Below are positions 1-64,000 of a DNA stretch of 64,000 nt, in pieces. Below the pieces are notes generated by a model that saw only the letters and a program-made list of their open reading frames with translations, was not told the DNA's origin and did not search any database. The stretch comes from Phyllobacterium sophorae (lineage in GTDB: Bacteria > Pseudomonadota > Alphaproteobacteria > Rhizobiales > Rhizobiaceae). How positions within the stretch are numbered: position 1 is the stretch's first letter; the number at the start of each line of letters is the position of its first letter. A program made the translations under genes and the position numbers. The stretch is taken from NCBI RefSeq assembly GCF_003010965.1, contig NZ_PGGM01000001.1, positions 682,001 through 746,000 of the forward strand, in the 5' to 3' direction.

Positions 1-591
1 CGCATTCTCAACGGTGGTCACGCTGCAATCGCTTACCCGGCATCGCTCATGGATATTCATTTTGTGCACGAGGCCATGGAGGAGCCGCTTATCCGCGACT
101 TCCTGACAAAGCTGGAACGGGAGGAGATTATCCCCGTTCTGCCTCCGGTACCGGGCACATCCTTCGACGCCTATTTCGACCTCATTGTCAGGCGGTTTTC
201 CAATCCGAAGATCGGCGACACGATCCAGCGCCTGTGCCAGGATGGATCCAACCGCCAGCCGAAATTCATCCTGCCGACGACAGCCGACAGGCTTAAGGCG
301 GGCAACGGTATTACTGGACTTTCGCTGGTTTCTGCGCTGTGGTGCCGGTTCTGTGCCGGGACGACCGATAGCGGCAAGCCGACGAATTATCTCGATGCAA
401 GCGCTGAGCGATTGAAAGTAGAAGCTTTGAAGGCAAAGGACGATCCGAAGGCATTTCTGGCTATGACCGATATATTCGGTGAAGTTGGGACATCGCCGAT
501 TTTCGTGGAATCGTTCTCGCGAATCCTGCGGATTTTGTGGGACAAGGGCGCGCGCGAGACTTTGACGCTTTACCTTGCCGACAAGCTCTGA
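1..591 (+). CDS. mtlK: Mannitol 2-dehydrogenase, C-terminal part (truncated by window edge)
   Basis: The reading frame is open from base 1, so this is the last 196 residues of a gene that begins outside the window. The first residues, R-I-L-N-G-G-H, match the catalytic block of long-chain mannitol dehydrogenases (K-x5-N-x2-H): Asn4 and His7 are visible and the Lys would lie just upstream. The stretch ending in HEAME is also typical. The family oxidises D-mannitol (often also D-arabinitol or sorbitol) to the ketose with NAD in the cytoplasm. The next gene starts one base after the stop, followed by a pentulose kinase, as in rhizobial sorbitol/mannitol operons whose ABC transporter genes would lie upstream. 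Family assignment is firm; exact polyol preference is inferred. Confidence 0.88.
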   Translation, partial: RILNGGHAAIAYPASLMDIHFVHEAMEEPLIRDFLTKLEREEIIPVLPPVPGTSFDAYFDLIVRRFSNPKIGDTIQRLCQDGSNRQPKFILPTTADRLKAGNGITGLSLVSALWCRFCAGTTDSGKPTNYLDASAERLKVEALKAKDDPKAFLAMTDIFGEVGTSPIFVESFSRILRILWDKGARETLTLYLADKL

Positions 592-592
592 G

Positions 593-1273
593 ATGGCAAA
601 GCCCGCTCTCGTCATTTTCGATTGTGATGGTGTCCTCGTTGACAGCGAGCCGATTTCCATTGCAGTCCTCCTTGACATGATCGCCAAGAGCGGGACCGCA
701 TTGTCCGAGGACGACGCTTATGACCGGTTCCTCGGGCGCAGTATGACGACCATCAGCAAGATATTGCATGAGGATTATGGCTTTGCCGCAAGTGAGGCAG
801 ACCTCGACGAGATGCGCTCCAACCTCTTTGCCCGCTTCAGATCGGATTTGAAACCGATTCCGGGCATTGCCGAAACGCTTCGCGCGCTGGATGTGCCCCG
901 ATGCGTCGCCTCGTCAAGCCAACCGGACCGCATTCGCTTGTCCCTGACACTCACCGGGCTGCTTGATCTTCTCGACCCGCATATCTTCAGCGCCACCATG
1001 GTCAAACGCGGAAAGCCGGCACCGGATCTGTTCTTGCTAGCGGCAAAAACGATGAAAACGGCACCGACAGATTGTGTCGTTGTCGAAGACAGTCCCGCCG
1101 GAATTGAAGCGGCGAAGAGCGCGGGGATGCAGGTCTTCGCCTTCACCGGCGGAACACACTCGCGCGGCGGACGGTTGGAGGCGGCCCTTGCGTCTCTTAA
1201 ACCAGACCGTATATTCAACGACATGTTGCAATTGCCCGGCTTGCTCAGAGACCTTTCGAAAACTTCACCCTGA
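593..1273 (+). CDS. HAD-superfamily phosphatase (beta-phosphoglucomutase-like)
   Basis: A 226-residue cytoplasmic HAD hydrolase. The nucleophile motif DCDGVLVDSE gives Asp10 and Asp12; the second motif is VASSSQ near residue 108, the motif III lysine sits in KRGKPAPD, and motif IV is VVEDSPAGIEAA. This is the cap type 1 subfamily holding sugar-phosphate phosphatases and beta-phosphoglucomutase. The ATG at 593 is one base after the mannitol dehydrogenase stop; an in-frame start at 575 would overlap that gene and is less likely. Its place between a polyol dehydrogenase and a sugar kinase suggests it removes phosphate from a polyol or sugar phosphate, but the substrate cannot be read from the sequence. 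Confidence 0.85.
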   Translation: MAKPALVIFDCDGVLVDSEPISIAVLLDMIAKSGTALSEDDAYDRFLGRSMTTISKILHEDYGFAASEADLDEMRSNLFARFRSDLKPIPGIAETLRALDVPRCVASSSQPDRIRLSLTLTGLLDLLDPHIFSATMVKRGKPAPDLFLLAAKTMKTAPTDCVVVEDSPAGIEAAKSAGMQVFAFTGGTHSRGGRLEAALASLKPDRIFNDMLQLPGLLRDLSKTSP

Positions 1274-1351
1274 TGGCCATCCGATGCGATTTTCTGCGCT
1301 TCCGGTGCTCATGGACGCTGATTTATCAGGTTGAGTTCTCAAAGGCCCCAT

Positions 1352-2965
1352 ATGACAGCAAGTAATACCGAAAGTTCGTTGATGCCGAAATTCGTCTGTG
1401 CGGTCGATGTTGGGACAGGAAGCGCCCGTGCGGGCATTCTCGATGCGGCGGGAAATCTTCTTGGCCGGGTCGAACATCCGATCTTGATGAACCGTCCGCG
1501 GGCAGATCATGCGGAGCATGATTCAGAAGACATCTGGAAATCCGTTTGCGTAGCAGTGCAGGGCGCTCTTGCGGCCTCGAAAGTCGATCCGTCGCACGTT
1601 GTCGGTATCAGCTTCGATGCAACTTGTTCACTCGTTGTACGCGACGAGGATGGCCTCCCGTTGACCGTGTCGACATCGGGTGAGCACCGCTGGGATACCA
1701 TCGTCTGGCTGGACCATCGGGCGCTGGATGAAGCGGATGAATGTACTGCGACGGGCCATAAAGCGCTGAGCTATCTTGGCGGCGTGATGTCGCCGGAAAT
1801 GCAGACCCCAAAACTGATGTGGCTGAAACGGCATTTGCCGGAAAGCTGGAACAAAGCCGGCTATTTCTTCGATCTTGCCGACTACCTGAGCTGGAAGGCT
1901 TCCGGTTCACTTGCGCGCTCGCAATGCACGCTGACGTGTAAATGGACCTATCTCGCGCATGAAAGTGAAGGCTGGCAGCCGGACTATCTGGAGACCATCG
2001 GCTTGGAAGACATGATCGAGCGTGGAAACCTCCCTGACCACGCCAGCCCGATGGGCGCATTCGTCGGCACATTGACACCTCAAGCAGCCGAAGGTTTGGG
2101 GCTGACTACCGCATGCCACGTCGGTGCAGGGCTCATCGATGCCTATGCTGGCGCCCTCGGCGTTCTGGGCGGCTTTGCTGGTGACCTCTCCGAGATCGAC
2201 CGGCACCTTGCCCTGATTGCGGGCACTTCCAGCTGTCTGATGGCGCTGTCGCAGGAACCGATTTCCTTCAGCGGCGGCTGGGGCCCGTATTATGGGGTGG
2301 CCTTGCCGGATTGCTGGCTGAGCGAGGGCGGCCAATCGGTGACCGGCGCCTTGCTGGACCATGTCATTCGCTGGCACGGGGCCGTTGGCGAACCGAATAC
2401 AGCGTTGCACAAGAAGATCACCGACCGGGTAATGGAACTGCGTGCAGACGAAGGACTCGATCTCGCCGGCCGGCTGCACGTTCTTCCTGATTTTCACGGG
2501 AATCGCTCTCCGCTCGCCGATCCGCATGCGGTCGGCGTGATCAGTGGTCTGACACTGGATGCATCCTTTGACAGCCTGTGCAGGCTCTATTGGCGCACGT
2601 CAGTTGGCATTGCACTTGGCGTCCGCCATATCCTGGAAGCTCTGAATGACAAGGGTTACGCGATTGACACCATGCACGTCACGGGCGGGCACACCAAAAG
2701 CCCGCTGCTGATGGAACTCTACGCCGATGCAACGGGCTGCACCGTAATCACCTCCGCTGCAGAGGACGCGGTTCTTCTTGGTACCGCCATGGTTGCGGCA
2801 ACTGCAGCAGGGCTTTATCCTGACCTGCCTTCGGCCTGCATCGCGATGAAGCAGGGCGGCCGCCCGCGCCAGCCAAATCCCGAGGCGCGCAAGCGCTTCG
2901 ATCGCGATTACCGCATTTTCCTCGAAATGCATGCGCAGCGAAGGGTGCTGGACACACTTCAATAA
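1352..2965 (+). CDS. FGGY-family pentulose kinase (ribulokinase-like)
   Basis: A 537-residue carbohydrate kinase. The N-terminal phosphate-binding motif is VDVGTGSARAGI, typical of the FGGY pentulose kinase branch (D-ribulokinase-like) rather than xylulokinase, and the C-terminal domain carries the adenosine-binding GGHTKSPLLMEL segment. It would phosphorylate a ketopentose with ATP so that the product of polyol oxidation enters the pentose phosphate pathway. The ATG at 1352 follows an AAAGG ribosome-binding site; a TTG at 1331 and an ATG at 1382 are alternatives. A 78-base gap separates it from the HAD gene, still compatible with one operon. The window has separate glpK and xylB genes, so this kinase has a distinct substrate, D-ribulose being the best guess. 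Confidence 0.85.
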   Translation: MTASNTESSLMPKFVCAVDVGTGSARAGILDAAGNLLGRVEHPILMNRPRADHAEHDSEDIWKSVCVAVQGALAASKVDPSHVVGISFDATCSLVVRDEDGLPLTVSTSGEHRWDTIVWLDHRALDEADECTATGHKALSYLGGVMSPEMQTPKLMWLKRHLPESWNKAGYFFDLADYLSWKASGSLARSQCTLTCKWTYLAHESEGWQPDYLETIGLEDMIERGNLPDHASPMGAFVGTLTPQAAEGLGLTTACHVGAGLIDAYAGALGVLGGFAGDLSEIDRHLALIAGTSSCLMALSQEPISFSGGWGPYYGVALPDCWLSEGGQSVTGALLDHVIRWHGAVGEPNTALHKKITDRVMELRADEGLDLAGRLHVLPDFHGNRSPLADPHAVGVISGLTLDASFDSLCRLYWRTSVGIALGVRHILEALNDKGYAIDTMHVTGGHTKSPLLMELYADATGCTVITSAAEDAVLLGTAMVAATAAGLYPDLPSACIAMKQGGRPRQPNPEARKRFDRDYRIFLEMHAQRRVLDTLQ

Positions 2966-3001
2966 AGGTTCGCGCCTATGACAGGCTCCAGGGCCCTGAC
3001 C

Positions 3002-5962
3002 CTAGTGGGCTTCGTCCCAATTGTTCGCGGCACGTGCATCGACATGCAGCGGGACGGACAGGGAAATCGCCGGCATAGCGGCATTTTCCATGACCGCGCG
3101 AATGACCGGGATTGTCGCTTCCACTTCCGCTTCCGCCGTCTCGAAGATCAGTTCGTCATGCACCTGCAGGAGCATGCGCGCCGAGAGGTTCGCTTCGTCC
3201 AAGGCTGGCTCGATGCGGACCATGGCGCGGCGAATGATATCGGCGGCCGATCCCTGGATCGGCGCGTTGATCGCGGCGCGTTCATTGAATGCCCGGTGTT
3301 GCGGATTGGATGAACGAATCTCCGGATAGTGTGCCCGCCGCCCGAAAATCGTCTCGACATAACCGTGCTGGCGAGCGAACGCTTTCGTCGATTCCATATA
3401 GTCCCGGATACCGGGGAAACGTTCGAAGTAAGTGCGGATATATTGCCCGGCTTCTTCCCGTGGAATCGACAGCTGATTGGCAAGGCCAAAGGCGGAGATA
3501 CCGTAAATAATGCCGAAATTGATCGCTTTAGCGCGCCGGCGCACTTCGGACGGCATGTCCTTCACCGGGACGCCGAACATTTCCGAAGCAGTCATTGCAT
3601 GAATGTCGATGCCATCGGCGAAAGCCTGCGTCAGTTGGGGAATCTCGGCGACGTGTGCCAGGACGCGCAATTCGATCTGGCTGTAATCGGCGGAAATCAG
3701 CTTGTTACCGGGCTCGGCGATGAAGGCGGTGCGGATCTTACGGCCTTCACTGGTGCGTACCGGAATGTTTTGCAGGTTTGGCTCGGACGAAGAGAGACGT
3801 CCCGTAGAGGTCGCCGCCATGGCATAGGAAGTATGCACGCGCTTGGTACGTGGGTTGATATAGCCCGGCAATGCATCCGTATAGGTGGATTTGAGCTTGG
3901 TCAGCTGCCGCCAGTCGACGATCTTGCGCGGCAGCTCATGGCCTTCTGCGGCAAGGTCTTCGAGCAATTGGGCTGACGTGGACCACTGGCCGGTCTTGGT
4001 CTTGGAACCACCGGGAAGACCCATCTTGCCAAACAGGATATCGCCCATCTGTTTCGGCGAGCCGATATTGATCTTTTCGCCGGCCAGGCGGTAAATTTCT
4101 TCTTCGATGGCTGCGGCGGACTGGGCGAGGTCGCCGGACAAGCGCGAAAGAATCTGGCGGTCGACGGAAATACCGCGCTCCTCCATGCGGGCCAGCACCG
4201 GGATGAGTGGCCGTTCCAGCCGCTCGTAGACCGAGACAAGCCCATCGGCGACAAGACGCGGCTTCAACAGTCGCCACAAGCGCAAGGTGACGTCGGCATC
4301 CTCGGCTGCATATTCGGTGGCGCGCTCGATCGTTACCTTGTCGAATGTAACCGATGATTTCCCCGAACCAATCAAGTCTTTGTAGGCGAGGGGTTTGTGT
4401 CCGAGCCAGCGATCACAAAGACTATCCATGCCGTGGCTGCCCTCACCGGCGTCAAGCACGTAGGAGATGAGCATTGTGTCATCGAGCGGATGAAGGTCGA
4501 TGCCATGGCGATGCATGACCAGCCATTCATATTTCATGCTGTGCGCGATCTTCAGCACCGAGCGCTCTTCGAGCAACGGCTTCAACAAACGGAAGACTTC
4601 CCGCTCGGGTATCTGATGCTCAATCAAACCTCCACCGAGGAGATCGCCGTCGCCAGACTTGTGATTGATCGGAATATAGGCCGCTCGCCCTGGTCGTGTG
4701 GCGAGCGACAGCCCGACGACATCGGCTTGCATTGGATCCGCCGAGTTGGTCTCAGTATCGAACGCGACAACACCGGATGTCATCGCCTCGTCGATCCAGA
4801 CTTGCAGCGTCGCCACATCGCGAATCGTAACATAAGCGCTTCGATCGAACTTGGCGGCGAGCACCTCGTCGGTGCGCGATTTTACAAGGTCAGCAGGGGT
4901 TGCGGCGATATTCGATGCGGATTGCTTCGGCGAAGCCGCTGCCAGATTTGGTCCTGCGGATACTTGACGGCTTGTAATTTGCTCATTGGCCGGCTCTACG
5001 TCAACGTCTGGTCCATGTGCCTCGGCTACCGCTTCTATCTTCAGGCGGGCAGGTTCGACCTCACTTGCATCGACGCCGGTTGCTTCCGCGGCACGGCGGG
5101 TCAATGAATTGAATTCCATGGTCTTCAAAAAGGCGATGAGCTTATGACCGTCTTGTGGTTCAAGTCCGAAGTCCTCGATCCCGACATCGATCGGCGTGTC
5201 TTTCTTCAATGTTACCAGCTGGCGTGAAATGCGTGCCTGATCGGCATATTGAAGAATGTTTTCGCGCCGTTTCTGTTGCTTGATTTCGCCAGCACGGGCA
5301 AGAAGCGTATCCAGATCGCCGAACTCTTCAAGCAACTGTGCGGCGGTCTTTGGTCCGATACCGGGAATACCCGGCACATTGTCAGTCGAATCGCCAGTCA
5401 GCGCCTGAAGGTCGATCATTTTTTCTGGCGGAACGCCCCATTTCTCAATGACGTCTGGAATACCGATCTGCTTGTCTTTCATGCTGTCGTACATCGACAC
5501 GTTTGGCGTGACGAGCTGCATGAGATCCTTGTCGGAGGAAATGATGGTAACCTCAGCGCCTGCTTCTTCAGCCAGACGCGCATAGGTTGCAATCAGATCG
5601 TCTGCTTCAAAGCCTTCCTTTTCGATGCAGGGCAGGTTGAAAGCCTTGGTTGCCTGGCGAATGAGCCCGAACTGTGGGATCAGGTCTTCCGGCGGCGCCG
5701 AACGGTTTGCCTTGTATTCAGGATAGATTTCCTTGCGAAAAGTATGCGACGAATAGTCGAAGATCACCGCAAAATGCGTCGGGGTGTCCCCTACCGATGT
5801 ATCCCGAGCTTCCCGAAGCAGCTTCCACAACATGTTGCAGAAACCGGAAACAGCACCCACTGGCAAACCGTCCGATTTGCGAGTAAGGGGTGGGAGTGCA
5901 TGATAGGCCCGAAAGATATAGCCGGAGCCGTCGACGAGGAAGAGATGATCACCATTTTTCAT
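3002..5962 (-). CDS. polA: DNA polymerase I
   Basis: A 986-residue, three-domain DNA polymerase I for Okazaki fragment processing and repair synthesis. Residues 1 to about 290 are the 5' nuclease with its helix-hairpin-helix (GIPGIGPKTAAQLL). A low-complexity Ala/Pro/Ser linker follows to about 370. The 3'-5' exonuclease has intact DTET (402-405) and the YAAEDADVTLRL motif, so proofreading should be active. Polymerase motif A is DYSQIELR (Asp759), motif B is RRRAKAINFGIIYG (from about 808) and motif C is VHDE (Asp936). The ATG at 5962 was chosen because the family starts at MxxxDHLFLVDGSG; 31 extra in-frame upstream codons look non-coding. It converges with the pentulose kinase, and its upstream region holds a small-RNA candidate. 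Confidence 0.98.
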   Translation of the reverse strand: MKNGDHLFLVDGSGYIFRAYHALPPLTRKSDGLPVGAVSGFCNMLWKLLREARDTSVGDTPTHFAVIFDYSSHTFRKEIYPEYKANRSAPPEDLIPQFGLIRQATKAFNLPCIEKEGFEADDLIATYARLAEEAGAEVTIISSDKDLMQLVTPNVSMYDSMKDKQIGIPDVIEKWGVPPEKMIDLQALTGDSTDNVPGIPGIGPKTAAQLLEEFGDLDTLLARAGEIKQQKRRENILQYADQARISRQLVTLKKDTPIDVGIEDFGLEPQDGHKLIAFLKTMEFNSLTRRAAEATGVDASEVEPARLKIEAVAEAHGPDVDVEPANEQITSRQVSAGPNLAAASPKQSASNIAATPADLVKSRTDEVLAAKFDRSAYVTIRDVATLQVWIDEAMTSGVVAFDTETNSADPMQADVVGLSLATRPGRAAYIPINHKSGDGDLLGGGLIEHQIPEREVFRLLKPLLEERSVLKIAHSMKYEWLVMHRHGIDLHPLDDTMLISYVLDAGEGSHGMDSLCDRWLGHKPLAYKDLIGSGKSSVTFDKVTIERATEYAAEDADVTLRLWRLLKPRLVADGLVSVYERLERPLIPVLARMEERGISVDRQILSRLSGDLAQSAAAIEEEIYRLAGEKINIGSPKQMGDILFGKMGLPGGSKTKTGQWSTSAQLLEDLAAEGHELPRKIVDWRQLTKLKSTYTDALPGYINPRTKRVHTSYAMAATSTGRLSSSEPNLQNIPVRTSEGRKIRTAFIAEPGNKLISADYSQIELRVLAHVAEIPQLTQAFADGIDIHAMTASEMFGVPVKDMPSEVRRRAKAINFGIIYGISAFGLANQLSIPREEAGQYIRTYFERFPGIRDYMESTKAFARQHGYVETIFGRRAHYPEIRSSNPQHRAFNERAAINAPIQGSAADIIRRAMVRIEPALDEANLSARMLLQVHDELIFETAEAEVEATIPVIRAVMENAAMPAISLSVPLHVDARAANNWDEAH

Positions 5963-6097
5963 GGCCGATAGGATTAAATGATGATCTGCAAAAAGGGAAT
6001 GATCTGTCTTTTTCTTTCCCCGAAAGATCGTTCGAAAGCGCTTGCATACTGACACAGATGCATCACGCGTTTGTTACGAAGATGTAATCTTCTGTGC

Positions 6098-6285
6098 CCT
6101 TGAATTGCCACGGTTTGACCCCCAAATCCAAGGTGTCGACGTTAGATCGATGTCCGGGAACAAGGCTCGTCCCCCGCCTGACCCCGGACTTGCGGCCAAC
6201 CTCATCCCCCTCTCCAGGGTTGACCGCAAATGAGTGTAATGATCTGGTCGCCTGTGGTCCCCCCGCCACGGCGACCATTTCTTTT
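6098..6285 (+). ncRNA. Candidate small RNA between polA and the M20 peptidase (EcpR1-like by position)
   Basis: Four consecutive stem-loops lie on the plus strand, each with a C-rich loop. (1) GGTTTG 6112-6117 with CAAATC 6123-6128, loop ACCCC, extended by CCTTG/CAAGG. (2) GTCCGGG 6152-6158 with CCCGGAC 6183-6189, inner AGGC/GCCT, loop TCGTCCCCC. (3) TTGCGG-C-CAACC 6190-6201 with GGTTG-A-CCGCAA 6218-6229, loop 6202-6217 containing CCCCCTCTCC. (4) GGTCGCC-T-GTGG 6246-6257 with CCAC-GGCGACC 6266-6276, loop TCCCCCCG, then ATTTCTTTT, a Rho-independent terminator. The terminator fixes the strand and 3' end; the 5' end is uncertain (6098, about 6150 or about 6185). From memory, rhizobial EcpR1, a stress-induced RNA acting on dnaA and gcrA, lies beside polA, so this may be its homologue. 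Confidence 0.72.
6246..6285 (+). terminator. Rho-independent terminator of the polA-adjacent small RNA
   Basis: GGTCGCC/GGCGACC forms a 7-bp stem continued, after one bulged T, by GTGG/CCAC, with an eight-base C-rich loop and the tail ATTTCTTTT. No annotated plus-strand protein gene precedes it, since polA runs the other way, so it must end an RNA transcribed from this intergenic region. Confidence 0.8.
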
Positions 6286-6384
6286 GTGGCTTCCAGAAAT
6301 GCCACTTTTTTGTGCCGTGGCCAGCAAAATGCGCTAAGAAGAACTCCCTTCACGAGTCCCGGTCCACAGAAATCAGGAAATACC

Positions 6385-7773
6385 ATGCCAGCTCTCGATC
6401 CTGTCTTGAATGCGCTTGATACCAACCTCGACAAAAGTCTGGAGCGACTTTTCGATCTGTTGAAGATCAAATCCATATCGACCGACCCAGCCTTCAAGAC
6501 TGAATGCCGCAAAGCTGCTGAATGGCTGGTAGCCGACCTGAAATCGATCGGTTTCGAGGCGAGCGTGCGTGATACGCCGGGACATCCGATGGTTGTTGCT
6601 CACCATGAGGGACCGGGCGCCGACGCGCCGCATGTGCTGTTCTACGGACATTATGACGTGCAGCCGGTCGATCCACTGGAATTGTGGGAAAACGATCCGT
6701 TCGCTCCGGCAATCAAGGATGCGGGTAACGGCCGCAAGATACTCACCGGCCGTGGTACATCTGATGACAAGGGGCAGCTGATGACCTTTGTCGAGGCCTG
6801 CCGCGCTTATAAGGACGTCCATGGCAAGCTGCCCGTAAGGGTTTCCATCCTGTTCGAGGGGGAAGAGGAATCTGGCTCACCATCGCTGAAGCCGTTTCTC
6901 AACGCCCACAAGGACGAGTTGAAGGCAGATTTCGCCCTTGTCTGCGATACCAGCATGTGGGATGCCGAAACGCCGGCGATCTCCGTCGGGTTGCGCGGTC
7001 TGGTTGGCGAGGAAATCGTAGTCAAGGCAGCTGATCGCGATCTTCATTCGGGAATGTTCGGCGGCGCCGCTGCAAATCCGATCCGTATTCTGACAAAGGT
7101 ACTCGCCGATCTGCATGATGAGAACGGGGCTGTTACCATTCCGGGTTTTTATGACGGTGTTGAAGAAACGCCGACGCAGATCCTGCAGATGTGGGAAGGA
7201 CTGGGTTCAACACCCGAGAATTTTCTCGGCCCCGTCGGACTTTCGGTTCCGTCTGGCGAAAAGGGCCGCTCGATCCAGGAATTGATCTGGGCACGGCCAA
7301 CCGCTGAAATCAACGGTATAACCGGTGGCTATACAGGTCAGGGATTCAAGACAGTGATCGCGGCGCAGGCCTCCGCCAAAGTATCGTTCCGTTTGGTGCA
7401 CAAGCAGGATCCTGCAAAAATCCGTGAAGCATTCCGGGCGTTCGTTCGACAACGCATTCCGGCCGATTGCTCAGTGGAGTTCCACGAGCATGGCGGTTCG
7501 CCAGCTATTCAGCTTTCCTATGATTCGCCGCTGCTTACCAAAGCCAAGAACGCCTTGAGTGATGAATGGCCGAAGCCGGCAGTACTGATCGCCATGGGTG
7601 GATCGATCCCGATTGTCGGCGATTTCCAGCGCCTGCTCGACATGGAATCGCTGCTCGTCGGCTATGGCCTGGAGGATGACCGGATCCATTCACCCAATGA
7701 AAAATATGAGCTGAACTCTTTCCACAAGGGTCAGCGGTCGTGGGCACGCATCCTTGCAGCGCTCGCCAAGTAA
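6385..7773 (+). CDS. M20-family dipeptidase
   Basis: A 462-residue zinc metallopeptidase of the M20 (ArgE/DapE/carboxypeptidase G2) clan, 'M20 dipeptidase' branch. Metal and catalytic motifs are present: YGHYDVQPVD (His89, Asp91), the general-base segment EGEEESGS near 155, a CDTSMW metal aspartate segment, the dimerisation-domain DLHSGMFGG and the final RIHSPNEKYEL histidine. It is cytoplasmic, as there is no signal peptide. The ATG at 6385 follows a weak purine-rich tract (AGGAAA); the frame is open further upstream but that DNA belongs to the structured RNA. Downstream rnd is 17 bases away and may be cotranscribed. Substrate is not predictable beyond a small peptide. Confidence 0.93.
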   Translation: MPALDPVLNALDTNLDKSLERLFDLLKIKSISTDPAFKTECRKAAEWLVADLKSIGFEASVRDTPGHPMVVAHHEGPGADAPHVLFYGHYDVQPVDPLELWENDPFAPAIKDAGNGRKILTGRGTSDDKGQLMTFVEACRAYKDVHGKLPVRVSILFEGEEESGSPSLKPFLNAHKDELKADFALVCDTSMWDAETPAISVGLRGLVGEEIVVKAADRDLHSGMFGGAAANPIRILTKVLADLHDENGAVTIPGFYDGVEETPTQILQMWEGLGSTPENFLGPVGLSVPSGEKGRSIQELIWARPTAEINGITGGYTGQGFKTVIAAQASAKVSFRLVHKQDPAKIREAFRAFVRQRIPADCSVEFHEHGGSPAIQLSYDSPLLTKAKNALSDEWPKPAVLIAMGGSIPIVGDFQRLLDMESLLVGYGLEDDRIHSPNEKYELNSFHKGQRSWARILAALAK

Positions 7774-7790
7774 TTGAAAGAGATACGCTG

Positions 7791-8408
7791 ATGACCATTC
7801 GCTCTCACCGCAACGATCTCCCTGACCTGAAGAATTACCAGGTTGACGCAGTTGCAATCGATACGGAGACATTGGGGCTCAATCCGCATCGTGACCGGCT
7901 CTGTGTCGTGCAAATTTCCCCCGGCGACGGCTCGGCGGATGTCATCCAGATCGACAGGGGTCAGAAGGCTGCGCCCAATCTGGTAAAGCTTCTTGGTGAT
8001 GATGCCATCACCAAGATTTTCCACTTCGGCCGCTTTGACCTTGCCGTCCTTTTTCATACGTTTGGCGTCATGCCAAAGCCGGTCTTCTGCACCAAGATTG
8101 CCTCGCGTCTCGTACGCACCTACACGGACAGGCATGGGTTGAAGGAAATCTGCAGCGAATTGCTCGATGTAAACCTCTCCAAACAGCAGCAGTCGTCCGA
8201 CTGGGCAGCACCGGAGCTGAGCCAGGCACAGCTTGAATATGCGGCGTCCGATGTTCTCTACCTGCATCGTCTTCGGACCATTTTACAGCAGCGGCTGGTT
8301 CGTGATGGGCGTGCCGAAGAGGCTGCTGCCTGCTTCGAGTTTCTGCCCACCCGCTCCAGGTTGGATCTGATGGGCTGGGCGGAGCAGGATATCTTCGCCC
8401 ACAGTTAA
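7791..8408 (+). CDS. rnd: Ribonuclease D, short form
   Basis: A 206-residue DEDDy exonuclease that trims tRNA precursors and other RNAs 3' to 5'. ExoI is AIDTETLGL, ExoII is FHFGRFDLAVL and ExoIII is YAASDVLYLHRL, so all four acidic metal ligands and the tyrosine are in place. It ends after the nuclease domain and lacks the C-terminal HRDC RNA-binding domains found in the roughly 375-residue enterobacterial enzyme; such short forms are usual in Hyphomicrobiales. The ATG at 7791 has a GAAAGAGA ribosome-binding site, and 17 bases separate it from the M20 gene. It converges with the acyltransferase gene over a 72-base gap without a clear terminator. Confidence 0.92.
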   Translation: MTIRSHRNDLPDLKNYQVDAVAIDTETLGLNPHRDRLCVVQISPGDGSADVIQIDRGQKAAPNLVKLLGDDAITKIFHFGRFDLAVLFHTFGVMPKPVFCTKIASRLVRTYTDRHGLKEICSELLDVNLSKQQQSSDWAAPELSQAQLEYAASDVLYLHRLRTILQQRLVRDGRAEEAAACFEFLPTRSRLDLMGWAEQDIFAHS

Positions 8409-8480
8409 AAGCATCGGACGATGGCGCCTGACCAAGTGAATGGCCGCCAGCCTGAAGCAGAATAGCGTCCGTCCGACGTT

Positions 8481-9605
8481 CTAAGTCGACGATTCGGCCG
8501 TAACCAAAGCTTCTCTCGAAGCTGTGGTGCGGTCGATGTGTGCCCATTGCGGCCGCTGGAACAGAAACTGCCCGTAGCCGATCCGTTGAATGAGGCCGTA
8601 CAGAATCACGGGGCCAAGTACGCCGCTGATGACTGTCAAGAGCGATATCGTACCGATATCGGTTATGATCCAGCTCTTGAGCAGGATGGTACGAGCGATC
8701 GCCATTGGCAGAAAGAAAGCGAGGTAGACGACAATCGAATGCGCCCCAAGCCAGCGCAATGGGGCCACGGCTTTTTGCCAGGAGGAAAGAGAGCCGGCGA
8801 TGAGCGCGGAAACCGACACGATGGCCAAGGCTCCAGCGAATCCGGCAATCAATGAAATCAAGGGCACACTGCTCCAGCCACCTAGCCCGCCAGAGGTGTA
8901 GCTTTCTTCCGGTATCCAGGCCGAAAATGGTTCCGACGCAGGATGGAACACCAGCCATCCATTGACGAGCCCCCATACTCCGAGAATCGCCAACGCTATC
9001 TGGGGGCGTTGCCGCAACCACTCCGCGATCCGGAAAATCGCCGGCGCAAACGCATATCCGGCGAAAAAGTAGACGAAGCGGCTGCAGAATTCGTCGATAA
9101 CCAGCCAGCCCGTATGAATTGGCAAAGTCTCAAGAGCGCCGGCAATAATCAGGATAAGCCAAACATTGGTGCCCTTGAGCAGGCGTGTGACGATGAAGAA
9201 CACGGGCAAGAGATAGATGAACCAGAGGGTGCCGAATGGCTGGACAAAGGCCAGAATGTAGGCGGAGAAGGCGCCGCTAAGACCGCTCTCAGCCACGATG
9301 CCTGGTGCTTTGAACAGGAACTGGATCGTGAGCCACAGGAAGTAGAAATAGGCGAAATGCACGACTTTGCGGTCGGCGTAGCGCAACCATGGGCGGTCAA
9401 TCACAAGTCCGAGAAACAGACCCGATATCAGGAAAAAATCTGGCATGCGGAAGGGCTGTGCAAAGGCAACAACGGCGTGCATCCAGCCGCGTGCTCCTGC
9501 TTCGTTCTCGACACCCAGAACCGAATGCATCATCACGACAAAGATGATGCACACGCCCTTGGCAATATCGACCCAATCGACGCGCGAGTTTTCGCCGGTG
9601 TTCAT
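8481..9605 (-). CDS. Acyltransferase family 3 integral membrane protein
   Basis: A 374-residue polytopic inner-membrane protein of the acyltransferase 3 (OafA/OpgC-like) family. The signature N-terminus WVDIAKGVCIIFVVMMHS with the catalytic-type histidine in helix 1 is followed by about ten hydrophobic segments and the conserved FLISGLF loop. Such proteins O-acylate surface glycans, lipids or peptidoglycan precursors. The ATG at 9605 has a good GGGGAA site seven bases upstream; the TTG at 9620 would place the site inside the gene. It stands alone, downstream of the terminator of a small-RNA candidate. A role in succinylating periplasmic glucans (OpgC-like) is possible since a cyclic glucan synthase lies in the same window, but this is not shown. 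Confidence 0.87.
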   Translation of the reverse strand: MNTGENSRVDWVDIAKGVCIIFVVMMHSVLGVENEAGARGWMHAVVAFAQPFRMPDFFLISGLFLGLVIDRPWLRYADRKVVHFAYFYFLWLTIQFLFKAPGIVAESGLSGAFSAYILAFVQPFGTLWFIYLLPVFFIVTRLLKGTNVWLILIIAGALETLPIHTGWLVIDEFCSRFVYFFAGYAFAPAIFRIAEWLRQRPQIALAILGVWGLVNGWLVFHPASEPFSAWIPEESYTSGGLGGWSSVPLISLIAGFAGALAIVSVSALIAGSLSSWQKAVAPLRWLGAHSIVVYLAFFLPMAIARTILLKSWIITDIGTISLLTVISGVLGPVILYGLIQRIGYGQFLFQRPQWAHIDRTTASREALVTAESST

Positions 9606-9701
9606 GATTTTGTTCCCCAACCAATTTTCCTTACATAGATGAAATTAGACAAGGGGAAGTAAAATTCGAGTGATGAATGGGTCTGAAACGCCGGCAAGCC
9701 C

Positions 9702-9732
9702 CAAAAACAAAAGAGCCGGGCATAAGCCCGGC
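9702..9732 (-). terminator. Rho-independent terminator of the minus-strand small RNA
   Basis: A perfect 7-bp GC stem (GCCGGGC at 9715-9721 with GCCCGGC at 9726-9732) and a four-base loop are followed on the minus strand by TCTTTTGTTTTT. It lies upstream of the acyltransferase start and separates that gene from the small RNA and lipoprotein. Confidence 0.88.
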
Positions 9733-9808
9733 GAATTGTGAACGCTAAAGCGTCCAGAGGGGAACACGCAACGAGCGAAAAATGGGAGGAGAACCGCTCG
9801 TTACGCAT
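9702..9808 (-). ncRNA. Candidate trans-acting small RNA with an anti-Shine-Dalgarno loop
   Basis: On the minus strand an RNA of about 107 nt is outlined by a promoter and a terminator. The first stem pairs 9795-9805 with 9767-9777 (11 bp, one U-G) and displays a 17-base loop (9778-9794, read on minus) containing CTCCTCCC, complementary to purine-rich ribosome-binding sites. A second short hairpin covers 9740-9755 (AACGCT core). The third is GCCGGGC/GCCCGGC (9715-9732) followed by TCTTTTGTTTTT. The predicted +1 is near 9808, seven bases after the -10. No start codon with a ribosome-binding site makes sense inside. The architecture resembles rhizobial alpha-r RNAs with CCUCCUCCC loops (alpha-r8, alpha-r14/NfeR1); the family is not settled. 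Confidence 0.75.
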
Positions 9809-9814
9809 GAATGA

Positions 9815-9843
9815 AAATAGAACTGCCCTAGTCCCTTTTCAAG
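9815..9843 (-). promoter_or_regulatory. Sigma-70 promoter of the minus-strand small RNA
   Basis: Read on the minus strand, CTTGAA (9843-9838), a 17-base spacer and CTATTT (9820-9815) match the alphaproteobacterial housekeeping consensus CTTGAC-N17-CTATAT closely. The predicted start is about 9808, just before the first stem of the RNA. Confidence 0.75.
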
Positions 9844-9909
9844 GGCTGCAAGATAATATTTTACGCGTGCGAGCATTTTTTATCGGTCACCCTGATTTCT
9901 GGTGCAATT

Positions 9910-10107
9910 TTAATTGCTTGTAGCACCCGTTTGAGCGCTATCATCTGAAAATTCCTGCATGTCTTTGCAAACACCACGCCCGCGCAACTGACAACCACCA
10001 AGACGATACTGAGCTTCCGATGCTGGTGCGGGATTGAGCCGTTCAATGGCGCCCCCGCCACAACCGCCCAAGATCGCCGCGAGAGCTGCAAGGACAACAA
10101 AACGCAT
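9910..10107 (-). CDS. Small lipoprotein, function unknown
   Basis: A 65-residue protein with a lipoprotein signal: MRFVVLAALAAILGGC, charged start, hydrophobic core and an LGGC lipobox with Cys16 as the modified residue. The mature part, under 50 residues, has two further cysteines (GGCQLRG and GVCKDM) and no family I recognise. The ATG at 10107 has a strong AGGAG ribosome-binding site at proper spacing, which supports a real gene despite the small size. It would be processed by LspA, encoded at 33562. A small-RNA promoter begins 67 bases past its stop. Diverges from the PBP1A gene. Confidence 0.72.
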   Translation of the reverse strand: MRFVVLAALAAILGGCGGGAIERLNPAPASEAQYRLGGCQLRGRGVCKDMQEFSDDSAQTGATSN

Positions 10108-10202
10108 TGGTTCGCTCCTGATTTGATTGATGCAAAGTAGCGTTGGTTGCGGCGTTTCTCAATGATGCGATCTTGGCCGTGTGGAATCCAATCATCGGGA
10201 CT

Positions 10203-10217
10203 TTAACCGCACCTTAA
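10203..10217. promoter_or_regulatory. CtrA-binding box upstream of the PBP1A gene
   Basis: TTAACCGCACCTTAA is an exact TTAA-N7-TTAA full site, the binding sequence of the cell-cycle response regulator CtrA. It lies about 70 bases before the PBP1A start, and another TTAA half site follows at 10228. The site is palindromic in its half sites and could equally act on the divergent lipoprotein gene at 10107. Binding is inferred. Confidence 0.6.
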
Positions 10218-10287
10218 ATCGCCGCAATTAACCTGCAACGGGTCGCGGATCATTCTTGCGGCTCATTTGGGGCGGGACTTCTTATTA

Positions 10288-12489
10288 ATGGCATCACGCG
10301 ATAAGGGCAGACAACGCATTGAGCCGGCGTTCAGTTCGGGCCGCCGTTCAGGCGATGATTTGCGCGCAGATCCGGAGGACAGGCCTGTGGCGAAACGCAA
10401 GACTGCACGCAAGCCCATTAGACCAAAACGCGCTAGATCCCGTCGTGGCAGCGGCCGCGGGGGTTTTCTTGGCTTGCTGCGGCGAGCGGTATATTGGTCG
10501 TTCGTGCTCTGTATCTGGGGCGGCATCGCCTTGGCGGGAACAGTCATTTACTTTGCCGCAAAGATGCCACAGACAACGACTTGGTCGATTCCGGACCGGC
10601 CGCCAAACGTCAAGATCGTTTCCGTAGAAGGCAATCTGATTGCCAATCGTGGCGCGTCGGGCGGCGAAGCTATCAGCTTGCATGAGATGTCGCCATATCT
10701 GCCTGAAGCTGTGGTGGCGATCGAGGATCGGCGCTTCTACTCTCATTTCGGGGTCGATCCGATCGGTTTTGCTCGTGCCATGGCTGCGAATGTCATGTCT
10801 GGACGATTGGTGCAGGGCGGTTCGACGATTACCCAACAGCTAGCTAAAAACCTGTTCCTGACGCCGGATCGCACGATCGAGCGCAAGGTGCAGGAAGTTC
10901 TGCTCGCTCTTTGGCTGGAGCGGAAATATACGAAAAAACAGATTTTGGAGATGTATCTGAACCGGGTCTATCTCGGCTCCGGGTCCTACGGCGTAGCCGC
11001 CGCCTCCAGGCGTTATTTCGACAAATCGGCCAAGGAAGTTACGCTGCCGGAGGCGGCGTTGATTGCCGGGCTGCTGAAAGCGCCGTCGCGACTATCGCCG
11101 GCGCGGGATCCGAAGGCTGCCAGTGAGCGCGCCCAACTTGTCCTAGCTGCCATGCGCGACCAGGGCATGATCGGCGACAAGGAACTGAACTTCGCGATGA
11201 AACAGCCGGCCTCGCGCGCCGCTTCCTATTGGAGCGGATCGGAACAATATGTGGCTGACCGTGTGATGGAAGAACTGCCGGCGCTGATCGGCGATGTGCG
11301 TAGCGACGTTATTGTCGATACCACGGTAGATCTTGGCCTGCAGAAGCTCGGCGAAGCATCAATTCGTGACCTTATCAGCAAGAACGGCGAGAAGCTCAAC
11401 GTATCGCAAGGCGCGATGGTCTCGGTGGACGGTACAGGGGCCGTCCGAGCGCTCATTGGCGGCTATGACTACGCCAACAGTCAGTTCGACCGTGCAAGCG
11501 AAGCCAAGCGTCAGCCGGGCTCGGCGTTCAAGCCTTTCGTCTATCTTTCGGCGCTGGAGCAGGGATTTACACCGGAATCCGTGCGCAACGATGCGCCAAT
11601 TCGCATCGGCAACTGGACGCCAGGGAACTACAACGGCAAATACTTCGGCAAGGTCACACTTGCCGAAGCGCTGGCGCGCTCATTGAATTCTGTCTCGGCA
11701 CAGCTCGTGATGGAAGTTGGACCGAAAACCGTCGTATCCACCGCACACCGCCTTGGAATCGAATCAAACCTCACCTCCAATGCATCGCTGGCACTTGGAA
11801 CATCGGAAGTCACGCTGCTTGAACTGACCGATTCCTTCGTGCCCTTTGCCAACGGCGGTTATAAGGCCCCGCTTCACATCATACGCCGCGTGACGACCAA
11901 CGATGGCAAGGTGCTCTACGAATACAAGAGCCCGGCGCCAAGCCGCGTGATCGATCCGCGCAATGTCGGCATGATGAACGCGATGCTTAGCCAGACGGTG
12001 GAAAGCGGTACAGCGACCAAGGCAAAGTTCGGTTGGCCCGCCGCGGGCAAGACCGGCACCAGTCAGAATTTCCGTGATGCCTGGTTCATCGGTTACACGT
12101 CAAATCTGACGACCGGTGTGTGGTTCGGCAATGATGATGGCAAGCCGACGAAGAAGATCACCGGCGGGTCTCTGCCTGCAATCGCCTGGAAGGACTTCAT
12201 GGTCGCCGCGCACAAGGGCGTTCCGGTAGCCCAACTGCCGGGCGACTATCAGCTGCGCCAGCAGGTTAATGACGGCAACGATATCCTCCCGGCATCAGGT
12301 GGCGATCCGGCCGTTCCGGCGGCTGAAGGTGTGCCTTCTGCTCAACTTGATCCGGCTGGACCTGTGCCACCTGCCGGCCTTGGCGATCAGACCGGATCAA
12401 CCCGGCCGGTGCCGCCTGCAAATGTTGGCGGCAACGGTGGTCAAAAAGGCCGCAAGACGACGCTGTTTGATCTGATCATGGGGAACTGA
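10288..12489 (+). CDS. Bifunctional class A penicillin-binding protein (PBP1A family)
   Basis: A 733-residue peptidoglycan synthase. A basic cytoplasmic N-terminus of about 65 residues precedes one transmembrane helix. The glycosyltransferase (GT51) domain carries EDRRFYSHFGVD and QGGSTITQQLAKN. The transpeptidase domain has the active-site SAFK (Ser near 412), an SLN motif and AGKTGTS (Lys near 588). After the catalytic core comes a tail of about 70 residues rich in Pro, Ala and Gly, with the repeated element PVPPA. It polymerises lipid II and crosslinks stem peptides in the periplasm. The ATG at 10288 was preferred to the TTG at 10267. A CtrA box lies upstream, and a terminator lies inside the convergent glpK gene. 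Confidence 0.95.
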   Translation: MASRDKGRQRIEPAFSSGRRSGDDLRADPEDRPVAKRKTARKPIRPKRARSRRGSGRGGFLGLLRRAVYWSFVLCIWGGIALAGTVIYFAAKMPQTTTWSIPDRPPNVKIVSVEGNLIANRGASGGEAISLHEMSPYLPEAVVAIEDRRFYSHFGVDPIGFARAMAANVMSGRLVQGGSTITQQLAKNLFLTPDRTIERKVQEVLLALWLERKYTKKQILEMYLNRVYLGSGSYGVAAASRRYFDKSAKEVTLPEAALIAGLLKAPSRLSPARDPKAASERAQLVLAAMRDQGMIGDKELNFAMKQPASRAASYWSGSEQYVADRVMEELPALIGDVRSDVIVDTTVDLGLQKLGEASIRDLISKNGEKLNVSQGAMVSVDGTGAVRALIGGYDYANSQFDRASEAKRQPGSAFKPFVYLSALEQGFTPESVRNDAPIRIGNWTPGNYNGKYFGKVTLAEALARSLNSVSAQLVMEVGPKTVVSTAHRLGIESNLTSNASLALGTSEVTLLELTDSFVPFANGGYKAPLHIIRRVTTNDGKVLYEYKSPAPSRVIDPRNVGMMNAMLSQTVESGTATKAKFGWPAAGKTGTSQNFRDAWFIGYTSNLTTGVWFGNDDGKPTKKITGGSLPAIAWKDFMVAAHKGVPVAQLPGDYQLRQQVNDGNDILPASGGDPAVPAAEGVPSAQLDPAGPVPPAGLGDQTGSTRPVPPANVGGNGGQKGRKTTLFDLIMGN

Positions 12490-12498
12490 CCGCTTCGA

Positions 12499-13989
12499 TC
12501 AGCTAGTCAACGTGCGCTTCACCGCCGACTTCCAACCCGCAATCTTCGCCTTGCGGGTTTTTTCGTCCATTTTCGGAGTGAATTGCGTGTCGCGTTCCCA
12601 GGTCTTGGAGAACTCACGGAGATTCGGCCAGATCCCGGCCTTTGATCCGGCAAGCCATGCAGCACCGAGCGCCGTGGTTTCGAGGATGTCCGGCCGATCG
12701 ACCGGCGCATCGAGAATATCGGCGAGACGCTGCATGGTCCAGTCCGAGGCGACCATGCCACCGTCGACGCGCAATACGGTCTTCGTATCGGCGGATTTCC
12801 AATCTTTACGCATGGCATCGAGCAAGTCGCGTGTCTGGTACGCGACCGATTCCAGCGCCGCCCGTGCAAATTCCGCCGGGCCGGAATTGCGGGTGAGACC
12901 ATAGATAGCCCCCCGTGCTTCCGCATCCCAATACGGGGCTCCAAGTCCGACAAAGGCCGGCACCAGGTAAACGTTTTGGCTCGGATCGGCCTGATCTGCG
13001 AGCTTGCCGGTTTCAGGTGCTGAGCCGATGATCTTGAGCCCGTCCCGCAGCCATTGAACTGCTGCGCCGGCAATGAAGATGGAGCCTTCCAGGGCATAAG
13101 TCGTTTTGCCATTGAGGCGGTAAGCAATCGTTGTCAGGAGGCGATTCTTTGACAGGACCATATCACTGCCAGTGTTAAGAAGAGCGAAGCACCCGGTACC
13201 ATACGTTGACTTGAACATGCCAGGCTCGAAACAGGCTTGTCCGATTGTCGCCGCGTGCTGGTCGCCGGCGACGCCAAGAATGGGTATCGCGGCGCCGAAC
13301 AGATCGGCTTCTGCAGCACCGTAGCTGGCAGAGCAATCCTTGACCTCCGGCAGCATGGCGCGGGGAATGCGGAGAATTTCCAGCAGCTCATCATCCCATT
13401 CATTTGTACCGATATTAAAAAGCAGCGTCCGTGACGCGTTGGTGGCATCGGTTGCATGCACCTTGCCGCCGGTTAGCCGCCAGATGAGGAAGCAGTCGAC
13501 AGTGCCGAACAGCAATTCTCCATTGGCTGCTCGTTTACGCGCACCCGGCACCTTGTCGAGTACCCACGACAGCTTCGTGCCAGAGAAATAGGGGTCGAGC
13601 AGGAGCCCCGTCTTCCTGCTGAATCTCTTTTCGAGGCCCTGCTTCTTCAATTTCTGGCAAAGCGATGCCGTCCGCCGGTCTTGCCAGACAATGGCGTTAT
13701 GGATCGGCTTTCCGGTTGCCTTGTCCCAGACGATGACGGTTTCGCGCTGATTGGTAATGCCGATGGCGGCAACGTCGCCTGCCTGGATCTTGGCATTTTC
13801 GATGGCGACTTCGCATGTTCTTAGCACCGACTGCCAGATTTCCTCCGGATCGTGCTCTACCCAGCCGGATTGCGGATAGATCTGCGTGAATTCCTGCTGG
13901 CTCTTGCCAGCGACCTTGCGGTTCTTGTCAAAAATTATGGCGCGGCTTGATGTGGTGCCTTGATCGATGGCCAGGACGTATCCGTTCAT
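12499..13989 (-). CDS. glpK: Glycerol kinase
   Basis: A 496-residue FGGY kinase converting glycerol and ATP to sn-glycerol 3-phosphate. The N-terminus [15 protein letters not shown], the [11 protein letters not shown] block, GITNQRET and the second-domain GALFGA-type ATP-binding region (DGGMVASDW) are the standard glycerol kinase signatures, and the length equals that of known enzymes. The ATG at 13989 follows GGGGGAG. Only nine bases separate its stop from the convergent PBP1A stop, and its last codons contain that gene's terminator. No glpD or transporter is adjacent. The divergent neighbour is an SDR oxidoreductase with no obvious metabolic link. Confidence 0.97.
12536..12563 (+). terminator. 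Rho-independent terminator for the PBP1A gene, inside glpK
   Basis: CCCGCAA (12536-12542), an eight-base loop and TTGCGGG (12551-12557) are followed by six Ts. It lies 46 bases after the PBP1A stop but within the last codons of glpK on the opposite strand, so the same bases encode part of the glycerol kinase C-terminus. Confidence 0.8.
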
Positions 13990-14110
13990 GCTCTCCCCCT
14001 CATTTCGGCGCCACGATATTTATTTGATCCCGGCAGATCAATCGTTGCGACATGATATGCCTCGAATTTCACAGTGCGATGGTCTATGGCTGATCCAACG
14101 GAGAATTGCC

Positions 14111-14860
14111 ATGACCAATGATGAACCACGCAAGGTGCTTGTGCTGACCGGTGCTAGCCGCGGTATCGGCCACGCAACTGTTAAACGCTTTTCGCGCGCC
14201 GGCTGGCGCGTTATTACTTGCTCACGCCAGAGCTTTGACGACAATTGCCCCTGGCCGGCGGGTCCCGAGGATCACATCAAAGTGGATCTTGCTGATCCCG
14301 CCGATGTCGATCACGCCGTATCTGAGATAAGGCAGCGCCTCGCCGCTGAGGGAGGGAAGTTGAACGCGCTGGTAAACAATGCCGGTATTTCACCCAAGAA
14401 TCCTTCTGGCGACCGGCTCGATTCGATCGAGACGCCGATGCAGACCTGGATGACCGTGTTTCAGGTGAATTTCTTTGCGCCAATCATGCTGGCGCGCGGC
14501 CTGTTTCAGGAACTTGAGGCGGCACAGGGATCGGTGGTCAATGTGACCTCGATTGCTGGCAGTCGCGTCCATCCGTTCGCCGGTACCGCTTATGCGACTT
14601 CAAAAGCTGCACTGGCCTCGCTGACCCGTGAAATGGCGTCGGATTTCGGCCCGCATGGCATTCGCGTCAACGCCATAGCGCCAGGCGAGATCGACACGGC
14701 GATCTTGTCGCCGGGGACCGACAAGCTTGTTGAACATTTGCCACTGCGCCGTCTCGGCAAGACGGCCGAAGTTGCCGAGACGATCTATTTTCTTTGCACC
14801 GAGTCGTCGTCCTATGTGACGGGCTCGGAAATCCACATCAATGGCGGTCAACACGTTTAG
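14111..14860 (+). CDS. SDR-family oxidoreductase (FabG-like)
   Basis: A 249-residue classical short-chain dehydrogenase/reductase. TGASRGIG is the Rossmann dinucleotide-binding loop near the N-terminus, NNAGIS follows, the catalytic Ser lies in SIAGSRVHPF and the Tyr/Lys pair in YATSKAAL; the C-terminus ends with the usual TGSEIHINGGQHV. It reduces or oxidises an alcohol/carbonyl pair with NAD(P)H, substrate unknown. The ATG at 14111 has GGAGA six bases upstream; the longer open frame runs back into the glpK control region. Convergent with xylA across a symmetric hairpin. Confidence 0.92.
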   Translation: MTNDEPRKVLVLTGASRGIGHATVKRFSRAGWRVITCSRQSFDDNCPWPAGPEDHIKVDLADPADVDHAVSEIRQRLAAEGGKLNALVNNAGISPKNPSGDRLDSIETPMQTWMTVFQVNFFAPIMLARGLFQELEAAQGSVVNVTSIAGSRVHPFAGTAYATSKAALASLTREMASDFGPHGIRVNAIAPGEIDTAILSPGTDKLVEHLPLRRLGKTAEVAETIYFLCTESSSYVTGSEIHINGGQHV

Positions 14861-14865
14861 GATCA

Positions 14866-14887
14866 ACCCTCCCCGCAAGGGGAGGGT
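14866..14887. terminator. Symmetric hairpin between convergent SDR and xylA genes
   Basis: ACCCTCCCC, a GCAA loop and GGGGAGGGT form a perfect 9-bp stem in the 41-base gap between two convergent stops. There is no T tract, so termination would be weak or factor-assisted. Palindromes of this CCCTCCCC type recur between genes in many alphaproteobacteria, so it may also be a dispersed repeat. Confidence 0.5.
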
Positions 14888-14901
14888 ACTGCATCCAATC
14901 G

Positions 14902-16212
14902 TCAAACGTAACGGTTGACGACGTTTTCCAGATATTCCTGACGGCCGGACTTGGGCTGGGGTTGGATTTTCTGATCCTCGACCCGTTTGGCTATGGCTTC
15001 GAGCGAGAGTTTGCCGGATAGCATCGCCTGCGCGTCCGGCTTCGACCAGCCCGCATAGCGGTCTTCGACGAACCCGGTGAGAGCTTTGTCTTCGATCATT
15101 CTTGCCGCCGCTTTGAGGCCGCGTGCGCAGGTGTCCATGCCGCCGATATGGGCGATCAACAGATCCTGCGGGTCCAGAGACTGACGACGCAGCTTGGCAT
15201 CGAAGTTGGTACCGCCCGTGGTAAATCCGCCCGCCTTTAGGATTTCATGATAGGCAAGTGCCACCTCCGGAACGTTGTTCGGGAACTGATCCGTGTCCCA
15301 GCCAGATTGGTAATCATTGCGATTCATGTCGATGGAACCAAAAATACCGAGAGCGGCAGCTGTTGCGATCTCATGCTCGAAGGAGTGGCCGGCAAGGATT
15401 GCATGGCCCTGTTCGAGATTGACCTTTACTTCATTTTCGAGACCAAAACGCTTGAGAAAGCCGTAAACGGTTGCCGCATCGTAATCATACTGATGCTTGG
15501 TCGGTTCTTGCGGCTTCGGTTCGATGAGAATCGCACCCTTGAAACCAATCTTGTGCTTGTAGTCGACAACGAGGCTAAGGAATCGGCCCATCTGGTCGAG
15601 TTCACGCTTCATGTCGGTGTTAAGCAAAGTTTCATAGCCCTCGCGGCCACCCCAAAGGACATAGTTCTCGCCCTTCAGCTTCTGCGTGACGTCGATACAC
15701 GTTTTGACGGTCGCGGCTGCATAGGCAAAGACATCCGGATCGGGATTGGTCGCTGCCCCCGACATATAACGGCGGTTGGAGAAGAGATTGGCCGTCCCCC
15801 AAAGCAGCTTGGTGCCGGTCTTTTCCATCTTTCCGGCAAAATAGTCGGCGATTTCATAGAGGCGCTTGTTGCTCTCCGCAATCGTTTCGCCCTCCGGACG
15901 CACGTCTGCATCGTGGAAGCAGAAATATGGGGCGCCGAGGATTGAGAACATTTCGAAGGCGACGTCAGCCTTCAATTTGGCGCCGTCCATCGTGTCGTTG
16001 AACCAAGGGCGCTCGAAGGTTTGACCGCCGAATGGGTCGCCCCCCGGCCAGACGAAGGAATGCCAGTAGGCGATCGCAAAGCGTAAGTGATCTTCAAGGC
16101 GCTTGCCCAGCACAATCTCATTTGGATTGTAGAAGCGATAGGCAAGCGGATCGGTGCTATCCGGCCCCTCATACTTGACTGGTTTTATGTCACCAAAAAA
16201 TCCGCTGCTCAT
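14902..16212 (-). CDS. xylA: Xylose isomerase
   Basis: A 436-residue metal-dependent aldose isomerase converting D-xylose to D-xylulose in the cytoplasm. Signature blocks are [20 protein letters not shown] near the start, [20 protein letters not shown], the metal-ligand [15 protein letters not shown] and [18 protein letters not shown], and [20 protein letters not shown]. Length matches the class II enzymes. The start codon overlaps the xylB stop in an ATGA arrangement (16209-16212), so the two are translationally coupled. The operon order on this strand is ROK regulator, xylB, xylA, and the transporter genes are read divergently, so one control region serves uptake and catabolism. Confidence 0.98.
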
Positions 16213-17663
16213 GACTGAACTCCTTTTAATGCTGGATAGAGGTTGTGATAGCGATCGTATGCCGCGTCGAATTCGGAGGTTAAATCCGTTTCGGGTTCGA
16301 TGGTGTAGTCGGTTGCAGGCGCGACGCAGATTGCACCCGGATCGGCCTTCTCGGCTGCGATAAGTCCGAGGCGTGCCGCACCAAAGGCCGCACCGAAATC
16401 ACCATCCGCTGGCACGTCGACAGGAATATTGAGGGCTGTCGCAATTGCCTTGAGCCAATAGGTCGAGCGGGAACCGCCGCCGACTGCAGTCACGCGATCG
16501 AGCTTTGTACCAGCCGCAGCAAGTGCGTGAAGGCAATCGCGGAAGGCGAAAGCCACGCCTTCGAGAACGGCCTGGGTCAGCGTCGCTCGGTCGCTGGCAT
16601 GTTCAAGGCCATAGAAGGAACCGCGGATGGCCGAATCGTTGAGAGGCGTGCGTTCGCCCGAAAGATAGGGCAGGAAGGTGACACCGGCCGGCGAGCGCAA
16701 TTGATCGCCGAGCTCGCCAGTGAGTTCCGACGGCTTGCGCGATGTGATTCCTGCGTACCAGTTCAGGGCGTCTGTGGCCGAGAGGATGACGCCCATCTGG
16801 TGCCATGTGTTTGGGATCGCATGACAGAAAGTGTGAACTGCACTTTCTGGATTGGGCAGATAGGCACTGTTGGCGGCGAAAAGCACGCCGGATGTTCCGA
16901 GCGAGACGAAGGCATGACCTTCGCCGACAGTCCCCATGCCGCAAGCAGAGGCAGCATTGTCCCCGGCGCCGCCGGCAACCACGACTTTGCTGCCCATACC
17001 CCAGCGCGCAGCAAGGTCAGCCTTCAGCATGCCGGAGACTTCGGTTCCTTCGACCAGCGACGGCATGTGGCTTGTATTGAGCCCGGTAGCCGCAAGCAAA
17101 TCTGAAGACCATGTGCGTTTGCCGACATCAAGCCATGAGGTACCCGCCGCATCGGACATTTCCGATACATATTCGCCAGTCAGCCACAGGCGCAAATAAT
17201 CCTTCGGCAGGAGCACGCGGCGAAGTTTCGCAAAGATCGCAGGCTCATTATTCCTCACCCACGCGACCTTTGGTGCAGTGAAGCCGGGGAAAACAATATT
17301 GCCGCTAAGTGTTCGAAATTTTGGATCGCTGTCCAGCTCCGCAGCTTCCTTGTGGCTGCGTGTATCATTCCACAAAATACAGGGACGCAGCACCTGATCG
17401 TCAGCACCGAGCAGCGTTGCTCCGTGCATCTGACCGGACAGGCCTATGCCCTTGACTGCAGCGAGCTGCTTGCCATGGGTCGCCTTCAGCGCCGCAATAG
17501 CGTCCTCTGTTGCCTTGATCCAGTGCGACGGGTCCTGCTCCGACCAGCCGGAATGCGGGCGCAAGATATCCAGTGTCCCGGTGCAGGAACCGACAATCGA
17601 CTGGTGCTCGTCGATCAACAATGCCTTGACGCCGGATGTGCCCAAATCGAGACCTAAATACAT
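16209..17663 (-). CDS. xylB: Xylulokinase
   Basis: A 484-residue FGGY kinase that phosphorylates D-xylulose to xylulose 5-phosphate. The N-terminal motif is [17 protein letters not shown] and the xylulokinase blocks [20 protein letters not shown] and ILWNDTRS are all present, with a C-terminal [16 protein letters not shown] adenosine site. The ATG at 17663 follows AGGAGAG at ideal spacing; about 49 in-frame upstream codons belong to the end of the regulator gene and are excluded. It starts 23 bases after the ROK regulator stop and overlaps xylA by four bases, forming one operon. Confidence 0.97.
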
Positions 17664-17686
17664 GGATTTCTCTCCTGAATATTTGC

Positions 17687-18934
17687 TTATATTGCGCGTT
17701 TTAAGGGCGCTTCCTTGGTGTCGCCGGGCGCAAAGATTTGCGTATCGAGATGAAGCAGGGATGTCATCATGCATCCTTGCAGGATGAGCGGGTGTTCGTC
17801 CGGATAGCAATTGATGTTGAGGTTCTTGGTAACGCCCCAGCCCGACGTGCCGGAAATCATATTGCGCAATTCATCTTCGATGAGGTCGAAGACACCCGCG
17901 CCTGGTCCGACCAGCGCTACAGGTACCGGGTCGATGAGGGAGAACAGGCTGCGTAGACCCGAGCCAATTGCCTGTCCGGCTTTGCGAAATGCTGCACGCT
18001 CCTCACCATCGGCGGATCGGGCGCGATCGGCAACTTCGTCAAAAGTTGCCGTATCGACATCCTGTGCTGGCTGGGCGTTTTCGTCCTGGCCCGATATCCT
18101 CCTGAGAATGGCATAGTCGCTCGCATAGGCTTCGATGCAGCCATGACGGCCACAACGGCACAATGCGCCATTCGGCGTATGCAGCATATGACCGAATTCG
18201 GCAGCGGACGAATTGGCGCCAACAAATTGCTGGCCCTTCAGATAGAGACCCATGCCGATACCGTGGGACAGCAGGATCGCGGCAAAATCCTCCGCATATT
18301 GAACCGGGTCAATTGAGCGCAAAGCTTCGGCGATCATGTTGCAATCGTTGGCGACAGCAACAGCGACGCCGTATCGCGCGGAAAGCTCTGCTCCAAATGA
18401 GATATTGCTGTCAGGGGTGATTGGCGACCATAGCATGGTGGCACTTGCCGCATCCGTTACACCCTGCACGCCCATCGAAATGTGCATTAGCCGTCCTGCC
18501 GTGGCCGGCCGCCCCTCCAGCAGATTGTCAAGCATCTTGCATATCGACTTGATCAGGTCGGCCGTTGTCGCTTCGAGCGTCGGGACGCGTCTGAACTCTT
18601 CGGCAATCATGTGGCCCTTGTAATCGTATAGTACCGCATGGATGAGATTCAACGCGAGTTCAACGGTCGCAATCGTGGCTATTTCAGGGTTCAGCGTGAG
18701 TGCAACCTGAGGTCGTCCACGCCGGTGTGATGTGGTATCGCCGTCGCGGCTTTCCCCGATGATTCCCTCTGCAATGAGCGCGGTTGTGATGGCGGATACG
18801 GTTGAAGGACTGAGGCCGGTCTGCGCGACAATATCGGTGCGCGATACAAGTCCGTGACGGCGCAAGGCCGCCAGGACGAGCCTGCGATTCTGGCGCCTGA
18901 CATCGTCAGGTCGCGCGATCTCATCGATCAGCAA
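17687..18934 (-). CDS. ROK-family transcriptional regulator of the xylose locus (XylR-like)
   Basis: A 415-residue repressor-type ROK protein. A winged helix-turn-helix (residues about 15-75, with RTDIVAQTGLSPSTVSAI) is joined to an actin-fold sugar-binding domain with the ROK zinc motif CRCGRHGCIEAY. A TTG at 18934 is the likely start: GGAGGA lies six bases before it, and no ATG is available nearby. It leads the xylB-xylA operon and is divergent from xylF, so the natural reading is xylose-responsive repression of both units. A palindrome at 19048-19062, overlapping the start region of xylF transcription, is the best operator candidate. It is not called xylR firmly, since regulator names differ among species. 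Confidence 0.9.
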   Translation of the reverse strand: MLIDEIARPDDVRRQNRRLVLAALRRHGLVSRTDIVAQTGLSPSTVSAITTALIAEGIIGESRDGDTTSHRRGRPQVALTLNPEIATIATVELALNLIHAVLYDYKGHMIAEEFRRVPTLEATTADLIKSICKMLDNLLEGRPATAGRLMHISMGVQGVTDAASATMLWSPITPDSNISFGAELSARYGVAVAVANDCNMIAEALRSIDPVQYAEDFAAILLSHGIGMGLYLKGQQFVGANSSAAEFGHMLHTPNGALCRCGRHGCIEAYASDYAILRRISGQDENAQPAQDVDTATFDEVADRARSADGEERAAFRKAGQAIGSGLRSLFSLIDPVPVALVGPGAGVFDLIEDELRNMISGTSGWGVTKNLNINCYPDEHPLILQGCMMTSLLHLDTQIFAPGDTKEAPLKRAI

Positions 18935-19015
18935 AATGATTCCTCCCGAAATCTTTTTTTGTGCGCCGCAAAAAATATTGTTGCGTTGCAATAGCTTACA
19001 CTACGAAAATCTAAG

Positions 19016-19044
19016 TTGACATGGAAATGGTTTTAAGTCACTAT
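19016..19044 (+). promoter_or_regulatory. Probable xylF promoter
   Basis: TTGACA (19016-19021), a 17-base spacer and CACTAT (19039-19044) form a sigma-70-like promoter with a perfect -35 and a weak -10; CTATTT two bases further is an alternative -10. It lies about 100 bases before the xylF start. Confidence 0.5.
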
Positions 19045-19047
19045 TTT

Positions 19048-19062
19048 TTTCGAGCCTCGAAA
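19048..19062. promoter_or_regulatory. Palindromic operator candidate for the ROK regulator
   Basis: TTTCGAG-C-CTCGAAA is a perfect 15-base palindrome just past the predicted -10 of xylF, where bound repressor would block transcription. A second, looser inverted repeat (TATTG/CAATA) lies near 18976-18993 toward the divergent regulator gene. Confidence 0.5.
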
Positions 19063-19142
19063 TAAAGAGGTTTCGATGGTGGCCGGAGGTGAAGGGCCAT
19101 CCATCGATCAGTCAACGTGCTGCGTGCACTGGGAGGGTTACC

Positions 19143-20186
19143 ATGAAAAAATATGCAACCGCATTGGCGGGCGCTGCTGTCCTTGCTGTCTCTTTTGCCG
19201 GACCTGTTTTGGCGAAAGACAAGATCGTTGGTGTGTCTTGGTCAAACTTCCAGGAAGAGCGTTGGAAGACCGATGAAGCGGCGATCAAGAAGGCACTCGA
19301 GGCCAATGGCGACAAGTACATTTCGGCCGATGCACAGTCTTCGGCTTCGAAGCAGTTGACCGACGTTGAAAGCTTGATATCGCAGGGTGCCAACGCCTTG
19401 ATCATCCTGGCTCAGGATTCGAGCGCGATCGGACCGGCTGTGGAAAAGGCCGTTGCCGAAGGCATCCCGGTCGTAGGCTATGACCGCCTGATTGAGAACA
19501 AGGATGCGTTCTATATAACCTTCGATAACAAGGAAGTAGGCCGGATGCAGGCACGCGGCGTTTTCGCCGTGAAGCCGGAAGGTAACTACGTATTCATCAA
19601 GGGTAGCTCATCCGATCCGAACGCAGATTTCCTCTTCTCCGGTGCTCAGGAAGTACTGAAAGAGGCAATCGACTCCGGCAAGATCAAGAACGTAGGTGAG
19701 GCCTATACGGACGGCTGGCTGCCTGCCAATGCGCAGAAGAACATGGAGCAGTTCCTGACGGCCAATGACAACAAGGTCGACGCTGTTGTCGCGGCTAATG
19801 ACGGTACGGCGGGTGGCGCGATTGCTGCCCTGCAGGCCCAGGGGCTTGCCGGTACCGTTCCAGTTTCAGGTCAGGACGCTGATTTCGCAGCGCTCAACCG
19901 CGTAGCGCTCGGTACGCAGACCGTGACGATCTGGAAGGACTCACGCGAGCTTGGCAAGCAGGCTGCAGGCATCGCCTCGGCCCTCGCGGATGGCAAGAAG
20001 ATGGAAGAAATTGCGAACGTCCAGAAGTTTGCCGGCGGTGTGAACAAGGTTGAAGTCAATGCTGTCTTCCTGACACCTGTTCCGGTTACCAAGGACAATC
20101 TCGATGTCGTCATCGATGCTGGTTGGGTGCAGAAAGACGTTGCTTGTCAGGGCGTCAAGGCGGGTTCTGTACCGGCCTGCAAATAA
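19143..20186 (+). CDS. xylF: D-xylose ABC transporter, periplasmic substrate-binding protein
   Basis: A 347-residue periplasmic sugar-binding protein. A classic signal peptide covers residues 1-24 with cleavage after VLA. The mature part begins [20 protein letters not shown] and has the two-lobed periplasmic-binding fold typical of XylF, including [20 protein letters not shown] and [19 protein letters not shown]. It captures D-xylose and delivers it to the XylH permease. The ATG at 19143 has GGGAGGG eight bases upstream; the longer frame from 19089 is upstream leader. It is the first gene of the transporter operon, and a stem-loop after its stop may keep its expression above that of the downstream genes. 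Confidence 0.96.
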
Positions 20187-20210
20187 TATCGCTGTTATCT
20201 ATTGAGATCG

Positions 20211-20241
20211 AACGCCGCTGTTCCAATGGATCAGCGGCGTT
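20211..20241 (+). promoter_or_regulatory. Intercistronic stem-loop between xylF and xylH
   Basis: AACGCCGCTG (20211-20220) pairs perfectly with CAGCGGCGTT (20232-20241) across an 11-base loop. It sits 25 bases after the xylF stop and 32 before xylH. In ABC sugar operons such hairpins protect the binding-protein message from 3' decay or cause partial termination. Confidence 0.7.
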
Positions 20242-20272
20242 TCAAAAAGAAAATTGAAACCGGGAGAATAAC

Positions 20273-21580
20273 ATGAGTGATCCGGCCATCAGTCTTGACC
20301 GGGCCCGCGCTTCCGAACTCGGCATCGTTGCCAGGTTCTTCAAGGCGACGGAGCTCGATACACGCCTTCTCGGCATGATCGGAGCGCTGGTCATCATATG
20401 GCTTGCCTTCCAGTTTCTATCCGGCGGCCAATTTCTGACACCGCGCAATCTGTGGAACCTATCTGTCCAGACATCATCGGTTGCTGTGATGGCGACGGGC
20501 ATGGTTTTGATCATCGTCACCCGCAATATTGATCTTTCGGTCGGCTCCGTTCTTGGATTTGTCGGCATGATCATGGGCGTTACCCAAGCCGAGTTTTTAC
20601 CGAAGCTGATTGGTTTCGAACATCCCGCCACATGGATCATCGCCCTTGGCATCGGCATTGTGACTGGCGCTTTGATTGGCGGCTTTCAGGGATTTATCAT
20701 TGCATTTCTCGGTGTTCCGGCATTTATCGTCACGCTTGGCGGACTTCTTGTCTGGCGCGGTGCTGCCTGGTGGGTCACCTCCGGCCGCACAGTTGCGCCA
20801 ATGGACTCGACCTTCCGTTTGATAGGCGGTGGTCCTGAGGGTTCGATTGGGGCGACCTGGAGCTGGGTCGTTGGTATCGTTGCTTGCCTTGCGGTTGTCG
20901 GGATGATCATCAACAGCCGCCGTCAGCGCAAGCGCTTTAATTTTCCCCGAAGGCCCGTTTGGGCAGAGATATTCATGGCGGCCATCAGCTGCCTCCTCGT
21001 TCTTGGCGCAGTCGCCCTTGCCAATGCCTATTACTGGCCGATCGGTATCGTTCGCAAATATGCGGAGGCTAACAATATCATTATTCCCGATGGCGGCCTG
21101 TTCATCTCCCATGGCATCGCCGTTCCGGTACTGATTGCTGTCGCGACGGGCATTATCATGACCTTCGTCACCACACGGACCCGCTTTGGCCGCTATGTTT
21201 TTGCCATGGGCGGAAACCCCGAGGCTGCGGACCTTGCCGGTATCAATACGCGCTGGGTGACGATGAAGATCTTCATCATCATGGGCATCCTCTGCGCCAT
21301 TGCCGGTGCGATCTCTACTGCGCGCCTGAATGCAGCGACCAATGCACAAGGCACGCTCGATGAACTCCTCACTATCGCCGCTGCCGTTATCGGCGGCACG
21401 TCGCTGGCTGGCGGCGTCGGAACGATAGCGGGTGCCATGATCGGCGCGTTGCTGATGCAATCACTGAGCTCCGGCATGGTCCTGTTGGGGCTGGATACGC
21501 CGTTGCAGAACATCGTTGTCGGGCTCGTCCTTGTTGTTGCCGTCTGGCTCGACACGATCTATCGCCGCCGTACCGCTTGA
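20273..21580 (+). CDS. xylH: D-xylose ABC transporter, permease
   Basis: A 435-residue inner-membrane permease of the ribose/xylose (BPD_transp_2) family. After a short cytoplasmic N-terminus there are roughly ten to eleven hydrophobic helices; [18 protein letters not shown], the [20 protein letters not shown] segment and the C-terminal [19 protein letters not shown] coupling region are family hallmarks. The central loop of about residues 215-245 ([16 protein letters not shown]) is basic and cytoplasmic. The ATG at 20273 follows CGGGAGAA. With XylF and XylG it forms the importer, and it is followed by xylG after 13 bases. Confidence 0.95.
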
Positions 21581-21593
21581 GGGAGGACTAATT

Positions 21594-22373
21594 ATGACCA
21601 ACACACAAGCACCTCTCATCGACATGGAAAATATCTCCATTGCGTTTGGGGGTATCCGGGCGGTCGATGGAGCATCGATCAATCTCTTTCCTGGTGAAGT
21701 GGTGGCCCTTCTTGGCCACAACGGTGCCGGCAAGTCGACGCTGATCAAGATACTCTCGGGCGCCTACAAGCGTGACAGCGGCACGATCAAAGTCAACGGT
21801 GAGGAGGCGGCGATCAGCAATCCACGCGATGCCAAAGCCTATGGCATCGAGACGATCTACCAGACGTTGGCGCTGGCCGACAATGTCGATACGGCTGCCA
21901 ATCTCTATCTCGGCCGCGAATTGATGACGCCTTGGGGCACACTCGACGATGTGGCGATGGAGCATAGTGCGCGCGAAGTCATGGGTCGACTGAATCCACG
22001 ATTCCAACGCTTCAAGGACCCGGTCAAGGCGCTCTCCGGCGGTCAGCGCCAGTCCGTGGCCATCGCCCGGGCGATCCTCTTCAACGCACGCATTCTGATC
22101 ATGGACGAGCCCACGGCCGCACTTGGGCCACAGGAAACGGCGCAGGTTGGCGAGCTGATCAAGCAGCTTAAGAGCGAAGGTATCGGTATCTTCCTGATCA
22201 GCCACGACATTCATGACGTCTTCCATCTCGCTGATCGCGTGGCGGTAATGAAGAACGGCCAGGTTGTCGGCACCGCCAAGGTAGGCGATGTCAATGAGGA
22301 TGAAGTGCTCGGTATGATCATTCTCGGAAAATGCCCGCCCGGGGCGATACCGGGACCCGGTGCAGTGAACTGA
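21594..22373 (+). CDS. xylG: Sugar ABC transporter ATP-binding protein, single-domain XylG
   Basis: A 259-residue ABC ATPase. Walker A is GHNGAGKST, the signature is [15 protein letters not shown], Walker B is [12 protein letters not shown] and the switch histidine is in ISHDIHDV. Only one ABC cassette is present, about half the length of the two-cassette enterobacterial XylG (about 510 residues); this matches the FrcA-like single-domain form common in rhizobia, which would work as a homodimer. The ATG at 21594 follows GGGAGGA, and 13 bases separate it from xylH. A strong terminator follows. The C-terminus ends in a short Pro/Gly tail ([12 protein letters not shown]). Confidence 0.93.
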
Positions 22374-22380
22374 TTGCAAG

Positions 22381-22409
22381 AAAAAAGGCCGCTTCGAGCG
22401 GCCTTTTTT
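22381..22409. terminator. Bidirectional Rho-independent terminator, xylG and nfuA
   Basis: AAAAAA-GGCCGCT, a TCG loop and AGCGGCC-TTTTTT form a textbook terminator that works on both strands. It lies between the convergent xylG and nfuA stops and ends both transcripts. Confidence 0.95.
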
Positions 22410-22428
22410 CTAAATCAAAGCAGAAAAA

Positions 22429-23007
22429 TCAGATCGATTCGACCTGCTGAACCTCCGGAACGAAATGTTTAAGAAGATTCTGAATCCCGTGTTTGAGCGT
22501 AGCTGTCGAGGACGGGCAACCCGAGCACGCACCCTTCATATGCAGGAACACGGTGCCGTTCTCGTAGCCTCGGAAGGTGATATCGCCGCCATCTTGAGCC
22601 ACAGCTGGACGCACACGGGTCTCAAGCAATTCCTTGATCGTGTCAACAATTTCCGTGTCGGCGCTATCGAAAAACTCGCCATCGGTCTCGCGCTGTGCTG
22701 TGTCGGCAATCTGGGTTGCATTTGCCATGACCGGCGCGCCAGACATGAAATGTTCCATGATAGCACCGAGGATTGCCGGTTTCAGATGCTGCCATTCCGG
22801 GCCTTCGGTCTTGGTGACTGTGACGAAATCATATCCGAAGAAAACGCCGGTAATACCGGGAATGGCAAATATTTTGCCAGCAAGAGGCGAAGCTTCGGTA
22901 GCGCCTGCCGCATCGCGGAAATCGGCTGTGCCTTCCTCAAGAACCACCTTTCCAGGCAGGAACTTCAAGGTCGCCGGATTCGGCGTTGCTTCGGTCTGGA
23001 TGAACAT
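22429..23007 (-). CDS. NifU-family Fe-S cluster carrier (NfuA-like)
   Basis: A 192-residue protein with an N-terminal Nfu_N domain (MFIQTEATPNPATLKFLPG) and a C-terminal NifU-like domain holding the cluster-binding CxxC in GACSGCPSS. It receives a [4Fe-4S] cluster and passes it to client enzymes in the cytoplasm. It is the standard alphaproteobacterial two-domain architecture, distinct from E. coli NfuA, whose N-terminal domain is a degenerate A-type scaffold. It is read leftward, 99 bases after the universal stress protein gene, and ends at the bidirectional terminator shared with xylG. Confidence 0.94.
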   Translation of the reverse strand: MFIQTEATPNPATLKFLPGKVVLEEGTADFRDAAGATEASPLAGKIFAIPGITGVFFGYDFVTVTKTEGPEWQHLKPAILGAIMEHFMSGAPVMANATQIADTAQRETDGEFFDSADTEIVDTIKELLETRVRPAVAQDGGDITFRGYENGTVFLHMKGACSGCPSSTATLKHGIQNLLKHFVPEVQQVESI

Positions 23008-23106
23008 GGTGGATCTCGCGTGTCTAGTTTAGAACCGTTCAAAGGGGATATAGGCCTTTAAACCCAACTCTTCAAGTCAAGATTGTAGCACGATTTTGGT
23101 GCGCGA

Positions 23107-23595
23107 TCACGTAATCGCGTCGATGTCTTCATCGGAAAGATTGTAGGGCACCACCGTAACGGGGATGGAGAAGGATTCGCGTCCTGCCAATGACTGGACA
23201 AGGGGCCCCGGACCTTCCTTGCCGGAACCGGCGGCCAGTACGAGAATGGCAATATCCTGGTCTTCTTCGATGAGCTTTCGAATCTCTTCGGCTGTGATGC
23301 CTTCGCGCACGGCAAGTTCTGACTCGATCCCGATCGTTTCACGGACACTGGCGGCAAACTTGCTGAGCGTCGAATTGGCTCGCTCCTCAGCTTCGGCGCG
23401 CATGATCTGCTCGACACCAAGAAATGCTTGAAAATCGGCCGAATCTATAACGAAAAGAAGTAAAAGCACGCCTCCCGTGGTCTTGGCGCGGCGTGCGGCA
23501 TAGGCGACCGCACGTTCGCATTCCGGCGTCTCGTCGATGACGGCAAGAAATTTGCGGCGGTGGCCGGCTTCGCGGCTCAGACGTTTTGATACCAT
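23107..23595 (-). CDS. Universal stress protein
   Basis: A 162-residue single Usp domain. The N-terminus RKFLAVIDETPECERAVAYAA is the first strand and helix of the alpha/beta fold, and the C-terminal ATP-loop region reads LAAGSGKEGPGPLVQSL, close to the G-2x-G-9x-G pattern, so nucleotide binding is plausible. Proteins of this type accumulate in stress or growth arrest; the specific role is unknown. It lies between trpS (56 bases upstream on this strand) and nfuA, the arrangement usual in the order. The ATG at 23595 is the only good start. Confidence 0.93.
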   Translation of the reverse strand: MVSKRLSREAGHRRKFLAVIDETPECERAVAYAARRAKTTGGVLLLLFVIDSADFQAFLGVEQIMRAEAEERANSTLSKFAASVRETIGIESELAVREGITAEEIRKLIEEDQDIAILVLAAGSGKEGPGPLVQSLAGRESFSIPVTVVPYNLSDEDIDAIT

Positions 23596-23651
23596 GTGCT
23601 CAACCTGCCCTATGCACTGAGCGTTCGCAAGACCTGCCCGACTGCTTCGGC

Positions 23652-24731
23652 CTAGTCTTGCAGAAAGCCGATAATATCACGGACGTTGCGCAGCGTCTTC
23701 TCGGCTAGCACGCTTGCGCGTTCGCCGCCGTCTTTCAAAATTGCATCGACATAGCCTGGATCCGCGGAAATGCGCCGCATCTCCGCAGCGATCGGTGCCA
23801 GTTTCTCGACAGCAAGGTCAGCAAGAGCAGGCTTGAAAACGGAGAATTGCTGTCCGCCAAAATCCCGGATCACGCTTTCCTTGTCGCTGTCGACGAGAGC
23901 AGCATAAATACCAACGAGATTATCGGCCTCCGGACGCTCCTTCAGACCATCGATCTCCGACGGCAGTGGCTCGGAATCTGTCTTGGCCTTGCGGATCTTC
24001 TTCGAAATCGTATCCGAGTCGTCAATCAAATTGATGCGTGAAAGATCGGAAGGGTCGGACTTCGACATTTTCTTGGTGCCATCACGCAAACTCATGACAC
24101 GAGCTGCAGGCCCGCCAATCACCGGCTCCGTCAGTGGGAAAAAGCTTGCGATCGTTTCGTCGCCCGACTGCGTCTCGACACCGAGGCCAAGTTCGGCGAT
24201 CCGGCCGGAAAAGTCCGTATTGAATTTCTGTGCGATATCGCGCGTCAATTCCAGATGCTGCTTCTGGTCCTCACCGACGGGCACGTGAGTGGCACGGTAG
24301 GCGAGAATATCGGCAGCCATCAAGTTGGGGTAGGTGAAGAGGCCAACGGAAGCGTTTTCACGATCCTTGCCTGCCTTGTCCTTGAACTGGGTCATACGGT
24401 TCAACCATCCCATACGGGCAATGCAGTTGAACACCCAGGCGAGCTCGGCATGTTGGCGCACGCGGCTCTGGTTGAAGACAATGTGCTTCGTTGCATCGAT
24501 ACCTGAGGCGAGGAAGGCGGCGGTGACTTCCCGCGTGTTGCGCATGAGTTCCGCGGGACCACCCCAGACGGAAAGGGCTTGAGTAATCGCATGCTGGTCG
24601 ACAACGCAGTAGATGCAATTATTGCTCTCCTGTAGCGCAACCCAACGGCGAATGGCTCCCAGATAGTTACCGAGATGCAAATTGCCGGTTGGCTGGACAC
24701 CGGAAAAGACGAGCGGCTCAAAAGTGCTCAT
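23652..24731 (-). CDS. trpS: Tryptophanyl-tRNA synthetase
   Basis: A 359-residue class I aminoacyl-tRNA synthetase charging tRNA-Trp. The HIGH-type motif appears in [19 protein letters not shown] and the KMSKS motif in [11 protein letters not shown]. Length fits the dimeric bacterial enzyme. The start codon at 24731 is an ATG in the conserved context [16 protein letters not shown]. On this strand it follows murJ and the VOC gene and precedes the universal stress gene. No T-box or leader peptide is visible in the 107-base gap before it. Confidence 0.98.
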
Positions 24732-24838
24732 GAATGGTCCTTGATCGTTCGGGGATCGGGCTTGCAGGCGCCGATAGCAATGAAGTCGCGGTTTTGGCAG
24801 AGCGGGCCGTCGTATTCAAGCCCTATCGACGACAAGTC

Positions 24839-25225
24839 CTATCTGAGTTCCAGCAAGTCCCATTTATTGCCATAGAGGTCTTCGAAGACCACAACGCTCC
24901 CATAGGGCTCGTAGCGGGGCACTTCAAGGAAGCGTACCCCCGCCTTAACCATGGCTGCGTAGTCCGTTTCAAAATTGTCTGTATAAAGGAACAAGGTGAC
25001 ACGCCCGCCGGTCTGATTGCCGATACTCGCTTCTTGTGTCTCCCCGTCGGCCTTGGCCAGAAGCAGCTGCGCGCCATTTTTTTCTGGTGCAACGACGACC
25101 CAACGTTTGTTATCGGAAATTGGCGCGTCACTGACCAGGGTGAAGCCAAGGATATTCGTGTACCAGGCAATCGCCTCGTCATAGTCGCGAACGACCAGAG
25201 TTGTCATGCCTATGAAGCGGCTCAC
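24839..25225 (-). CDS. VOC-family (glyoxalase/bleomycin resistance) protein
   Basis: A 128-residue single-module vicinal-oxygen-chelate protein: RFIGMTTLVVRDYDEAIAWY starts the first beta-alpha-beta-beta-beta unit, and the second ends in VVFEDLYGNKWDLLEL, with the terminal acidic ligand typical of the fold. Substrate is unknown; many relatives are uncharacterised. I chose a GTG start at 25225 because it overlaps the murJ stop as GTGA (25222-25225), with GGAGG ten bases upstream; an ATG at 25207 is the alternative. Coupling to murJ is by position only, and no shared function is evident. Confidence 0.85.
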   Translation of the reverse strand: MSRFIGMTTLVVRDYDEAIAWYTNILGFTLVSDAPISDNKRWVVVAPEKNGAQLLLAKADGETQEASIGNQTGGRVTLFLYTDNFETDYAAMVKAGVRFLEVPRYEPYGSVVVFEDLYGNKWDLLELR

Positions 25226-26820
25226 GATGCCGTGTCCTCCGGCGGGATATCGGCTGTCGTTGCCCTGCGTTTCACGTTCCGCCGGATCATACCAAGGCTG
25301 GCACCGCCAGTGCCGAAAGCAAGCGCAAAGTACAGGATCATCGACAACGCAACCAGAACCATAACGGCAATGGCTTGCGTATGGAGCGGCGCATGCGGTG
25401 CAAGGGCGGGGCCCATCCAGATAATCGCGTAATAAAGCGCGAATCCCATCAAACCTGCCGCAAGGATCAGGCGCGGAATACGTGTGAGCAGGGGAATGTC
25501 CCGCCCCCAATGGCCCCGCCAGACAAGCGTTCCGAAAAGTAGAAGTGCGTTGGTCCATCCAGCAACCACTTCTGCCGTTGCGATCCCCGTCTCCGCCATT
25601 ATCGGGAAAAGTGTCAGCGCCAGCGTCACATTCACAATGACGGCGATGATTGCGAATATCATTGGCGTCCGCGTGTCCTCACGCGCAAAAAATCCTGGCA
25701 AGAAGGCTTTGATTAGTACGAAAGCCGGAAGGCCCAGACCGTAGATGGCAAGGATGTTTCCTACCGTATGTGTGGATGCGGTTGAGAAGTTGCCGCGTTC
25801 ATATAGCATGCGAACGATCGGTTCAGACATCACAAGCAGTGCCGCAGCGGCCGGAAGCGTGAGGAACAGTGTGAATTCCACTGATCGGTTCTGCAGGCTG
25901 CCGGCCTCCTTCAGATTGCCGGAGCGAAGGGCACGAGCCAATTCCGGCAGAAGAACGGTCGCGACCGCGATGCCGACGACACCGAGGGGCAGTTGATAGA
26001 TCCGGTCGGCGTAGGCGAGGGACGAGATGGCGCCCGATTTGGCCGAAGCAATATTGGTATTGATCAGGAGATTGATCTGGGTAATGCCGCCAGTGACCGC
26101 CGCCGGCAGAGCAAGCACCAGCAGGCGTTTGACATTCGCAGTCAAATGCGGACGGCGGAACCCGATGGAAATACCAGCGTTGCGTACGGCGAGCCAGACG
26201 ATGGCAAGCTGAACCACGCCTGAAACCATCACCCCCCACGACAGGGCGTAACCAACTTTTGTGCCATCATGTCCCTTCAGCCAGGCATAACCAAGCACGC
26301 CGATAAGGATGACATTCAGGAAGACGGGTGCGACTGCGGCGGCGAAATAGCGGTGCAGGGAATTCAGCATTCCGCTCATCATGGCCGCAAGTGACATGCA
26401 GGCCAGGTAGGGGAACATGATAATCGCCATCGACACGGTGTTGTCGAACTTCAAGGCGTCTTCGACAAACCCCGGCGCTATTATGAAGCGCACGATCAGC
26501 GGCATTGTGAGTTCCATCAGGATCGTCAGGCTCAAAAGCACGGTGAAGAGTACACCGAACACCTCTTCGGAAAAGCGGCGTGCACCATCCAGCCCGTTGG
26601 CTTCGATTTCCTTCGCAAACAAGGGGACGAAGGCTGCGTTGAACGCACCTTCGGCAAACAGGCGCCGGAATGTATTTGGAAAACGGAACGCTGCGTTAAA
26701 GGCGTCTGCGATGGGTCCCGTGCCCAGCGCAGCGGCCATCAGCATCTCACGCGTGAAACCGAAAACGCGACTCATCAGCGTGCCGGATGCGACAGTCGCA
26801 AATTTCTTTACCAGGCTCAT
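25222..26820 (-). CDS. murJ: Lipid II flippase MurJ
   Basis: A 532-residue polytopic protein with about 14 transmembrane segments, the MOP-superfamily flippase that moves lipid II across the inner membrane for peptidoglycan synthesis. The N-terminus SLVKKFATVASGTLMSRVFGFTRE and the segment FRRLFAEGAFNAAFVPLF are diagnostic, including the conserved charged residues of helices 1 and 2. Its ATG follows the glnD stop directly (TAG-ATG, no gap), and its stop overlaps the VOC gene. The glnD-murJ pairing is conserved in Hyphomicrobiales. Essential in most bacteria. Confidence 0.97.
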   Translation of the reverse strand: MSLVKKFATVASGTLMSRVFGFTREMLMAAALGTGPIADAFNAAFRFPNTFRRLFAEGAFNAAFVPLFAKEIEANGLDGARRFSEEVFGVLFTVLLSLTILMELTMPLIVRFIIAPGFVEDALKFDNTVSMAIIMFPYLACMSLAAMMSGMLNSLHRYFAAAVAPVFLNVILIGVLGYAWLKGHDGTKVGYALSWGVMVSGVVQLAIVWLAVRNAGISIGFRRPHLTANVKRLLVLALPAAVTGGITQINLLINTNIASAKSGAISSLAYADRIYQLPLGVVGIAVATVLLPELARALRSGNLKEAGSLQNRSVEFTLFLTLPAAAALLVMSEPIVRMLYERGNFSTASTHTVGNILAIYGLGLPAFVLIKAFLPGFFAREDTRTPMIFAIIAVIVNVTLALTLFPIMAETGIATAEVVAGWTNALLLFGTLVWRGHWGRDIPLLTRIPRLILAAGLMGFALYYAIIWMGPALAPHAPLHTQAIAVMVLVALSMILYFALAFGTGGASLGMIRRNVKRRATTADIPPEDTAS

Positions 26821-29634
26821 CTAATCCGCCGCCATGAGGATGTTTTGCCGTTGTGGCTGCGCTGTTGTGATGTCGCCTTCACCAAAGAGGGCAAGCAGTT
26901 TCTTGCGGATGCGATTCTGCCTCGCCGTATTGGTGATCTGATGGCCAACGAGATCGGTGACATAGAACACATCGATGACCTTTTCACCGAACGTCGTCAC
27001 ATGCGCGGAGGCAATATCAAGCGACAGATCGGAAATGATGCCGGTTATCTCGGAGAGTAGGCCGGGACGATCCAGCCCTTCCACCTCGATGACGGTGAAT
27101 TTGTTCGAAAGTGTATTGTTGATTTCAACACGTGGCGTGATTTGGAACGCCTTGACGGCGCGTTTTGGCTTGGTACGGGCGGCCAGCATTTCCGGCAGAT
27201 AGGATTTGCCGGACAGTACATCCTCGATCAGGCGGCCCACCCGCATTGCGCGTCGTCGTTCATCGTCATCAGTGGGAAATTCGCGACTGATGAGGATGGT
27301 ATCGAGCGCGCGTCCATCGCTGGTGGTAAAAATCTGTGCGTCTACAATATTCGCTCCTGCCCCGGCGCAGGCGCCCGCGATGATCGAGAGCAGTCGCGGG
27401 TGATCAGGTGACAGGACAGTAATTTCCGTCACGCCCTCGAAATCATGGGTTTTGACCATCGTTGCAAGCGTTTTTTCGCTTGCGTCTGACTCGCGTACGA
27501 AGTTGGCGTGGCGAATCTGGTCGTCAAGGCTGACGGTCAAAAGGTAGTTCTGGTAGTGCAGTGCGAGATAGGATTGGCGCTCGATCTGTGGCCAGGATGA
27601 CAGGGCATGATCGAGCTGTGCCCGGGCATGGTCAGTGCGTTCCTTGCGGGAGACTTCCGAGAAGCCGCCGGTGAGCAACAATTCCGTTTCGTAGAACAGG
27701 TTGCGCAGCAATTGGCCCTTCCAGCCATTCCAGACACCGGGTCCGACTGCCTTGATGTCACAGATCGTAAGGACCAGCAGCAGTTTCATCCGGTCGAGCG
27801 TTTGAACTATTTCAGCGAAATCCTCGATCGTCTTGCGGTCGTTGAGATCGCGCGACTGCGCCACCATACTCATGGTCAGGTGCTGCTCAACGAGCCAGGC
27901 AACGGTTTCCGTATCCGCTTTGGATAGGCCTAGACGCGGACCGATGCGTCTTGCGATGCGGGCTCCTGCGACGGAATGATCTTCGGGGCGGCCTTTGGCA
28001 ATGTCGTGCAGGAGCAGAGCGACGTAGAGCAGCTTACGGTCCTTTTTCAGGCCCGGCATAATCTGATTGGCGAGCGGGTGCTCCTGACCGAGATCGCCGT
28101 GATCGATTTCCGACATAACCGCAATGCAGCGCAATAGATGCTCGTCGACAGTGTAGTGATGATACATGTTGAATTGCATCATCGCGACGACCTTGCCGAA
28201 ATCGGGGATGAACTTGCCAAGAACACCAGATTCGTTCATGCGCCGTAATATGAGTTCCGGGTTGCGCTCCGACGTGAGGATGTCCAGAAAAAGCCGGTTC
28301 GCCTCGGGATTCTCCCGTAAATCAGAGTTGATCAGCGACAGTGACCGGGTCACCAGCTGCATCGCGTCGGGATGGAATTCCAAGCCGTGCACATCAGCCA
28401 GATGAAACAGTCGAATCAGGTTGATCGGATCCTTATGAAAAACGCCATCATTGGCGATGGTGATACGGTGATTGTCGACAACAAAGTCACTGGTGCCCGC
28501 AAGTTTGCGCTTTCGGCGCGAAAAGGTAAGGAAGATACGATTGAAACCAGGCACATGCTTTGCCTGCTCCTCTTCAAGAGCAGCGCAGATAATGCGCGTG
28601 AGATCACCAACTTCCTTGGCAACAAGGAAGTAGTGCTTCATGAAGCGCTCGACATCGCGCTGGCCGGGATGGGCCGTATAGCCGAGGCGCCGTGCAATCT
28701 CGCTCTGAATATCGAAGGAGAGCCGCTCTTCAGCCTTCCCGGTCAGGAAATGCATATGGCAGCGAACTGCCCATAACAGATCTTCCGCCTTCCGGAAGAT
28801 CTTATGCTCAGCAGGTGAAAGCACGCCTAGCGTTACCAGCTCATCGCTCGTCTTTACGCGATAATAATATTTGGCAATCCAGAACAGCGTGTGCAGATCG
28901 CGTTGGCCGCCCTTTCCCTCCTTGACATTGGGTTCAACCAGATAGCGCGTCGCCCCTGCCTTGCGGTTCCGCGCATCGCGTTCAGCCAGCTTGGCTTCGA
29001 TAAATTGAGGTCCGGTGCCCTTGACGACTTCTTCGTCGAAACGTTGTTCAAGCCTGGTGAAAAGCTCTTCATTGCCGCAAAGATAACGTGCTTCAAGGAT
29101 CGTAGTGCGGATTGTCATATCCGAGAATGACAGGCGGATGCACTCGTCAAGGTTCCTCGTGGCGTGACCGACTTTGAGGCCTGTATCCCAAAGCATATAG
29201 AGGATGTATTCAACGACCTGTTCGCCCCAGGGCGTCTGTTTGTACGGCAGTAGAAACAACAGATCAATATCTGACCCAGGGGCCAGCCCGCCACGCCCAT
29301 ACCCGCCAACGGCGATAATGGTCATGCGTTCCGCCGTGGAGGGATTTACCGCGTGATAGACGTGCGTGATGGCGAATTCGTAGAGCGCCGAGATAATCTG
29401 GTCCATTAACCAGGAAAGCCGAATAGAGCAGAGCGTGCCGCCTGCGTCTTTCATCAGCATATCCTCAGCGGATTTGCGGCCTGCAACCAGTGTCTGTTTC
29501 ACGAGTTGCAAAACGTCGTTGCGATCGACGGAAGCAGCGCCTTGTTTTCTCGCCGACTTAACCAGATCTTCAAACTGGCGATGAAGTTTGGTTGGGTTGA
29601 CGATCTGTTCCAGTTTCAGGTCTGAGGCGCTCAT
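26821..29634 (-). CDS. glnD: Bifunctional uridylyltransferase/uridylyl-removing enzyme GlnD
   Basis: A 937-residue nitrogen sensor that uridylylates PII proteins when glutamine is low and removes UMP when it is high. The nucleotidyltransferase motif [19 protein letters not shown] is near residue 110, the HD phosphohydrolase segment is [15 protein letters not shown] near the middle, and two ACT domains occupy the last 200 residues ([18 protein letters not shown] and [18 protein letters not shown]). The ATG at 29634 is preferred; a GTG two codons upstream is possible. It is followed immediately by murJ and preceded by mutS, as in other Hyphomicrobiales. RpoN and PtsN, encoded in this window, belong to the same nitrogen-control network. 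Confidence 0.97.
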
Positions 29635-29713
29635 GAACACGTCTTTATGAATGATGGCTCGCTATAGCCTGAATTTACCTCAAACGGAATGACTACATTT
29701 GAAGCAGGTTGAA

Positions 29714-32443
29714 TCAGGATGTCGCGGTGGTCGCGAGGCCCTTCAACCGGTAAAGCGCCTCGAGTGCGTCGCGCGGGCTCAGCTCGTCAGGATTGATGGC
29801 GGATATCGCAGCAAACAGCGCGCTATCCTTACCCTGAACCTGTTTTGGTGGTTGGCGCTTCACTTCGACGGAGAAGAGCGGCAGGTCGTCGATCAGTTTG
29901 TCCGCCTTGCCGGAAGTCTCTTCCGCTTCGAGCTGATGCAGCACGTCGCGTGCACGATTGACGACCGCCTCAGGCAATCCGGCCAGGCGTGCCACTTGAA
30001 CGCCGTAGGAACGGTCCGCGGCACCTTTGGCGACCTCATGCAGGAAAACAACATCGCCATCCCACTCCTTGACCCGCATCGTCACGTTGCTCAGGCGCTC
30101 GAGTTTTTCCGATAGCGCCGTCATTTCATGGAAGTGTGTCGCGAAAATTGCCCGGCACTGGTTCTTTTCATGCAGATATTCAACGGCCGCCCAGGCAATC
30201 GAAAGGCCGTCGAAGGTTGCTGTGCCGCGTCCAATCTCATCAAGAATCACAAGCGAATGATCGCTGGCCTGGTTGAGGATAGCGGCCGTCTCCACCATTT
30301 CGACCATGAACGTGGAACGTCCGCGCGCAAGGTCATCCGACGCACCAACCCGTGAGAACAGACGATCGACAACGCCGATATGAGCGGATCCTGCCGGAAC
30401 GAAAGAACCCATCTGCGCCAGGATTGCGATCAGTGCGTTCTGGCGCAGGAATGTGGATTTACCACCCATGTTCGGGCCCGTCAGCAGCCAGATTGCCCCT
30501 TTGCCTGGCCCTTGTGGGGAGAGGTTGCAATCGTTGGCGACAAAAGGATTGGCCGCCTGCCGGCGCAGCGATTGCTCGACAACCGGATGGCGTCCGGCAA
30601 CGATCTCGAAGGCCAGACTATTGTCGACGAGGGGGCGGCAATAGCCCTGTTCTTCGGCCAGGGCCGCCAGCGACACAGAAACATCAAGAGCCGCCAGGGC
30701 TGCAGCCCCTGCTCGTATAGCGTCGGCATTGGCAACGGTTTCGTTGGTCAGGGCGTCGAAAATACGGAGCTCGATCGAAAGGGCGCGTTCGGCAGCATTG
30801 GCAATCTTGGTTTCGAGCTCCGCCAGTTCCGTCGTTGTGAATCGCATCGCGTTGGCGATTGTCTGGCGGTGGATGAACTTTCCCTTGGCTTCATCCGTGC
30901 CTGTCATCGTGGAGGCGTTATTGGCTGTTACCTCGATGAAATAACCGAGCACATTATTATGCTTGATTTTCAGCGATTTGACGCCCGTCATTTCCATGTA
31001 ATCGGCCTGCAGGCCGGCAATGATACGGCGGGAATGATCACGCAATGCACGCATTTCGTCGAGCTCATCATTGTATTGCGCCCGAACAAATCCGCCATCA
31101 CGCTTCAACAGGGGCAGCTCATCGGCGAGAGCCCGTTCGAGATGCATTGCAAAATCGGCCGGTAGTTTATCCAGATACTCAAGGACCGATGCAAGTTCGA
31201 CCGGCAATTCCTCGCTGTGGAAACGCTGAGTGATTTCCCCCGCCACTTCCAGCCCGCGGGCGAGGGCGCCCAGGTCGCGCGGACTGCCGCGCCCGACGGC
31301 CAGCCGCGACAGGGCGCGGGGCATGTCAGGCACACCCTTCAGCGCTTCGCGCATCTGATCGGCTAGTGATTGACGCGAGAGAAAATAGGAAACGGAATCA
31401 AGCCGTTCGGCAATGGCTATTGGATCAGTAAGCGGGGAGGTCAGCCGTTCTGCCAGAAGCCGGGCACCCCCGCCAGTCACCGTGCGATCGATGGCCTTCA
31501 ACAAGCTCCCGTCGCGATTGCCGGAAAGCGTGCGCAAGAGTTCGAGATTGGCACGTGTGGCGGGATCGATGAAAAGTGATGAGCCTTCCGACTCCCGTTC
31601 CGGTCGCATCAACGGCGGACGCTCGGCGATCTGAGTCTTCTCGACATAGGCAATGGCGCCGGAAATAGCCGCGAGTTCGGCACGCGAAAACTGTCCGAAG
31701 CCATCGAGCGTGCTGACATCGAAATAACGCTGAATGCGGTTTTCCGCCGTCGCGCTATCAAAGAGACTCGGCGGCTGCGGGCTTACAGAACGGCCTATCG
31801 CGTCGAACACCGGCCGCAGCTCGGGATCGTGGAATACCGGGTCCGCGACGATCAACTCGCGCGGATCGACGCGCAGAATGTCGGCGAGAAGCCGGGAGGG
31901 ATCGGTCTCACTGACACGGAACGTCCCGGTGGAGATATCGATCCAGGCAAGTGCGAACTGGCCCTGGCCAGATCCCTTGATGCGGCCGAGCGTCATCAGG
32001 TAATTGGCTTCCGACGGGTCAAGGAGCCTCTCCTCCGTGATCGTTCCTGGTGTTACCAGACGTACGACGTCCCGCTTGACGACAGATTTCGCTCCGCGCT
32101 TCCTCGCCTCGGCCGGATCCTCGATCTGCTCGCACACGGCAACGCGAAATCCGCGCGCAATCAGCTTTTGCAGGTAATCGTCCGCGGCGTGGACAGGTAC
32201 CCCGCACATCGGAATATCGTCACCAAGATGTTTGCCACGCTTCGTCAGCGTGATGCCGAGCGCGCGCGAGGCCTCGACCGCATCGTCGAAGAAAAGCTCA
32301 TAGAAATCGCCCATGCGATAGAACAGCAGGCTATCCGGGTTCGTCGCCTTGATCTCGATATACTGCTCCATCATTGGCGTCGGTCGCGCCAATGGTTCGG
32401 CCTCATAAGGGGATGGTTCTATGATAGATGCCAGTTCGGCCAA
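29714..32443 (-). CDS. mutS: DNA mismatch repair protein MutS
   Basis: A 909-residue mismatch-recognition ATPase. The mismatch-binding domain begins with [34 protein letters not shown], which contains the Phe-x-Glu wedge in DFYELF; the ATPase has Walker [10 protein letters not shown] near residue 656, the helix-turn-helix region and the Walker B segment [17 protein letters not shown]. Length is normal for alphaproteobacteria. It starts repair of replication errors with MutL. On this strand it follows olsB by 120 bases and precedes glnD by 79. Confidence 0.98.
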
Positions 32444-32563
32444 GACGCTCTCCTGATTTACGGGAGCAATCTATTCGCTATTGCAGGATTTACACACCTC
32501 TTCCCAACTCAACTATGGCTTTTCTCCACAGATGATGAGGTGACGGCGGTATGGAATCGGGCT

Positions 32564-33454
32564 TTAGCCGAAGCGTTTCGCTTCAGCAGCATAATGACTG
32601 ATGTAGCGTTCTGATATGCGGCTGACCGGCAGGATTATGAAAACGTCGGTCGTACCAAAATCGCGATCAACTACAGCCCCATCACCAATCATCGCGCCAA
32701 GGCGTAGATATCCCTTGATCAGTGGCGGCATGGCAAACAGCGCTACCTTGGCGTTAATTGCTTCGTGGGGAACGAGATCCATGGGCTGATAAAGCGCTGG
32801 CAAGGCGCAAACGTCCCAATCAGGCGTGGCGCGGCAATTATGCTGCAGGAACGAAAGCGGCAGCGCATGGGCGGCCGGGACTGTGCCGTGGAAGGACGCG
32901 CACCCAAACATCACGCCAATGGAATGATGCCGGCAATAGGTCCATATGCCCTGCCAGAGCAATTCAACGGTACGTTTTGATCGGTACTCCGGCAACACGC
33001 AGGAACGCCCAAGTTCAAGAAAGCGCAATTCCGGCTTTGCTGCCACAAGGCGGTCGATTGAATATTCGCTGGCAGAATAGAAGCCACCGGTCTCGAAGGC
33101 TTTTTCCGAGCGCAGGAGTCGATATGTACCAACGATCTGTTTGTGCTTCGGTCCGGGAATCGACGTATCGTAGACAAGTAGATGGTCGCAAAAAGGATCG
33201 AAACGGTCGGCGTCGCGCTGTTCCATTGTTGCGGAGCCCTTGGCGCCGAGTTCGTCAAAAAAGACTTTGAACCGCAGTTGCTGTGATGACGCGATCTCAT
33301 CCTCGGTTTGCGCAAGGCACACTTCCATTGTGCCGATGCGGCCAAGCACCGAAACAAGAGGTGGCGCCGTAAACGGCGAGGGTGTTGAATCAACCTGCGA
33401 CATCATGCGCTGATCTTTAGTAGCTGATGCAGGTTCAAGCAAGGCGATGCCCAT
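32564..33454 (-). CDS. olsB: L-ornithine N-alpha-acyltransferase (ornithine lipid synthesis)
   Basis: A 296-residue GNAT-fold acyltransferase of the OlsB/hemolysin-like type. Core motifs are SQQLRFKVFFDELGA near residue 60, CDHLLVYD, IVGTYRLLRSEKA, and FLELGRSCVLPEYRSKRTVELLWQ, followed by the GCASFHG segment. OlsB transfers a 3-hydroxyacyl chain from acyl-ACP to ornithine, giving lyso-ornithine lipid, which OlsA then acylates; these phosphorus-free membrane lipids help under phosphate limitation or acid stress. OlsA is not in the window. The position next to mutS matches rhizobial chromosomes. Annotation pipelines often label such proteins GNAT or hemolysin. Confidence 0.88.
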   Translation of the reverse strand: MGIALLEPASATKDQRMMSQVDSTPSPFTAPPLVSVLGRIGTMEVCLAQTEDEIASSQQLRFKVFFDELGAKGSATMEQRDADRFDPFCDHLLVYDTSIPGPKHKQIVGTYRLLRSEKAFETGGFYSASEYSIDRLVAAKPELRFLELGRSCVLPEYRSKRTVELLWQGIWTYCRHHSIGVMFGCASFHGTVPAAHALPLSFLQHNCRATPDWDVCALPALYQPMDLVPHEAINAKVALFAMPPLIKGYLRLGAMIGDGAVVDRDFGTTDVFIILPVSRISERYISHYAAEAKRFG

Positions 33455-33561
33455 AGCGATTCGCTCTCTTACGAGGTTGATCGGTAAATCGTTTATCTAC
33501 GAATACAACAAATGGATGACGGCTACATGACGTGGAAATGGGCTAATTTCCCGTTTCCGTT

Positions 33562-34065
33562 TCAGTTTTCACCCGGTTCGCCACTTCGGGCCCGGCGGTC
33601 GCGCAGCCATGTCAAAATTTCTTCTAGAACGACCAGCGCGGCGCCAATTGATATATAGGCGTCGGCCAGATTGAAGACGGCAAACGACCATGATGGCAGG
33701 TGAAAAAGAATATAGTCGATGACATAGCCGTGCAGACTGCGATCGATAAGGTTGCCGACAGCACCACCAATGATCAGCGCAAAACCGAATCGGGAAATCC
33801 AGCGTGACGATGCGGTGCTCCACCAAAGGTAGCTGACGAAACCAACAACAACGATCGTGAGTCCGATCAGCACAAGGTCGTGGAGGCCGCTAAGCATTGA
33901 AAAAGCGATGCCGTTATTGTGGACCCGAAAAAGTGCGAGAAATGGCAAGATATCGATCTGTTGTTGATAGTCCATGCCTGTCTCAACCAGGTATTTAACA
34001 ATCTGGTCGCTGATCACGGCGAAGGCAACGACGGAAAAAAGGCGGTAAATGGCTTTGTTTTTCAT
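33562..34065 (-). CDS. lspA: Lipoprotein signal peptidase (signal peptidase II)
   Basis: A 167-residue inner-membrane aspartyl protease with four transmembrane helices that removes signal peptides from prolipoproteins after diacylglyceryl transfer. The catalytic pair is visible: Asp108 in [11 protein letters not shown] and Asp135 in [11 protein letters not shown]-terminal SDQIVKY and the loop [11 protein letters not shown] are conserved family elements. The 65-residue lipoprotein at 9910 would be a client. It lies 14 bases after the TrmH-type methyltransferase gene and is probably in the same transcript. Confidence 0.96.
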
Positions 34066-34079
34066 GAATCGGTTTTTTT

Positions 34080-34949
34080 CTAAACTCCGCTGTCGAGCTT
34101 CAGTGCGTCGCGCCTGATCTCAAACAGCATTACGCCGGTCGCAATCGCAAGATTAAGGGAATCGGCACGGCCCTCCTGTGGAATCCGCGCAAGCTTGTCG
34201 CAGGTCGAGGCCAGTTGATCCGGTAGTCCTTGCTGCTCATTGCCCATGACCAGGATAACCGGCTTGTTGGCATAGGGAATTGTACGATAGTCGACGGCAC
34301 CTTTAAGATGCGTTCCGACAATCAATCCCGAAAAGCTCTTTCTCCAGGAAAGAAACTCGGCTTCCGACGCGCGTACAAGCGGCATTGCAAAAACCGATCC
34401 CATCGTGGCGCGAACCGTCTCGAGTGAGAAAGGGTCGGTCGTATCGCCAATCAAAATGATACCTTTCGCGCCCACCGCATCTGCCGTGCGGATGATTGTG
34501 CCGAGGTTGCCAGGATCGCGCACGCGATCGAGCGCCACATAGACGTCGCTACCCAGCGGCTTGATTGCAGCAAGGGACTGAAATTTCTGTTCGAAGACGC
34601 CAACGACCATTTGCGGATTGTCGCGGCGGGTGATGGCGGAGATGACCTTTTCACTCACTTCAAGTACATCACCGCCTTTGGCAATCGTGCGCGCTGCGAC
34701 CTGCTCGACGGGGGAATTGCCCTTGCCCGCCTTGGAATAGACCAAGGTCTTGATGATCCAACCAAGATCAAGCGCATCGATGACAAGTTTCAGGCCTTCG
34801 GCCAGGAAAACGCCTTGTTGATCGCGGTATTTCTTCATCGCCAGCGAGCGCAAATCCTTGACGATGGGGTTGGTCAGACTGGTGACCTCTTTCACCTTGC
34901 CGGGGCGGGCCAGTCCGGTGCCCCGCTGGTGATCTTCATTTTTGCTCAT
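34080..34949 (-). CDS. TrmH/SpoU-family RNA methyltransferase
   Basis: A 289-residue SPOUT-fold 2'-O-ribose methyltransferase. After an N-terminal substrate-binding domain, motif 1 is [24 protein letters not shown], motif 2 is [16 protein letters not shown] and motif 3 is [23 protein letters not shown], the SpoU set that forms the knotted SAM site. The target, a rRNA or tRNA ribose, is not predictable. The ATG at 34949 overlaps the stop of the upstream methyltransferase as ATGA, so the two RNA methylases are coupled; a TTG at 34961 is less likely. Confidence 0.92.
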
Positions 34950-36052
34950 TTTGTCCCCCAACGGCTGAACAGTGAGGTCGAGAGGGCGCGTCCCGATGAG
35001 CGCTCGCGCAATATGAGTTCACCGGACTGTACCTCGCCGCCAAGACCGGTGAACGCATCCCGCATCAGTTCATGGATGGCAAAAAAAGAAGCGCGAATTG
35101 AATAGGCGGTCAAAACCACAGCAAGGGGATTTGGTGTAAGGATGGCGCGACAAAGATCAACCATATCCGGTAGATTGTCGAACAATTGCCAGACTTCACC
35201 GTTTGGACCACGTCCATAGGCCGGCGGGTCAAGCAGGATGATATCGTAGCCACTGCCGCGCCGTTCTTCGCGCGCGACGAATTTCATTGCGTCTTCGCAG
35301 ATCCAGCGAACAGGTTTGCCGGCGAGCCCGGCCATTTCCTGATTTTCCCTTGCCCAGATGATAGCCTTCTTCGAAGCGTCCACATGGGTGACTTCGGCGC
35401 CGGCCCGCGCAGCGACCAACGAAGCAACGCCCGTATAGCCGAAGAGGTTGAGCACTTTCACAGGACGTTTTGCGTTGCGGATCAAACCATCCATGTAAGC
35501 CCAATGGGTGCCTTGCTCGGGAAATACGCCCACATGCCGGAAGGAGGTGAAGCGGCCGAAGAACGGGATGCCATCAAAAGCCAGCGGCCATGTCTCGCCG
35601 AGTGGCAGTTTCGGAAAGTGCCAGCGGCCAACGCCTTCCTCATCCGTATTGCCGGTGAATATGGCGTCGGCCTTGTCCCATTCTGTTTTTTCCCAGGCAG
35701 GAAGCCATATGGCTTGGCCTTCGGGCCGGACAATGCGGTAAGGCCCGTACTGCTCCAGCTTCAGGCCATTGCCACTGTCCAGCAATGCATAGTCGCTTGA
35801 AGGAAGGGTTTCGAGGATCAGCCCAGTTTTCTCTTGCGGACGTGCGCCAGTGCGGCGGGCCAGCAGGCGTTTCGGTAGTGGCTCCGGCCGCGGTGCCGCC
35901 TTTGGTTGCACATCGCTATCTGCGATCCTTGCCGACTTGGCGAATTGCGGTCGCGGCTTCGTCGCGTTCTGCCGGTGAGCAACGCTTTTGGGCGCGCTAC
36001 TCCTGGGACCTGCGCCTTTTGCCTTTCTGATTTTTCCACCAGACGATTTCAA
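34946..36052 (-). CDS. Class I SAM-dependent rRNA methyltransferase (RlmI-like)
   Basis: A 368-residue methyltransferase whose C-terminal two thirds carry the SAM-binding VKVLNLFGYTGVASLVAARAG segment and the catalytic LLDPPAYGRG motif of m5C-type rRNA methylases. The first 70 residues are a Lys/Arg/Pro-rich, low-complexity extension probably disordered and RNA-binding. The start is a TTG at 36052 with GAGGAAA about six bases upstream; no ATG is available before the conserved core. It overlaps the TrmH-type gene by four bases. Specific rRNA position unknown. Confidence 0.87.
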   Translation of the reverse strand: MKSSGGKIRKAKGAGPRSSAPKSVAHRQNATKPRPQFAKSARIADSDVQPKAAPRPEPLPKRLLARRTGARPQEKTGLILETLPSSDYALLDSGNGLKLEQYGPYRIVRPEGQAIWLPAWEKTEWDKADAIFTGNTDEEGVGRWHFPKLPLGETWPLAFDGIPFFGRFTSFRHVGVFPEQGTHWAYMDGLIRNAKRPVKVLNLFGYTGVASLVAARAGAEVTHVDASKKAIIWARENQEMAGLAGKPVRWICEDAMKFVAREERRGSGYDIILLDPPAYGRGPNGEVWQLFDNLPDMVDLCRAILTPNPLAVVLTAYSIRASFFAIHELMRDAFTGLGGEVQSGELILRERSSGRALSTSLFSRWGTK

Positions 36053-36120
36053 ACGTGCTTTCCTCGTAGTACTTTGAAGGTTTCCTATGCCATGACGAGG
36101 AAAGGCGAAAGCAAAAACGC

Positions 36121-37095
36121 TCAGGACGATGCCGTAATGGCCTTTTCGTAGACAAGAATTCCTGCAGCAAGGTCTTCCAAGGCAGCGCCAACCGATTTGA
36201 ACAACGTTATTTCGCCTGCTGATTGGCGACCCTTGACCGTTCCGCGCGTCAAATCAAACAAATCGCCAATCACATGTGTTGTCGTCACAACGCCGGCTTT
36301 GATCGGCTGCACGATATCTCCGCCTTCCTTCATGGCACCGTCCTTGGTGTCGACAAAGACCCGGGCACGCTTGACACATTCATCATCACTCTCCCGCATC
36401 GTTGGTGTGAAAGCGCCGATCAGATCGACATGGGTGCCCGGTTTAAGGTGTTTGCCGAGGATTAGCGGTTCTGTCGAAAGCGTTCCGGCGGTAATAATAT
36501 CGGCTGCGGCGATCGCCGCGTCCTTGTCGTCGACGGCCCTGGCGTTAAAGCCTTCCTGGACAAGCTCGGCAGCAACTTTTTCCGCACCGGCCAGACTTCG
36601 GTTCCAGATTGAAATTTGATCGATAGGCCGTACGGCGCTGTGGGCCCTTGCCAAGAAGCCAGAAAGCGCACCGGCACCGATCACAACGAGCTTTGAAGCA
36701 TCTTCGCGTGCCAGATAGCGAGCGGCCAGGGCAGATGCACCTGCCGTGCGCCACAATGTGAGGCGTTGTCCGTCAATCAAAGCCCTGGGCTCCCCGGTCT
36801 TACCGTCAAGCAAGAGATAGACGCCCATGACCGCCGGTTTCGAAACAGCGCCATTGTCGGGCGATACCGTCACGATCTTGACGCCCATATAACCTTTCGA
36901 AGAGTCGCCGAGGGCATCGAAATCCGACCAGGCTGGCATCAGCAGCAATGTCGATGCTGCACCATCGGGTCGCTCAACCGTGTGGTGATGACGTACGGGT
37001 TGGATGACACCCTGACGAAAGGCCTGTTCGATCGCAGCGATCATATCCGGCCAGCTTAGCAATGCGTCGACCTCGGCCGGGGAGATCAGTTTCAT
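36121..37095 (-). CDS. Ornithine cyclodeaminase/mu-crystallin family protein
   Basis: A 324-residue NAD(P)-binding protein of the OCD/mu-crystallin family. The substrate-domain segments MKLISPAEVDALLSW and MGVKIVTVSP, followed by the Rossmann segment LVVIGAGALSGFLARAH and GTHVDLIGAFTPTMRE, are conserved. Members include ornithine cyclodeaminase, alanine dehydrogenase and imine reductases such as delta-1-pyrroline-2-carboxylate reductase, so the reaction is left open. It lies 24 bases downstream of the LapA-like gene on this strand and 68 bases before the RlmI-like gene. Confidence 0.9.
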   Translation of the reverse strand: MKLISPAEVDALLSWPDMIAAIEQAFRQGVIQPVRHHHTVERPDGAASTLLLMPAWSDFDALGDSSKGYMGVKIVTVSPDNGAVSKPAVMGVYLLLDGKTGEPRALIDGQRLTLWRTAGASALAARYLAREDASKLVVIGAGALSGFLARAHSAVRPIDQISIWNRSLAGAEKVAAELVQEGFNARAVDDKDAAIAAADIITAGTLSTEPLILGKHLKPGTHVDLIGAFTPTMRESDDECVKRARVFVDTKDGAMKEGGDIVQPIKAGVVTTTHVIGDLFDLTRGTVKGRQSAGEITLFKSVGAALEDLAAGILVYEKAITASS

Positions 37096-37119
37096 GGTGT
37101 GTCCTTGACAATGTATCGC

Positions 37120-37452
37120 TTAGTGGAGCGAAGGAAGGTTTGGGGTTGCCGCTGTTTCAGCGGATGCTTTTCGCGCTTCCTTGCGCAGGAGTTCCGCTTC
37201 CAATTTACGCTGACGCGCCAGCTTCCGATGCTTTCCCTGATTGTACCATGTGGCGAAACTCCCAAGGATCAGCCCGAGAATAAGCGCCGCGAAGAGCCAG
37301 ACAAAAAGCGGAGCCGAGTAGGACAATGCGGGGTTGCCCGGATTGAATGGATCGATCGTGAGAGACACCGTCTCGCGATTGGCGACGGACAAGGCGATCA
37401 GAATGACGGCAAGCGGCACAAGAATGAGGACAATGATAACGCGATTGATCAT
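37120..37452 (-). CDS. LapA-domain (DUF1049) membrane protein
   Basis: A 110-residue inner-membrane protein with two transmembrane helices (residues about 3-23 and 48-70) separated by a short loop (RETVSLTIDPFNPGNP) and followed by a positively charged coiled tail (KHRKLARQRKLEAELLRKEARK). This is the LapA/DUF1049 pattern; E. coli LapA acts with LapB in controlling LPS synthesis, and in alphaproteobacteria the role is not established. The ATG at 37452 has GGGGAGAG before it. It follows ihfB by 42 bases, a conserved pairing. Confidence 0.87.
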   Translation of the reverse strand: MINRVIIVLILVPLAVILIALSVANRETVSLTIDPFNPGNPALSYSAPLFVWLFAALILGLILGSFATWYNQGKHRKLARQRKLEAELLRKEARKASAETAATPNLPSLH

Positions 37453-37494
37453 ATTTCTCTCCCCCCGCAACTTCAAACGCTTCGCCGATGCACC

Positions 37495-37779
37495 TCAGCC
37501 GTTGCCATTAAGCCTGTCGCGTAGTTCCTTGCCGGTCTTGAAGAACGGCACCCACTTTTCTTCGACATCGACACTTTCGCCAGTACGCGGGTTGCGTCCG
37601 CTGCGTGCGGGGCGGTTCTTCACCGAGAATGCACCAAAACCACGGAGCTCGACGCGATTGCCCTCGGCCAGTGCGTCGGTGATCTCATCGAAGATGGCGC
37701 CGACAATATTCTCCACATCGCGCTGAAACAAATGCGGATTGCGGTTGGCAATGATCTGCACGAGCTCTGATTTGATCAC
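37495..37779 (-). CDS. ihfB: Integration host factor subunit beta
   Basis: A 94-residue DNA-bending protein of the HU/IHF family. [26 protein letters not shown] and the intercalating-arm region [29 protein letters not shown] mark the beta subunit, with the Pro that intercalates in the minor groove in the RSGRNPRTG loop. It pairs with IhfA (not in the window) to bend DNA at specific sites, assisting sigma-54 promoters, replication and recombination. sppA lies upstream and the LapA-like gene downstream; this order is conserved in proteobacteria. Confidence 0.96.
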
Positions 37780-37869
37780 AGCGAAATCCCTTCCGGTTCA
37801 AGATCATCAGTCCCTAGTCAAAAAGCACTGGCCCAAGACTATGTCACTGATCTTATGGGTTTAATATCT

Positions 37870-38859
37870 TTATTGCGCCCCGACAGGCTTGCCGTCAACG
37901 TGCCAAACAGAAACGAGTCCGTCAAGGAACATACGATCTCCGGTTAATTCACGCAGCATTCCGCTGCTTTCTTCCGGAATGCCGAGATATCGGGTCAGCA
38001 TTTTCACAGCCGAATCCGAAAAGAACAGGCCTAACAAGGAGGACTTTTCGACGGGCTTCCACTCAATGACCGGCAGTTTGTCATTGACTCCCTTGGTTTT
38101 GAGCCAGCCAAGGGCTTTATCTTCGCCGCCGAGCTCGTCTATGAGCTTGTTCGCGATCGCTTGGCGTCCAGTGAAGACTGAACCGTCTGCCAGCGCCAGC
38201 GCCTGTTCACGGCTGAATTTGCGCCGCTCCTGGACGAGGCCGACAAACCAGTCGTAAGAATCGATGATCATGCGGTGGATCATGGCTTTGGCTTCATCAC
38301 TGGCAGGATTGAAAAAATTCGGCTCCGCTTTAAGCGGGCTTGATTTGATGGTTTCGACCTTGACGCCGAGCTTGGCCAGAAGCTCCGAGATATCGGGGTA
38401 CTGGAATAGCACGCCGATAGAACCGATGATTGATGATTGACGGGCCACAATATGATCGGAAGCGCTCGCGATCATGTATCCAGCAGATGCAGCCAACGTC
38501 CCAACCTGTGCAACGACGGGCTTCTTCAAAGCAACCTTGCGGACAGCTTCATAAATCGCCTCGCCGCCAGCGGTCGTTCCGCCTGGAGAATCAACAGTGA
38601 GGATCACGCCTTTGACCGCAGCCGAATTCTCCACATCCTGCAGGCGCTTGAGCAACTCATCGTTTTCAAAAATAGTCCCCTCGACGCGAACTTTGGCGAT
38701 GTGCGGTGTTCGTTTGCCTGAGAAGCCGTCTGAGTCGGATGTCAAAAAATAAAAAGAAATCAATGCAGCAGCAAGAAGGAAGAGCGTGAATGCCCGCCAG
38801 AAGGTGAGCTTCCTGCGGAGCCGTCGTCTGTCGATAATTGCGTCAGCAGTGTTTGCCAT
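37870..38859 (-). CDS. sppA: Signal peptide peptidase SppA (S49 family)
   Basis: A 329-residue membrane-anchored serine protease that degrades cleaved signal peptides. One transmembrane helix at residues 20-40 (FWRAFTLFLLAAALISFYFL) is followed by the ClpP-like S49 domain with VDSPGGTTAGGEAIYEAV, the Ala/Ser-rich AASAGYMIASAS and the nucleophile region QSSIIGSIGVLFQYP. It is the short, single-domain form that assembles as an oligomer, not the double-length E. coli form. ihfB follows after 90 bases. The 241-base gap to divergent lptC must hold promoters for both but shows no clear consensus. Confidence 0.94.
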   Translation of the reverse strand: MANTADAIIDRRRLRRKLTFWRAFTLFLLAAALISFYFLTSDSDGFSGKRTPHIAKVRVEGTIFENDELLKRLQDVENSAAVKGVILTVDSPGGTTAGGEAIYEAVRKVALKKPVVAQVGTLAASAGYMIASASDHIVARQSSIIGSIGVLFQYPDISELLAKLGVKVETIKSSPLKAEPNFFNPASDEAKAMIHRMIIDSYDWFVGLVQERRKFSREQALALADGSVFTGRQAIANKLIDELGGEDKALGWLKTKGVNDKLPVIEWKPVEKSSLLGLFFSDSAVKMLTRYLGIPEESSGMLRELTGDRMFLDGLVSVWHVDGKPVGAQ

Positions 38860-39100
38860 CGTCCTATCCGTTCGCTCTCATGTTCCGTTCGAATACTCTT
38901 CTGCGACATCGGTCTATCGAAGTCCAGACTTCACCCTCCGCCGTTTGGTACGCAGTGACACCTTGTATCTGGTACAATGACGGCATACTTGTTGCCTCAA
39001 ATGCAAGTTATGCGACGGGTACCCGTCCATTTCATCGAAAAATAACCATATTGGCGTTCAACTAGCCATATTATTGTAATCGGTAAGCGCAGCCAGACCT

Positions 39101-39835
39101 ATGTCAATTGAAAGAAATGATCCGCATCCGGAACGTGATGCGACCGCTGATGCTGACCACCATGCTGAGGTGGCGCGGCAGTTTGCTGCCTCGGACAAGG
39201 ATTCAACAGTTTTTCGTGCTGCGGCGCGCCATTCGCGGCGCGTCCGTTTTCTCAAATTCGCTTTGCCTGCCGTAGCTTTGACAGGTGCTGCAGTGTTTTC
39301 CTGGTTCACGTTCTTTTCGGCATCTAGCGTGCCGAGCAATATTTCACTCGACAATGCCGGCATCGAGAACGGCAAGCTGGTCATGACTAATCCCAAACTT
39401 GATGGATTTACCAAAGACAAGCTGCCCTATAAAATGAGCGCGATACGGGCGTTACAGGAAGTGGGCAATAGCAACGTTATATCCCTGGAAGGGATCGATG
39501 CGGAAATTCCGATTGGAAGAGAGTTGCGGGCTCAGGTGAAGGCAAAGTCGGGTGTATTTGACAATGCCAACCGCCAGTTAAAGCTCGACAGCGATATAAG
39601 CCTGACGACTTCCGATGGCATTACCGCGCTGCTGCAATCGGCAGATATCGATATTGCAGGCAATTCCATGTCGACCGATCAGCCGGTCCGCGTCGAGAAT
39701 GACAATTCGAGTATAACCGCAGACAGTATGCAAATTAGCGAAAACGGCAAGGTAATGACTTTCGAAAAGCGCGTGAGGCTTGTCATTCAGCCTACAAAGC
39801 TGCAAGAAGGTGCCAAGGAAGTCAAATCGCCGTAG
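39101..39835 (+). CDS. lptC: LPS export protein LptC
   Basis: A 244-residue bitopic inner-membrane protein. A cytoplasmic N-terminus of about 50 residues precedes one transmembrane helix (FALPAVALTGAAVFSWFTFF); the periplasmic part has the LptC beta-jellyroll with NPKLDGFTKDKLPYKMSAIRA. It receives LPS from the LptB2FG extractor and hands it to LptA. The long N-terminal extension is common in Hyphomicrobiales. It begins the lptC-lptA-lptB-rpoN-hpf-ptsN series, an order kept across proteobacteria and linking LPS export with sigma-54 and nitrogen phosphotransfer genes. Confidence 0.93.
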   Translation: MSIERNDPHPERDATADADHHAEVARQFAASDKDSTVFRAAARHSRRVRFLKFALPAVALTGAAVFSWFTFFSASSVPSNISLDNAGIENGKLVMTNPKLDGFTKDKLPYKMSAIRALQEVGNSNVISLEGIDAEIPIGRELRAQVKAKSGVFDNANRQLKLDSDISLTTSDGITALLQSADIDIAGNSMSTDQPVRVENDNSSITADSMQISENGKVMTFEKRVRLVIQPTKLQEGAKEVKSP

Positions 39836-39894
39836 TAGTTACGACACGTGGTATTTGACTTTGAGGGAATATCCCGGATTTAGGAGAGAAGACG

Positions 39895-40506
39895 ATGTCG
39901 TGCGGGGCAAGACTGATCGGTATTTCGACCGTTGCATTGGGTATATTGGCATCCATGATGGTTCCCGTCGCTGCACAGGACGCTGGTGGCGCTGCGAACG
40001 GCGGTATAAAGCTGTCCGGCGATCAGCCGATCCAGATTGATGCCGACAAGCTGGTTGTTCACGACAATGAAGGTACCGCTACCTTTACAGGCAATGTTAC
40101 CGTCGTTCAGGGCGCGACGCTTCTGAAGGCTGGCTCGATGATTGTCTATTATGTCAAAGGCGCAAAGAAAGACGCTACCGGCGCCTCGGCCACTGACGCG
40201 CCGAAGACGGGAGGTCTCGCCGGACCCGCTTCCCAGGATATCGATCATCTTGAGGTGAACGATAAGGTTTACGTCAAATCCGAAGATCAGGTTGCAACGG
40301 GCGATCACGGCACGTTTGATATGAAAACGGAAGTGCTTGTCCTGACTGGCGACAAGGTTGTCCTGACGCAGGGAGACAATGTAGCCGTTGGCTGCAAATT
40401 GACTGCGCAGCTCAAGACCGGTGAAGCCCAGCTCGAAAGCTGCAAGAGCGGCCAGACGGGCCGCGTCTCGATCGTTGTTGCACCCAAGAACGCCCCGAAG
40501 AACTGA
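39895..40506 (+). CDS. lptA: LPS transport periplasmic protein LptA
   Basis: A 203-residue periplasmic protein forming the LPS bridge to the outer membrane. A signal peptide of about 28 residues ends at VAAQ. The OstA/LptA jellyroll starts at QPIQIDADKLVVHDNEGTATFTGNV and ends in VVLTQGDNVAVGCKLTAQLKTGEA. Between two strands there is a roughly 28-residue low-complexity insertion (after IVYYVKG, rich in Ala, Thr, Gly and Asp) that is absent from E. coli LptA. The ATG at 39895 follows AGGAG. It lies 59 bases after lptC and 7 before lptB. Confidence 0.93.
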   Translation: MSCGARLIGISTVALGILASMMVPVAAQDAGGAANGGIKLSGDQPIQIDADKLVVHDNEGTATFTGNVTVVQGATLLKAGSMIVYYVKGAKKDATGASATDAPKTGGLAGPASQDIDHLEVNDKVYVKSEDQVATGDHGTFDMKTEVLVLTGDKVVLTQGDNVAVGCKLTAQLKTGEAQLESCKSGQTGRVSIVVAPKNAPKN

Positions 40507-40513
40507 GCTGTAA

Positions 40514-41338
40514 GTGTCCTTGTTTTCGCGTCGCTCCACCAGCAAGATTTCTGCGCGGCCAGACTCCAGCGTCTCTGAAATGCGACCTGCCGATCCAGCG
40601 GCGAAAGACCGTATGAAGGGGACGCTCGTCGCACGTGGTATCACCAAGAGCTACAACGGCCGCCAGGTCGTCAACGGCGTTTCGTTCGGCGTCCGCTCTG
40701 GCGAAGCGGTTGGCATTCTCGGGCCTAATGGCGCCGGGAAGACGACGTGTTTCTACATGGTTACTGGTCTGGTGCCGGTTGACAAAGGCACGATCGAAAT
40801 CGACGGATTCGACGTAACGACAATGCCGATGTATCGCCGTTCCCGGCTTGGAATTGGTTATCTGCCTCAGGAGGCGTCAATTTTTCGTGGCCTTTCGGTC
40901 GAAAACAACATCAAGGCAGTCCTTGAAGTCGTCGAAAAAGATCGGGGTGCACGAGCTCAGGAGCTCGATTCTCTTCTTGAGGAGTTTCACATTGCCCATC
41001 TGCGCAAAGCTCCGGCGCTTTCGTTGTCGGGGGGAGAGCGTCGTCGCCTTGAAATTGCCCGTGCTCTGGCGTCCCGGCCAAATTTCATGTTGTTGGACGA
41101 ACCCTTTGCCGGTGTCGACCCAATTGCCGTTGCAGATATTCAGCAGTTGGTGCGTCATTTGACTGGCCGCGGAATTGGTGTGCTCATTACCGATCACAAT
41201 GTGCGTGAGACCTTAAAGCTCATTGATCGAGCCTATATCATTCACGCCGGACAGGTGCTCACCCATGGCCGTCCTGATGAAATAATTGCCAATTCCGATG
41301 TGCGCCGCCTCTATCTTGGTGATCAGTTCAAACTCTGA
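40514..41338 (+). CDS. lptB: LPS export ABC transporter ATP-binding protein LptB
   Basis: A 274-residue ABC ATPase driving LPS extraction from the inner membrane. Walker A is GPNGAGKTT, the LptB-typical switch segment GYLPQEASIFRGLSVENNI is present, the signature is LSGGERRRLEIARAL and Walker B is FMLLDEPFAGVDP. About 35 residues precede the usual LptB start; a GTG at 40514, eight bases after the lptA stop, begins this extension, while an ATG at 40613 (MKGTLVARG) would give the standard length. The extended form is common in related genomes but the start is uncertain. Confidence 0.95.
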   Translation: MSLFSRRSTSKISARPDSSVSEMRPADPAAKDRMKGTLVARGITKSYNGRQVVNGVSFGVRSGEAVGILGPNGAGKTTCFYMVTGLVPVDKGTIEIDGFDVTTMPMYRRSRLGIGYLPQEASIFRGLSVENNIKAVLEVVEKDRGARAQELDSLLEEFHIAHLRKAPALSLSGGERRRLEIARALASRPNFMLLDEPFAGVDPIAVADIQQLVRHLTGRGIGVLITDHNVRETLKLIDRAYIIHAGQVLTHGRPDEIIANSDVRRLYLGDQFKL

Positions 41339-41536
41339 TTTTACGATTTTCAGACGGTATCCGTGAGAAAAGGTATTTTCTGGCGCACGTCCTGGTTGAA
41401 AATTGCCGCGGTCGGAGGTTTTTTGGCTGCTTGCGATTGACAAGCAAGGATTGGGCCAGTTCTGTACACCCTCGTGCCACAAGTCCTTTTTTGGATAATG
41501 TGATGGCAATTTCGTACGGGAGTATCCGCCTGCATC

Positions 41537-43165
41537 ATGGCCCTGTCGCCAAAACTGGATCTCAGGCAAACACAGGCATTGGTGATGACGCCGTTGCTTA
41601 TGCAGTCGATTCGGCTGCTGCAACTGACTCATGTCGAGCTTGAACAATTCATTGAGCAAGAGATCGAAAAGAACCCCCTTCTGGAACGTGCTGAAACGAA
41701 TGACGAGCATTTCTCGTTAAGCGAACAAGGGTTTGGCGCCGACCGGAATTCCAGCGATGATGGTGAATTCGGGCGAAGCACCATGAGCGGCGACCTTGAT
41801 GCGGAGGGCAATCGTTCGAGTGAGCCAGGCGATCATTGGCTGGAGAGCGGCGAAATTACCAGTTCAGGCTCGATGTCCGATACTTTTGACAGTTCACTTG
41901 AGAATATCTTTCCCGATGATCCCGGCACACATGATTTCATCGCTGGCGATCTTGCTTCTCAATGGAAATCATCGTCAGGCGATGGGTATGTTTCGTCGGG
42001 GGGCGAAGGTTTTAATCTCGAACAAGTTACGGCATCTCCTGTCACGATACGCGATCATGTTGGCGAGCAGATTCTCTTTGCCTTCGAAAAAGCCACGGAC
42101 CGCCTTATCGCGGCAGAACTCGCAGATCATCTCGATGAAATGGGATACTTGCGTGCCGATGTGGCCGAAATCGCAGAGAGGCTCGGCGTCGAAGCCGCTC
42201 ACATTGAAAAGCTGATTACCGTCATGCAGGGCTTTGAGCCCGCCGGTTTGTTCGCCCGTGATCTGGCGGAATGTCTAGCCATTCAATTGTGCGCAAAAAA
42301 CCGGCTTGATCCACCAATGAAAATATTACTGCAACATCTGGAGCTATTGGCAAAGCGCGATTTCCACAGTCTGAAAAAGCTTTGCGGAGCGACAGACGCC
42401 GATATTCTCGACATGCTGCAGGAGATTCAGCTGCTCGACCCAAAGCCCGGTACCGCATTTTCCTCAGGAGTGGCGGATAGTATCATCCCTGACGTGCAAG
42501 TAGATTTGGGGTCTGATGGCACGTGGAGGATTGAGCTTAATCCGAGCGCTCTGCCGCGTGTGCTTGTGAACAATCACTACTTTGCAACCGTTTCGAAAGC
42601 AAAGGCATCCGCGGCGGATAAGATTTTTCTCAATGATTGTCTACAGAATGCCAATTGGTTGACCCGTAGCCTCGATCAGCGCGCCCAGACAATCCTGAAG
42701 GTTGCCAGCGAAATTGTGCGCCAGCAGGAGCAATTTCTTCTCCATGGAGTGGCCCATCTCAGGCCGCTCAATCTGCGTAATGTGGCGGACGCGATTGGCA
42801 TGCACGAATCGACGGTAAGCCGTGTTACCGCGAACAAGTATATGCTGACCAAGCGCGGCGTTTTCGAGTTGCGCTATTTTTTCAACGCCGCCATCGCAGC
42901 AACTGAGGGCGGCGAGCAGCATTCATCACAGTCGGTGCGCCACCAGATCAAGCGCCTCATAGATGCGGAAAAGCCAGACGATATTCTGTCAGATGACACG
43001 ATTGTGGACCTATTGAAGGGGCAGGGCGTTGATATCGCCCGGCGTACCGTTGCCAAGTATCGCGAAGCGATGAATATCGCCTCTTCTGTGCAGAGGAGGC
43101 GCGAGAAAAAAGCACAGGCTTCTGTACGCAAGGCCGACGAAAAGTCGAGAGCCGATGTTGCCTGA
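41537..43165 (+). CDS. rpoN: RNA polymerase sigma-54 factor
   Basis: A 542-residue sigma-54. Region I starts with LSPKLDLRQTQALVMTPLLMQSIRLLQL (glutamine-rich activator-responsive segment), followed by an acidic region II from about 50 to 150, the core-binding domain, a helix-turn-helix with HESTVSRVTANKYM, and the RpoN box ARRTVAKYRE near the C-terminus that reads the -24 element. It directs nitrogen-regulated and other activator-dependent promoters. It is followed by hpf and ptsN as usual. Upstream, 198 bases separate it from lptB, enough for its own promoter. Confidence 0.98.
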   Translation: MALSPKLDLRQTQALVMTPLLMQSIRLLQLTHVELEQFIEQEIEKNPLLERAETNDEHFSLSEQGFGADRNSSDDGEFGRSTMSGDLDAEGNRSSEPGDHWLESGEITSSGSMSDTFDSSLENIFPDDPGTHDFIAGDLASQWKSSSGDGYVSSGGEGFNLEQVTASPVTIRDHVGEQILFAFEKATDRLIAAELADHLDEMGYLRADVAEIAERLGVEAAHIEKLITVMQGFEPAGLFARDLAECLAIQLCAKNRLDPPMKILLQHLELLAKRDFHSLKKLCGATDADILDMLQEIQLLDPKPGTAFSSGVADSIIPDVQVDLGSDGTWRIELNPSALPRVLVNNHYFATVSKAKASAADKIFLNDCLQNANWLTRSLDQRAQTILKVASEIVRQQEQFLLHGVAHLRPLNLRNVADAIGMHESTVSRVTANKYMLTKRGVFELRYFFNAAIAATEGGEQHSSQSVRHQIKRLIDAEKPDDILSDDTIVDLLKGQGVDIARRTVAKYREAMNIASSVQRRREKKAQASVRKADEKSRADVA

Positions 43166-43450
43166 ATGGGTTGACCCAGTTCACGTAAAACTAGCTCTAG
43201 ATTCATCCATCACTGAGGTGTAGAATTTTTCGAGTGGGTAAATAAACCGGACCAAAGAAGTCCGGATCAAGGAGAGAGAAGCGCCGGTACTTTGCGACAG
43301 TCGGAGCGAAAGCGCGCGTTTGAATATGAAGAATCAAAAAGCGAAATGTGATGGATCACTCGCGCGGATTGTGCGGGATGTCTTTGCTCGTCCCTCAACA
43401 ACAGTGTAGATTGGGTCGGGCAATGAAAATCACAATGAAGGTGAGGTATC
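43166..43450 (+). other. 285-base intergenic leader between rpoN and hpf
   Basis: Contains a 6-bp stem-loop CCGGAC/GTCCGG (43247-43265, seven-base loop) with no T tract, followed by an AAGGAGAG purine tract (43268-43275) without a nearby start codon. I find no coding sequence here. It probably carries the hpf promoter and 5' leader. Confidence 0.4.
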
Positions 43451-44044
43451 ATGAGTCTGCGTGTATCTGGGAAACATATGGACATTGGTGACGCTTTCCG
43501 CATTCGGATTGAAGAGCGGATCGGGGAGATGGTGACCAAGTATTTCGATGGCGGATATACCGGCCACGTTACGGTGGAAAAGCAGGGGTCGCGATTTATC
43601 GCTGATTGCCTGGTGCGACTGGATACCGGTACGGTGCTGCAGGCGGCGGGTGAGGCACAGGATCCTGTGCTTGCCTTCGATGCGGCCGGCGAGCGCGTAG
43701 ACAAACGTCTTCGCCGTTACAAACGCCGTCTGAAGTCACATCAGGCCCCGGGATCGAATGGAGTCTTTGACGACGTTTCCTATCGCGTCATGGCGCCCGC
43801 ACCGGATGATGATGAGGATTTTCCGGAAGATTATGCGCCCACGATCGTCGCTGAGACGTCGATGGCACTCAGGAGTATGAGTGTGGCCTCAGCGGTTGTG
43901 GAACTCGACCTGAAAGATAGTCCTGTGGTTGTCTTCCGCAACTCTGGAAGTACGCAGGTTAATATCGTATATCGTCGCCCTGACGGAAATATTGGCTGGA
44001 TCGATCCATCGGCAGTGGCTAGCCAAAGCGCTGCCCGGCAATGA
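43451..44044 (+). CDS. hpf: Ribosome hibernation promoting factor, long form
   Basis: A 197-residue long-type HPF. The N-terminal YfiA/HPF domain (SLRVSGKHMDIGDAFRIRIEER, then basic KRLRRYKRRLKSH) binds the 30S decoding centre; after a linker of about 30 residues the C-terminal dimerisation domain (SPVVVFRNSGSTQVNIVYRRPDGNIGWID) joins two ribosomes into 100S particles in stationary phase. The ATG at 43451 follows GGTGAGG. Its place between rpoN and ptsN is conserved. Confidence 0.95.
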   Translation: MSLRVSGKHMDIGDAFRIRIEERIGEMVTKYFDGGYTGHVTVEKQGSRFIADCLVRLDTGTVLQAAGEAQDPVLAFDAAGERVDKRLRRYKRRLKSHQAPGSNGVFDDVSYRVMAPAPDDDEDFPEDYAPTIVAETSMALRSMSVASAVVELDLKDSPVVVFRNSGSTQVNIVYRRPDGNIGWIDPSAVASQSAARQ

Positions 44045-44120
44045 GCAAGACATAGCGTAATTTGAACTATCGTTCGCGCTCGTGTAAGAGCGCGGGCGGT
44101 AACTGGAAGGAAGAGAGATA

Positions 44121-44585
44121 ATGGATCTGGGTGATCTCATTCAGCCTGATGCTGTCCTGCCCGCACTGAAAGTCAATTCCAAAAAACAACTTCTGCAGAT
44201 CATGTCGGAAAAGGCGGCCGCCTTGACCGGTTTGAGCGAGCGGGAGGTGTTTGATACAGTCCTGCAGCGAGAACGACTTGGCTCGACAGGTGTCGGTAAT
44301 GGCATTGCCATTCCGCACGGCAAAATCAATAGCGTGAAACGCATTGCTGGCGTTTTCGCGCAGCTTGAAACACCTGTTGATTTTGAGGCGCTGGATGATC
44401 AGCCGGTCGATATTGTGTTCCTTTTGCTCGCGCCTGAAAATGCCGGTGCGGATCATCTGAAGGCGCTCTCGCGTATAGCGCGGATGTTGCGGGACCCAGA
44501 GCGTATCGCAAAACTGCGGACCGCGCATGATGCGAGCTTGATTTATGAACTGCTGACAGCGCAGCCGACGTCAAACGCCGCCTGA
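44121..44585 (+). CDS. ptsN: PTS IIA-like nitrogen regulatory protein PtsN
   Basis: A 154-residue EIIA-Ntr of the fructose/mannitol IIA fold. The phosphorylated histidine is His66 in GNGIAIPHGK; flanking STGVGNG is conserved. It is the final acceptor of the PtsP-NPr phosphorelay and adjusts nitrogen and potassium metabolism rather than importing sugar. The ATG at 44121 has GGAAGGAAG upstream, and 76 bases separate it from hpf. It converges with the Fur-family gene. Confidence 0.96.
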   Translation: MDLGDLIQPDAVLPALKVNSKKQLLQIMSEKAAALTGLSEREVFDTVLQRERLGSTGVGNGIAIPHGKINSVKRIAGVFAQLETPVDFEALDDQPVDIVFLLLAPENAGADHLKALSRIARMLRDPERIAKLRTAHDASLIYELLTAQPTSNAA

Positions 44586-44634
44586 CATAGGGTTTTACTC
44601 CAGCGCATATTCCGAAAAATTTCTTGGAAGGGAT

Positions 44635-44672
44635 CGCCGGTAAGACGTGTGGTGCGGTAACCACTGCCGGCG
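44635..44672. terminator. Possible terminator hairpin between ptsN and the Fur-family gene
   Basis: CGCCGG/CCGGCG enclosing GTGGT/ACCAC forms a nested stem in the 96-base convergent gap. No adjoining T tract is present on either strand, so termination is only suggested. Confidence 0.35.
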
Positions 44673-44681
44673 GGTGGCTTT

Positions 44682-45116
44682 TCACGAGGGCCGGTCCAGC
44701 TTTCGCCCGTAAAGTTCCAATCGGTGGTGAACGATATCGTAGCCCAAAGACTTTGCGATTTCCAATTGCAGCTTTTCGATCTTGTCCGATTTGAATTCGA
44801 TGACGGCACCCGTATCGATATCGATCAGATGATCATGGTGTTCGCCGTGCGCCTGCTCGAAACGGGATGGACCGCCATTAAAGGCATGGCGATGGATCGC
44901 ACCCAACTCCTCCAACAAGTTCATCGTTCGATAAACGGTCGATAGTGAAATGCTATTGTCAATTTCGATGGCGCGATGGAAAATCTTCATCGCATCCGGA
45001 TGGTCTTCCGTGGATGTCAGAATATCAAGAATGATACGCCTGGGGCGCGTGATGCGTACACCTGCCTTGCGGAGTTCCTTTTCATAGTCCGGCTTGTGAT
45101 TCAGGGCATGTTTCAT
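44682..45116 (-). CDS. Fur-family metalloregulator
   Basis: A 144-residue ferric-uptake-regulator-type protein: N-terminal winged helix ([36 protein letters not shown]) and C-terminal dimer/metal domain with the histidine cluster [14 protein letters not shown]. It lacks the CxxC pairs of Zur/PerR-type zinc sites, and the general look is of the Fur/Mur branch, which in alphaproteobacteria often senses manganese (Mur); Irr and Zur are less likely. The ATG at 45116 follows AAAC-rich sequence; upstream in-frame codons look non-coding. It is isolated from metal transporter genes, so the metal cannot be assigned by context. Confidence 0.88.
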
Positions 45117-45210
45117 GGCGGCAATTATGCGCCAGATCGACACTAGTTGCAAAGATTCTCAACTGGAAAAGTCAGCGAAAATAGTTGGCTTGCTTCATTT
45201 TTGGCCTTTG

Positions 45211-45255
45211 CCGAGAAAGAATCCGCCGCCCGCGAAGGACCACAGGCGGCGGATT
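45211..45255 (-). terminator. Terminator of the cyclic glucan synthase gene
   Basis: AATCCGCCGCC and GGCGGCGGATT form a perfect 11-bp stem (45220-45230 with 45245-45255) starting four bases after the gene's stop; the minus-strand tail is CTTTCTC. Confidence 0.8.
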
Positions 45256-45259
45256 GAAG

Positions 45260-48200
45260 TCATCCGGTAATGGCGGCAGCATCACTCACTGCGCTTGTTG
45301 GCAGCACTTCCACGAGCACTTTATGTTCCCCAGAGCTCTCCAATGGAATTCCGCCATCAGCTTTCGCCAGCTTCTTGCCGTTGACCGTGATCTTCCTGCC
45401 GCCCTTTGCAGCTGGCTTTACCTCAACAATGTAACGGGCGCCGCCGTTCCGCAGCACAAAACTGAATCCGTCCCAGTCAGAGGGCAACGCCGGGTTCACA
45501 AACAGCCGGTTATTCTGCCGGCTGATGCCCAGGATACCTTCTGTTGCAACACGGTAAAGCCACCCAGCAGAACCTGTGTACCACGTCCAGCCGCCGCGTC
45601 CGCGCATCGGATCAACTGAATAGACGTCTGCCGCTACCACATAGGGTTCAACCCGGTAGGACTCGGCCTTTTCCGCGTCCAGCGAATGGTTCACCGGATT
45701 GAGTTTCTTGAACCAACGATACGCCTCATCGGCATCGCCAAGTCTCGCCATGGCGAGTACTGCCCACGTAGCGGCATGGGTATACTGCCCGCCATTCTCG
45801 CGCACGCCGACCGGATAGCTCTTGATGTAGCCGGGATCGTGCCGTGATTTGTTGAAGGGCGGTGTGAACAGCTTGATGATATCCACTTCATCATCGACGA
45901 GATGCGTTGCCACTGAATGCATCGCTTGTCTCGCCCGATCCGGATCGCCATAACCAGACAGCACGCTCCAAGACTGAGCGATCGAGTCGATCTTGCACTC
46001 TTCACTCTTTTTCGATCCCAGTGGGGCACCGTCGTCGAAATAGCCGCGGCGGTACCATTCACCGTCCCAGCCGTCCTTCTCGAGAGCCGCTTTCAGGCTT
46101 TCGATGTGCGCTTCCCAACGCTGAATGCGGTCCGTGTCCTTGAAGTGCCTTGCTATGGGCAAGACGTCCCGCAATGTGCTGATCAGGAACCAGCCAAGCC
46201 AGACGCTTTCGCCCTTACCGTCTTCGCCGACGCGATTCATACCGTCGTTCCAGTCGCCGGTCAGCATCAGCGGAAGGCCGTGCGAGCCGGTACGGACGAT
46301 GGCGAGATCCAGCGCACGGGCGGCGTGTTCATAAACGCTGACCTTCTCGCTTGAAATGGCAGGTTGATAGAAGGCATCGTGCTCGCCATCTTCCAGCGCC
46401 CGACCCTCGATAAATGCAACCTGCTCGTCGAGAATGCTCATATCCCCCGTGACGGAGGTATAATGGGCAATGGCATATCCGAGCCAGACGACATCGTCGG
46501 ATATCTTCGTCCGCACGCCCGCCCCTGTCGTCGGCAGCCACCAGTGTTGGACATCGCCTTCCTTGAACTGGCGGGCGGAGACGTTTAAAATCTGCTTTCG
46601 GGCAAGGGATGGATCAAGTATCAGCATCGACAGTGTGTCCTGCAGCTGATCCCGGAAACCGAAGGCGCCACTGGCTTGGTAGAACGCCGAGCGAGCCCAG
46701 ATGCGGCAGGCGAGGCTTTGATAAGGCAGCCAGCGATTGACCATCACGTTGAATGCGTTGTCCGGAGTGTCGACCTGCAATCCATCAAGGAAGTCGGCCC
46801 AGATCGCCTTGGATGCCGCAAGTGTTCCCTCGAATGGACGCTTGTTGTGTTCGGCAAGAATGCGGCGGGCTTCATCGGCGCTGCTGGCATCGCCCATATA
46901 AAACAATATTTCCTTGGTCTCGCCCGCAGCAAGCTCAATATCAATGGCAAGCGCCGCGCATGGATCGCCGCCGGCTTCGACGAGATTTGACAAGGTCTTT
47001 GCTTGAAGCACGGCCGCCGGCCGGTCAACAGTACCGAGCGCACCCAGGAATTCGGCCCGATCGGCTGTCACGGATTGGGGCTTCACATTGCTGGCGAAGA
47101 AGGCCACGTTTGTGCGGCGGTCGACGCCGTAGGGGTTGCGTGCAAAGAGTACGCCGGTTTCCGTGTCGCATGAAGGCACGATGAATGGCGCGGTTTTTGC
47201 ACGGGCATTGCCAAGCATCCATTCAACAAAGCCGTAGATGCGCAACCGTTTGATCGAACCGCCATGATTGGTGATCTGCAGGCGGGACACGCGCACCGGC
47301 AGCGTGGTATCTACGGTGTGGGTGAGGTCCAGCCCGACATTGCCGTGACGTGAGAGGAAGCTTGAATAGCCTTGTCCATGTCGTGTTTCGTATTGCACGG
47401 ACGGATCCCGCAACACCGAGGCAGTCGGTGCAAAAGCAGTATTCTTGTCGAGGTCCAATATATAGAGCGCTTCGCCGGAACGGTTGATAACCGGATCGTT
47501 CGACCACTGCGTGAGTTGATAGTCGCGGCTGTTGCCAGACCAGGTAAAGCCTGCGCCCTCAGCCGAGACATGGAAGCCAAAACCGGGATTGGAAATGACG
47601 TTGATCCAGGGTTGAGGTGTACAGGTCGAACCGCCAAGACGAACAACGTATTCGCCGCTCTTCATGTCAAAACCGCCAAACCCATTCCAGAACACCAGAT
47701 CATCGCCAGAGACATTTGGGCGGCGTGTACTCAGCAGTTGCGTCGGTGCCGGAGCGATCCCACGCCAGTCATCGGGCGTCGTTTCAGCAGTGGCAATTGT
47801 CTTGCCCCTGGTTTCTGTGACGGGAACCAGGTCAAGACTAAGGCCTTCCATTCGTTTCAACTGTTCAGCCAGCGAGCCGTTCTGGGCGTGCATCACAATT
47901 CGGGCCGACGCAAGCAAGGTATTGTAGCTCACATCGCTCATCTGATCGCGACGGACGGTGAAGATATGGACGCGCGGACCAAGCTGGGCGCCGCGAGCGC
48001 GACTGTTTTCGCAGATGGCTTCAAGCCCGCGCTGGAAATCCTGGGCATAGGAGAAGGATCGTTCGTTGATGACAACAACGTCCACGACGAGGCCTTTCGC
48101 CCGCCAGTATTCATGCGCCCGCAGGAGATTCTTCAATGTTTCCATGTCGGCTTCATCGTCGATGCGCAGGGCAAGGATCGGGAAGTCGCCGGAGATCGAC

Positions 48201-51200
48201 ATAGGCCAAAGCTCAGACTGACTGCCGAGACCGCTCGCGATGCTCTCGGATGGCATGCGCAAAGCCTTTTCCGGATAGATCAGGCTGGTTGCAACGCGCT
48301 GGAAGACCTGAGCCTCATCAGGATTGATGCCAATATGGTGGAGGCGGACCTGGGAACTAGTCCAGGACAGTGAGAATTCGCGTGCAAAGCAATCTGGATG
48401 ACGGAACCGGGCGACGACTTCTTCGAGCTCCTGCCGGTTTGACCGGACGAGCGTCCAGAACACCAGTGTAACCTTCTTGTGGGCAGGTACGCGGACGCGG
48501 CAGCGCAGTGATGCAATCGGATCAAGCACGAAACCATGGCTGCCGCTCAACGTCGCGCCGTCATCGAAAGCCGCAGGGTTGCGCAGGGAACGTCCGCGGC
48601 CAATGAATGCCCGTCTGTCAGTTTCGGCTTGGACTTCGCGCATCGCACCGGAACTGTCGCTGACCATGTGTGCGACATGGATGTCAGGCTCGTCATTGCT
48701 GCGTTTGCGGCGCGTGGCGTAAATCGTATCGCCACGCTGGTCAATTTCGGTCTCCACAAACATTTTTGCGAAGGCTGGATGAGCCGTGTCGGTATCATCA
48801 TTGGTCAGGACCAGTTCGGCATAGGACGTTACCTCGATGATTCGGTCTTTTGTGCCAGTGTTGGTAATGACAATACGCCGGCCCTCGCCGTCTGAGTCGG
48901 AAGCGACAATCGCCTCCACTGTCGTATGAAGCGTCCCTGTCTCCTTGATGAATTCCGCCTTGTAGTCGGCGAAGATCGTCGTGCTCTTTTCGCCAGCGAG
49001 CCGCACCGGATCGCCGGTTGCCGACCACCATTCGCCATTTTCCATGTCCCTGAGAAACAGGAAGGTCCCATAGCCACTTTCCAGGGCGTCAGGCTGGAAG
49101 CGCGTGATAGCAAGTCCGTTCCAGCGGCTGTAGCCGCCACCGTTAGCCGTCACCATGACCGAGTAATGCCCATTGGACATGACCTGCGTCGCGCGTGGCG
49201 CATTCAGAGGATTCTGGATGACGTGGATGGAAGGGGTTTCCTCGCTGCTCTCGACGGCTTTGCGCATTGGATTCTCGGCTTTCGCCTGCAGAACCGGAAT
49301 TTCGCGTGGCGCTTTCTCCTGCAGCAGGAGTTCTGCTGCTTCGATGACAGGATCGGCATGGAACCGCTCGCGCATACGGCCTTCAAAGACCACATTATTG
49401 ACCGCCACGATCGACATGCCGTGATGGTGCGCCATGTAGTTGCGGACAATGGCATATTCTTCGTCTTCGCGGACGCGCGACTTGGTGAAGTCGACGGCAT
49501 CATAGAAGCCATATTGACCAAGCGCACCCAACGCGCGCAGCCGTTTCAAGTTCTTGACCGCCTCGGCCGGCTGGTATTGGCTCGCCATGATGCTTGCATA
49601 CGGCGCAACCACGTAATTCTTCGACAGTCCACGCTTGAGGCCCAACGTAGGAACACCGAAATTGGTGTACTGATAGTTCATTTCCGGATCGCGCGCGTTG
49701 TAGGCGGCTTCAGAAATGCCCCATGGCAGCCCCTTCGAATCTCCATATTCGATCTGACGTTGCACGATCAGCTTGTTAGTCTGATCCAGCATGCTGCCCA
49801 GCGGCTCGATCATGACCAAAGGTGGCATGAGATATTCGAACATCGATCCCGACCATGAGATCAGCGCGCCGCGCCATCCAACCGGAACAAGCAGGCGCCC
49901 AAGGCGGAACCAGTGGTCGACCGGAATGTCACCCTTGGCAATCGCAAACAGGCTGGCCAGGCGTGCTTCCGAGGCCAGAAGATCATAACAGCTCGCATCG
50001 AGCTCATTGGTCTCAACACGGAAGCCAATTGACAGCAGACGCCGCTCCTTGCGCTCCAGGAAGGTGAAATCGGTATCGAACGCCAATTGCCGTGCTCGGG
50101 TTGCAAGCGTAACCAGCCGCTCGCGCAAAACGTCAGTGCCCTCATGTGTACCAATGGCATCGTCGGTATGGGCCTGGCAGGTCTTTACCAGCAAGAGGGC
50201 CCACTCATTGGCGGTCTCACTGACGGTGCTCTCAAGCTCGCCGTGCAATTCCTCGGTCAGGCGCTGAATATCGCCGGCGAAGAGGGACAGATTGATTGTG
50301 CGCAACGAGGCGGTTTCGGGCTCCTCCTTGATCGTCGTAATCGCGCGGCGGAAGTTCGCCACGCGCTCCTCGAGGCGGCGGCGTAAGGGCCTTAGCACCC
50401 GGCGATCATCCGGAATATCAGCGATTGCTTCTTCCAGGATGTCGGCAACGTCGAGAACACCGTCGAGATCGCTCTGCAGATAGACGGAGGGTGCTTCGGC
50501 CCACTTCTCGAGTGCGGAAGAAAGGGCAACGAGGTGGCCAGCGAGATTGCCACTGTCCACAGCCGAAACATACAACGGCAGCAGCGGCCGCAACGTAGTC
50601 GTCTCGTACCAATTGTAGAGATGGCCGCGATACTTCTCCATCCGTTCAAGGGTGTCGAGCGTCTGATCGATGCGTGTCAGCGTTTCATTGAAGCCGATCC
50701 AGCCGAAATCCCGGGCCGCGACGGTGGAGAGCAAATACATGCCGATATTGGTCGGCGATGTGCGCGTCGCAATGACGGGATGAGGGTCTTCCTGGAAATT
50801 ATCGGGCGGAATGAAGTTTTGTTCCTTGGTTACGAATGTATCGTAATAGTGCCAGGTACGGCGTGCAAAACGACGCAATTCACCCTTGTCCGATGAACGG
50901 ACATTGAGGTCGTCCAGAGGTTTGGCTGAACGACTGACCAGCCAGGCAATCATCGGTGAAAGAAACCAGATTAACGCAAAAGGCACCGCGAGGAACCATG
51001 CGCGGCTATGAGCTGCAAATGGCAGACCAATGGCAATTAAGGCAACAACCATCGCTGGCCACATCAGCTGCGTATAATAGCTGAGTGTATCGGGGGAACT
51101 GGTTTTGGCCTGTGCGGCAGCCCGCCACTCGAGCAGGTGCTTGCGTGAGATAAACAGGCGATAGAGCGTTCGCACGATGGCGTCGGCCATCAGGCAGGCC

Positions 51201-53884
51201 ATATTGGCCAGGAAAGTTATTCGCAAGGCGATATCGGCGGCGCCGGCAAACACATCGGTCAGAATCGCTTGCACGTGACCTTTGAGCGACAGGTTCATGT
51301 CTGTCGGCACGAGGTTGGTAAAGAGTATCATCGTCGGCACGATAAACATGCTGAAGATCAGGAAGAATTGCCACAGCGTGGCCAGTCCGGGCGGCAGCAA
51401 TGTCCATCCGGCAATGGCTGCAATCATCCAGAATATCGGCGTCAGGGAGCGGCGCAGATTGTCGACCATCTTCCAGCGGGTGACCGCGGTCACTCCAGGC
51501 TTGGTGCTGAACAGATAGGGCAGAAGCTGCCAGTCGCCCCGCGTCCAGCGATGGTGGCGGGAAATATCGACATTGTAGCCTGTCGGATAGTCTTCCACCA
51601 CTTCGACATCGCTGACGAGCGCGGCACGGGCATAACCGCCCTCGAGCAAATCGTGGCTCAAAACGGAGTTTTCACCGATCTTGCCATCGAGCGCCGCTTC
51701 GAAAAAGTCGACGTCGTAAAGTCCTTTGCCCGTGAAGGTTCCTTCACCAAGTACGTCCTGATAGACATCGGAAACAGCAAAAACATAAGGGTCGATACCG
51801 CGGTTCACCGAAAAGACGCGTTGCAGGAAGGACGCGTCGTCGCCCGTCGTGAGTGATGGCGTCACCCGCGGCTGAAGAACAGAATAGCCGCTGACGACAC
51901 GACCCGACTTGGCCCTGTAAATAGGGCGGTTGAGCGGATGCACCAGCTTGCCTGCAAGGCGGTTCACCGAGTCCGGGGTCAGTCGCGTGTCGGAATCGAG
52001 CGTCATCACGAACTTGATGTCGGTCGGCACTTCCTCATTCGACGGGAAGTAGGTCGTGTCCTTGTCACCGCGCAAAAGCAGATTGAGCTCGTGCAGCTTG
52101 CCCCGCTTGCGTTCCCAACCCATCCAGCGGTCTTCCTGGGCATTGAAGAGACGTTTGCGATGTAAAAGGAAAAAGCGTGGATTGGTCTGCGTGTAATGTT
52201 CGTTGAGGGCCGTAATTTTTTCGCGTGCATAGTCGAAAATATCAAGGTCGTCGTCAGTCTGCTCGAACTTGCTGTCGGCCCAATCTGTCAAAAGTGCAAA
52301 ATAGACTTCGCCACGCGGATTGGTGAGATAGTGCACTTCAAGATTGCGGATATGTTCATCGACAGAGTCGCGTGACGTAATCAGCGTCGGCACAGCCACA
52401 AGGGTTTTCGCCTCCTGCGGCAATCCATTTTTGTACTCGAAGCCGATAAGCCGCGTTGGCGGCATGAACATCGGTATGATCCAGTTAACGAAGCCATTGG
52501 CGGTTTCCATTGTTGGGAAAACGGCCAACAGAGTAAACAGCAGCGTCATTTCCTGGGACAACCCCGCGTGACGCAACCAATAGTGGATCAGCAGCAAAAT
52601 GGCGATCGAGAAGAAGGATGCGGGGACCCACAAACCAGCCAGCCCGAGTTTGCGATAGAAGCGCACCCAGCGCTCAAGCACAGTAGGGCTGTAGGCGCAT
52701 TGTTTTTCGAGTTCCGGGCGGCCTTCTCCAGCCAGATAATAACCGACATCGCGTTTGCGTTGTTCGGTAACGCCGCCCTCCTCACCCGTCTGCTCGGCAC
52801 TTTGCTGTGCCAGATCGAGGGCTTCCAGTGTGATGTCCTGTTCGCTCTTGCCGGAACGGCGAGCGATCTTTTCGATGGCCACGCGGTAAGCGTTGCGTGA
52901 ATGAAAATCGAGCGCATCGAAATTCGAATGCTCTCGCAAGACGGCGTCGACGCCGCTGACCGTCTCGAACCAGGTAATCCAGTCGACATCGTCAATGGAC
53001 TTCAGGCTACGGATGAGATTGCCCATCGTCACACCGCCGGTGGATTGGCGTGTGTGCTCCTGGATGATGGCATCTTCGGCATCGCTGCCGTTCTTTTCGA
53101 GTTCGTCTTCGAGCCAGGCTACAGCAGCGCCGGAATGCGTCGCGCCACCGCGCAGGCGATAGAGCAAATGCGTCGCAAAGGTGCTATCGCGCGCAGCCGG
53201 GGCATATTGGGCCAGAAGCTGCGGCAAAGTCTCCTTGTCAGCGTTCAGGGTGATTTCGTCGGCGACACTGTTGGCATAGGCACGCATGCGGCGCGCGCGC
53301 TCAACACGCAGGGAAAGACGTCGGGCATTCTCGATCAGGATAAATCGGACAGCGGAAGGCAGCGCCCACAATTCACCAATATGCAGCGGTTGGACCGTCT
53401 GGAAGCCTTCGACGATCGCGCTGAGGCTGTTCAATGAGAACTGACTATCGGTGTGGGCGACATAGAGCCATGCTAACGCCATGACCCGCGGGATTCCCGG
53501 TTTGCTAACCAGCGATGGCAGTTGCCTGAAAAACTTTTTGGGAAGGTCGCGCTCGACCTGCTGAATATTCTGATCGACAAGATAGTAGTTGTCGAGCAGC
53601 CATTGTGCCGCCGGTGTGATTGTCTCCCCGTTGCGTGCTGCGGCATCGGAAGAACGATAGGAATGCAGAATGAGTCTCGCATTTTCCACGGTGCGCTGCT
53701 CAAAGACCATGGGCTCATAGTCCGGCAAACGGACATCCTCACCCTTTGCGACGCGAGCACCCAAGTCTCTCAAATCATCGATGGACTTATAATGGGCCCT
53801 GATGGGATTAGGCTGGATAGAGAGAATCTGACCAGCAGTTTTCTTCTGGGATGCGAACGCTTGAAAAAAGCTCAATACCGGCAT
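45260..53884 (-). CDS. cgs: Cyclic beta-1,2-glucan synthase
   Basis: A 2874-residue inner-membrane enzyme (NdvB/ChvB/Cgs family) making periplasmic cyclic beta-1,2-glucans from UDP-glucose, needed for osmoadaptation and host interaction in rhizobia, Agrobacterium and Brucella. The N-terminal region with hydrophobic helices from about 420 is followed by the GT84 domain (MTLDSDTRL near 625, HHRWTRGDWQ near 777), more membrane helices at about 810-1000, then two carbohydrate-binding domains and a C-terminal GH94 phosphorylase-type domain (GDVQHWWLP near 2443, GDWNDGMNRVGEDG near 2545) that sets ring size. All three parts are intact. Start at the ATG 53884. It is monocistronic, with its own terminator. 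Confidence 0.97.
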   Translation of the reverse strand: MPVLSFFQAFASQKKTAGQILSIQPNPIRAHYKSIDDLRDLGARVAKGEDVRLPDYEPMVFEQRTVENARLILHSYRSSDAAARNGETITPAAQWLLDNYYLVDQNIQQVERDLPKKFFRQLPSLVSKPGIPRVMALAWLYVAHTDSQFSLNSLSAIVEGFQTVQPLHIGELWALPSAVRFILIENARRLSLRVERARRMRAYANSVADEITLNADKETLPQLLAQYAPAARDSTFATHLLYRLRGGATHSGAAVAWLEDELEKNGSDAEDAIIQEHTRQSTGGVTMGNLIRSLKSIDDVDWITWFETVSGVDAVLREHSNFDALDFHSRNAYRVAIEKIARRSGKSEQDITLEALDLAQQSAEQTGEEGGVTEQRKRDVGYYLAGEGRPELEKQCAYSPTVLERWVRFYRKLGLAGLWVPASFFSIAILLLIHYWLRHAGLSQEMTLLFTLLAVFPTMETANGFVNWIIPMFMPPTRLIGFEYKNGLPQEAKTLVAVPTLITSRDSVDEHIRNLEVHYLTNPRGEVYFALLTDWADSKFEQTDDDLDIFDYAREKITALNEHYTQTNPRFFLLHRKRLFNAQEDRWMGWERKRGKLHELNLLLRGDKDTTYFPSNEEVPTDIKFVMTLDSDTRLTPDSVNRLAGKLVHPLNRPIYRAKSGRVVSGYSVLQPRVTPSLTTGDDASFLQRVFSVNRGIDPYVFAVSDVYQDVLGEGTFTGKGLYDVDFFEAALDGKIGENSVLSHDLLEGGYARAALVSDVEVVEDYPTGYNVDISRHHRWTRGDWQLLPYLFSTKPGVTAVTRWKMVDNLRRSLTPIFWMIAAIAGWTLLPPGLATLWQFFLIFSMFIVPTMILFTNLVPTDMNLSLKGHVQAILTDVFAGAADIALRITFLANMACLMADAIVRTLYRLFISRKHLLEWRAAAQAKTSSPDTLSYYTQLMWPAMVVALIAIGLPFAAHSRAWFLAVPFALIWFLSPMIAWLVSRSAKPLDDLNVRSSDKGELRRFARRTWHYYDTFVTKEQNFIPPDNFQEDPHPVIATRTSPTNIGMYLLSTVAARDFGWIGFNETLTRIDQTLDTLERMEKYRGHLYNWYETTTLRPLLPLYVSAVDSGNLAGHLVALSSALEKWAEAPSVYLQSDLDGVLDVADILEEAIADIPDDRRVLRPLRRRLEERVANFRRAITTIKEEPETASLRTINLSLFAGDIQRLTEELHGELESTVSETANEWALLLVKTCQAHTDDAIGTHEGTDVLRERLVTLATRARQLAFDTDFTFLERKERRLLSIGFRVETNELDASCYDLLASEARLASLFAIAKGDIPVDHWFRLGRLLVPVGWRGALISWSGSMFEYLMPPLVMIEPLGSMLDQTNKLIVQRQIEYGDSKGLPWGISEAAYNARDPEMNYQYTNFGVPTLGLKRGLSKNYVVAPYASIMASQYQPAEAVKNLKRLRALGALGQYGFYDAVDFTKSRVREDEEYAIVRNYMAHHHGMSIVAVNNVVFEGRMRERFHADPVIEAAELLLQEKAPREIPVLQAKAENPMRKAVESSEETPSIHVIQNPLNAPRATQVMSNGHYSVMVTANGGGYSRWNGLAITRFQPDALESGYGTFLFLRDMENGEWWSATGDPVRLAGEKSTTIFADYKAEFIKETGTLHTTVEAIVASDSDGEGRRIVITNTGTKDRIIEVTSYAELVLTNDDTDTAHPAFAKMFVETEIDQRGDTIYATRRKRSNDEPDIHVAHMVSDSSGAMREVQAETDRRAFIGRGRSLRNPAAFDDGATLSGSHGFVLDPIASLRCRVRVPAHKKVTLVFWTLVRSNRQELEEVVARFRHPDCFAREFSLSWTSSQVRLHHIGINPDEAQVFQRVATSLIYPEKALRMPSESIASGLGSQSELWPMSISGDFPILALRIDDEADMETLKNLLRAHEYWRAKGLVVDVVVINERSFSYAQDFQRGLEAICENSRARGAQLGPRVHIFTVRRDQMSDVSYNTLLASARIVMHAQNGSLAEQLKRMEGLSLDLVPVTETRGKTIATAETTPDDWRGIAPAPTQLLSTRRPNVSGDDLVFWNGFGGFDMKSGEYVVRLGGSTCTPQPWINVISNPGFGFHVSAEGAGFTWSGNSRDYQLTQWSNDPVINRSGEALYILDLDKNTAFAPTASVLRDPSVQYETRHGQGYSSFLSRHGNVGLDLTHTVDTTLPVRVSRLQITNHGGSIKRLRIYGFVEWMLGNARAKTAPFIVPSCDTETGVLFARNPYGVDRRTNVAFFASNVKPQSVTADRAEFLGALGTVDRPAAVLQAKTLSNLVEAGGDPCAALAIDIELAAGETKEILFYMGDASSADEARRILAEHNKRPFEGTLAASKAIWADFLDGLQVDTPDNAFNVMVNRWLPYQSLACRIWARSAFYQASGAFGFRDQLQDTLSMLILDPSLARKQILNVSARQFKEGDVQHWWLPTTGAGVRTKISDDVVWLGYAIAHYTSVTGDMSILDEQVAFIEGRALEDGEHDAFYQPAISSEKVSVYEHAARALDLAIVRTGSHGLPLMLTGDWNDGMNRVGEDGKGESVWLGWFLISTLRDVLPIARHFKDTDRIQRWEAHIESLKAALEKDGWDGEWYRRGYFDDGAPLGSKKSEECKIDSIAQSWSVLSGYGDPDRARQAMHSVATHLVDDEVDIIKLFTPPFNKSRHDPGYIKSYPVGVRENGGQYTHAATWAVLAMARLGDADEAYRWFKKLNPVNHSLDAEKAESYRVEPYVVAADVYSVDPMRGRGGWTWYTGSAGWLYRVATEGILGISRQNNRLFVNPALPSDWDGFSFVLRNGGARYIVEVKPAAKGGRKITVNGKKLAKADGGIPLESSGEHKVLVEVLPTSAVSDAAAITG

Positions 53885-54115
53885 TTGCCTTCGTTTCGGT
53901 TGGAAGAAAAAATCTTCGAGATTGCAGCACAGAGTTGATCATGGGTCGAGTACCCGTGAGTCAGTTTACGATCTAATCGGGTCATGGCAATTAAGCTATC
54001 ATCACTTTTGTCGTTAGCGATCAGTTTTGATGAAAATGAGTCAGATTTCTATTAGGCTTTGTATGTAATTTTGAGCAGTCACCGCGGCAGACGTGGATTG
54101 TTCAGGCGCGCTTTT

Positions 54116-54150
54116 CGAATAAAGAAGGCCGGGATTTGCCCGTCCCGGCC
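54116..54150 (-). terminator. Terminator of the sulfate transport operon
   Basis: GGCCGGGA (54127-54134) and TCCCGGCC (54143-54150) form a perfect 8-bp stem 22 bases after the cysA stop; the minus-strand tail is TTCTTTATT. The remaining bases to the glucan synthase start (53885-54115) hold a CATGGGT/ACCCGTG hairpin near 53940 and no gene. Confidence 0.8.
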
Positions 54151-54172
54151 ATTGTGCGCGATGGTGTCCGCT

Positions 54173-55210
54173 TCAGTTTTTTGGAAACACACGCCAATGC
54201 TTGGGGCGGAATGCAATTCCACTCATTTCGGTTGCAGGATGATCGGCAGTAATTCCGATTTCTACGCGGTCCGCAGACCCGCGAAGATCAAGCTCGACGC
54301 GTCTCGTTGCGCCCACACGGCGGCTGGCCACGACAGTTCCAGCGATGCACGCTTGAGAGCCGTCAACGATCTCGACATCGTGCGGCCTGAAGTAGAGCGA
54401 TGCATCCCCGTTGGGAAGCTCGCTCTTGAGGCCGATCGGCCGGTCGGCGAGCCAAAGTTCGCCGTTTTCGACGCGAACTCCAAGCGTGCTCGATTCGCCG
54501 ATGAAGCTATAGACAAATGGAGAGTTCGGCTTGTCATAGACTTCGTCGGGGGTACCGATCTGCTCGATCCTGCCCTGACTCATCACAACAACACGGTCGG
54601 CCAGTTCCAGCGCTTCGTCCTGATCATGCGTTACAAAGACGGTGGTGTGCTTGGTCTTGTCATGGATCTCGCGCAACCAGCGGCGCAGTTCCTTGCGCAC
54701 CTTTGCGTCAAGCGCGCCAAAAGGCTCGTCGAGGAGCAGTATTCGCGGTTCGATCGCCATGGCACGCGCAAGCGCGACGCGCTGGCGCTGGCCACCCGAA
54801 AGTTGGGCCGGATAACGCTTCTCAAGGCCGGAAAGCTGTACGAAATCAAGAAGTTCTGAAGAGCGTCGCCGAATCTCATCAGTGCTTGGGCGTGTGTTGG
54901 AAGGTCGTACTTTCAAACCAAAGCCGACATTGTCAATCACAGTCATGTGCCGGAACAACGCATAATGCTGAAAGACAAATCCTACGTTTCGCTCCTGGAC
55001 CGATTTCAGCGATGCATCTTCATCGCCGAAGAAAACCTTGCCGTCTGTCGGTGTCTCAAGGCCTGCAATCAATCGCAGAAGCGTTGTCTTGCCCGATCCG
55101 GATGGTCCGAGCAGGGCGATAAGCTCGCCCGAATTGATATCGAGCGACACGTCGTGCAGCGCCGGAAAGCGATCGAATTCCTTGCGTACACCACTTACGC
55201 GAACGTCCAT
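54173..55210 (-). CDS. cysA: Sulfate/thiosulfate ABC transporter ATP-binding protein
   Basis: A 345-residue ABC ATPase. Walker A is [13 protein letters not shown], the signature is [15 protein letters not shown], Walker B is [13 protein letters not shown], and the C-terminal regulatory TOBE-like domain contains [10 protein letters not shown]. It powers import of sulfate and thiosulfate through CysT and CysW. It is the last gene of sbp-cysT-cysW-cysA and starts 11 bases after cysW; a terminator follows. The N-terminal [20 protein letters not shown] is typical of CysA rather than other CUT1-like ATPases. Confidence 0.96.
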
Positions 55211-55221
55211 TTTTATTCCTC

Positions 55222-56103
55222 TCAGTGTCCGCCGGCTGCGCGAAGCTCCGTCCCGTACCTCAGTTCCAGAAGGGATTTGAGAACGAGAGTCACCAGCGCA
55301 AGCAACGCCAGCAGCGAAGCCACTGCAAAAGCAGCGACAAAATTATATTCGTTGTAAAGAATTTCGACATGCAGTGGCATCGTATTGGTCAAGCCGCGGA
55401 TATGGCCTGAAACGACGGATACTGCGCCAAATTCCCCCATGGCCCGGGCGTTGCACAAAAGCACACCATAGAGCAAGCCCCATTTGATATTGGGCAGGGT
55501 GACATGCCAGAATGTCTGCCAGCCATTCGCTCCAAGCGAGAGCGCTGCTTCCTCGTCAGTGGTTCCCTGTTCCTGCATCAGCGGGATCAATTCCCTTGCA
55601 ACAAATGGGAACGTGACGAAAACAGTAGCCAGGACTATGCCGGGAACCGCAAACAGCACTTCAATTCCATGCGATTTGAACCATGGGCCAAGCAGACTGT
55701 GTGAGCTGAACAGCAGCACGTAGACAAGGCCGGAAATAACCGGTGAAACTGAAAACGGCAGATCGATCAAGGTTGTCAGGAACGCCTTTCCCTTGAATTC
55801 GAACTTGGCGATCGCCCACGCGGCAACCACGCCAAAGATGACATTGAGCGGTACCGCAATGGCCGCCACGAGCAATGTCAGGCGAATTGCGGCGAGCGCG
55901 TCGGGCTCAGGAAATGCGGCGAAATAAGCGGCAGGTCCCTTCCGGAAGGCCTCAACAAAAACCGAAACGAGCGGCAGAAGCAGGAATAGTCCGAGAAAGA
56001 CCAGTGCAGTGCCAGTCAACAGGTAGCGCGCCGTGCGCCGCTCCGTCGTCGCGTGCCGTGCTATGGCCGTCGGGTCTTTGGTTCGCGGCTGATCAAGTGC
56101 CAT
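55222..56103 (-). CDS. cysW: Sulfate ABC transporter permease CysW
   Basis: A 293-residue permease with six transmembrane segments and the EAA-loop region [33 protein letters not shown] that contacts CysA. CysW signatures include [13 protein letters not shown] and [27 protein letters not shown]. Two ATGs lie close together; AGGAGG is one base before the ATG at 56109 but seven bases before that at 56103, so 56103 is taken as the start. It overlaps the end of cysT by 11 bases, giving coupled translation of the two channel halves. Confidence 0.95.
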
Positions 56104-56953
56104 AACCATACCTCCTGCGGCTCCACGCCTGAATGAGATTGATCACAAAGAGCATGAAAAACGAAATGAGAAGCATGATGGTGGCAATCGCAGTCGCCCC
56201 CGCATAGTCGAATTCCTCCAATCGGATCACAATCAAGAGCGGCGCAATCTCGGAAACGTAAGGCAGGTTGCCGGCGATGAAGATGACCGAGCCATATTCG
56301 CCGACGGCACGAGCAAATGCGAGCGCGAAACCGGTGAGGATTGCCGGTTGCAATCCGGGCAGAAGCACTTGGGTTATCGTTTGGAAGCGATTGGCGCCAA
56401 GCGTTGCCGCAGCCTCCTCTACCTCCTTGCGAATTTCTTCCATCACCGGCTGGACTGTCCGGACCACGAAAGGGAGACCGACGAATATCAGGGCGATGGT
56501 AATGCCGATGGGCGTAAAGGCGACTTTAATGCCAAGCGGCTCCAGCAAATGGCCGATCCAGCCATTTCTGGCGTAAAGCGACGTCAGGGCGATACCTGCG
56601 ACTGCCGTCGGCAGGGCAAAGGGCAAGTCGACGATAGCGTCGACGATGCGGCGGCCCGGAAACCGGTACCGTACAAGCACCCACGCGACGATGACTCCGA
56701 AAAAGACGTTAACCAGCGCAGCGACGAAGGAAGTGCCGAAGCTGATCTTCAGGGCATTTACAGTACGCGGGTCAACGGCGACATTCCAGAATCCTGTGAA
56801 ACCCAGCGACGCCGAGCGCCATACGAGGCCTGCCAAAGGGATAAGTACAATCAATGCGAGGTAGGCAAGAGTGAAGCCGAGCGTCAATCCAAATCCTGGA
56901 ATGACGCTCGGCCTCTTAAACCGCCAACCCGCTTTCGCGAAGTTGGAAATCAT
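56093..56953 (-). CDS. cysT: Sulfate ABC transporter permease CysT
   Basis: A 286-residue permease, partner of CysW (CysU in E. coli). It has an N-terminal RPSVIPGFGLTLGFTLAYLALIVLIPL helix, the VDLPFALPTAVAGIALTSLY segment and the EAA loop EIRKEVEEAAATLGANRFQTITQVLLP. The ATG at 56953 begins four bases after the sbp stop and shows no strong ribosome-binding site, so translation may depend on coupling to sbp. Longer in-frame starts would lie inside sbp. Confidence 0.95.
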   Translation of the reverse strand: MISNFAKAGWRFKRPSVIPGFGLTLGFTLAYLALIVLIPLAGLVWRSASLGFTGFWNVAVDPRTVNALKISFGTSFVAALVNVFFGVIVAWVLVRYRFPGRRIVDAIVDLPFALPTAVAGIALTSLYARNGWIGHLLEPLGIKVAFTPIGITIALIFVGLPFVVRTVQPVMEEIRKEVEEAAATLGANRFQTITQVLLPGLQPAILTGFALAFARAVGEYGSVIFIAGNLPYVSEIAPLLIVIRLEEFDYAGATAIATIMLLISFFMLFVINLIQAWSRRRYGYGT

Positions 56954-56957
56954 GCTG

Positions 56958-57986
56958 TTACTGTTTCGGCTTGTAAATCTGATCAAATGTTCCGCCATCT
57001 CCGAAGTGGTAGGGCTGTGCCTTCGCCCATCCACCGAAGATTGGATCATCGATTGTCACCAGTTTCAACTGCGGTAATTTTTTCAATATTTCAGCTGGTA
57101 CGAGTTCCGGCTCTGCCGGGCGGTAAAAATGCTTTGCAGCGAGCGTTTGACCCTCTTCCGAATAGAGATATTTGAGGTAGGCTTCAGCCGGTTTGCGCGT
57201 GCCCTTCGTATCGACATTTCCGTCAACGACGGCAACTGGCGGCTCAGCAAGGATCGACTGCGGCGGGACGACGATGTCAAACTGGTCTTCGCCGAATTCA
57301 GCCAGCGAGAGGTAGGCCTCGTTTTCCCAAGCCAGCAGCACGTCGCCAAGCTGGCGTTGCGCAAAAGTCGTCGTCGAACCGCGCGCACCGGTATCCAGAA
57401 CCGGAACGTGCTGGAAAAGGGTGCCGATATATTCCTTGATCTTGGTTTCATCCCCGCCGAATTGGCCATAAGCCCACGCCCAGGCGGCCAGATAGTTCCA
57501 GCGTGCGCCGCCGGAGGTCTTCGGATTCGGCGTGATGACCTCTACACCGTCTTTGACCAGGTCGCCCCAATCCTTGATGCCTTTTGGATTGCCCTTGCGC
57601 ACGAGAAAGACGATTGTTGACGTATAGGGAGCCGAGTTATGCGGGTATTTGGTACGCCAGTCGGCATTGATCTTGTTGGCTTTGACGATAGCTGAAATAT
57701 CGCTTTCAAGCGCCAGTGTCACCACGTCGGCGTCGAGTCCGTCAATGACCGCGCGCGCCTGCTTGCCCGAGCCGCCGTGTGATGTCTGGATTGTGACTGT
57801 CTCGCCGGTGTCGGCCTTCCATTTGGCCGCGAAAGCCGCATTGAAATCTTTGTAAAACTCGCGTGTCGGGTCATACGACACGTTTAAGAGTGTGGTGTCC
57901 GCACGGGCAGCAGACATCGGCTGATAAGCGACCGTCGCCGTAAGCAACGCGGCCGCTAGTGATAGGGAAAGTCGGGAATGTTTCAT
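56958..57986 (-). CDS. sbp: Sulfate-binding periplasmic protein
   Basis: A 342-residue periplasmic binding protein. Signal peptide residues 1 to about 29 end in SAARA. The mature protein starts [23 protein letters not shown] and contains the ligand loop [25 protein letters not shown], which defines the Sbp/CysP family. It delivers sulfate (or thiosulfate) to CysTWA. The ATG at 57986 follows GGAGG by five bases. The upstream region carries a perfect palindrome at 58073-58084 and a TATAAA-like element without a good -35, as expected of an activator-dependent promoter such as a CysB-type one. Confidence 0.95.
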
Positions 57987-58072
57987 GCCTGCCTCCGTAT
58001 GATAACAACTGAAGCGTAGCAGAGCCCCTCTCAATAAGGGCGTTAGAAAGAATTCCTTTTATACGAAAAAAA

Positions 58073-58084
58073 TAGAATATTCTA
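58073..58084. promoter_or_regulatory. Perfect palindrome upstream of the sulfate operon
   Basis: TAGAATATTCTA is self-complementary over 12 bases and lies about 87 bases before the sbp start; a TATAAA sequence, read on the minus strand, follows about 20 bases closer to the gene. It is a candidate operator. A near-copy with one extra central base is at 59273-59285. Confidence 0.5.
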
Positions 58085-58282
58085 CCAGATCCGCATAGCC
58101 TACTGAAATAGTCGTCTAATCAGCGCGAGTATGTGATTTACCCTCGCTCGGGAAAATCGGCGGGTAGCGCGCAAATGGGCGGCAAAGGCTGCAAACGCGC
58201 ATTTTTAGAAAATGATCCATCACAGGCATTTTCCAGCGCGAGGGATCGCTGGCGACAACGCTGCCGCCAGTGACCCCAGTGA

Positions 58283-58459
58283 TTATTTGTGGTGCAGAAG
58301 TTGCACTGGCGTGGCATCCGCAACCGTTACGTAGCTGGCGGGTGCCAGGCGGGTTTCGGTAATTGCATGGGTTTTGATCGGCATGACGAAGATCGCTGCC
58401 GTCAAGAGTGCAGTTGCAGCGATGGAAAGGCGCCGTTCCATGCGTGAATTGATGATCAT
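58283..58459 (-). CDS. Small exported protein, function unknown
   Basis: A 58-residue protein: MIINSRMERRLSIAATALLTAAIFVMPIKTHA looks like a signal peptide (basic start, hydrophobic core, cleavage after THA near residue 32), leaving a mature peptide of about 26 residues ending in two histidines and a lysine. The ATG at 58459 has GGGAG five bases upstream. It lies 13 bases after the Cys-rich gene on the same strand, so the two probably form an operon. No family recognised; it may be a secreted peptide or a membrane-anchored helper. Confidence 0.65.
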   Translation of the reverse strand: MIINSRMERRLSIAATALLTAAIFVMPIKTHAITETRLAPASYVTVADATPVQLLHHK

Positions 58460-58472
58460 GATGTCTCCCTTC

Positions 58473-58979
58473 CTAGTGATATTTCGCCCGAAGCGGGCGG
58501 GAAATAATGTCGTCGATAGCGGATTTGGGAATCGGCAAAAGCACCTGATCCAATTCGACCAGAGTTTCAGCAAAAGTGATTGCCGCGTTCTCGACTTCCT
58601 CCTGGCGTGAGGGACATGCCATGGCATTGAGGCAGGTTCGTGCCGCAACCATGTCGCAATTCTGGAGACCGGCGATCAGTCCCAAAGTGAGGCACTCTTC
58701 CCGGCAAACGTGATGCGATCCGAACGGGAAGGTTTTAAGTGGACAAAGCGCACAATGACGCAAGGTGCGGATGAAGAACGACAGCTCGGAAAGCGCACGG
58801 TTGCCGTTACGGCTACCGAGGAGTTCGCTGTAAAGTCCGTAGGCCATTTCCCATGCTATGACAGAACCGGTCTCGAACCCGGCCGCCCAACGCCGATAAC
58901 CCTCGAGCACAAGCTTTTCCGGCGTGCGGTCGAAATAACAGCCTGTACCATGGCCGGTTTCAGATACGCGCGGATACAT
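58473..58979 (-). CDS. Cys-rich protein of unknown function
   Basis: A 168-residue soluble protein without a signal peptide. It has a start YPRVSETGHGTGCYFDRTPE, then a mostly helical middle, then a cysteine/histidine block CALCPLKTFPFGSHHVCREEC around residues 92-112, two more cysteines in NCDMVAARTCLNAMACPSRQ, and a helical end. Eight or so cysteines, four in a CxxC...HHxCxxxC pattern, suggest a metal (zinc or Fe-S) site. The ATG at 58979 follows GGGGG by five bases; an ATG at 58991 is also possible. The family was not recognised. It precedes the small exported gene by 13 bases and lies between the sulfate and copper clusters. Confidence 0.75.
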   Translation of the reverse strand: MYPRVSETGHGTGCYFDRTPEKLVLEGYRRWAAGFETGSVIAWEMAYGLYSELLGSRNGNRALSELSFFIRTLRHCALCPLKTFPFGSHHVCREECLTLGLIAGLQNCDMVAARTCLNAMACPSRQEEVENAAITFAETLVELDQVLLPIPKSAIDDIISRPLRAKYH

Positions 58980-59272
58980 CGGCACCCCCATCCTGTTCGT
59001 TGTTGCAGGTCAAGGCGGGTGGCCTATTGCGGCCAATGCAAACGGTTGACTGCGCCGGCCTGTTAGGGCCCGCAACAGAGATTGAAAGCTGCCTGCGCAG
59101 CAATGAAACCACGCGCAAGCGCGGCAGAAAAAGACCTATCATGGGTCCTCCAATCGAAAGGGTTCAAGGCCCAGACATCAAAGGGGTGCGCTCTTGCGCT
59201 TTTGCATAAAGGCTTTCGAAAATCCCAATGTCAAACATTAATTGTTTAAAACCTATAAAAATATCAATAGGT

Positions 59273-59285
59273 TAGAATAATTCTA
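59273..59285. promoter_or_regulatory. ICE-like palindrome upstream of the Cys-rich gene
   Basis: TAGAA-TAA-TTCTA is an inverted repeat with arms like those of the Irr iron-control element (TTAGAA/TTCTAA), and like the palindrome at 58073-58084, which has a two-base centre. It is about 290 bases before the Cys-rich gene start. The regulator is unknown. Confidence 0.4.
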
Positions 59286-59342
59286 GGAAATTATGAGTTT
59301 TTAGTATACAAATGTTCGGATTGCCACAAAATGAGCATGCGC

Positions 59343-59362
59343 GCCCCCGCCGAAACGGGGGC
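59343..59362 (-). terminator. Terminator-like hairpin after the SCO gene
   Basis: GCCCCCG and CGGGGGC form a perfect 7-bp GC stem with a six-base loop, 13 bases past the SCO stop. No T tract follows directly; it probably ends or protects the copper-cluster transcript. Confidence 0.5.
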
Positions 59363-59375
59363 AATGTTGTCGGGA

Positions 59376-59966
59376 TCAACCTGCGATCAGCAGCCGTAAT
59401 TTCTTCATCGCAACGTCCGGGCTTTCCTTGTAGTCGATCGTACTTTTCAGCCGGGCATCGCGATCGAGCAGCATGACCGACGCGGTATGATCCATCGTGT
59501 AGTCGCCATTTTCAGTTGGGACTTTTTTGGCATAGATCTTCCACGCCTTAAGAAATTTCTCCACCTCGTCGGGCTTGCCAGTGATACCGGTAATTCGGTC
59601 TGTGAAAGCTGATGTATAGCCCTTCATCACATCGGGCGTATCGCGTTCGGGGTCGACGGAAATGAAAAACACGCGCAAATCCTTGCCTTCGTCACCAAGC
59701 GTCTTGAGCCAGCCTGCCATCTCGAACAGTGTCGTCGGACAGACTTCCGGACAATGGGTGAAGCCGAAGAACAACGCTGTCGGATGGCCTTTGAAGGCCG
59801 ATTCGGTAATCGGCGCGCCAGTCTGGTCGGTCAAATTGAACGGCGCCCCCAGCTGCACGGCTTCGGCCTTATTACCGAAACGAGTATTCGCGTATGTAAA
59901 CACCAGAAAGAGCGACAGAGCGGCAATGACCGCCCACAGCCCAAAGCGCAAAAGACGGAAATTCAT
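59376..59966 (-). CDS. SCO1/SenC-family copper protein
   Basis: A 196-residue membrane-anchored thioredoxin-fold protein. One N-terminal helix (LRFGLWAVIAALSLFLVFTYA) is followed by the SCO domain with copper ligands Cys72 and Cys76 in THCPEVCPT and His160 in TMDHTAS. SCO proteins deliver copper to the CuA site of cytochrome c oxidase or act in thiol redox control. Its start overlaps the PCuAC gene stop (TGATG), and the two often cooperate. No oxidase gene is nearby. Confidence 0.94.
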   Translation of the reverse strand: MNFRLLRFGLWAVIAALSLFLVFTYANTRFGNKAEAVQLGAPFNLTDQTGAPITESAFKGHPTALFFGFTHCPEVCPTTLFEMAGWLKTLGDEGKDLRVFFISVDPERDTPDVMKGYTSAFTDRITGITGKPDEVEKFLKAWKIYAKKVPTENGDYTMDHTASVMLLDRDARLKSTIDYKESPDVAMKKLRLLIAG

Positions 59967-60499
59967 CAGTTGTGCTCCATGCTGGTGGCATTGGCCGGTC
60001 CGGCCATGAACTGAACCTCGACCTTGCCGGCTTTGGCAAACTCAAGCGTGACCGGAATCATGTCGCCTTCTTTCAGCGGCGCCGTAAGGTTGATCAACAT
60101 CAGGTGCGTGCCACCAGGCGAAAGTTCAGCGGTGCCGCCAGCCGGGATTTCGAGCCCGTCTTTCAACTGACGCATCTGCATGACGTTTCCATCCATCTTC
60201 ATTTCATGCACTTCGACACGTTGGGCTGCCGGGCTTGAGCCGCCGACCAGGCGATCGGCTTCCTTCGACTGATTCGTAATCGTGACATAGCCGCCGCCGA
60301 TCTTGGCGCCGGGCAATGTCGCGCGTGTGAATGCGCCGCTCAAGACAAGATCGCCGGCTCTTACAGGTTCCATCATGTCATCACTCATCGCGGTAGCGTC
60401 ACCTTTGCCCATGGCGGAGTGGTCATGTGACTGAGCAGCAGCAAATGAAACTGAGGTGGCCAGCAGCGCGAGCGCGGCAATTCGGGAAAAGGATCTCAT
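59966..60499 (-). CDS. PCu(A)C periplasmic copper chaperone
   Basis: A 177-residue periplasmic copper chaperone. The signal peptide ends near residue 22 (SFAAA), followed by a His/Met-rich stretch (SHDHSAMGKGDATAMSDDMM) that can bind copper. The PCuAC domain holds H98, M109, H132 and M134, the expected His/Met copper site, in VEVHEMKMDG and GGTHLMLI. It would load Cu(I) onto SCO or CuA. The ATG at 60499 follows GGAGA; it lies 23 bases after the PepSY gene and overlaps the SCO gene by one base. Confidence 0.94.
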   Translation of the reverse strand: MRSFSRIAALALLATSVSFAAAQSHDHSAMGKGDATAMSDDMMEPVRAGDLVLSGAFTRATLPGAKIGGGYVTITNQSKEADRLVGGSSPAAQRVEVHEMKMDGNVMQMRQLKDGLEIPAGGTAELSPGGTHLMLINLTAPLKEGDMIPVTLEFAKAGKVEVQFMAGPANATSMEHN

Positions 60500-60522
60500 C
60501 GGATGTCTCCAGTTCAGATTGT

Positions 60523-61887
60523 TCAAGAGAATACACGTTGCAAAGGCGAGGGGATGCGCGTGACCAGCTGGTCCAGGACCAGCATAGTGAGGATAGCGGA
60601 CCCGGTAAGCGGAAAGAGGATGCCGAAGCCGAGAATGACGAGCGTCAGCATGGCAAATACACTCTTTTGCGATGGCATTGGCGGAACGCCGAGACGGCCC
60701 GAGGGGCGCCGCTTCCACCACATGACAACCGCCGAAACCGACGTCAGAACAATGGCGAGACAGGTCATGAGCATGACGATCTGGTTGGCCAGGCCCAGAT
60801 ACTCGCCCTGGTGTACGCCGATACCAAATTCGATAGCCTTGGCCCCCGCGCCATAATCGGCAAACTTCAGATCAACGAGCGGTTTGCCGGTATATTGGTC
60901 GAAGTGGATCGTTCGTTGTTTGGCAATGTCGTCCGGGAAAATAGCTGCCGTATAGACACCCTTCTTGCCGGACGGCAGAGAAACCTCGAAACCCGGTGCC
61001 ATACCCGCAGCACTGGCCGAAGCGACAATTTGATCGAGACCGATAGGCTGTGCGGTGGCGCTTGGCGTCGATGTCGGCACCGGAGCGTTTTCGACGGTCC
61101 ATCCGGAGTTGGTCAAAACTTCTTTAGTTGGGATTTTTGACACCGGCACATCGTCCCAGAGCTGCGCCGGATAACCGAGGCCAGCGCTAGACAGCGTCGC
61201 GTTGACCTTGTCGCCCCAATAGCCCGACCAGGGCATGCCTGTTATTGCCAGGAAGAAGATCAGGGCCCCGGCTGCGGCGCCGGTCACCGCATGAATATCC
61301 CGCCAGAACACGCGTTTGTCCGGCGTGCCCCGCACGCTGATCACGCCGCCAGTCTGCTTGCGCGGCCACCAGAGATAAAAGCCGGTAATGACGAGAATGA
61401 GCGCGAGACCCCCGACCGCCTCGACGATGCGATTGAACGCTGAACCGAAATAGTCGAGGCTGTGGATCTTCTTGACGACCCAGTTGAATTCCTCTTTCTC
61501 GCCGACCTTGCCAAGAACGGAGCCGCTGTAGGGATCGACGAAGACGAGAACATTGCCGGTATCGGTGCCAACCGTAACGCGAGCAGATTGCGTTGGCGCT
61601 GCGGGAGCACGATAGCGCGATACTTTCGACCCGGGTACCGCTGCCTTGGCATTATCAATCAACAGCGATGGAGCCAAGGCTTTGCCGCGCGGCTGCACCA
61701 CATTGCGATAGGCGAACGCCGTATTGTCTATCTCGTCCTTGAACAGGTAGAGACTGCCGGTGACGGCCAGATTGAGCATGAAGGGTATGACCAGTAGGCC
61801 GGCGAAAAAGTGCCAGCGCCAGATGGCGCGGTAGAGCGAAAGACTGATGTCATTGGGCTTCTCGGAAGCCAAGCTTGAGACGGACAT
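60523..61887 (-). CDS. PepSY-associated transmembrane protein
   Basis: A 454-residue inner-membrane protein of the PepSY_TM (iron-regulated/PiuB-like) family. Four to five transmembrane segments include RAIWRWHFFAGLLVIPFMLN at the N-terminus, AVGGLALILVITGFYLWWP and DIHAVTGAAAGALIFFLAITG, with conserved His residues that in relatives coordinate heme or take part in electron transfer; periplasmic PepSY modules lie between them. Relatives often accompany TonB receptors and reduce imported metal complexes. Here it precedes PCuAC and SCO, so a copper link is likely. ATG at 61887; an upstream TTG-type extension is not favoured. Confidence 0.9.
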   Translation of the reverse strand: MSVSSLASEKPNDISLSLYRAIWRWHFFAGLLVIPFMLNLAVTGSLYLFKDEIDNTAFAYRNVVQPRGKALAPSLLIDNAKAAVPGSKVSRYRAPAAPTQSARVTVGTDTGNVLVFVDPYSGSVLGKVGEKEEFNWVVKKIHSLDYFGSAFNRIVEAVGGLALILVITGFYLWWPRKQTGGVISVRGTPDKRVFWRDIHAVTGAAAGALIFFLAITGMPWSGYWGDKVNATLSSAGLGYPAQLWDDVPVSKIPTKEVLTNSGWTVENAPVPTSTPSATAQPIGLDQIVASASAAGMAPGFEVSLPSGKKGVYTAAIFPDDIAKQRTIHFDQYTGKPLVDLKFADYGAGAKAIEFGIGVHQGEYLGLANQIVMLMTCLAIVLTSVSAVVMWWKRRPSGRLGVPPMPSQKSVFAMLTLVILGFGILFPLTGSAILTMLVLDQLVTRIPSPLQRVFS

Positions 61888-61972
61888 AGGTGTTCCATTC
61901 GTCTGGCAGAAAGGGTGACGGACTGCATCTGCAGGCCCGCCGCGACGCACCCCGGAAGGCGCATTGTTTCTG

Positions 61973-62356
61973 TCAGGCGAGGGGAGGCGCTTGTGGCGGA
62001 GCCGATGGGGGATAGAGGCTGCGTGCGATCAGGATCGCTTCGCGCTTTATTGCTGGCGAACGAGCTGGCTGGACCTTTGGACCGGCCGTGGAGGCGGGCG
62101 CAGGCAGGATGAACGACCCGGAGAGCCTGCAGGCCTCGCAACCGGTGCCGTGCCAGGAGCTCGTGTGCAGATCCTTGTCGCCGCTGCCTGGGAGACATAA
62201 TACGGGAACAGTGCCATCTGGCAGCGTATAGGCAGCGAGATCGATCTGGCCGCCCGTCCCCGCTTCGATCGGCTGGTGCGCGAAAGCAACGAAAACGAGC
62301 GCCAATGCGCACAGCATGCGCACCGCCAATCGCCAATCGTTCCAGGTCTTGCGCAT
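61973..62356 (-). CDS. DUF2946-like small exported protein
   Basis: A 127-residue protein: an N-terminal hydrophobic signal or anchor (RLAVRMLCALALVFVAFAHQP) is followed by a short domain with a CEAC motif (HGTGCEACRL) and a Pro/Ala-rich C-terminus ending in PPQAPPLA. This matches the DUF2946 type often placed beside copper and PepSY genes, where the CxxC may bind metal. The ATG at 62356 is favoured over the TTG one codon upstream. It begins the run of four genes to SCO; an 85-base gap separates it from the PepSY gene. Confidence 0.75.
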   Translation of the reverse strand: MRKTWNDWRLAVRMLCALALVFVAFAHQPIEAGTGGQIDLAAYTLPDGTVPVLCLPGSGDKDLHTSSWHGTGCEACRLSGSFILPAPASTAGPKVQPARSPAIKREAILIARSLYPPSAPPQAPPLA

Positions 62357-62436
62357 CAACGCCTCATGTTCCAGCCGGAAAGCTCAAATACATCAGCCGG
62401 GCGCCGAAATCTATGCGGCAAAGCGACAGCGAATGT

Positions 62437-62982
62437 TTAAAGGCGCTGAATTTCGATTAGCCAGGCGGTTTGAGGGGTGCCGGCGAAAGCAATCGCTTCA
62501 GACGGGGACAGATGGATCAGGTCATCGAGCCCAAACTGTGCTCTGTTCGAAGCCAGCGCATTCGAACGAAACAGTACAAAGGTTTCGTCTGCGCTGGCGG
62601 TAATATCCGCCTGGTCAAACCGCCTGACACTGGCCGAAAATCGTCCACGACGAACCATGACGTTGAGATCCGTGACTTCCCGGATAACATCGGCGCTCGT
62701 CGGGACATCACCGGGAAAGGCGATAGCCGGGGAGGCCGGGCCAATCAACGCCGCCTTGCCACCACCGATCGTCAGCCGCATCTCGCCGTCCAGGACGGCA
62801 AGAACCCGGTCGATATTGGCAAATGCGGAGAAAGGGCCGGAGCTTGGCACTTTTGCGATGCTGATGCGCCAGTCGAAATCGCTGACCGCTGCCCCAGACG
62901 GTGAAATCGCGATCTCGGTCGTGAATCCACCGCCATTCTTCCATGGCATTTGCCGGTGATCGCCGGCGCGCAGAATGCGCAT
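62437..62982 (-). CDS. hutD: HutD family protein
   Basis: A 181-residue cupin-fold protein of the HutD/Ves family: RILRAGDHRQMPWKNGGGFTTEI is the conserved start, with IDRVLAVLDGEMRLTI and the C-terminal LIEIQRL. HutD is proposed to regulate histidine utilisation, possibly by binding formylglutamate or urocanate. The start (ATG 62982) overlaps the hutU stop as TGATG, confirming a hut operon. Other hut genes lie outside the window upstream. Confidence 0.92.
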   Translation of the reverse strand: MRILRAGDHRQMPWKNGGGFTTEIAISPSGAAVSDFDWRISIAKVPSSGPFSAFANIDRVLAVLDGEMRLTIGGGKAALIGPASPAIAFPGDVPTSADVIREVTDLNVMVRRGRFSASVRRFDQADITASADETFVLFRSNALASNRAQFGLDDLIHLSPSEAIAFAGTPQTAWLIEIQRL

Positions 62983-64000
62983 CAGCCAAGAATACCCGGC
63001 AGGTTCAGGCCCTTTTCCCTGGCGCATTCAATGGCAATCTCATAACCCGCATCGGCGTGACGCATGACGCCCGTGGCAGGATCGTTCCACAACACGCGTC
63101 CGATACGCTCCGCGGCATCGCCGGTGCCATCACAGCAGATCACCATGCCGGAATGTTGCGAGTAGCCCATGCCGACGCCGCCACCGTGATGCAACGATAC
63201 CCAGGTGGCGCCCGAGGCGGTATTAAGCAACGCATTCAACAGCGGCCAGTCGGAAACCGCATCGGACCCATCCTTCATCGCTTCCGTTTCGCGATTGGGC
63301 GAGGCAACGGAACCGGAATCGAGATGGTCGCGACCGATCACGATCGGCGCCTTTAGCTCGCCGGTGCGCACCATTTCATTGAAGGCGAGGCCAAGGCGAT
63401 GCCGGTCACCGAGACCGACCCAGCAGATGCGTGCCGGCAAGCCCTGGAAGGCGATGCGCTCACGCGCCATGTCGAGCCAGTTGTGCAGATGCGTGTTGCC
63501 CGGGGTGAGTTCCTTCACCTTGGCGTCGGTCCTGTAGATGTCTTCCGGGTCACCTGAAAGCGCTGCCCAGCGGAACGGGCCAATACCCCGGCAGAACAAG
63601 GGGCGGATATAGGCGGGGACGAAGCCCGGGAATGCGAAAGCATTCTCCAGGCCTTCGTCTTTGGCCACTTGGCGAATATTGTTTCCGTAGTCGAGTGTCG
63701 GTATGCCCCGGTTCCAGAATGCGATCATTGCTTCGACATGCTCGCGCATCGACGCCCGCGCGGCTTTCTCGACCGCCTTCGGGTCACTTTCGCGCTTTTC
63801 ACGCCATTCCGCCATCGTCCAGCCCTTTGGCAGATAGCCGTTGATCGGGTCATGCGCGGAAGTCTGGTCGGTGACGATATCCGGGCGCACGCCGCGGCGC
63901 ACCAGTTCCGGTAAAACATCGGCGGCATTACCAAGTAGGCCGACGGATTTGGCCTCGTCGGCTTTTGTCCAGCGATCGATCATCTCCAGCGCTTCGTCCA
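62982..64000 (-). CDS. hutU: Urocanate hydratase, C-terminal part (truncated by window edge)
   Basis: The frame is open to the last base, so about 338 residues of the roughly 555-residue enzyme are present. It converts urocanate to imidazolonepropionate in histidine degradation using tightly bound NAD. Recognisable blocks are [50 protein letters not shown] and [21 protein letters not shown], the last holding the conserved active-site surroundings. Its stop overlaps the hutD start. The N-terminus lies beyond base 64000. Confidence 0.96.

Follow-up and report, generated by a model that had tools for sequence, protein, structure and literature searches.

A predicted lineage-specific AbcR (alpha-r15) small RNA gene beside an acyltransferase gene in Phyllobacterium sophorae

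The stretch of DNA analysed here (the window, 64,000 nucleotides of the Phyllobacterium sophorae genome) carries on its minus strand a predicted small RNA gene of the ar15/AbcR family (9702..9808, about 107 nt), both ends of which are predicted and which is recognised by the Rfam model RF02345 and by its fold. Downstream, also on the minus strand, lies an acyltransferase gene (Acyl_transf_3; 8481..9605, with the start inferred at the probable ATG 9605), which matched PF01757 at 1.4e-27 in a search that used the ORF as called from TTG 9620. On the other side a gene for a class A penicillin-binding protein (PBP), with Transgly and Transpeptidase domain matches, runs divergently on the plus strand (10267..12489). 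The first-pass annotation had placed the RNA gene in what looked like an empty gap, and it is indeed intergenic, between the acyltransferase gene and a 65-aa ORF preceding the PBP gene. This ORF (9910-10107, minus strand) has a lipoprotein-like N-terminus and no Pfam match, and is partly kept in many relatives within the genus. Between the RNA terminator and the acyltransferase gene there is a conserved 18-nt block, ATCACTCGAATTTTACTT (9657-9674, minus strand), which could be the promoter of the acyltransferase gene or a regulator site. Another small RNA gene, ar7 (RF02342, 67 bits), is found 3.4 kb away at 6134-6280 on the plus strand, and the ORF past the end of the acyltransferase gene we take from its sequence to be rnd.

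The near-consensus promoter CTTGAA-N17-CTATTT described in the first-pass annotation can be read directly on the minus strand, with a -35 box CTTGAA (9838..9843), a 17-nt spacer, a -10 box CTATTT (9815..9820) and a predicted start near 9808. Directly 5' of the -35 box is an A/T-rich block (9844..9866) which resembles an UP element and, judging by its conservation, may function as one. Three hairpins are predicted in the RNA from the fold, a terminator scan and pair counts, the last being the intrinsic terminator. Stem-loop 1 (9764..9808) presents the aSD1 seed CUCCUCCC in its loop (9784..9791), and the linker of stem-loops 1 and 2 holds the aSD2 seed UUCCCCUC (9757..9764). Stem-loop 2 (9740..9755) and the terminator (9702..9732), a 7-bp G+C stem (9732-9715) with a T-rich tail to 9702, are both present in the sequence and predicted fold, as had been claimed. 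All of these features are on the minus strand.

The predicted energy of the 9808-9702 fold is -46.3 kcal/mol, with shuffled sequences averaging -23.3 (z -7.6; 0/200 shuffles as good). Stem-loop 1 has 15 bp paired in the minimum-energy fold, and the 11 bp given earlier for this stem is a conservative figure, since 16 of the 19 distinct orthologues leave the outermost pair open and the second pair is U-G. When a region of 801 bases was scanned, one promoter-like site was found against a shuffle mean of 0.8, and two terminator-like sites against a mean of 1.1. By consensus alone the promoter and terminator are unremarkable, and it is their conservation that stands out.

A DNA search found a copy of the window type in all 20 Phyllobacterium genomes, including the genome of the window itself. 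An alignment of these 20 orthologues gives a mean pairwise identity of 0.93 for the RNA body, where 83 of 107 columns are invariant, 0.98 for the -35 box, 0.71 over -10 to -1 and 0.51 for the spacer. The A/T-rich block reaches 0.70, against 0.33 further upstream, and identity downstream is 0.43. The -35 box is CTTGAA in 19/20 (CTTGAT in the other), and the -10 box is CTATTT in five, CTACTT in seven, ATATTT in six and ATACTT in two, with the 17-nt spacing between the boxes kept in all 20. The linker seed UUCCCCUC is invariant (20/20), as is each base of UUCUCCUCCCA in the loop of stem-loop 1. Random drift of the loop and stem in close relatives, which the first-pass annotation had named as evidence that would speak against the gene, is thus absent.

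Over the 19 distinct orthologues 96.8% of cells are paired for the whole structure and 94.0% for stem-loop 1, where both partners have changed in two pairs (6 cells). Sliding the structure by one to three columns gave no double-change pairs. Support from covariation is modest, since two double-change pairs were reached in 39/500 column shuffles; 6 cells were reached in 0/500. All 6 pairs of stem-loop 2 and all 7 pairs of the terminator are invariant, and are uninformative on pairing.

The Rfam ar15 model (RF02345, AbcR1/AbcR2) matches 9711-9806 with 59.1 bits (gathering score 40) over its full length (positions 1-112 of 112), and the same search found matches in 0/14 control genomes. Both published AbcR seeds, M1 CUCCCA and M2 GUUCCC in Brucella abortus (PMC5461406), occur at the corresponding places in the window RNA. 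CUCCCA lies in the first hairpin loop, where CUCCUCCC (9791-9784) is followed by A, and GUUCCC lies between hairpins 1 and 2, where UUCCCCUC (9764-9757) is preceded by UG. The first-pass annotation had thus seen the anti-Shine-Dalgarno loop correctly and overlooked the second seed. On the evidence of its sequence, the window RNA is a member of the AbcR (alpha-r15) family. The earlier suggestion that it might be new was wrong at the family level; the family is already known, and what is new is only the lineage-specific locus and the altered control signals. Among the Rfam library matches at the locus, a list from which one weaker match to a different family in the same clan is omitted, none is to a family named alpha-r8. 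Matches to SorX (18.0 bits, cut-off 46.6), SorY (18.3 bits, cut-off 111) and an rpsL leader (far below its cut-off) were rejected. The proposal of a self-contained small RNA gene with an exposed anti-Shine-Dalgarno loop is supported by the Rfam match, the fold and the conservation in the genus.

The ar15 search found four copies in the P. sophorae genome, and between two and six matches in each of the 20 genus genomes (in genome G126 one of the six falls below the cut-off). Multiple copies per genome characterise this family in Rhizobiaceae and Brucellaceae. The window copy shares 70-73% identity with the other three over 101-105 aligned positions. All four contain UGUUCCCC, so this sequence points to no task special to the window copy. 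One sibling (C44:38752-38866) is flanked by a molybdopterin oxidoreductase ORF and by a LysR-type ORF, which from its sequence and position we take to be LsrB/VtlR. It belongs to the same family as the window copy and has the same two seeds, but differs in its LysR neighbour, in the motif GCAT-N3-TG-N3-T upstream and in its sequence (71% identity over 104 aligned positions). Sixteen genus copies taken to be of this LysR-linked type were read, a sample that leaves out the likely copies of G122, G124, G130 and G138. An LsrB-like N-terminus was found near 14 of the 16; L163 and L168 were included by promoter and length, and have none in the fetched stretch. The motif occurs within about 100 nt upstream of 13 of the 14, and of 15 of the 16 overall.

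The two remaining copies each have a peculiarity. In L004 (C10:30554-30646, 50 bits) the CUCCUCCC seed of the first loop has been lost and UGUUCCCC kept, and it is perhaps an aSD2-only variant. L001 (C33:500426-500526) and the genus copies L174, L176 and L162 have a palindrome, GCATAGC(A/T)GCTATGC, upstream of ar15. It resembles a LysR site but in L001 does not fit the LsrB motif, and these copies perhaps represent a third mode of control.

In contrast to the LysR-linked copies, GCAT-N3-TG-N3-T was found on neither strand at any of the 20 window-type copies. The window copy, with acyltransferase and PBP genes as neighbours and without this motif, falls outside the LsrB/VtlR-linked sub-type, AbcR1 proper. 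LsrB is probably not its activator, and since the motif is missing, its expression is probably governed separately from that of the LysR-linked copy. In Sinorhizobium meliloti AbcR1 is described as driven by RpoD together with LsrB and AbcR2 by RpoH1, and the consensus sequences quoted are CTTGAA-N16-CCTATAT for RpoH1 and CTTGAC-N17-CTATAT for RpoD (PMC8844928). Written in the same way, the window promoter is CTTGAA-N16-TCTATTT, of which the -35 box fits RpoH and the -10 box matches RpoD at least as well. Predicted RpoD and RpoH promoters are reported to overlap in Rhizobium etli (PMC4167512). One RpoH above the cut-off is encoded in the P. sophorae genome, where CTTGAA/C-N17-CCA..T is found upstream of 4/5 HSP20 genes with a pattern that permitted CA or TA in the -10 box; the -10 box of the window copy is CTATTT. 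The groES promoters were unusable as a control for RpoH; one of the two groES genes has CTTGAC-N17-CTATCT, and the repeats upstream of groES look to us like CIRCE. From these signals the window copy may be under RpoD, or possibly RpoH.

The acyltransferase gene adjoins the RNA gene in 20/20 genus loci, and the PBP gene lies within the fetched 3.1 kb in 11/20. Occurrence beyond these genomes was compared at 80 named acyltransferase loci, the best 80 of 567 relatives (loci L042-L044 were left out of the comparisons). The RNA is found upstream of the acyltransferase in 16 of these 80 (L075-L090, 127-139 bits), of which 15, among them L075 of P. brassicacearum STM 196, are titled Phyllobacterium and one 'Rhizobiales bacterium'; they overlap at least in part with the 20 genus genomes. 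The model used (R1) comprises 17 rows of alignment A1, being 14 of the 20 genus orthologues and the three paralogues of the P. sophorae genome, so the 16 high scores are not independent of it, whereas the absences are. The remaining 64 of the best 80, all with at least 1.1 kb of upstream DNA, have no RNA match above 13.9 bits. Six Brucella-group loci gave weak hits (9.4-13.9 bits, at about 4750-4900), which were rejected (E 0.37 or worse, and past the end of the acyltransferase gene). The Rfam ar15 model, run on 20 of the 80 loci, agreed with the split made by R1 (6/6 against 0/14). The 18-nt block pattern is present in 20/20 genus loci and in 16 of the best 80, the same 16 that carry the RNA.

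The 64 loci lacking the RNA include Brucella, Ochrobactrum, Mesorhizobium and Chelativorans. They also include three titled Phyllobacterium (P. salinisoli L093, P. phragmitis L095 and P. leguminum L102), so that the distribution of the RNA corresponds to a narrower Phyllobacterium. Of the 20 relatives' loci scanned, 14 have an ar7 gene on the side of the acyltransferase where it lies in the window, namely 10 of the 14 without ar15 and 4 of the 6 with it. As this neighbour is kept in loci lacking the RNA, the gene order is in large part ancient, and ar15 was probably acquired at this locus on the branch leading to the clade that carries it. Repeated loss elsewhere is a less simple alternative. 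In the wider family some ar15 match was found, under stricter filters, in 91 of 121 sampled genomes, many of which have only one.

AGGAG-type sites had been noted before many genes of the window, and indeed 14 of 44 crude gene calls have at least 5 nt complementary to CUCCUCCC at -20..-4, against 0-1/44 at each of five control positions. The starts of these calls were chosen partly by their Shine-Dalgarno sequences, which favours the contrast, and all that can be concluded is that strong Shine-Dalgarno sites are within reach of a loop of this kind. One candidate target is a Peripla_BP_6 gene (L195), in which GGGGAACA, the exact complement of UGUUCCCC, lies directly before the ATG. Its orthologue is found in 8/20 genomes at E 1e-150, with GGGGAAC kept before the ATG in seven of the eight; in L211, the remaining one, the position reads GGGGAAT and GGGAACA lies further upstream. 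A second candidate, L200, reaches the threshold in only 2/20 genomes, with GGGGAAT in the other of the two (L219).

For leader comparisons 9 of 16 PF13458 hits were used, split, partial and sub-threshold hits being left out. At least 7 nt complementary to aSD2 are present in two of the nine Peripla_BP_6 leaders (L195 and L200) against 0/44 crude leaders (Fisher p 0.026), a contrast which is softer than this value because the background included a wrong start for the acyltransferase gene, whose probable true leader holds GGGGAACA. Duplex energies of the nine substrate-binding protein leaders differed from those of 21 window genes with an ATG and a good Shine-Dalgarno sequence at p 0.077 (aSD1) and 0.052 (aSD2), and from those of all 44 crude calls at p 0.011 and 0.006, the latter comparison being confounded by wrong starts. 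The evidence for targets of the window RNA is no more than suggestive, and the L195 pattern is consistent with aSD2 silencing by any of the four AbcR copies, each of which has UGUUCCCC. The exact complement of UGUUCCCC is also present in the window itself, where GGGGAACA (9611-9618, minus strand) lies 5 nt before the probable acyltransferase ATG. Regulation of the acyltransferase by the window RNA was considered and rejected, as this site is not conserved (exact in 2/16 RNA-carrying named loci, L075 and L081).

In alphaproteobacteria associated with plants or animals, AbcR RNAs silence nutrient uptake broadly. We consider it very likely that the window RNA is an AbcR paralogue with its own promoter, which acts by seed pairing to ribosome-binding sites as a separately controlled sibling, from a locus probably gained in this lineage. 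An RNA of about 107 nt would be transcribed from its own promoter, as the promoter signals and their conservation suggest, and its predicted fold would expose CUCCUCCC in the first hairpin loop and UUCCCCUC in the linker. By analogy with studied relatives the seeds would pair, probably aided by Hfq, with ribosome-binding sites on mRNAs that encode ABC-type uptake systems and metabolic enzymes, and pairing would block translation and speed up mRNA decay, as suggested by tested relatives in S. meliloti and B. abortus. One Hfq gene is encoded in the genome, and the most likely mechanism is that transporter mRNAs are silenced with the aid of Hfq at their ribosome-binding sites. Control would be separate from that of the LysR-linked copy, through RpoD or possibly the heat-shock sigma factor RpoH, and the role may be that of a second, differently regulated sibling, like AbcR2 in S. 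meliloti.

A more elaborate version of this reading seems unlikely to us. Here the RNA would be a lineage-specific sibling with its own input and its own task, coupling the state of the envelope to nutrient uptake by silencing transporters and, in some species, the downstream acyltransferase, under a stress sigma factor. It is suggested by the complementarity of the acyltransferase ribosome-binding site GGGGAACA to the aSD2 seed in this genome, and by the constant adjacency of that gene in the genus.

Somewhat less probable still is that the RNA is a 5' leader or attenuator of the acyltransferase gene, with the terminator setting read-through into 9605-8481. The gene is on the same strand about 100 nt downstream, is linked in every genus locus (the PBP gene was within the fetched stretch in only about half), and has the complement of UGUUCCCC near its probable start. 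Against this, related ar15 copies are found at three other places in the genome with other neighbours, the 8-mer at the acyltransferase start is exact in two of the 16 named loci, the separate conserved block before the gene could be its own promoter, and acyltransferase relatives occur without the RNA at 64 loci of the best 80.

We give very little credence to an alpha-r14/NfeR1-type (cuckoo-like) RNA, with repeated CCUCCUCCC loops and independent of Hfq. The first-pass annotation had proposed this family; an anti-Shine-Dalgarno loop is common to both, the genome has four alpha-r14 places, and nutrient-uptake targets are reported for NfeR1/alpha-r14. However, the whole-genome covariance search for alpha-r14 (RF02344, E 0.001) put all four elsewhere and found none at the window locus, which the ar15 model matches over its full length. 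The window RNA has a single loop of this kind, whereas alpha-r14 members are described as having three hairpins, each with CCUCCUCCC, and as independent of Hfq (PMC10746234). The four alpha-r14 places, all over the cut-off, are at C22:574345, C7:86513, C45:176345 and C44:14849 (L005-L008). A silent relic of duplication that has lost its transcription, which the three further ar15 copies might suggest, is just as improbable, given that all 20 genus genomes keep the RNA, with most of its columns invariant and the promoter boxes and their spacing retained, beside flanks that have diverged.

The reading we prefer, a separately controlled AbcR paralogue, can be set beside two known systems. S. meliloti AbcR1 and AbcR2 (Smr15C1/C2) belong to the same Rfam family, also occur as several copies per genome, have the identical 8-mers CUCCUCCC and UUCCCCUC in the same places, and at 121 and 114 nt are similar in size to the RNA predicted here (PMC8844928). 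Reporters with seed mutants and compensating target changes are described there as supporting independent action of each seed, with some fusions inconclusive (PMC8844928). The S. meliloti genes are in tandem beside lsrB, whereas the window copy stands alone between acyltransferase and PBP genes, lacks an LsrB-type motif and has a -10 box departing from the RpoH1 consensus quoted for AbcR2 (PMC8844928). In B. abortus, AbcR1 is described as free of VtlR control and as located on a different chromosome from its VtlR-controlled sibling, and both its seeds are shared with the window RNA (PMC5461406). It is apparently at another locus, as the fetched Brucella and Ochrobactrum acyltransferase loci, B. 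abortus itself not being among them, gave no match at this position.

Among the open-licence papers searched, none names both Phyllobacterium and AbcR1, and looser searches gave no paper mentioning Phyllobacterium among those listed. A copy fixed in one lineage, with its seeds unchanged and with a new locus, a different promoter and no LsrB-type site, would be a clean natural case in which the targets stay and the control is rewired. In practical terms, the construction of AbcR mutants should count copies outside the lsrB region.
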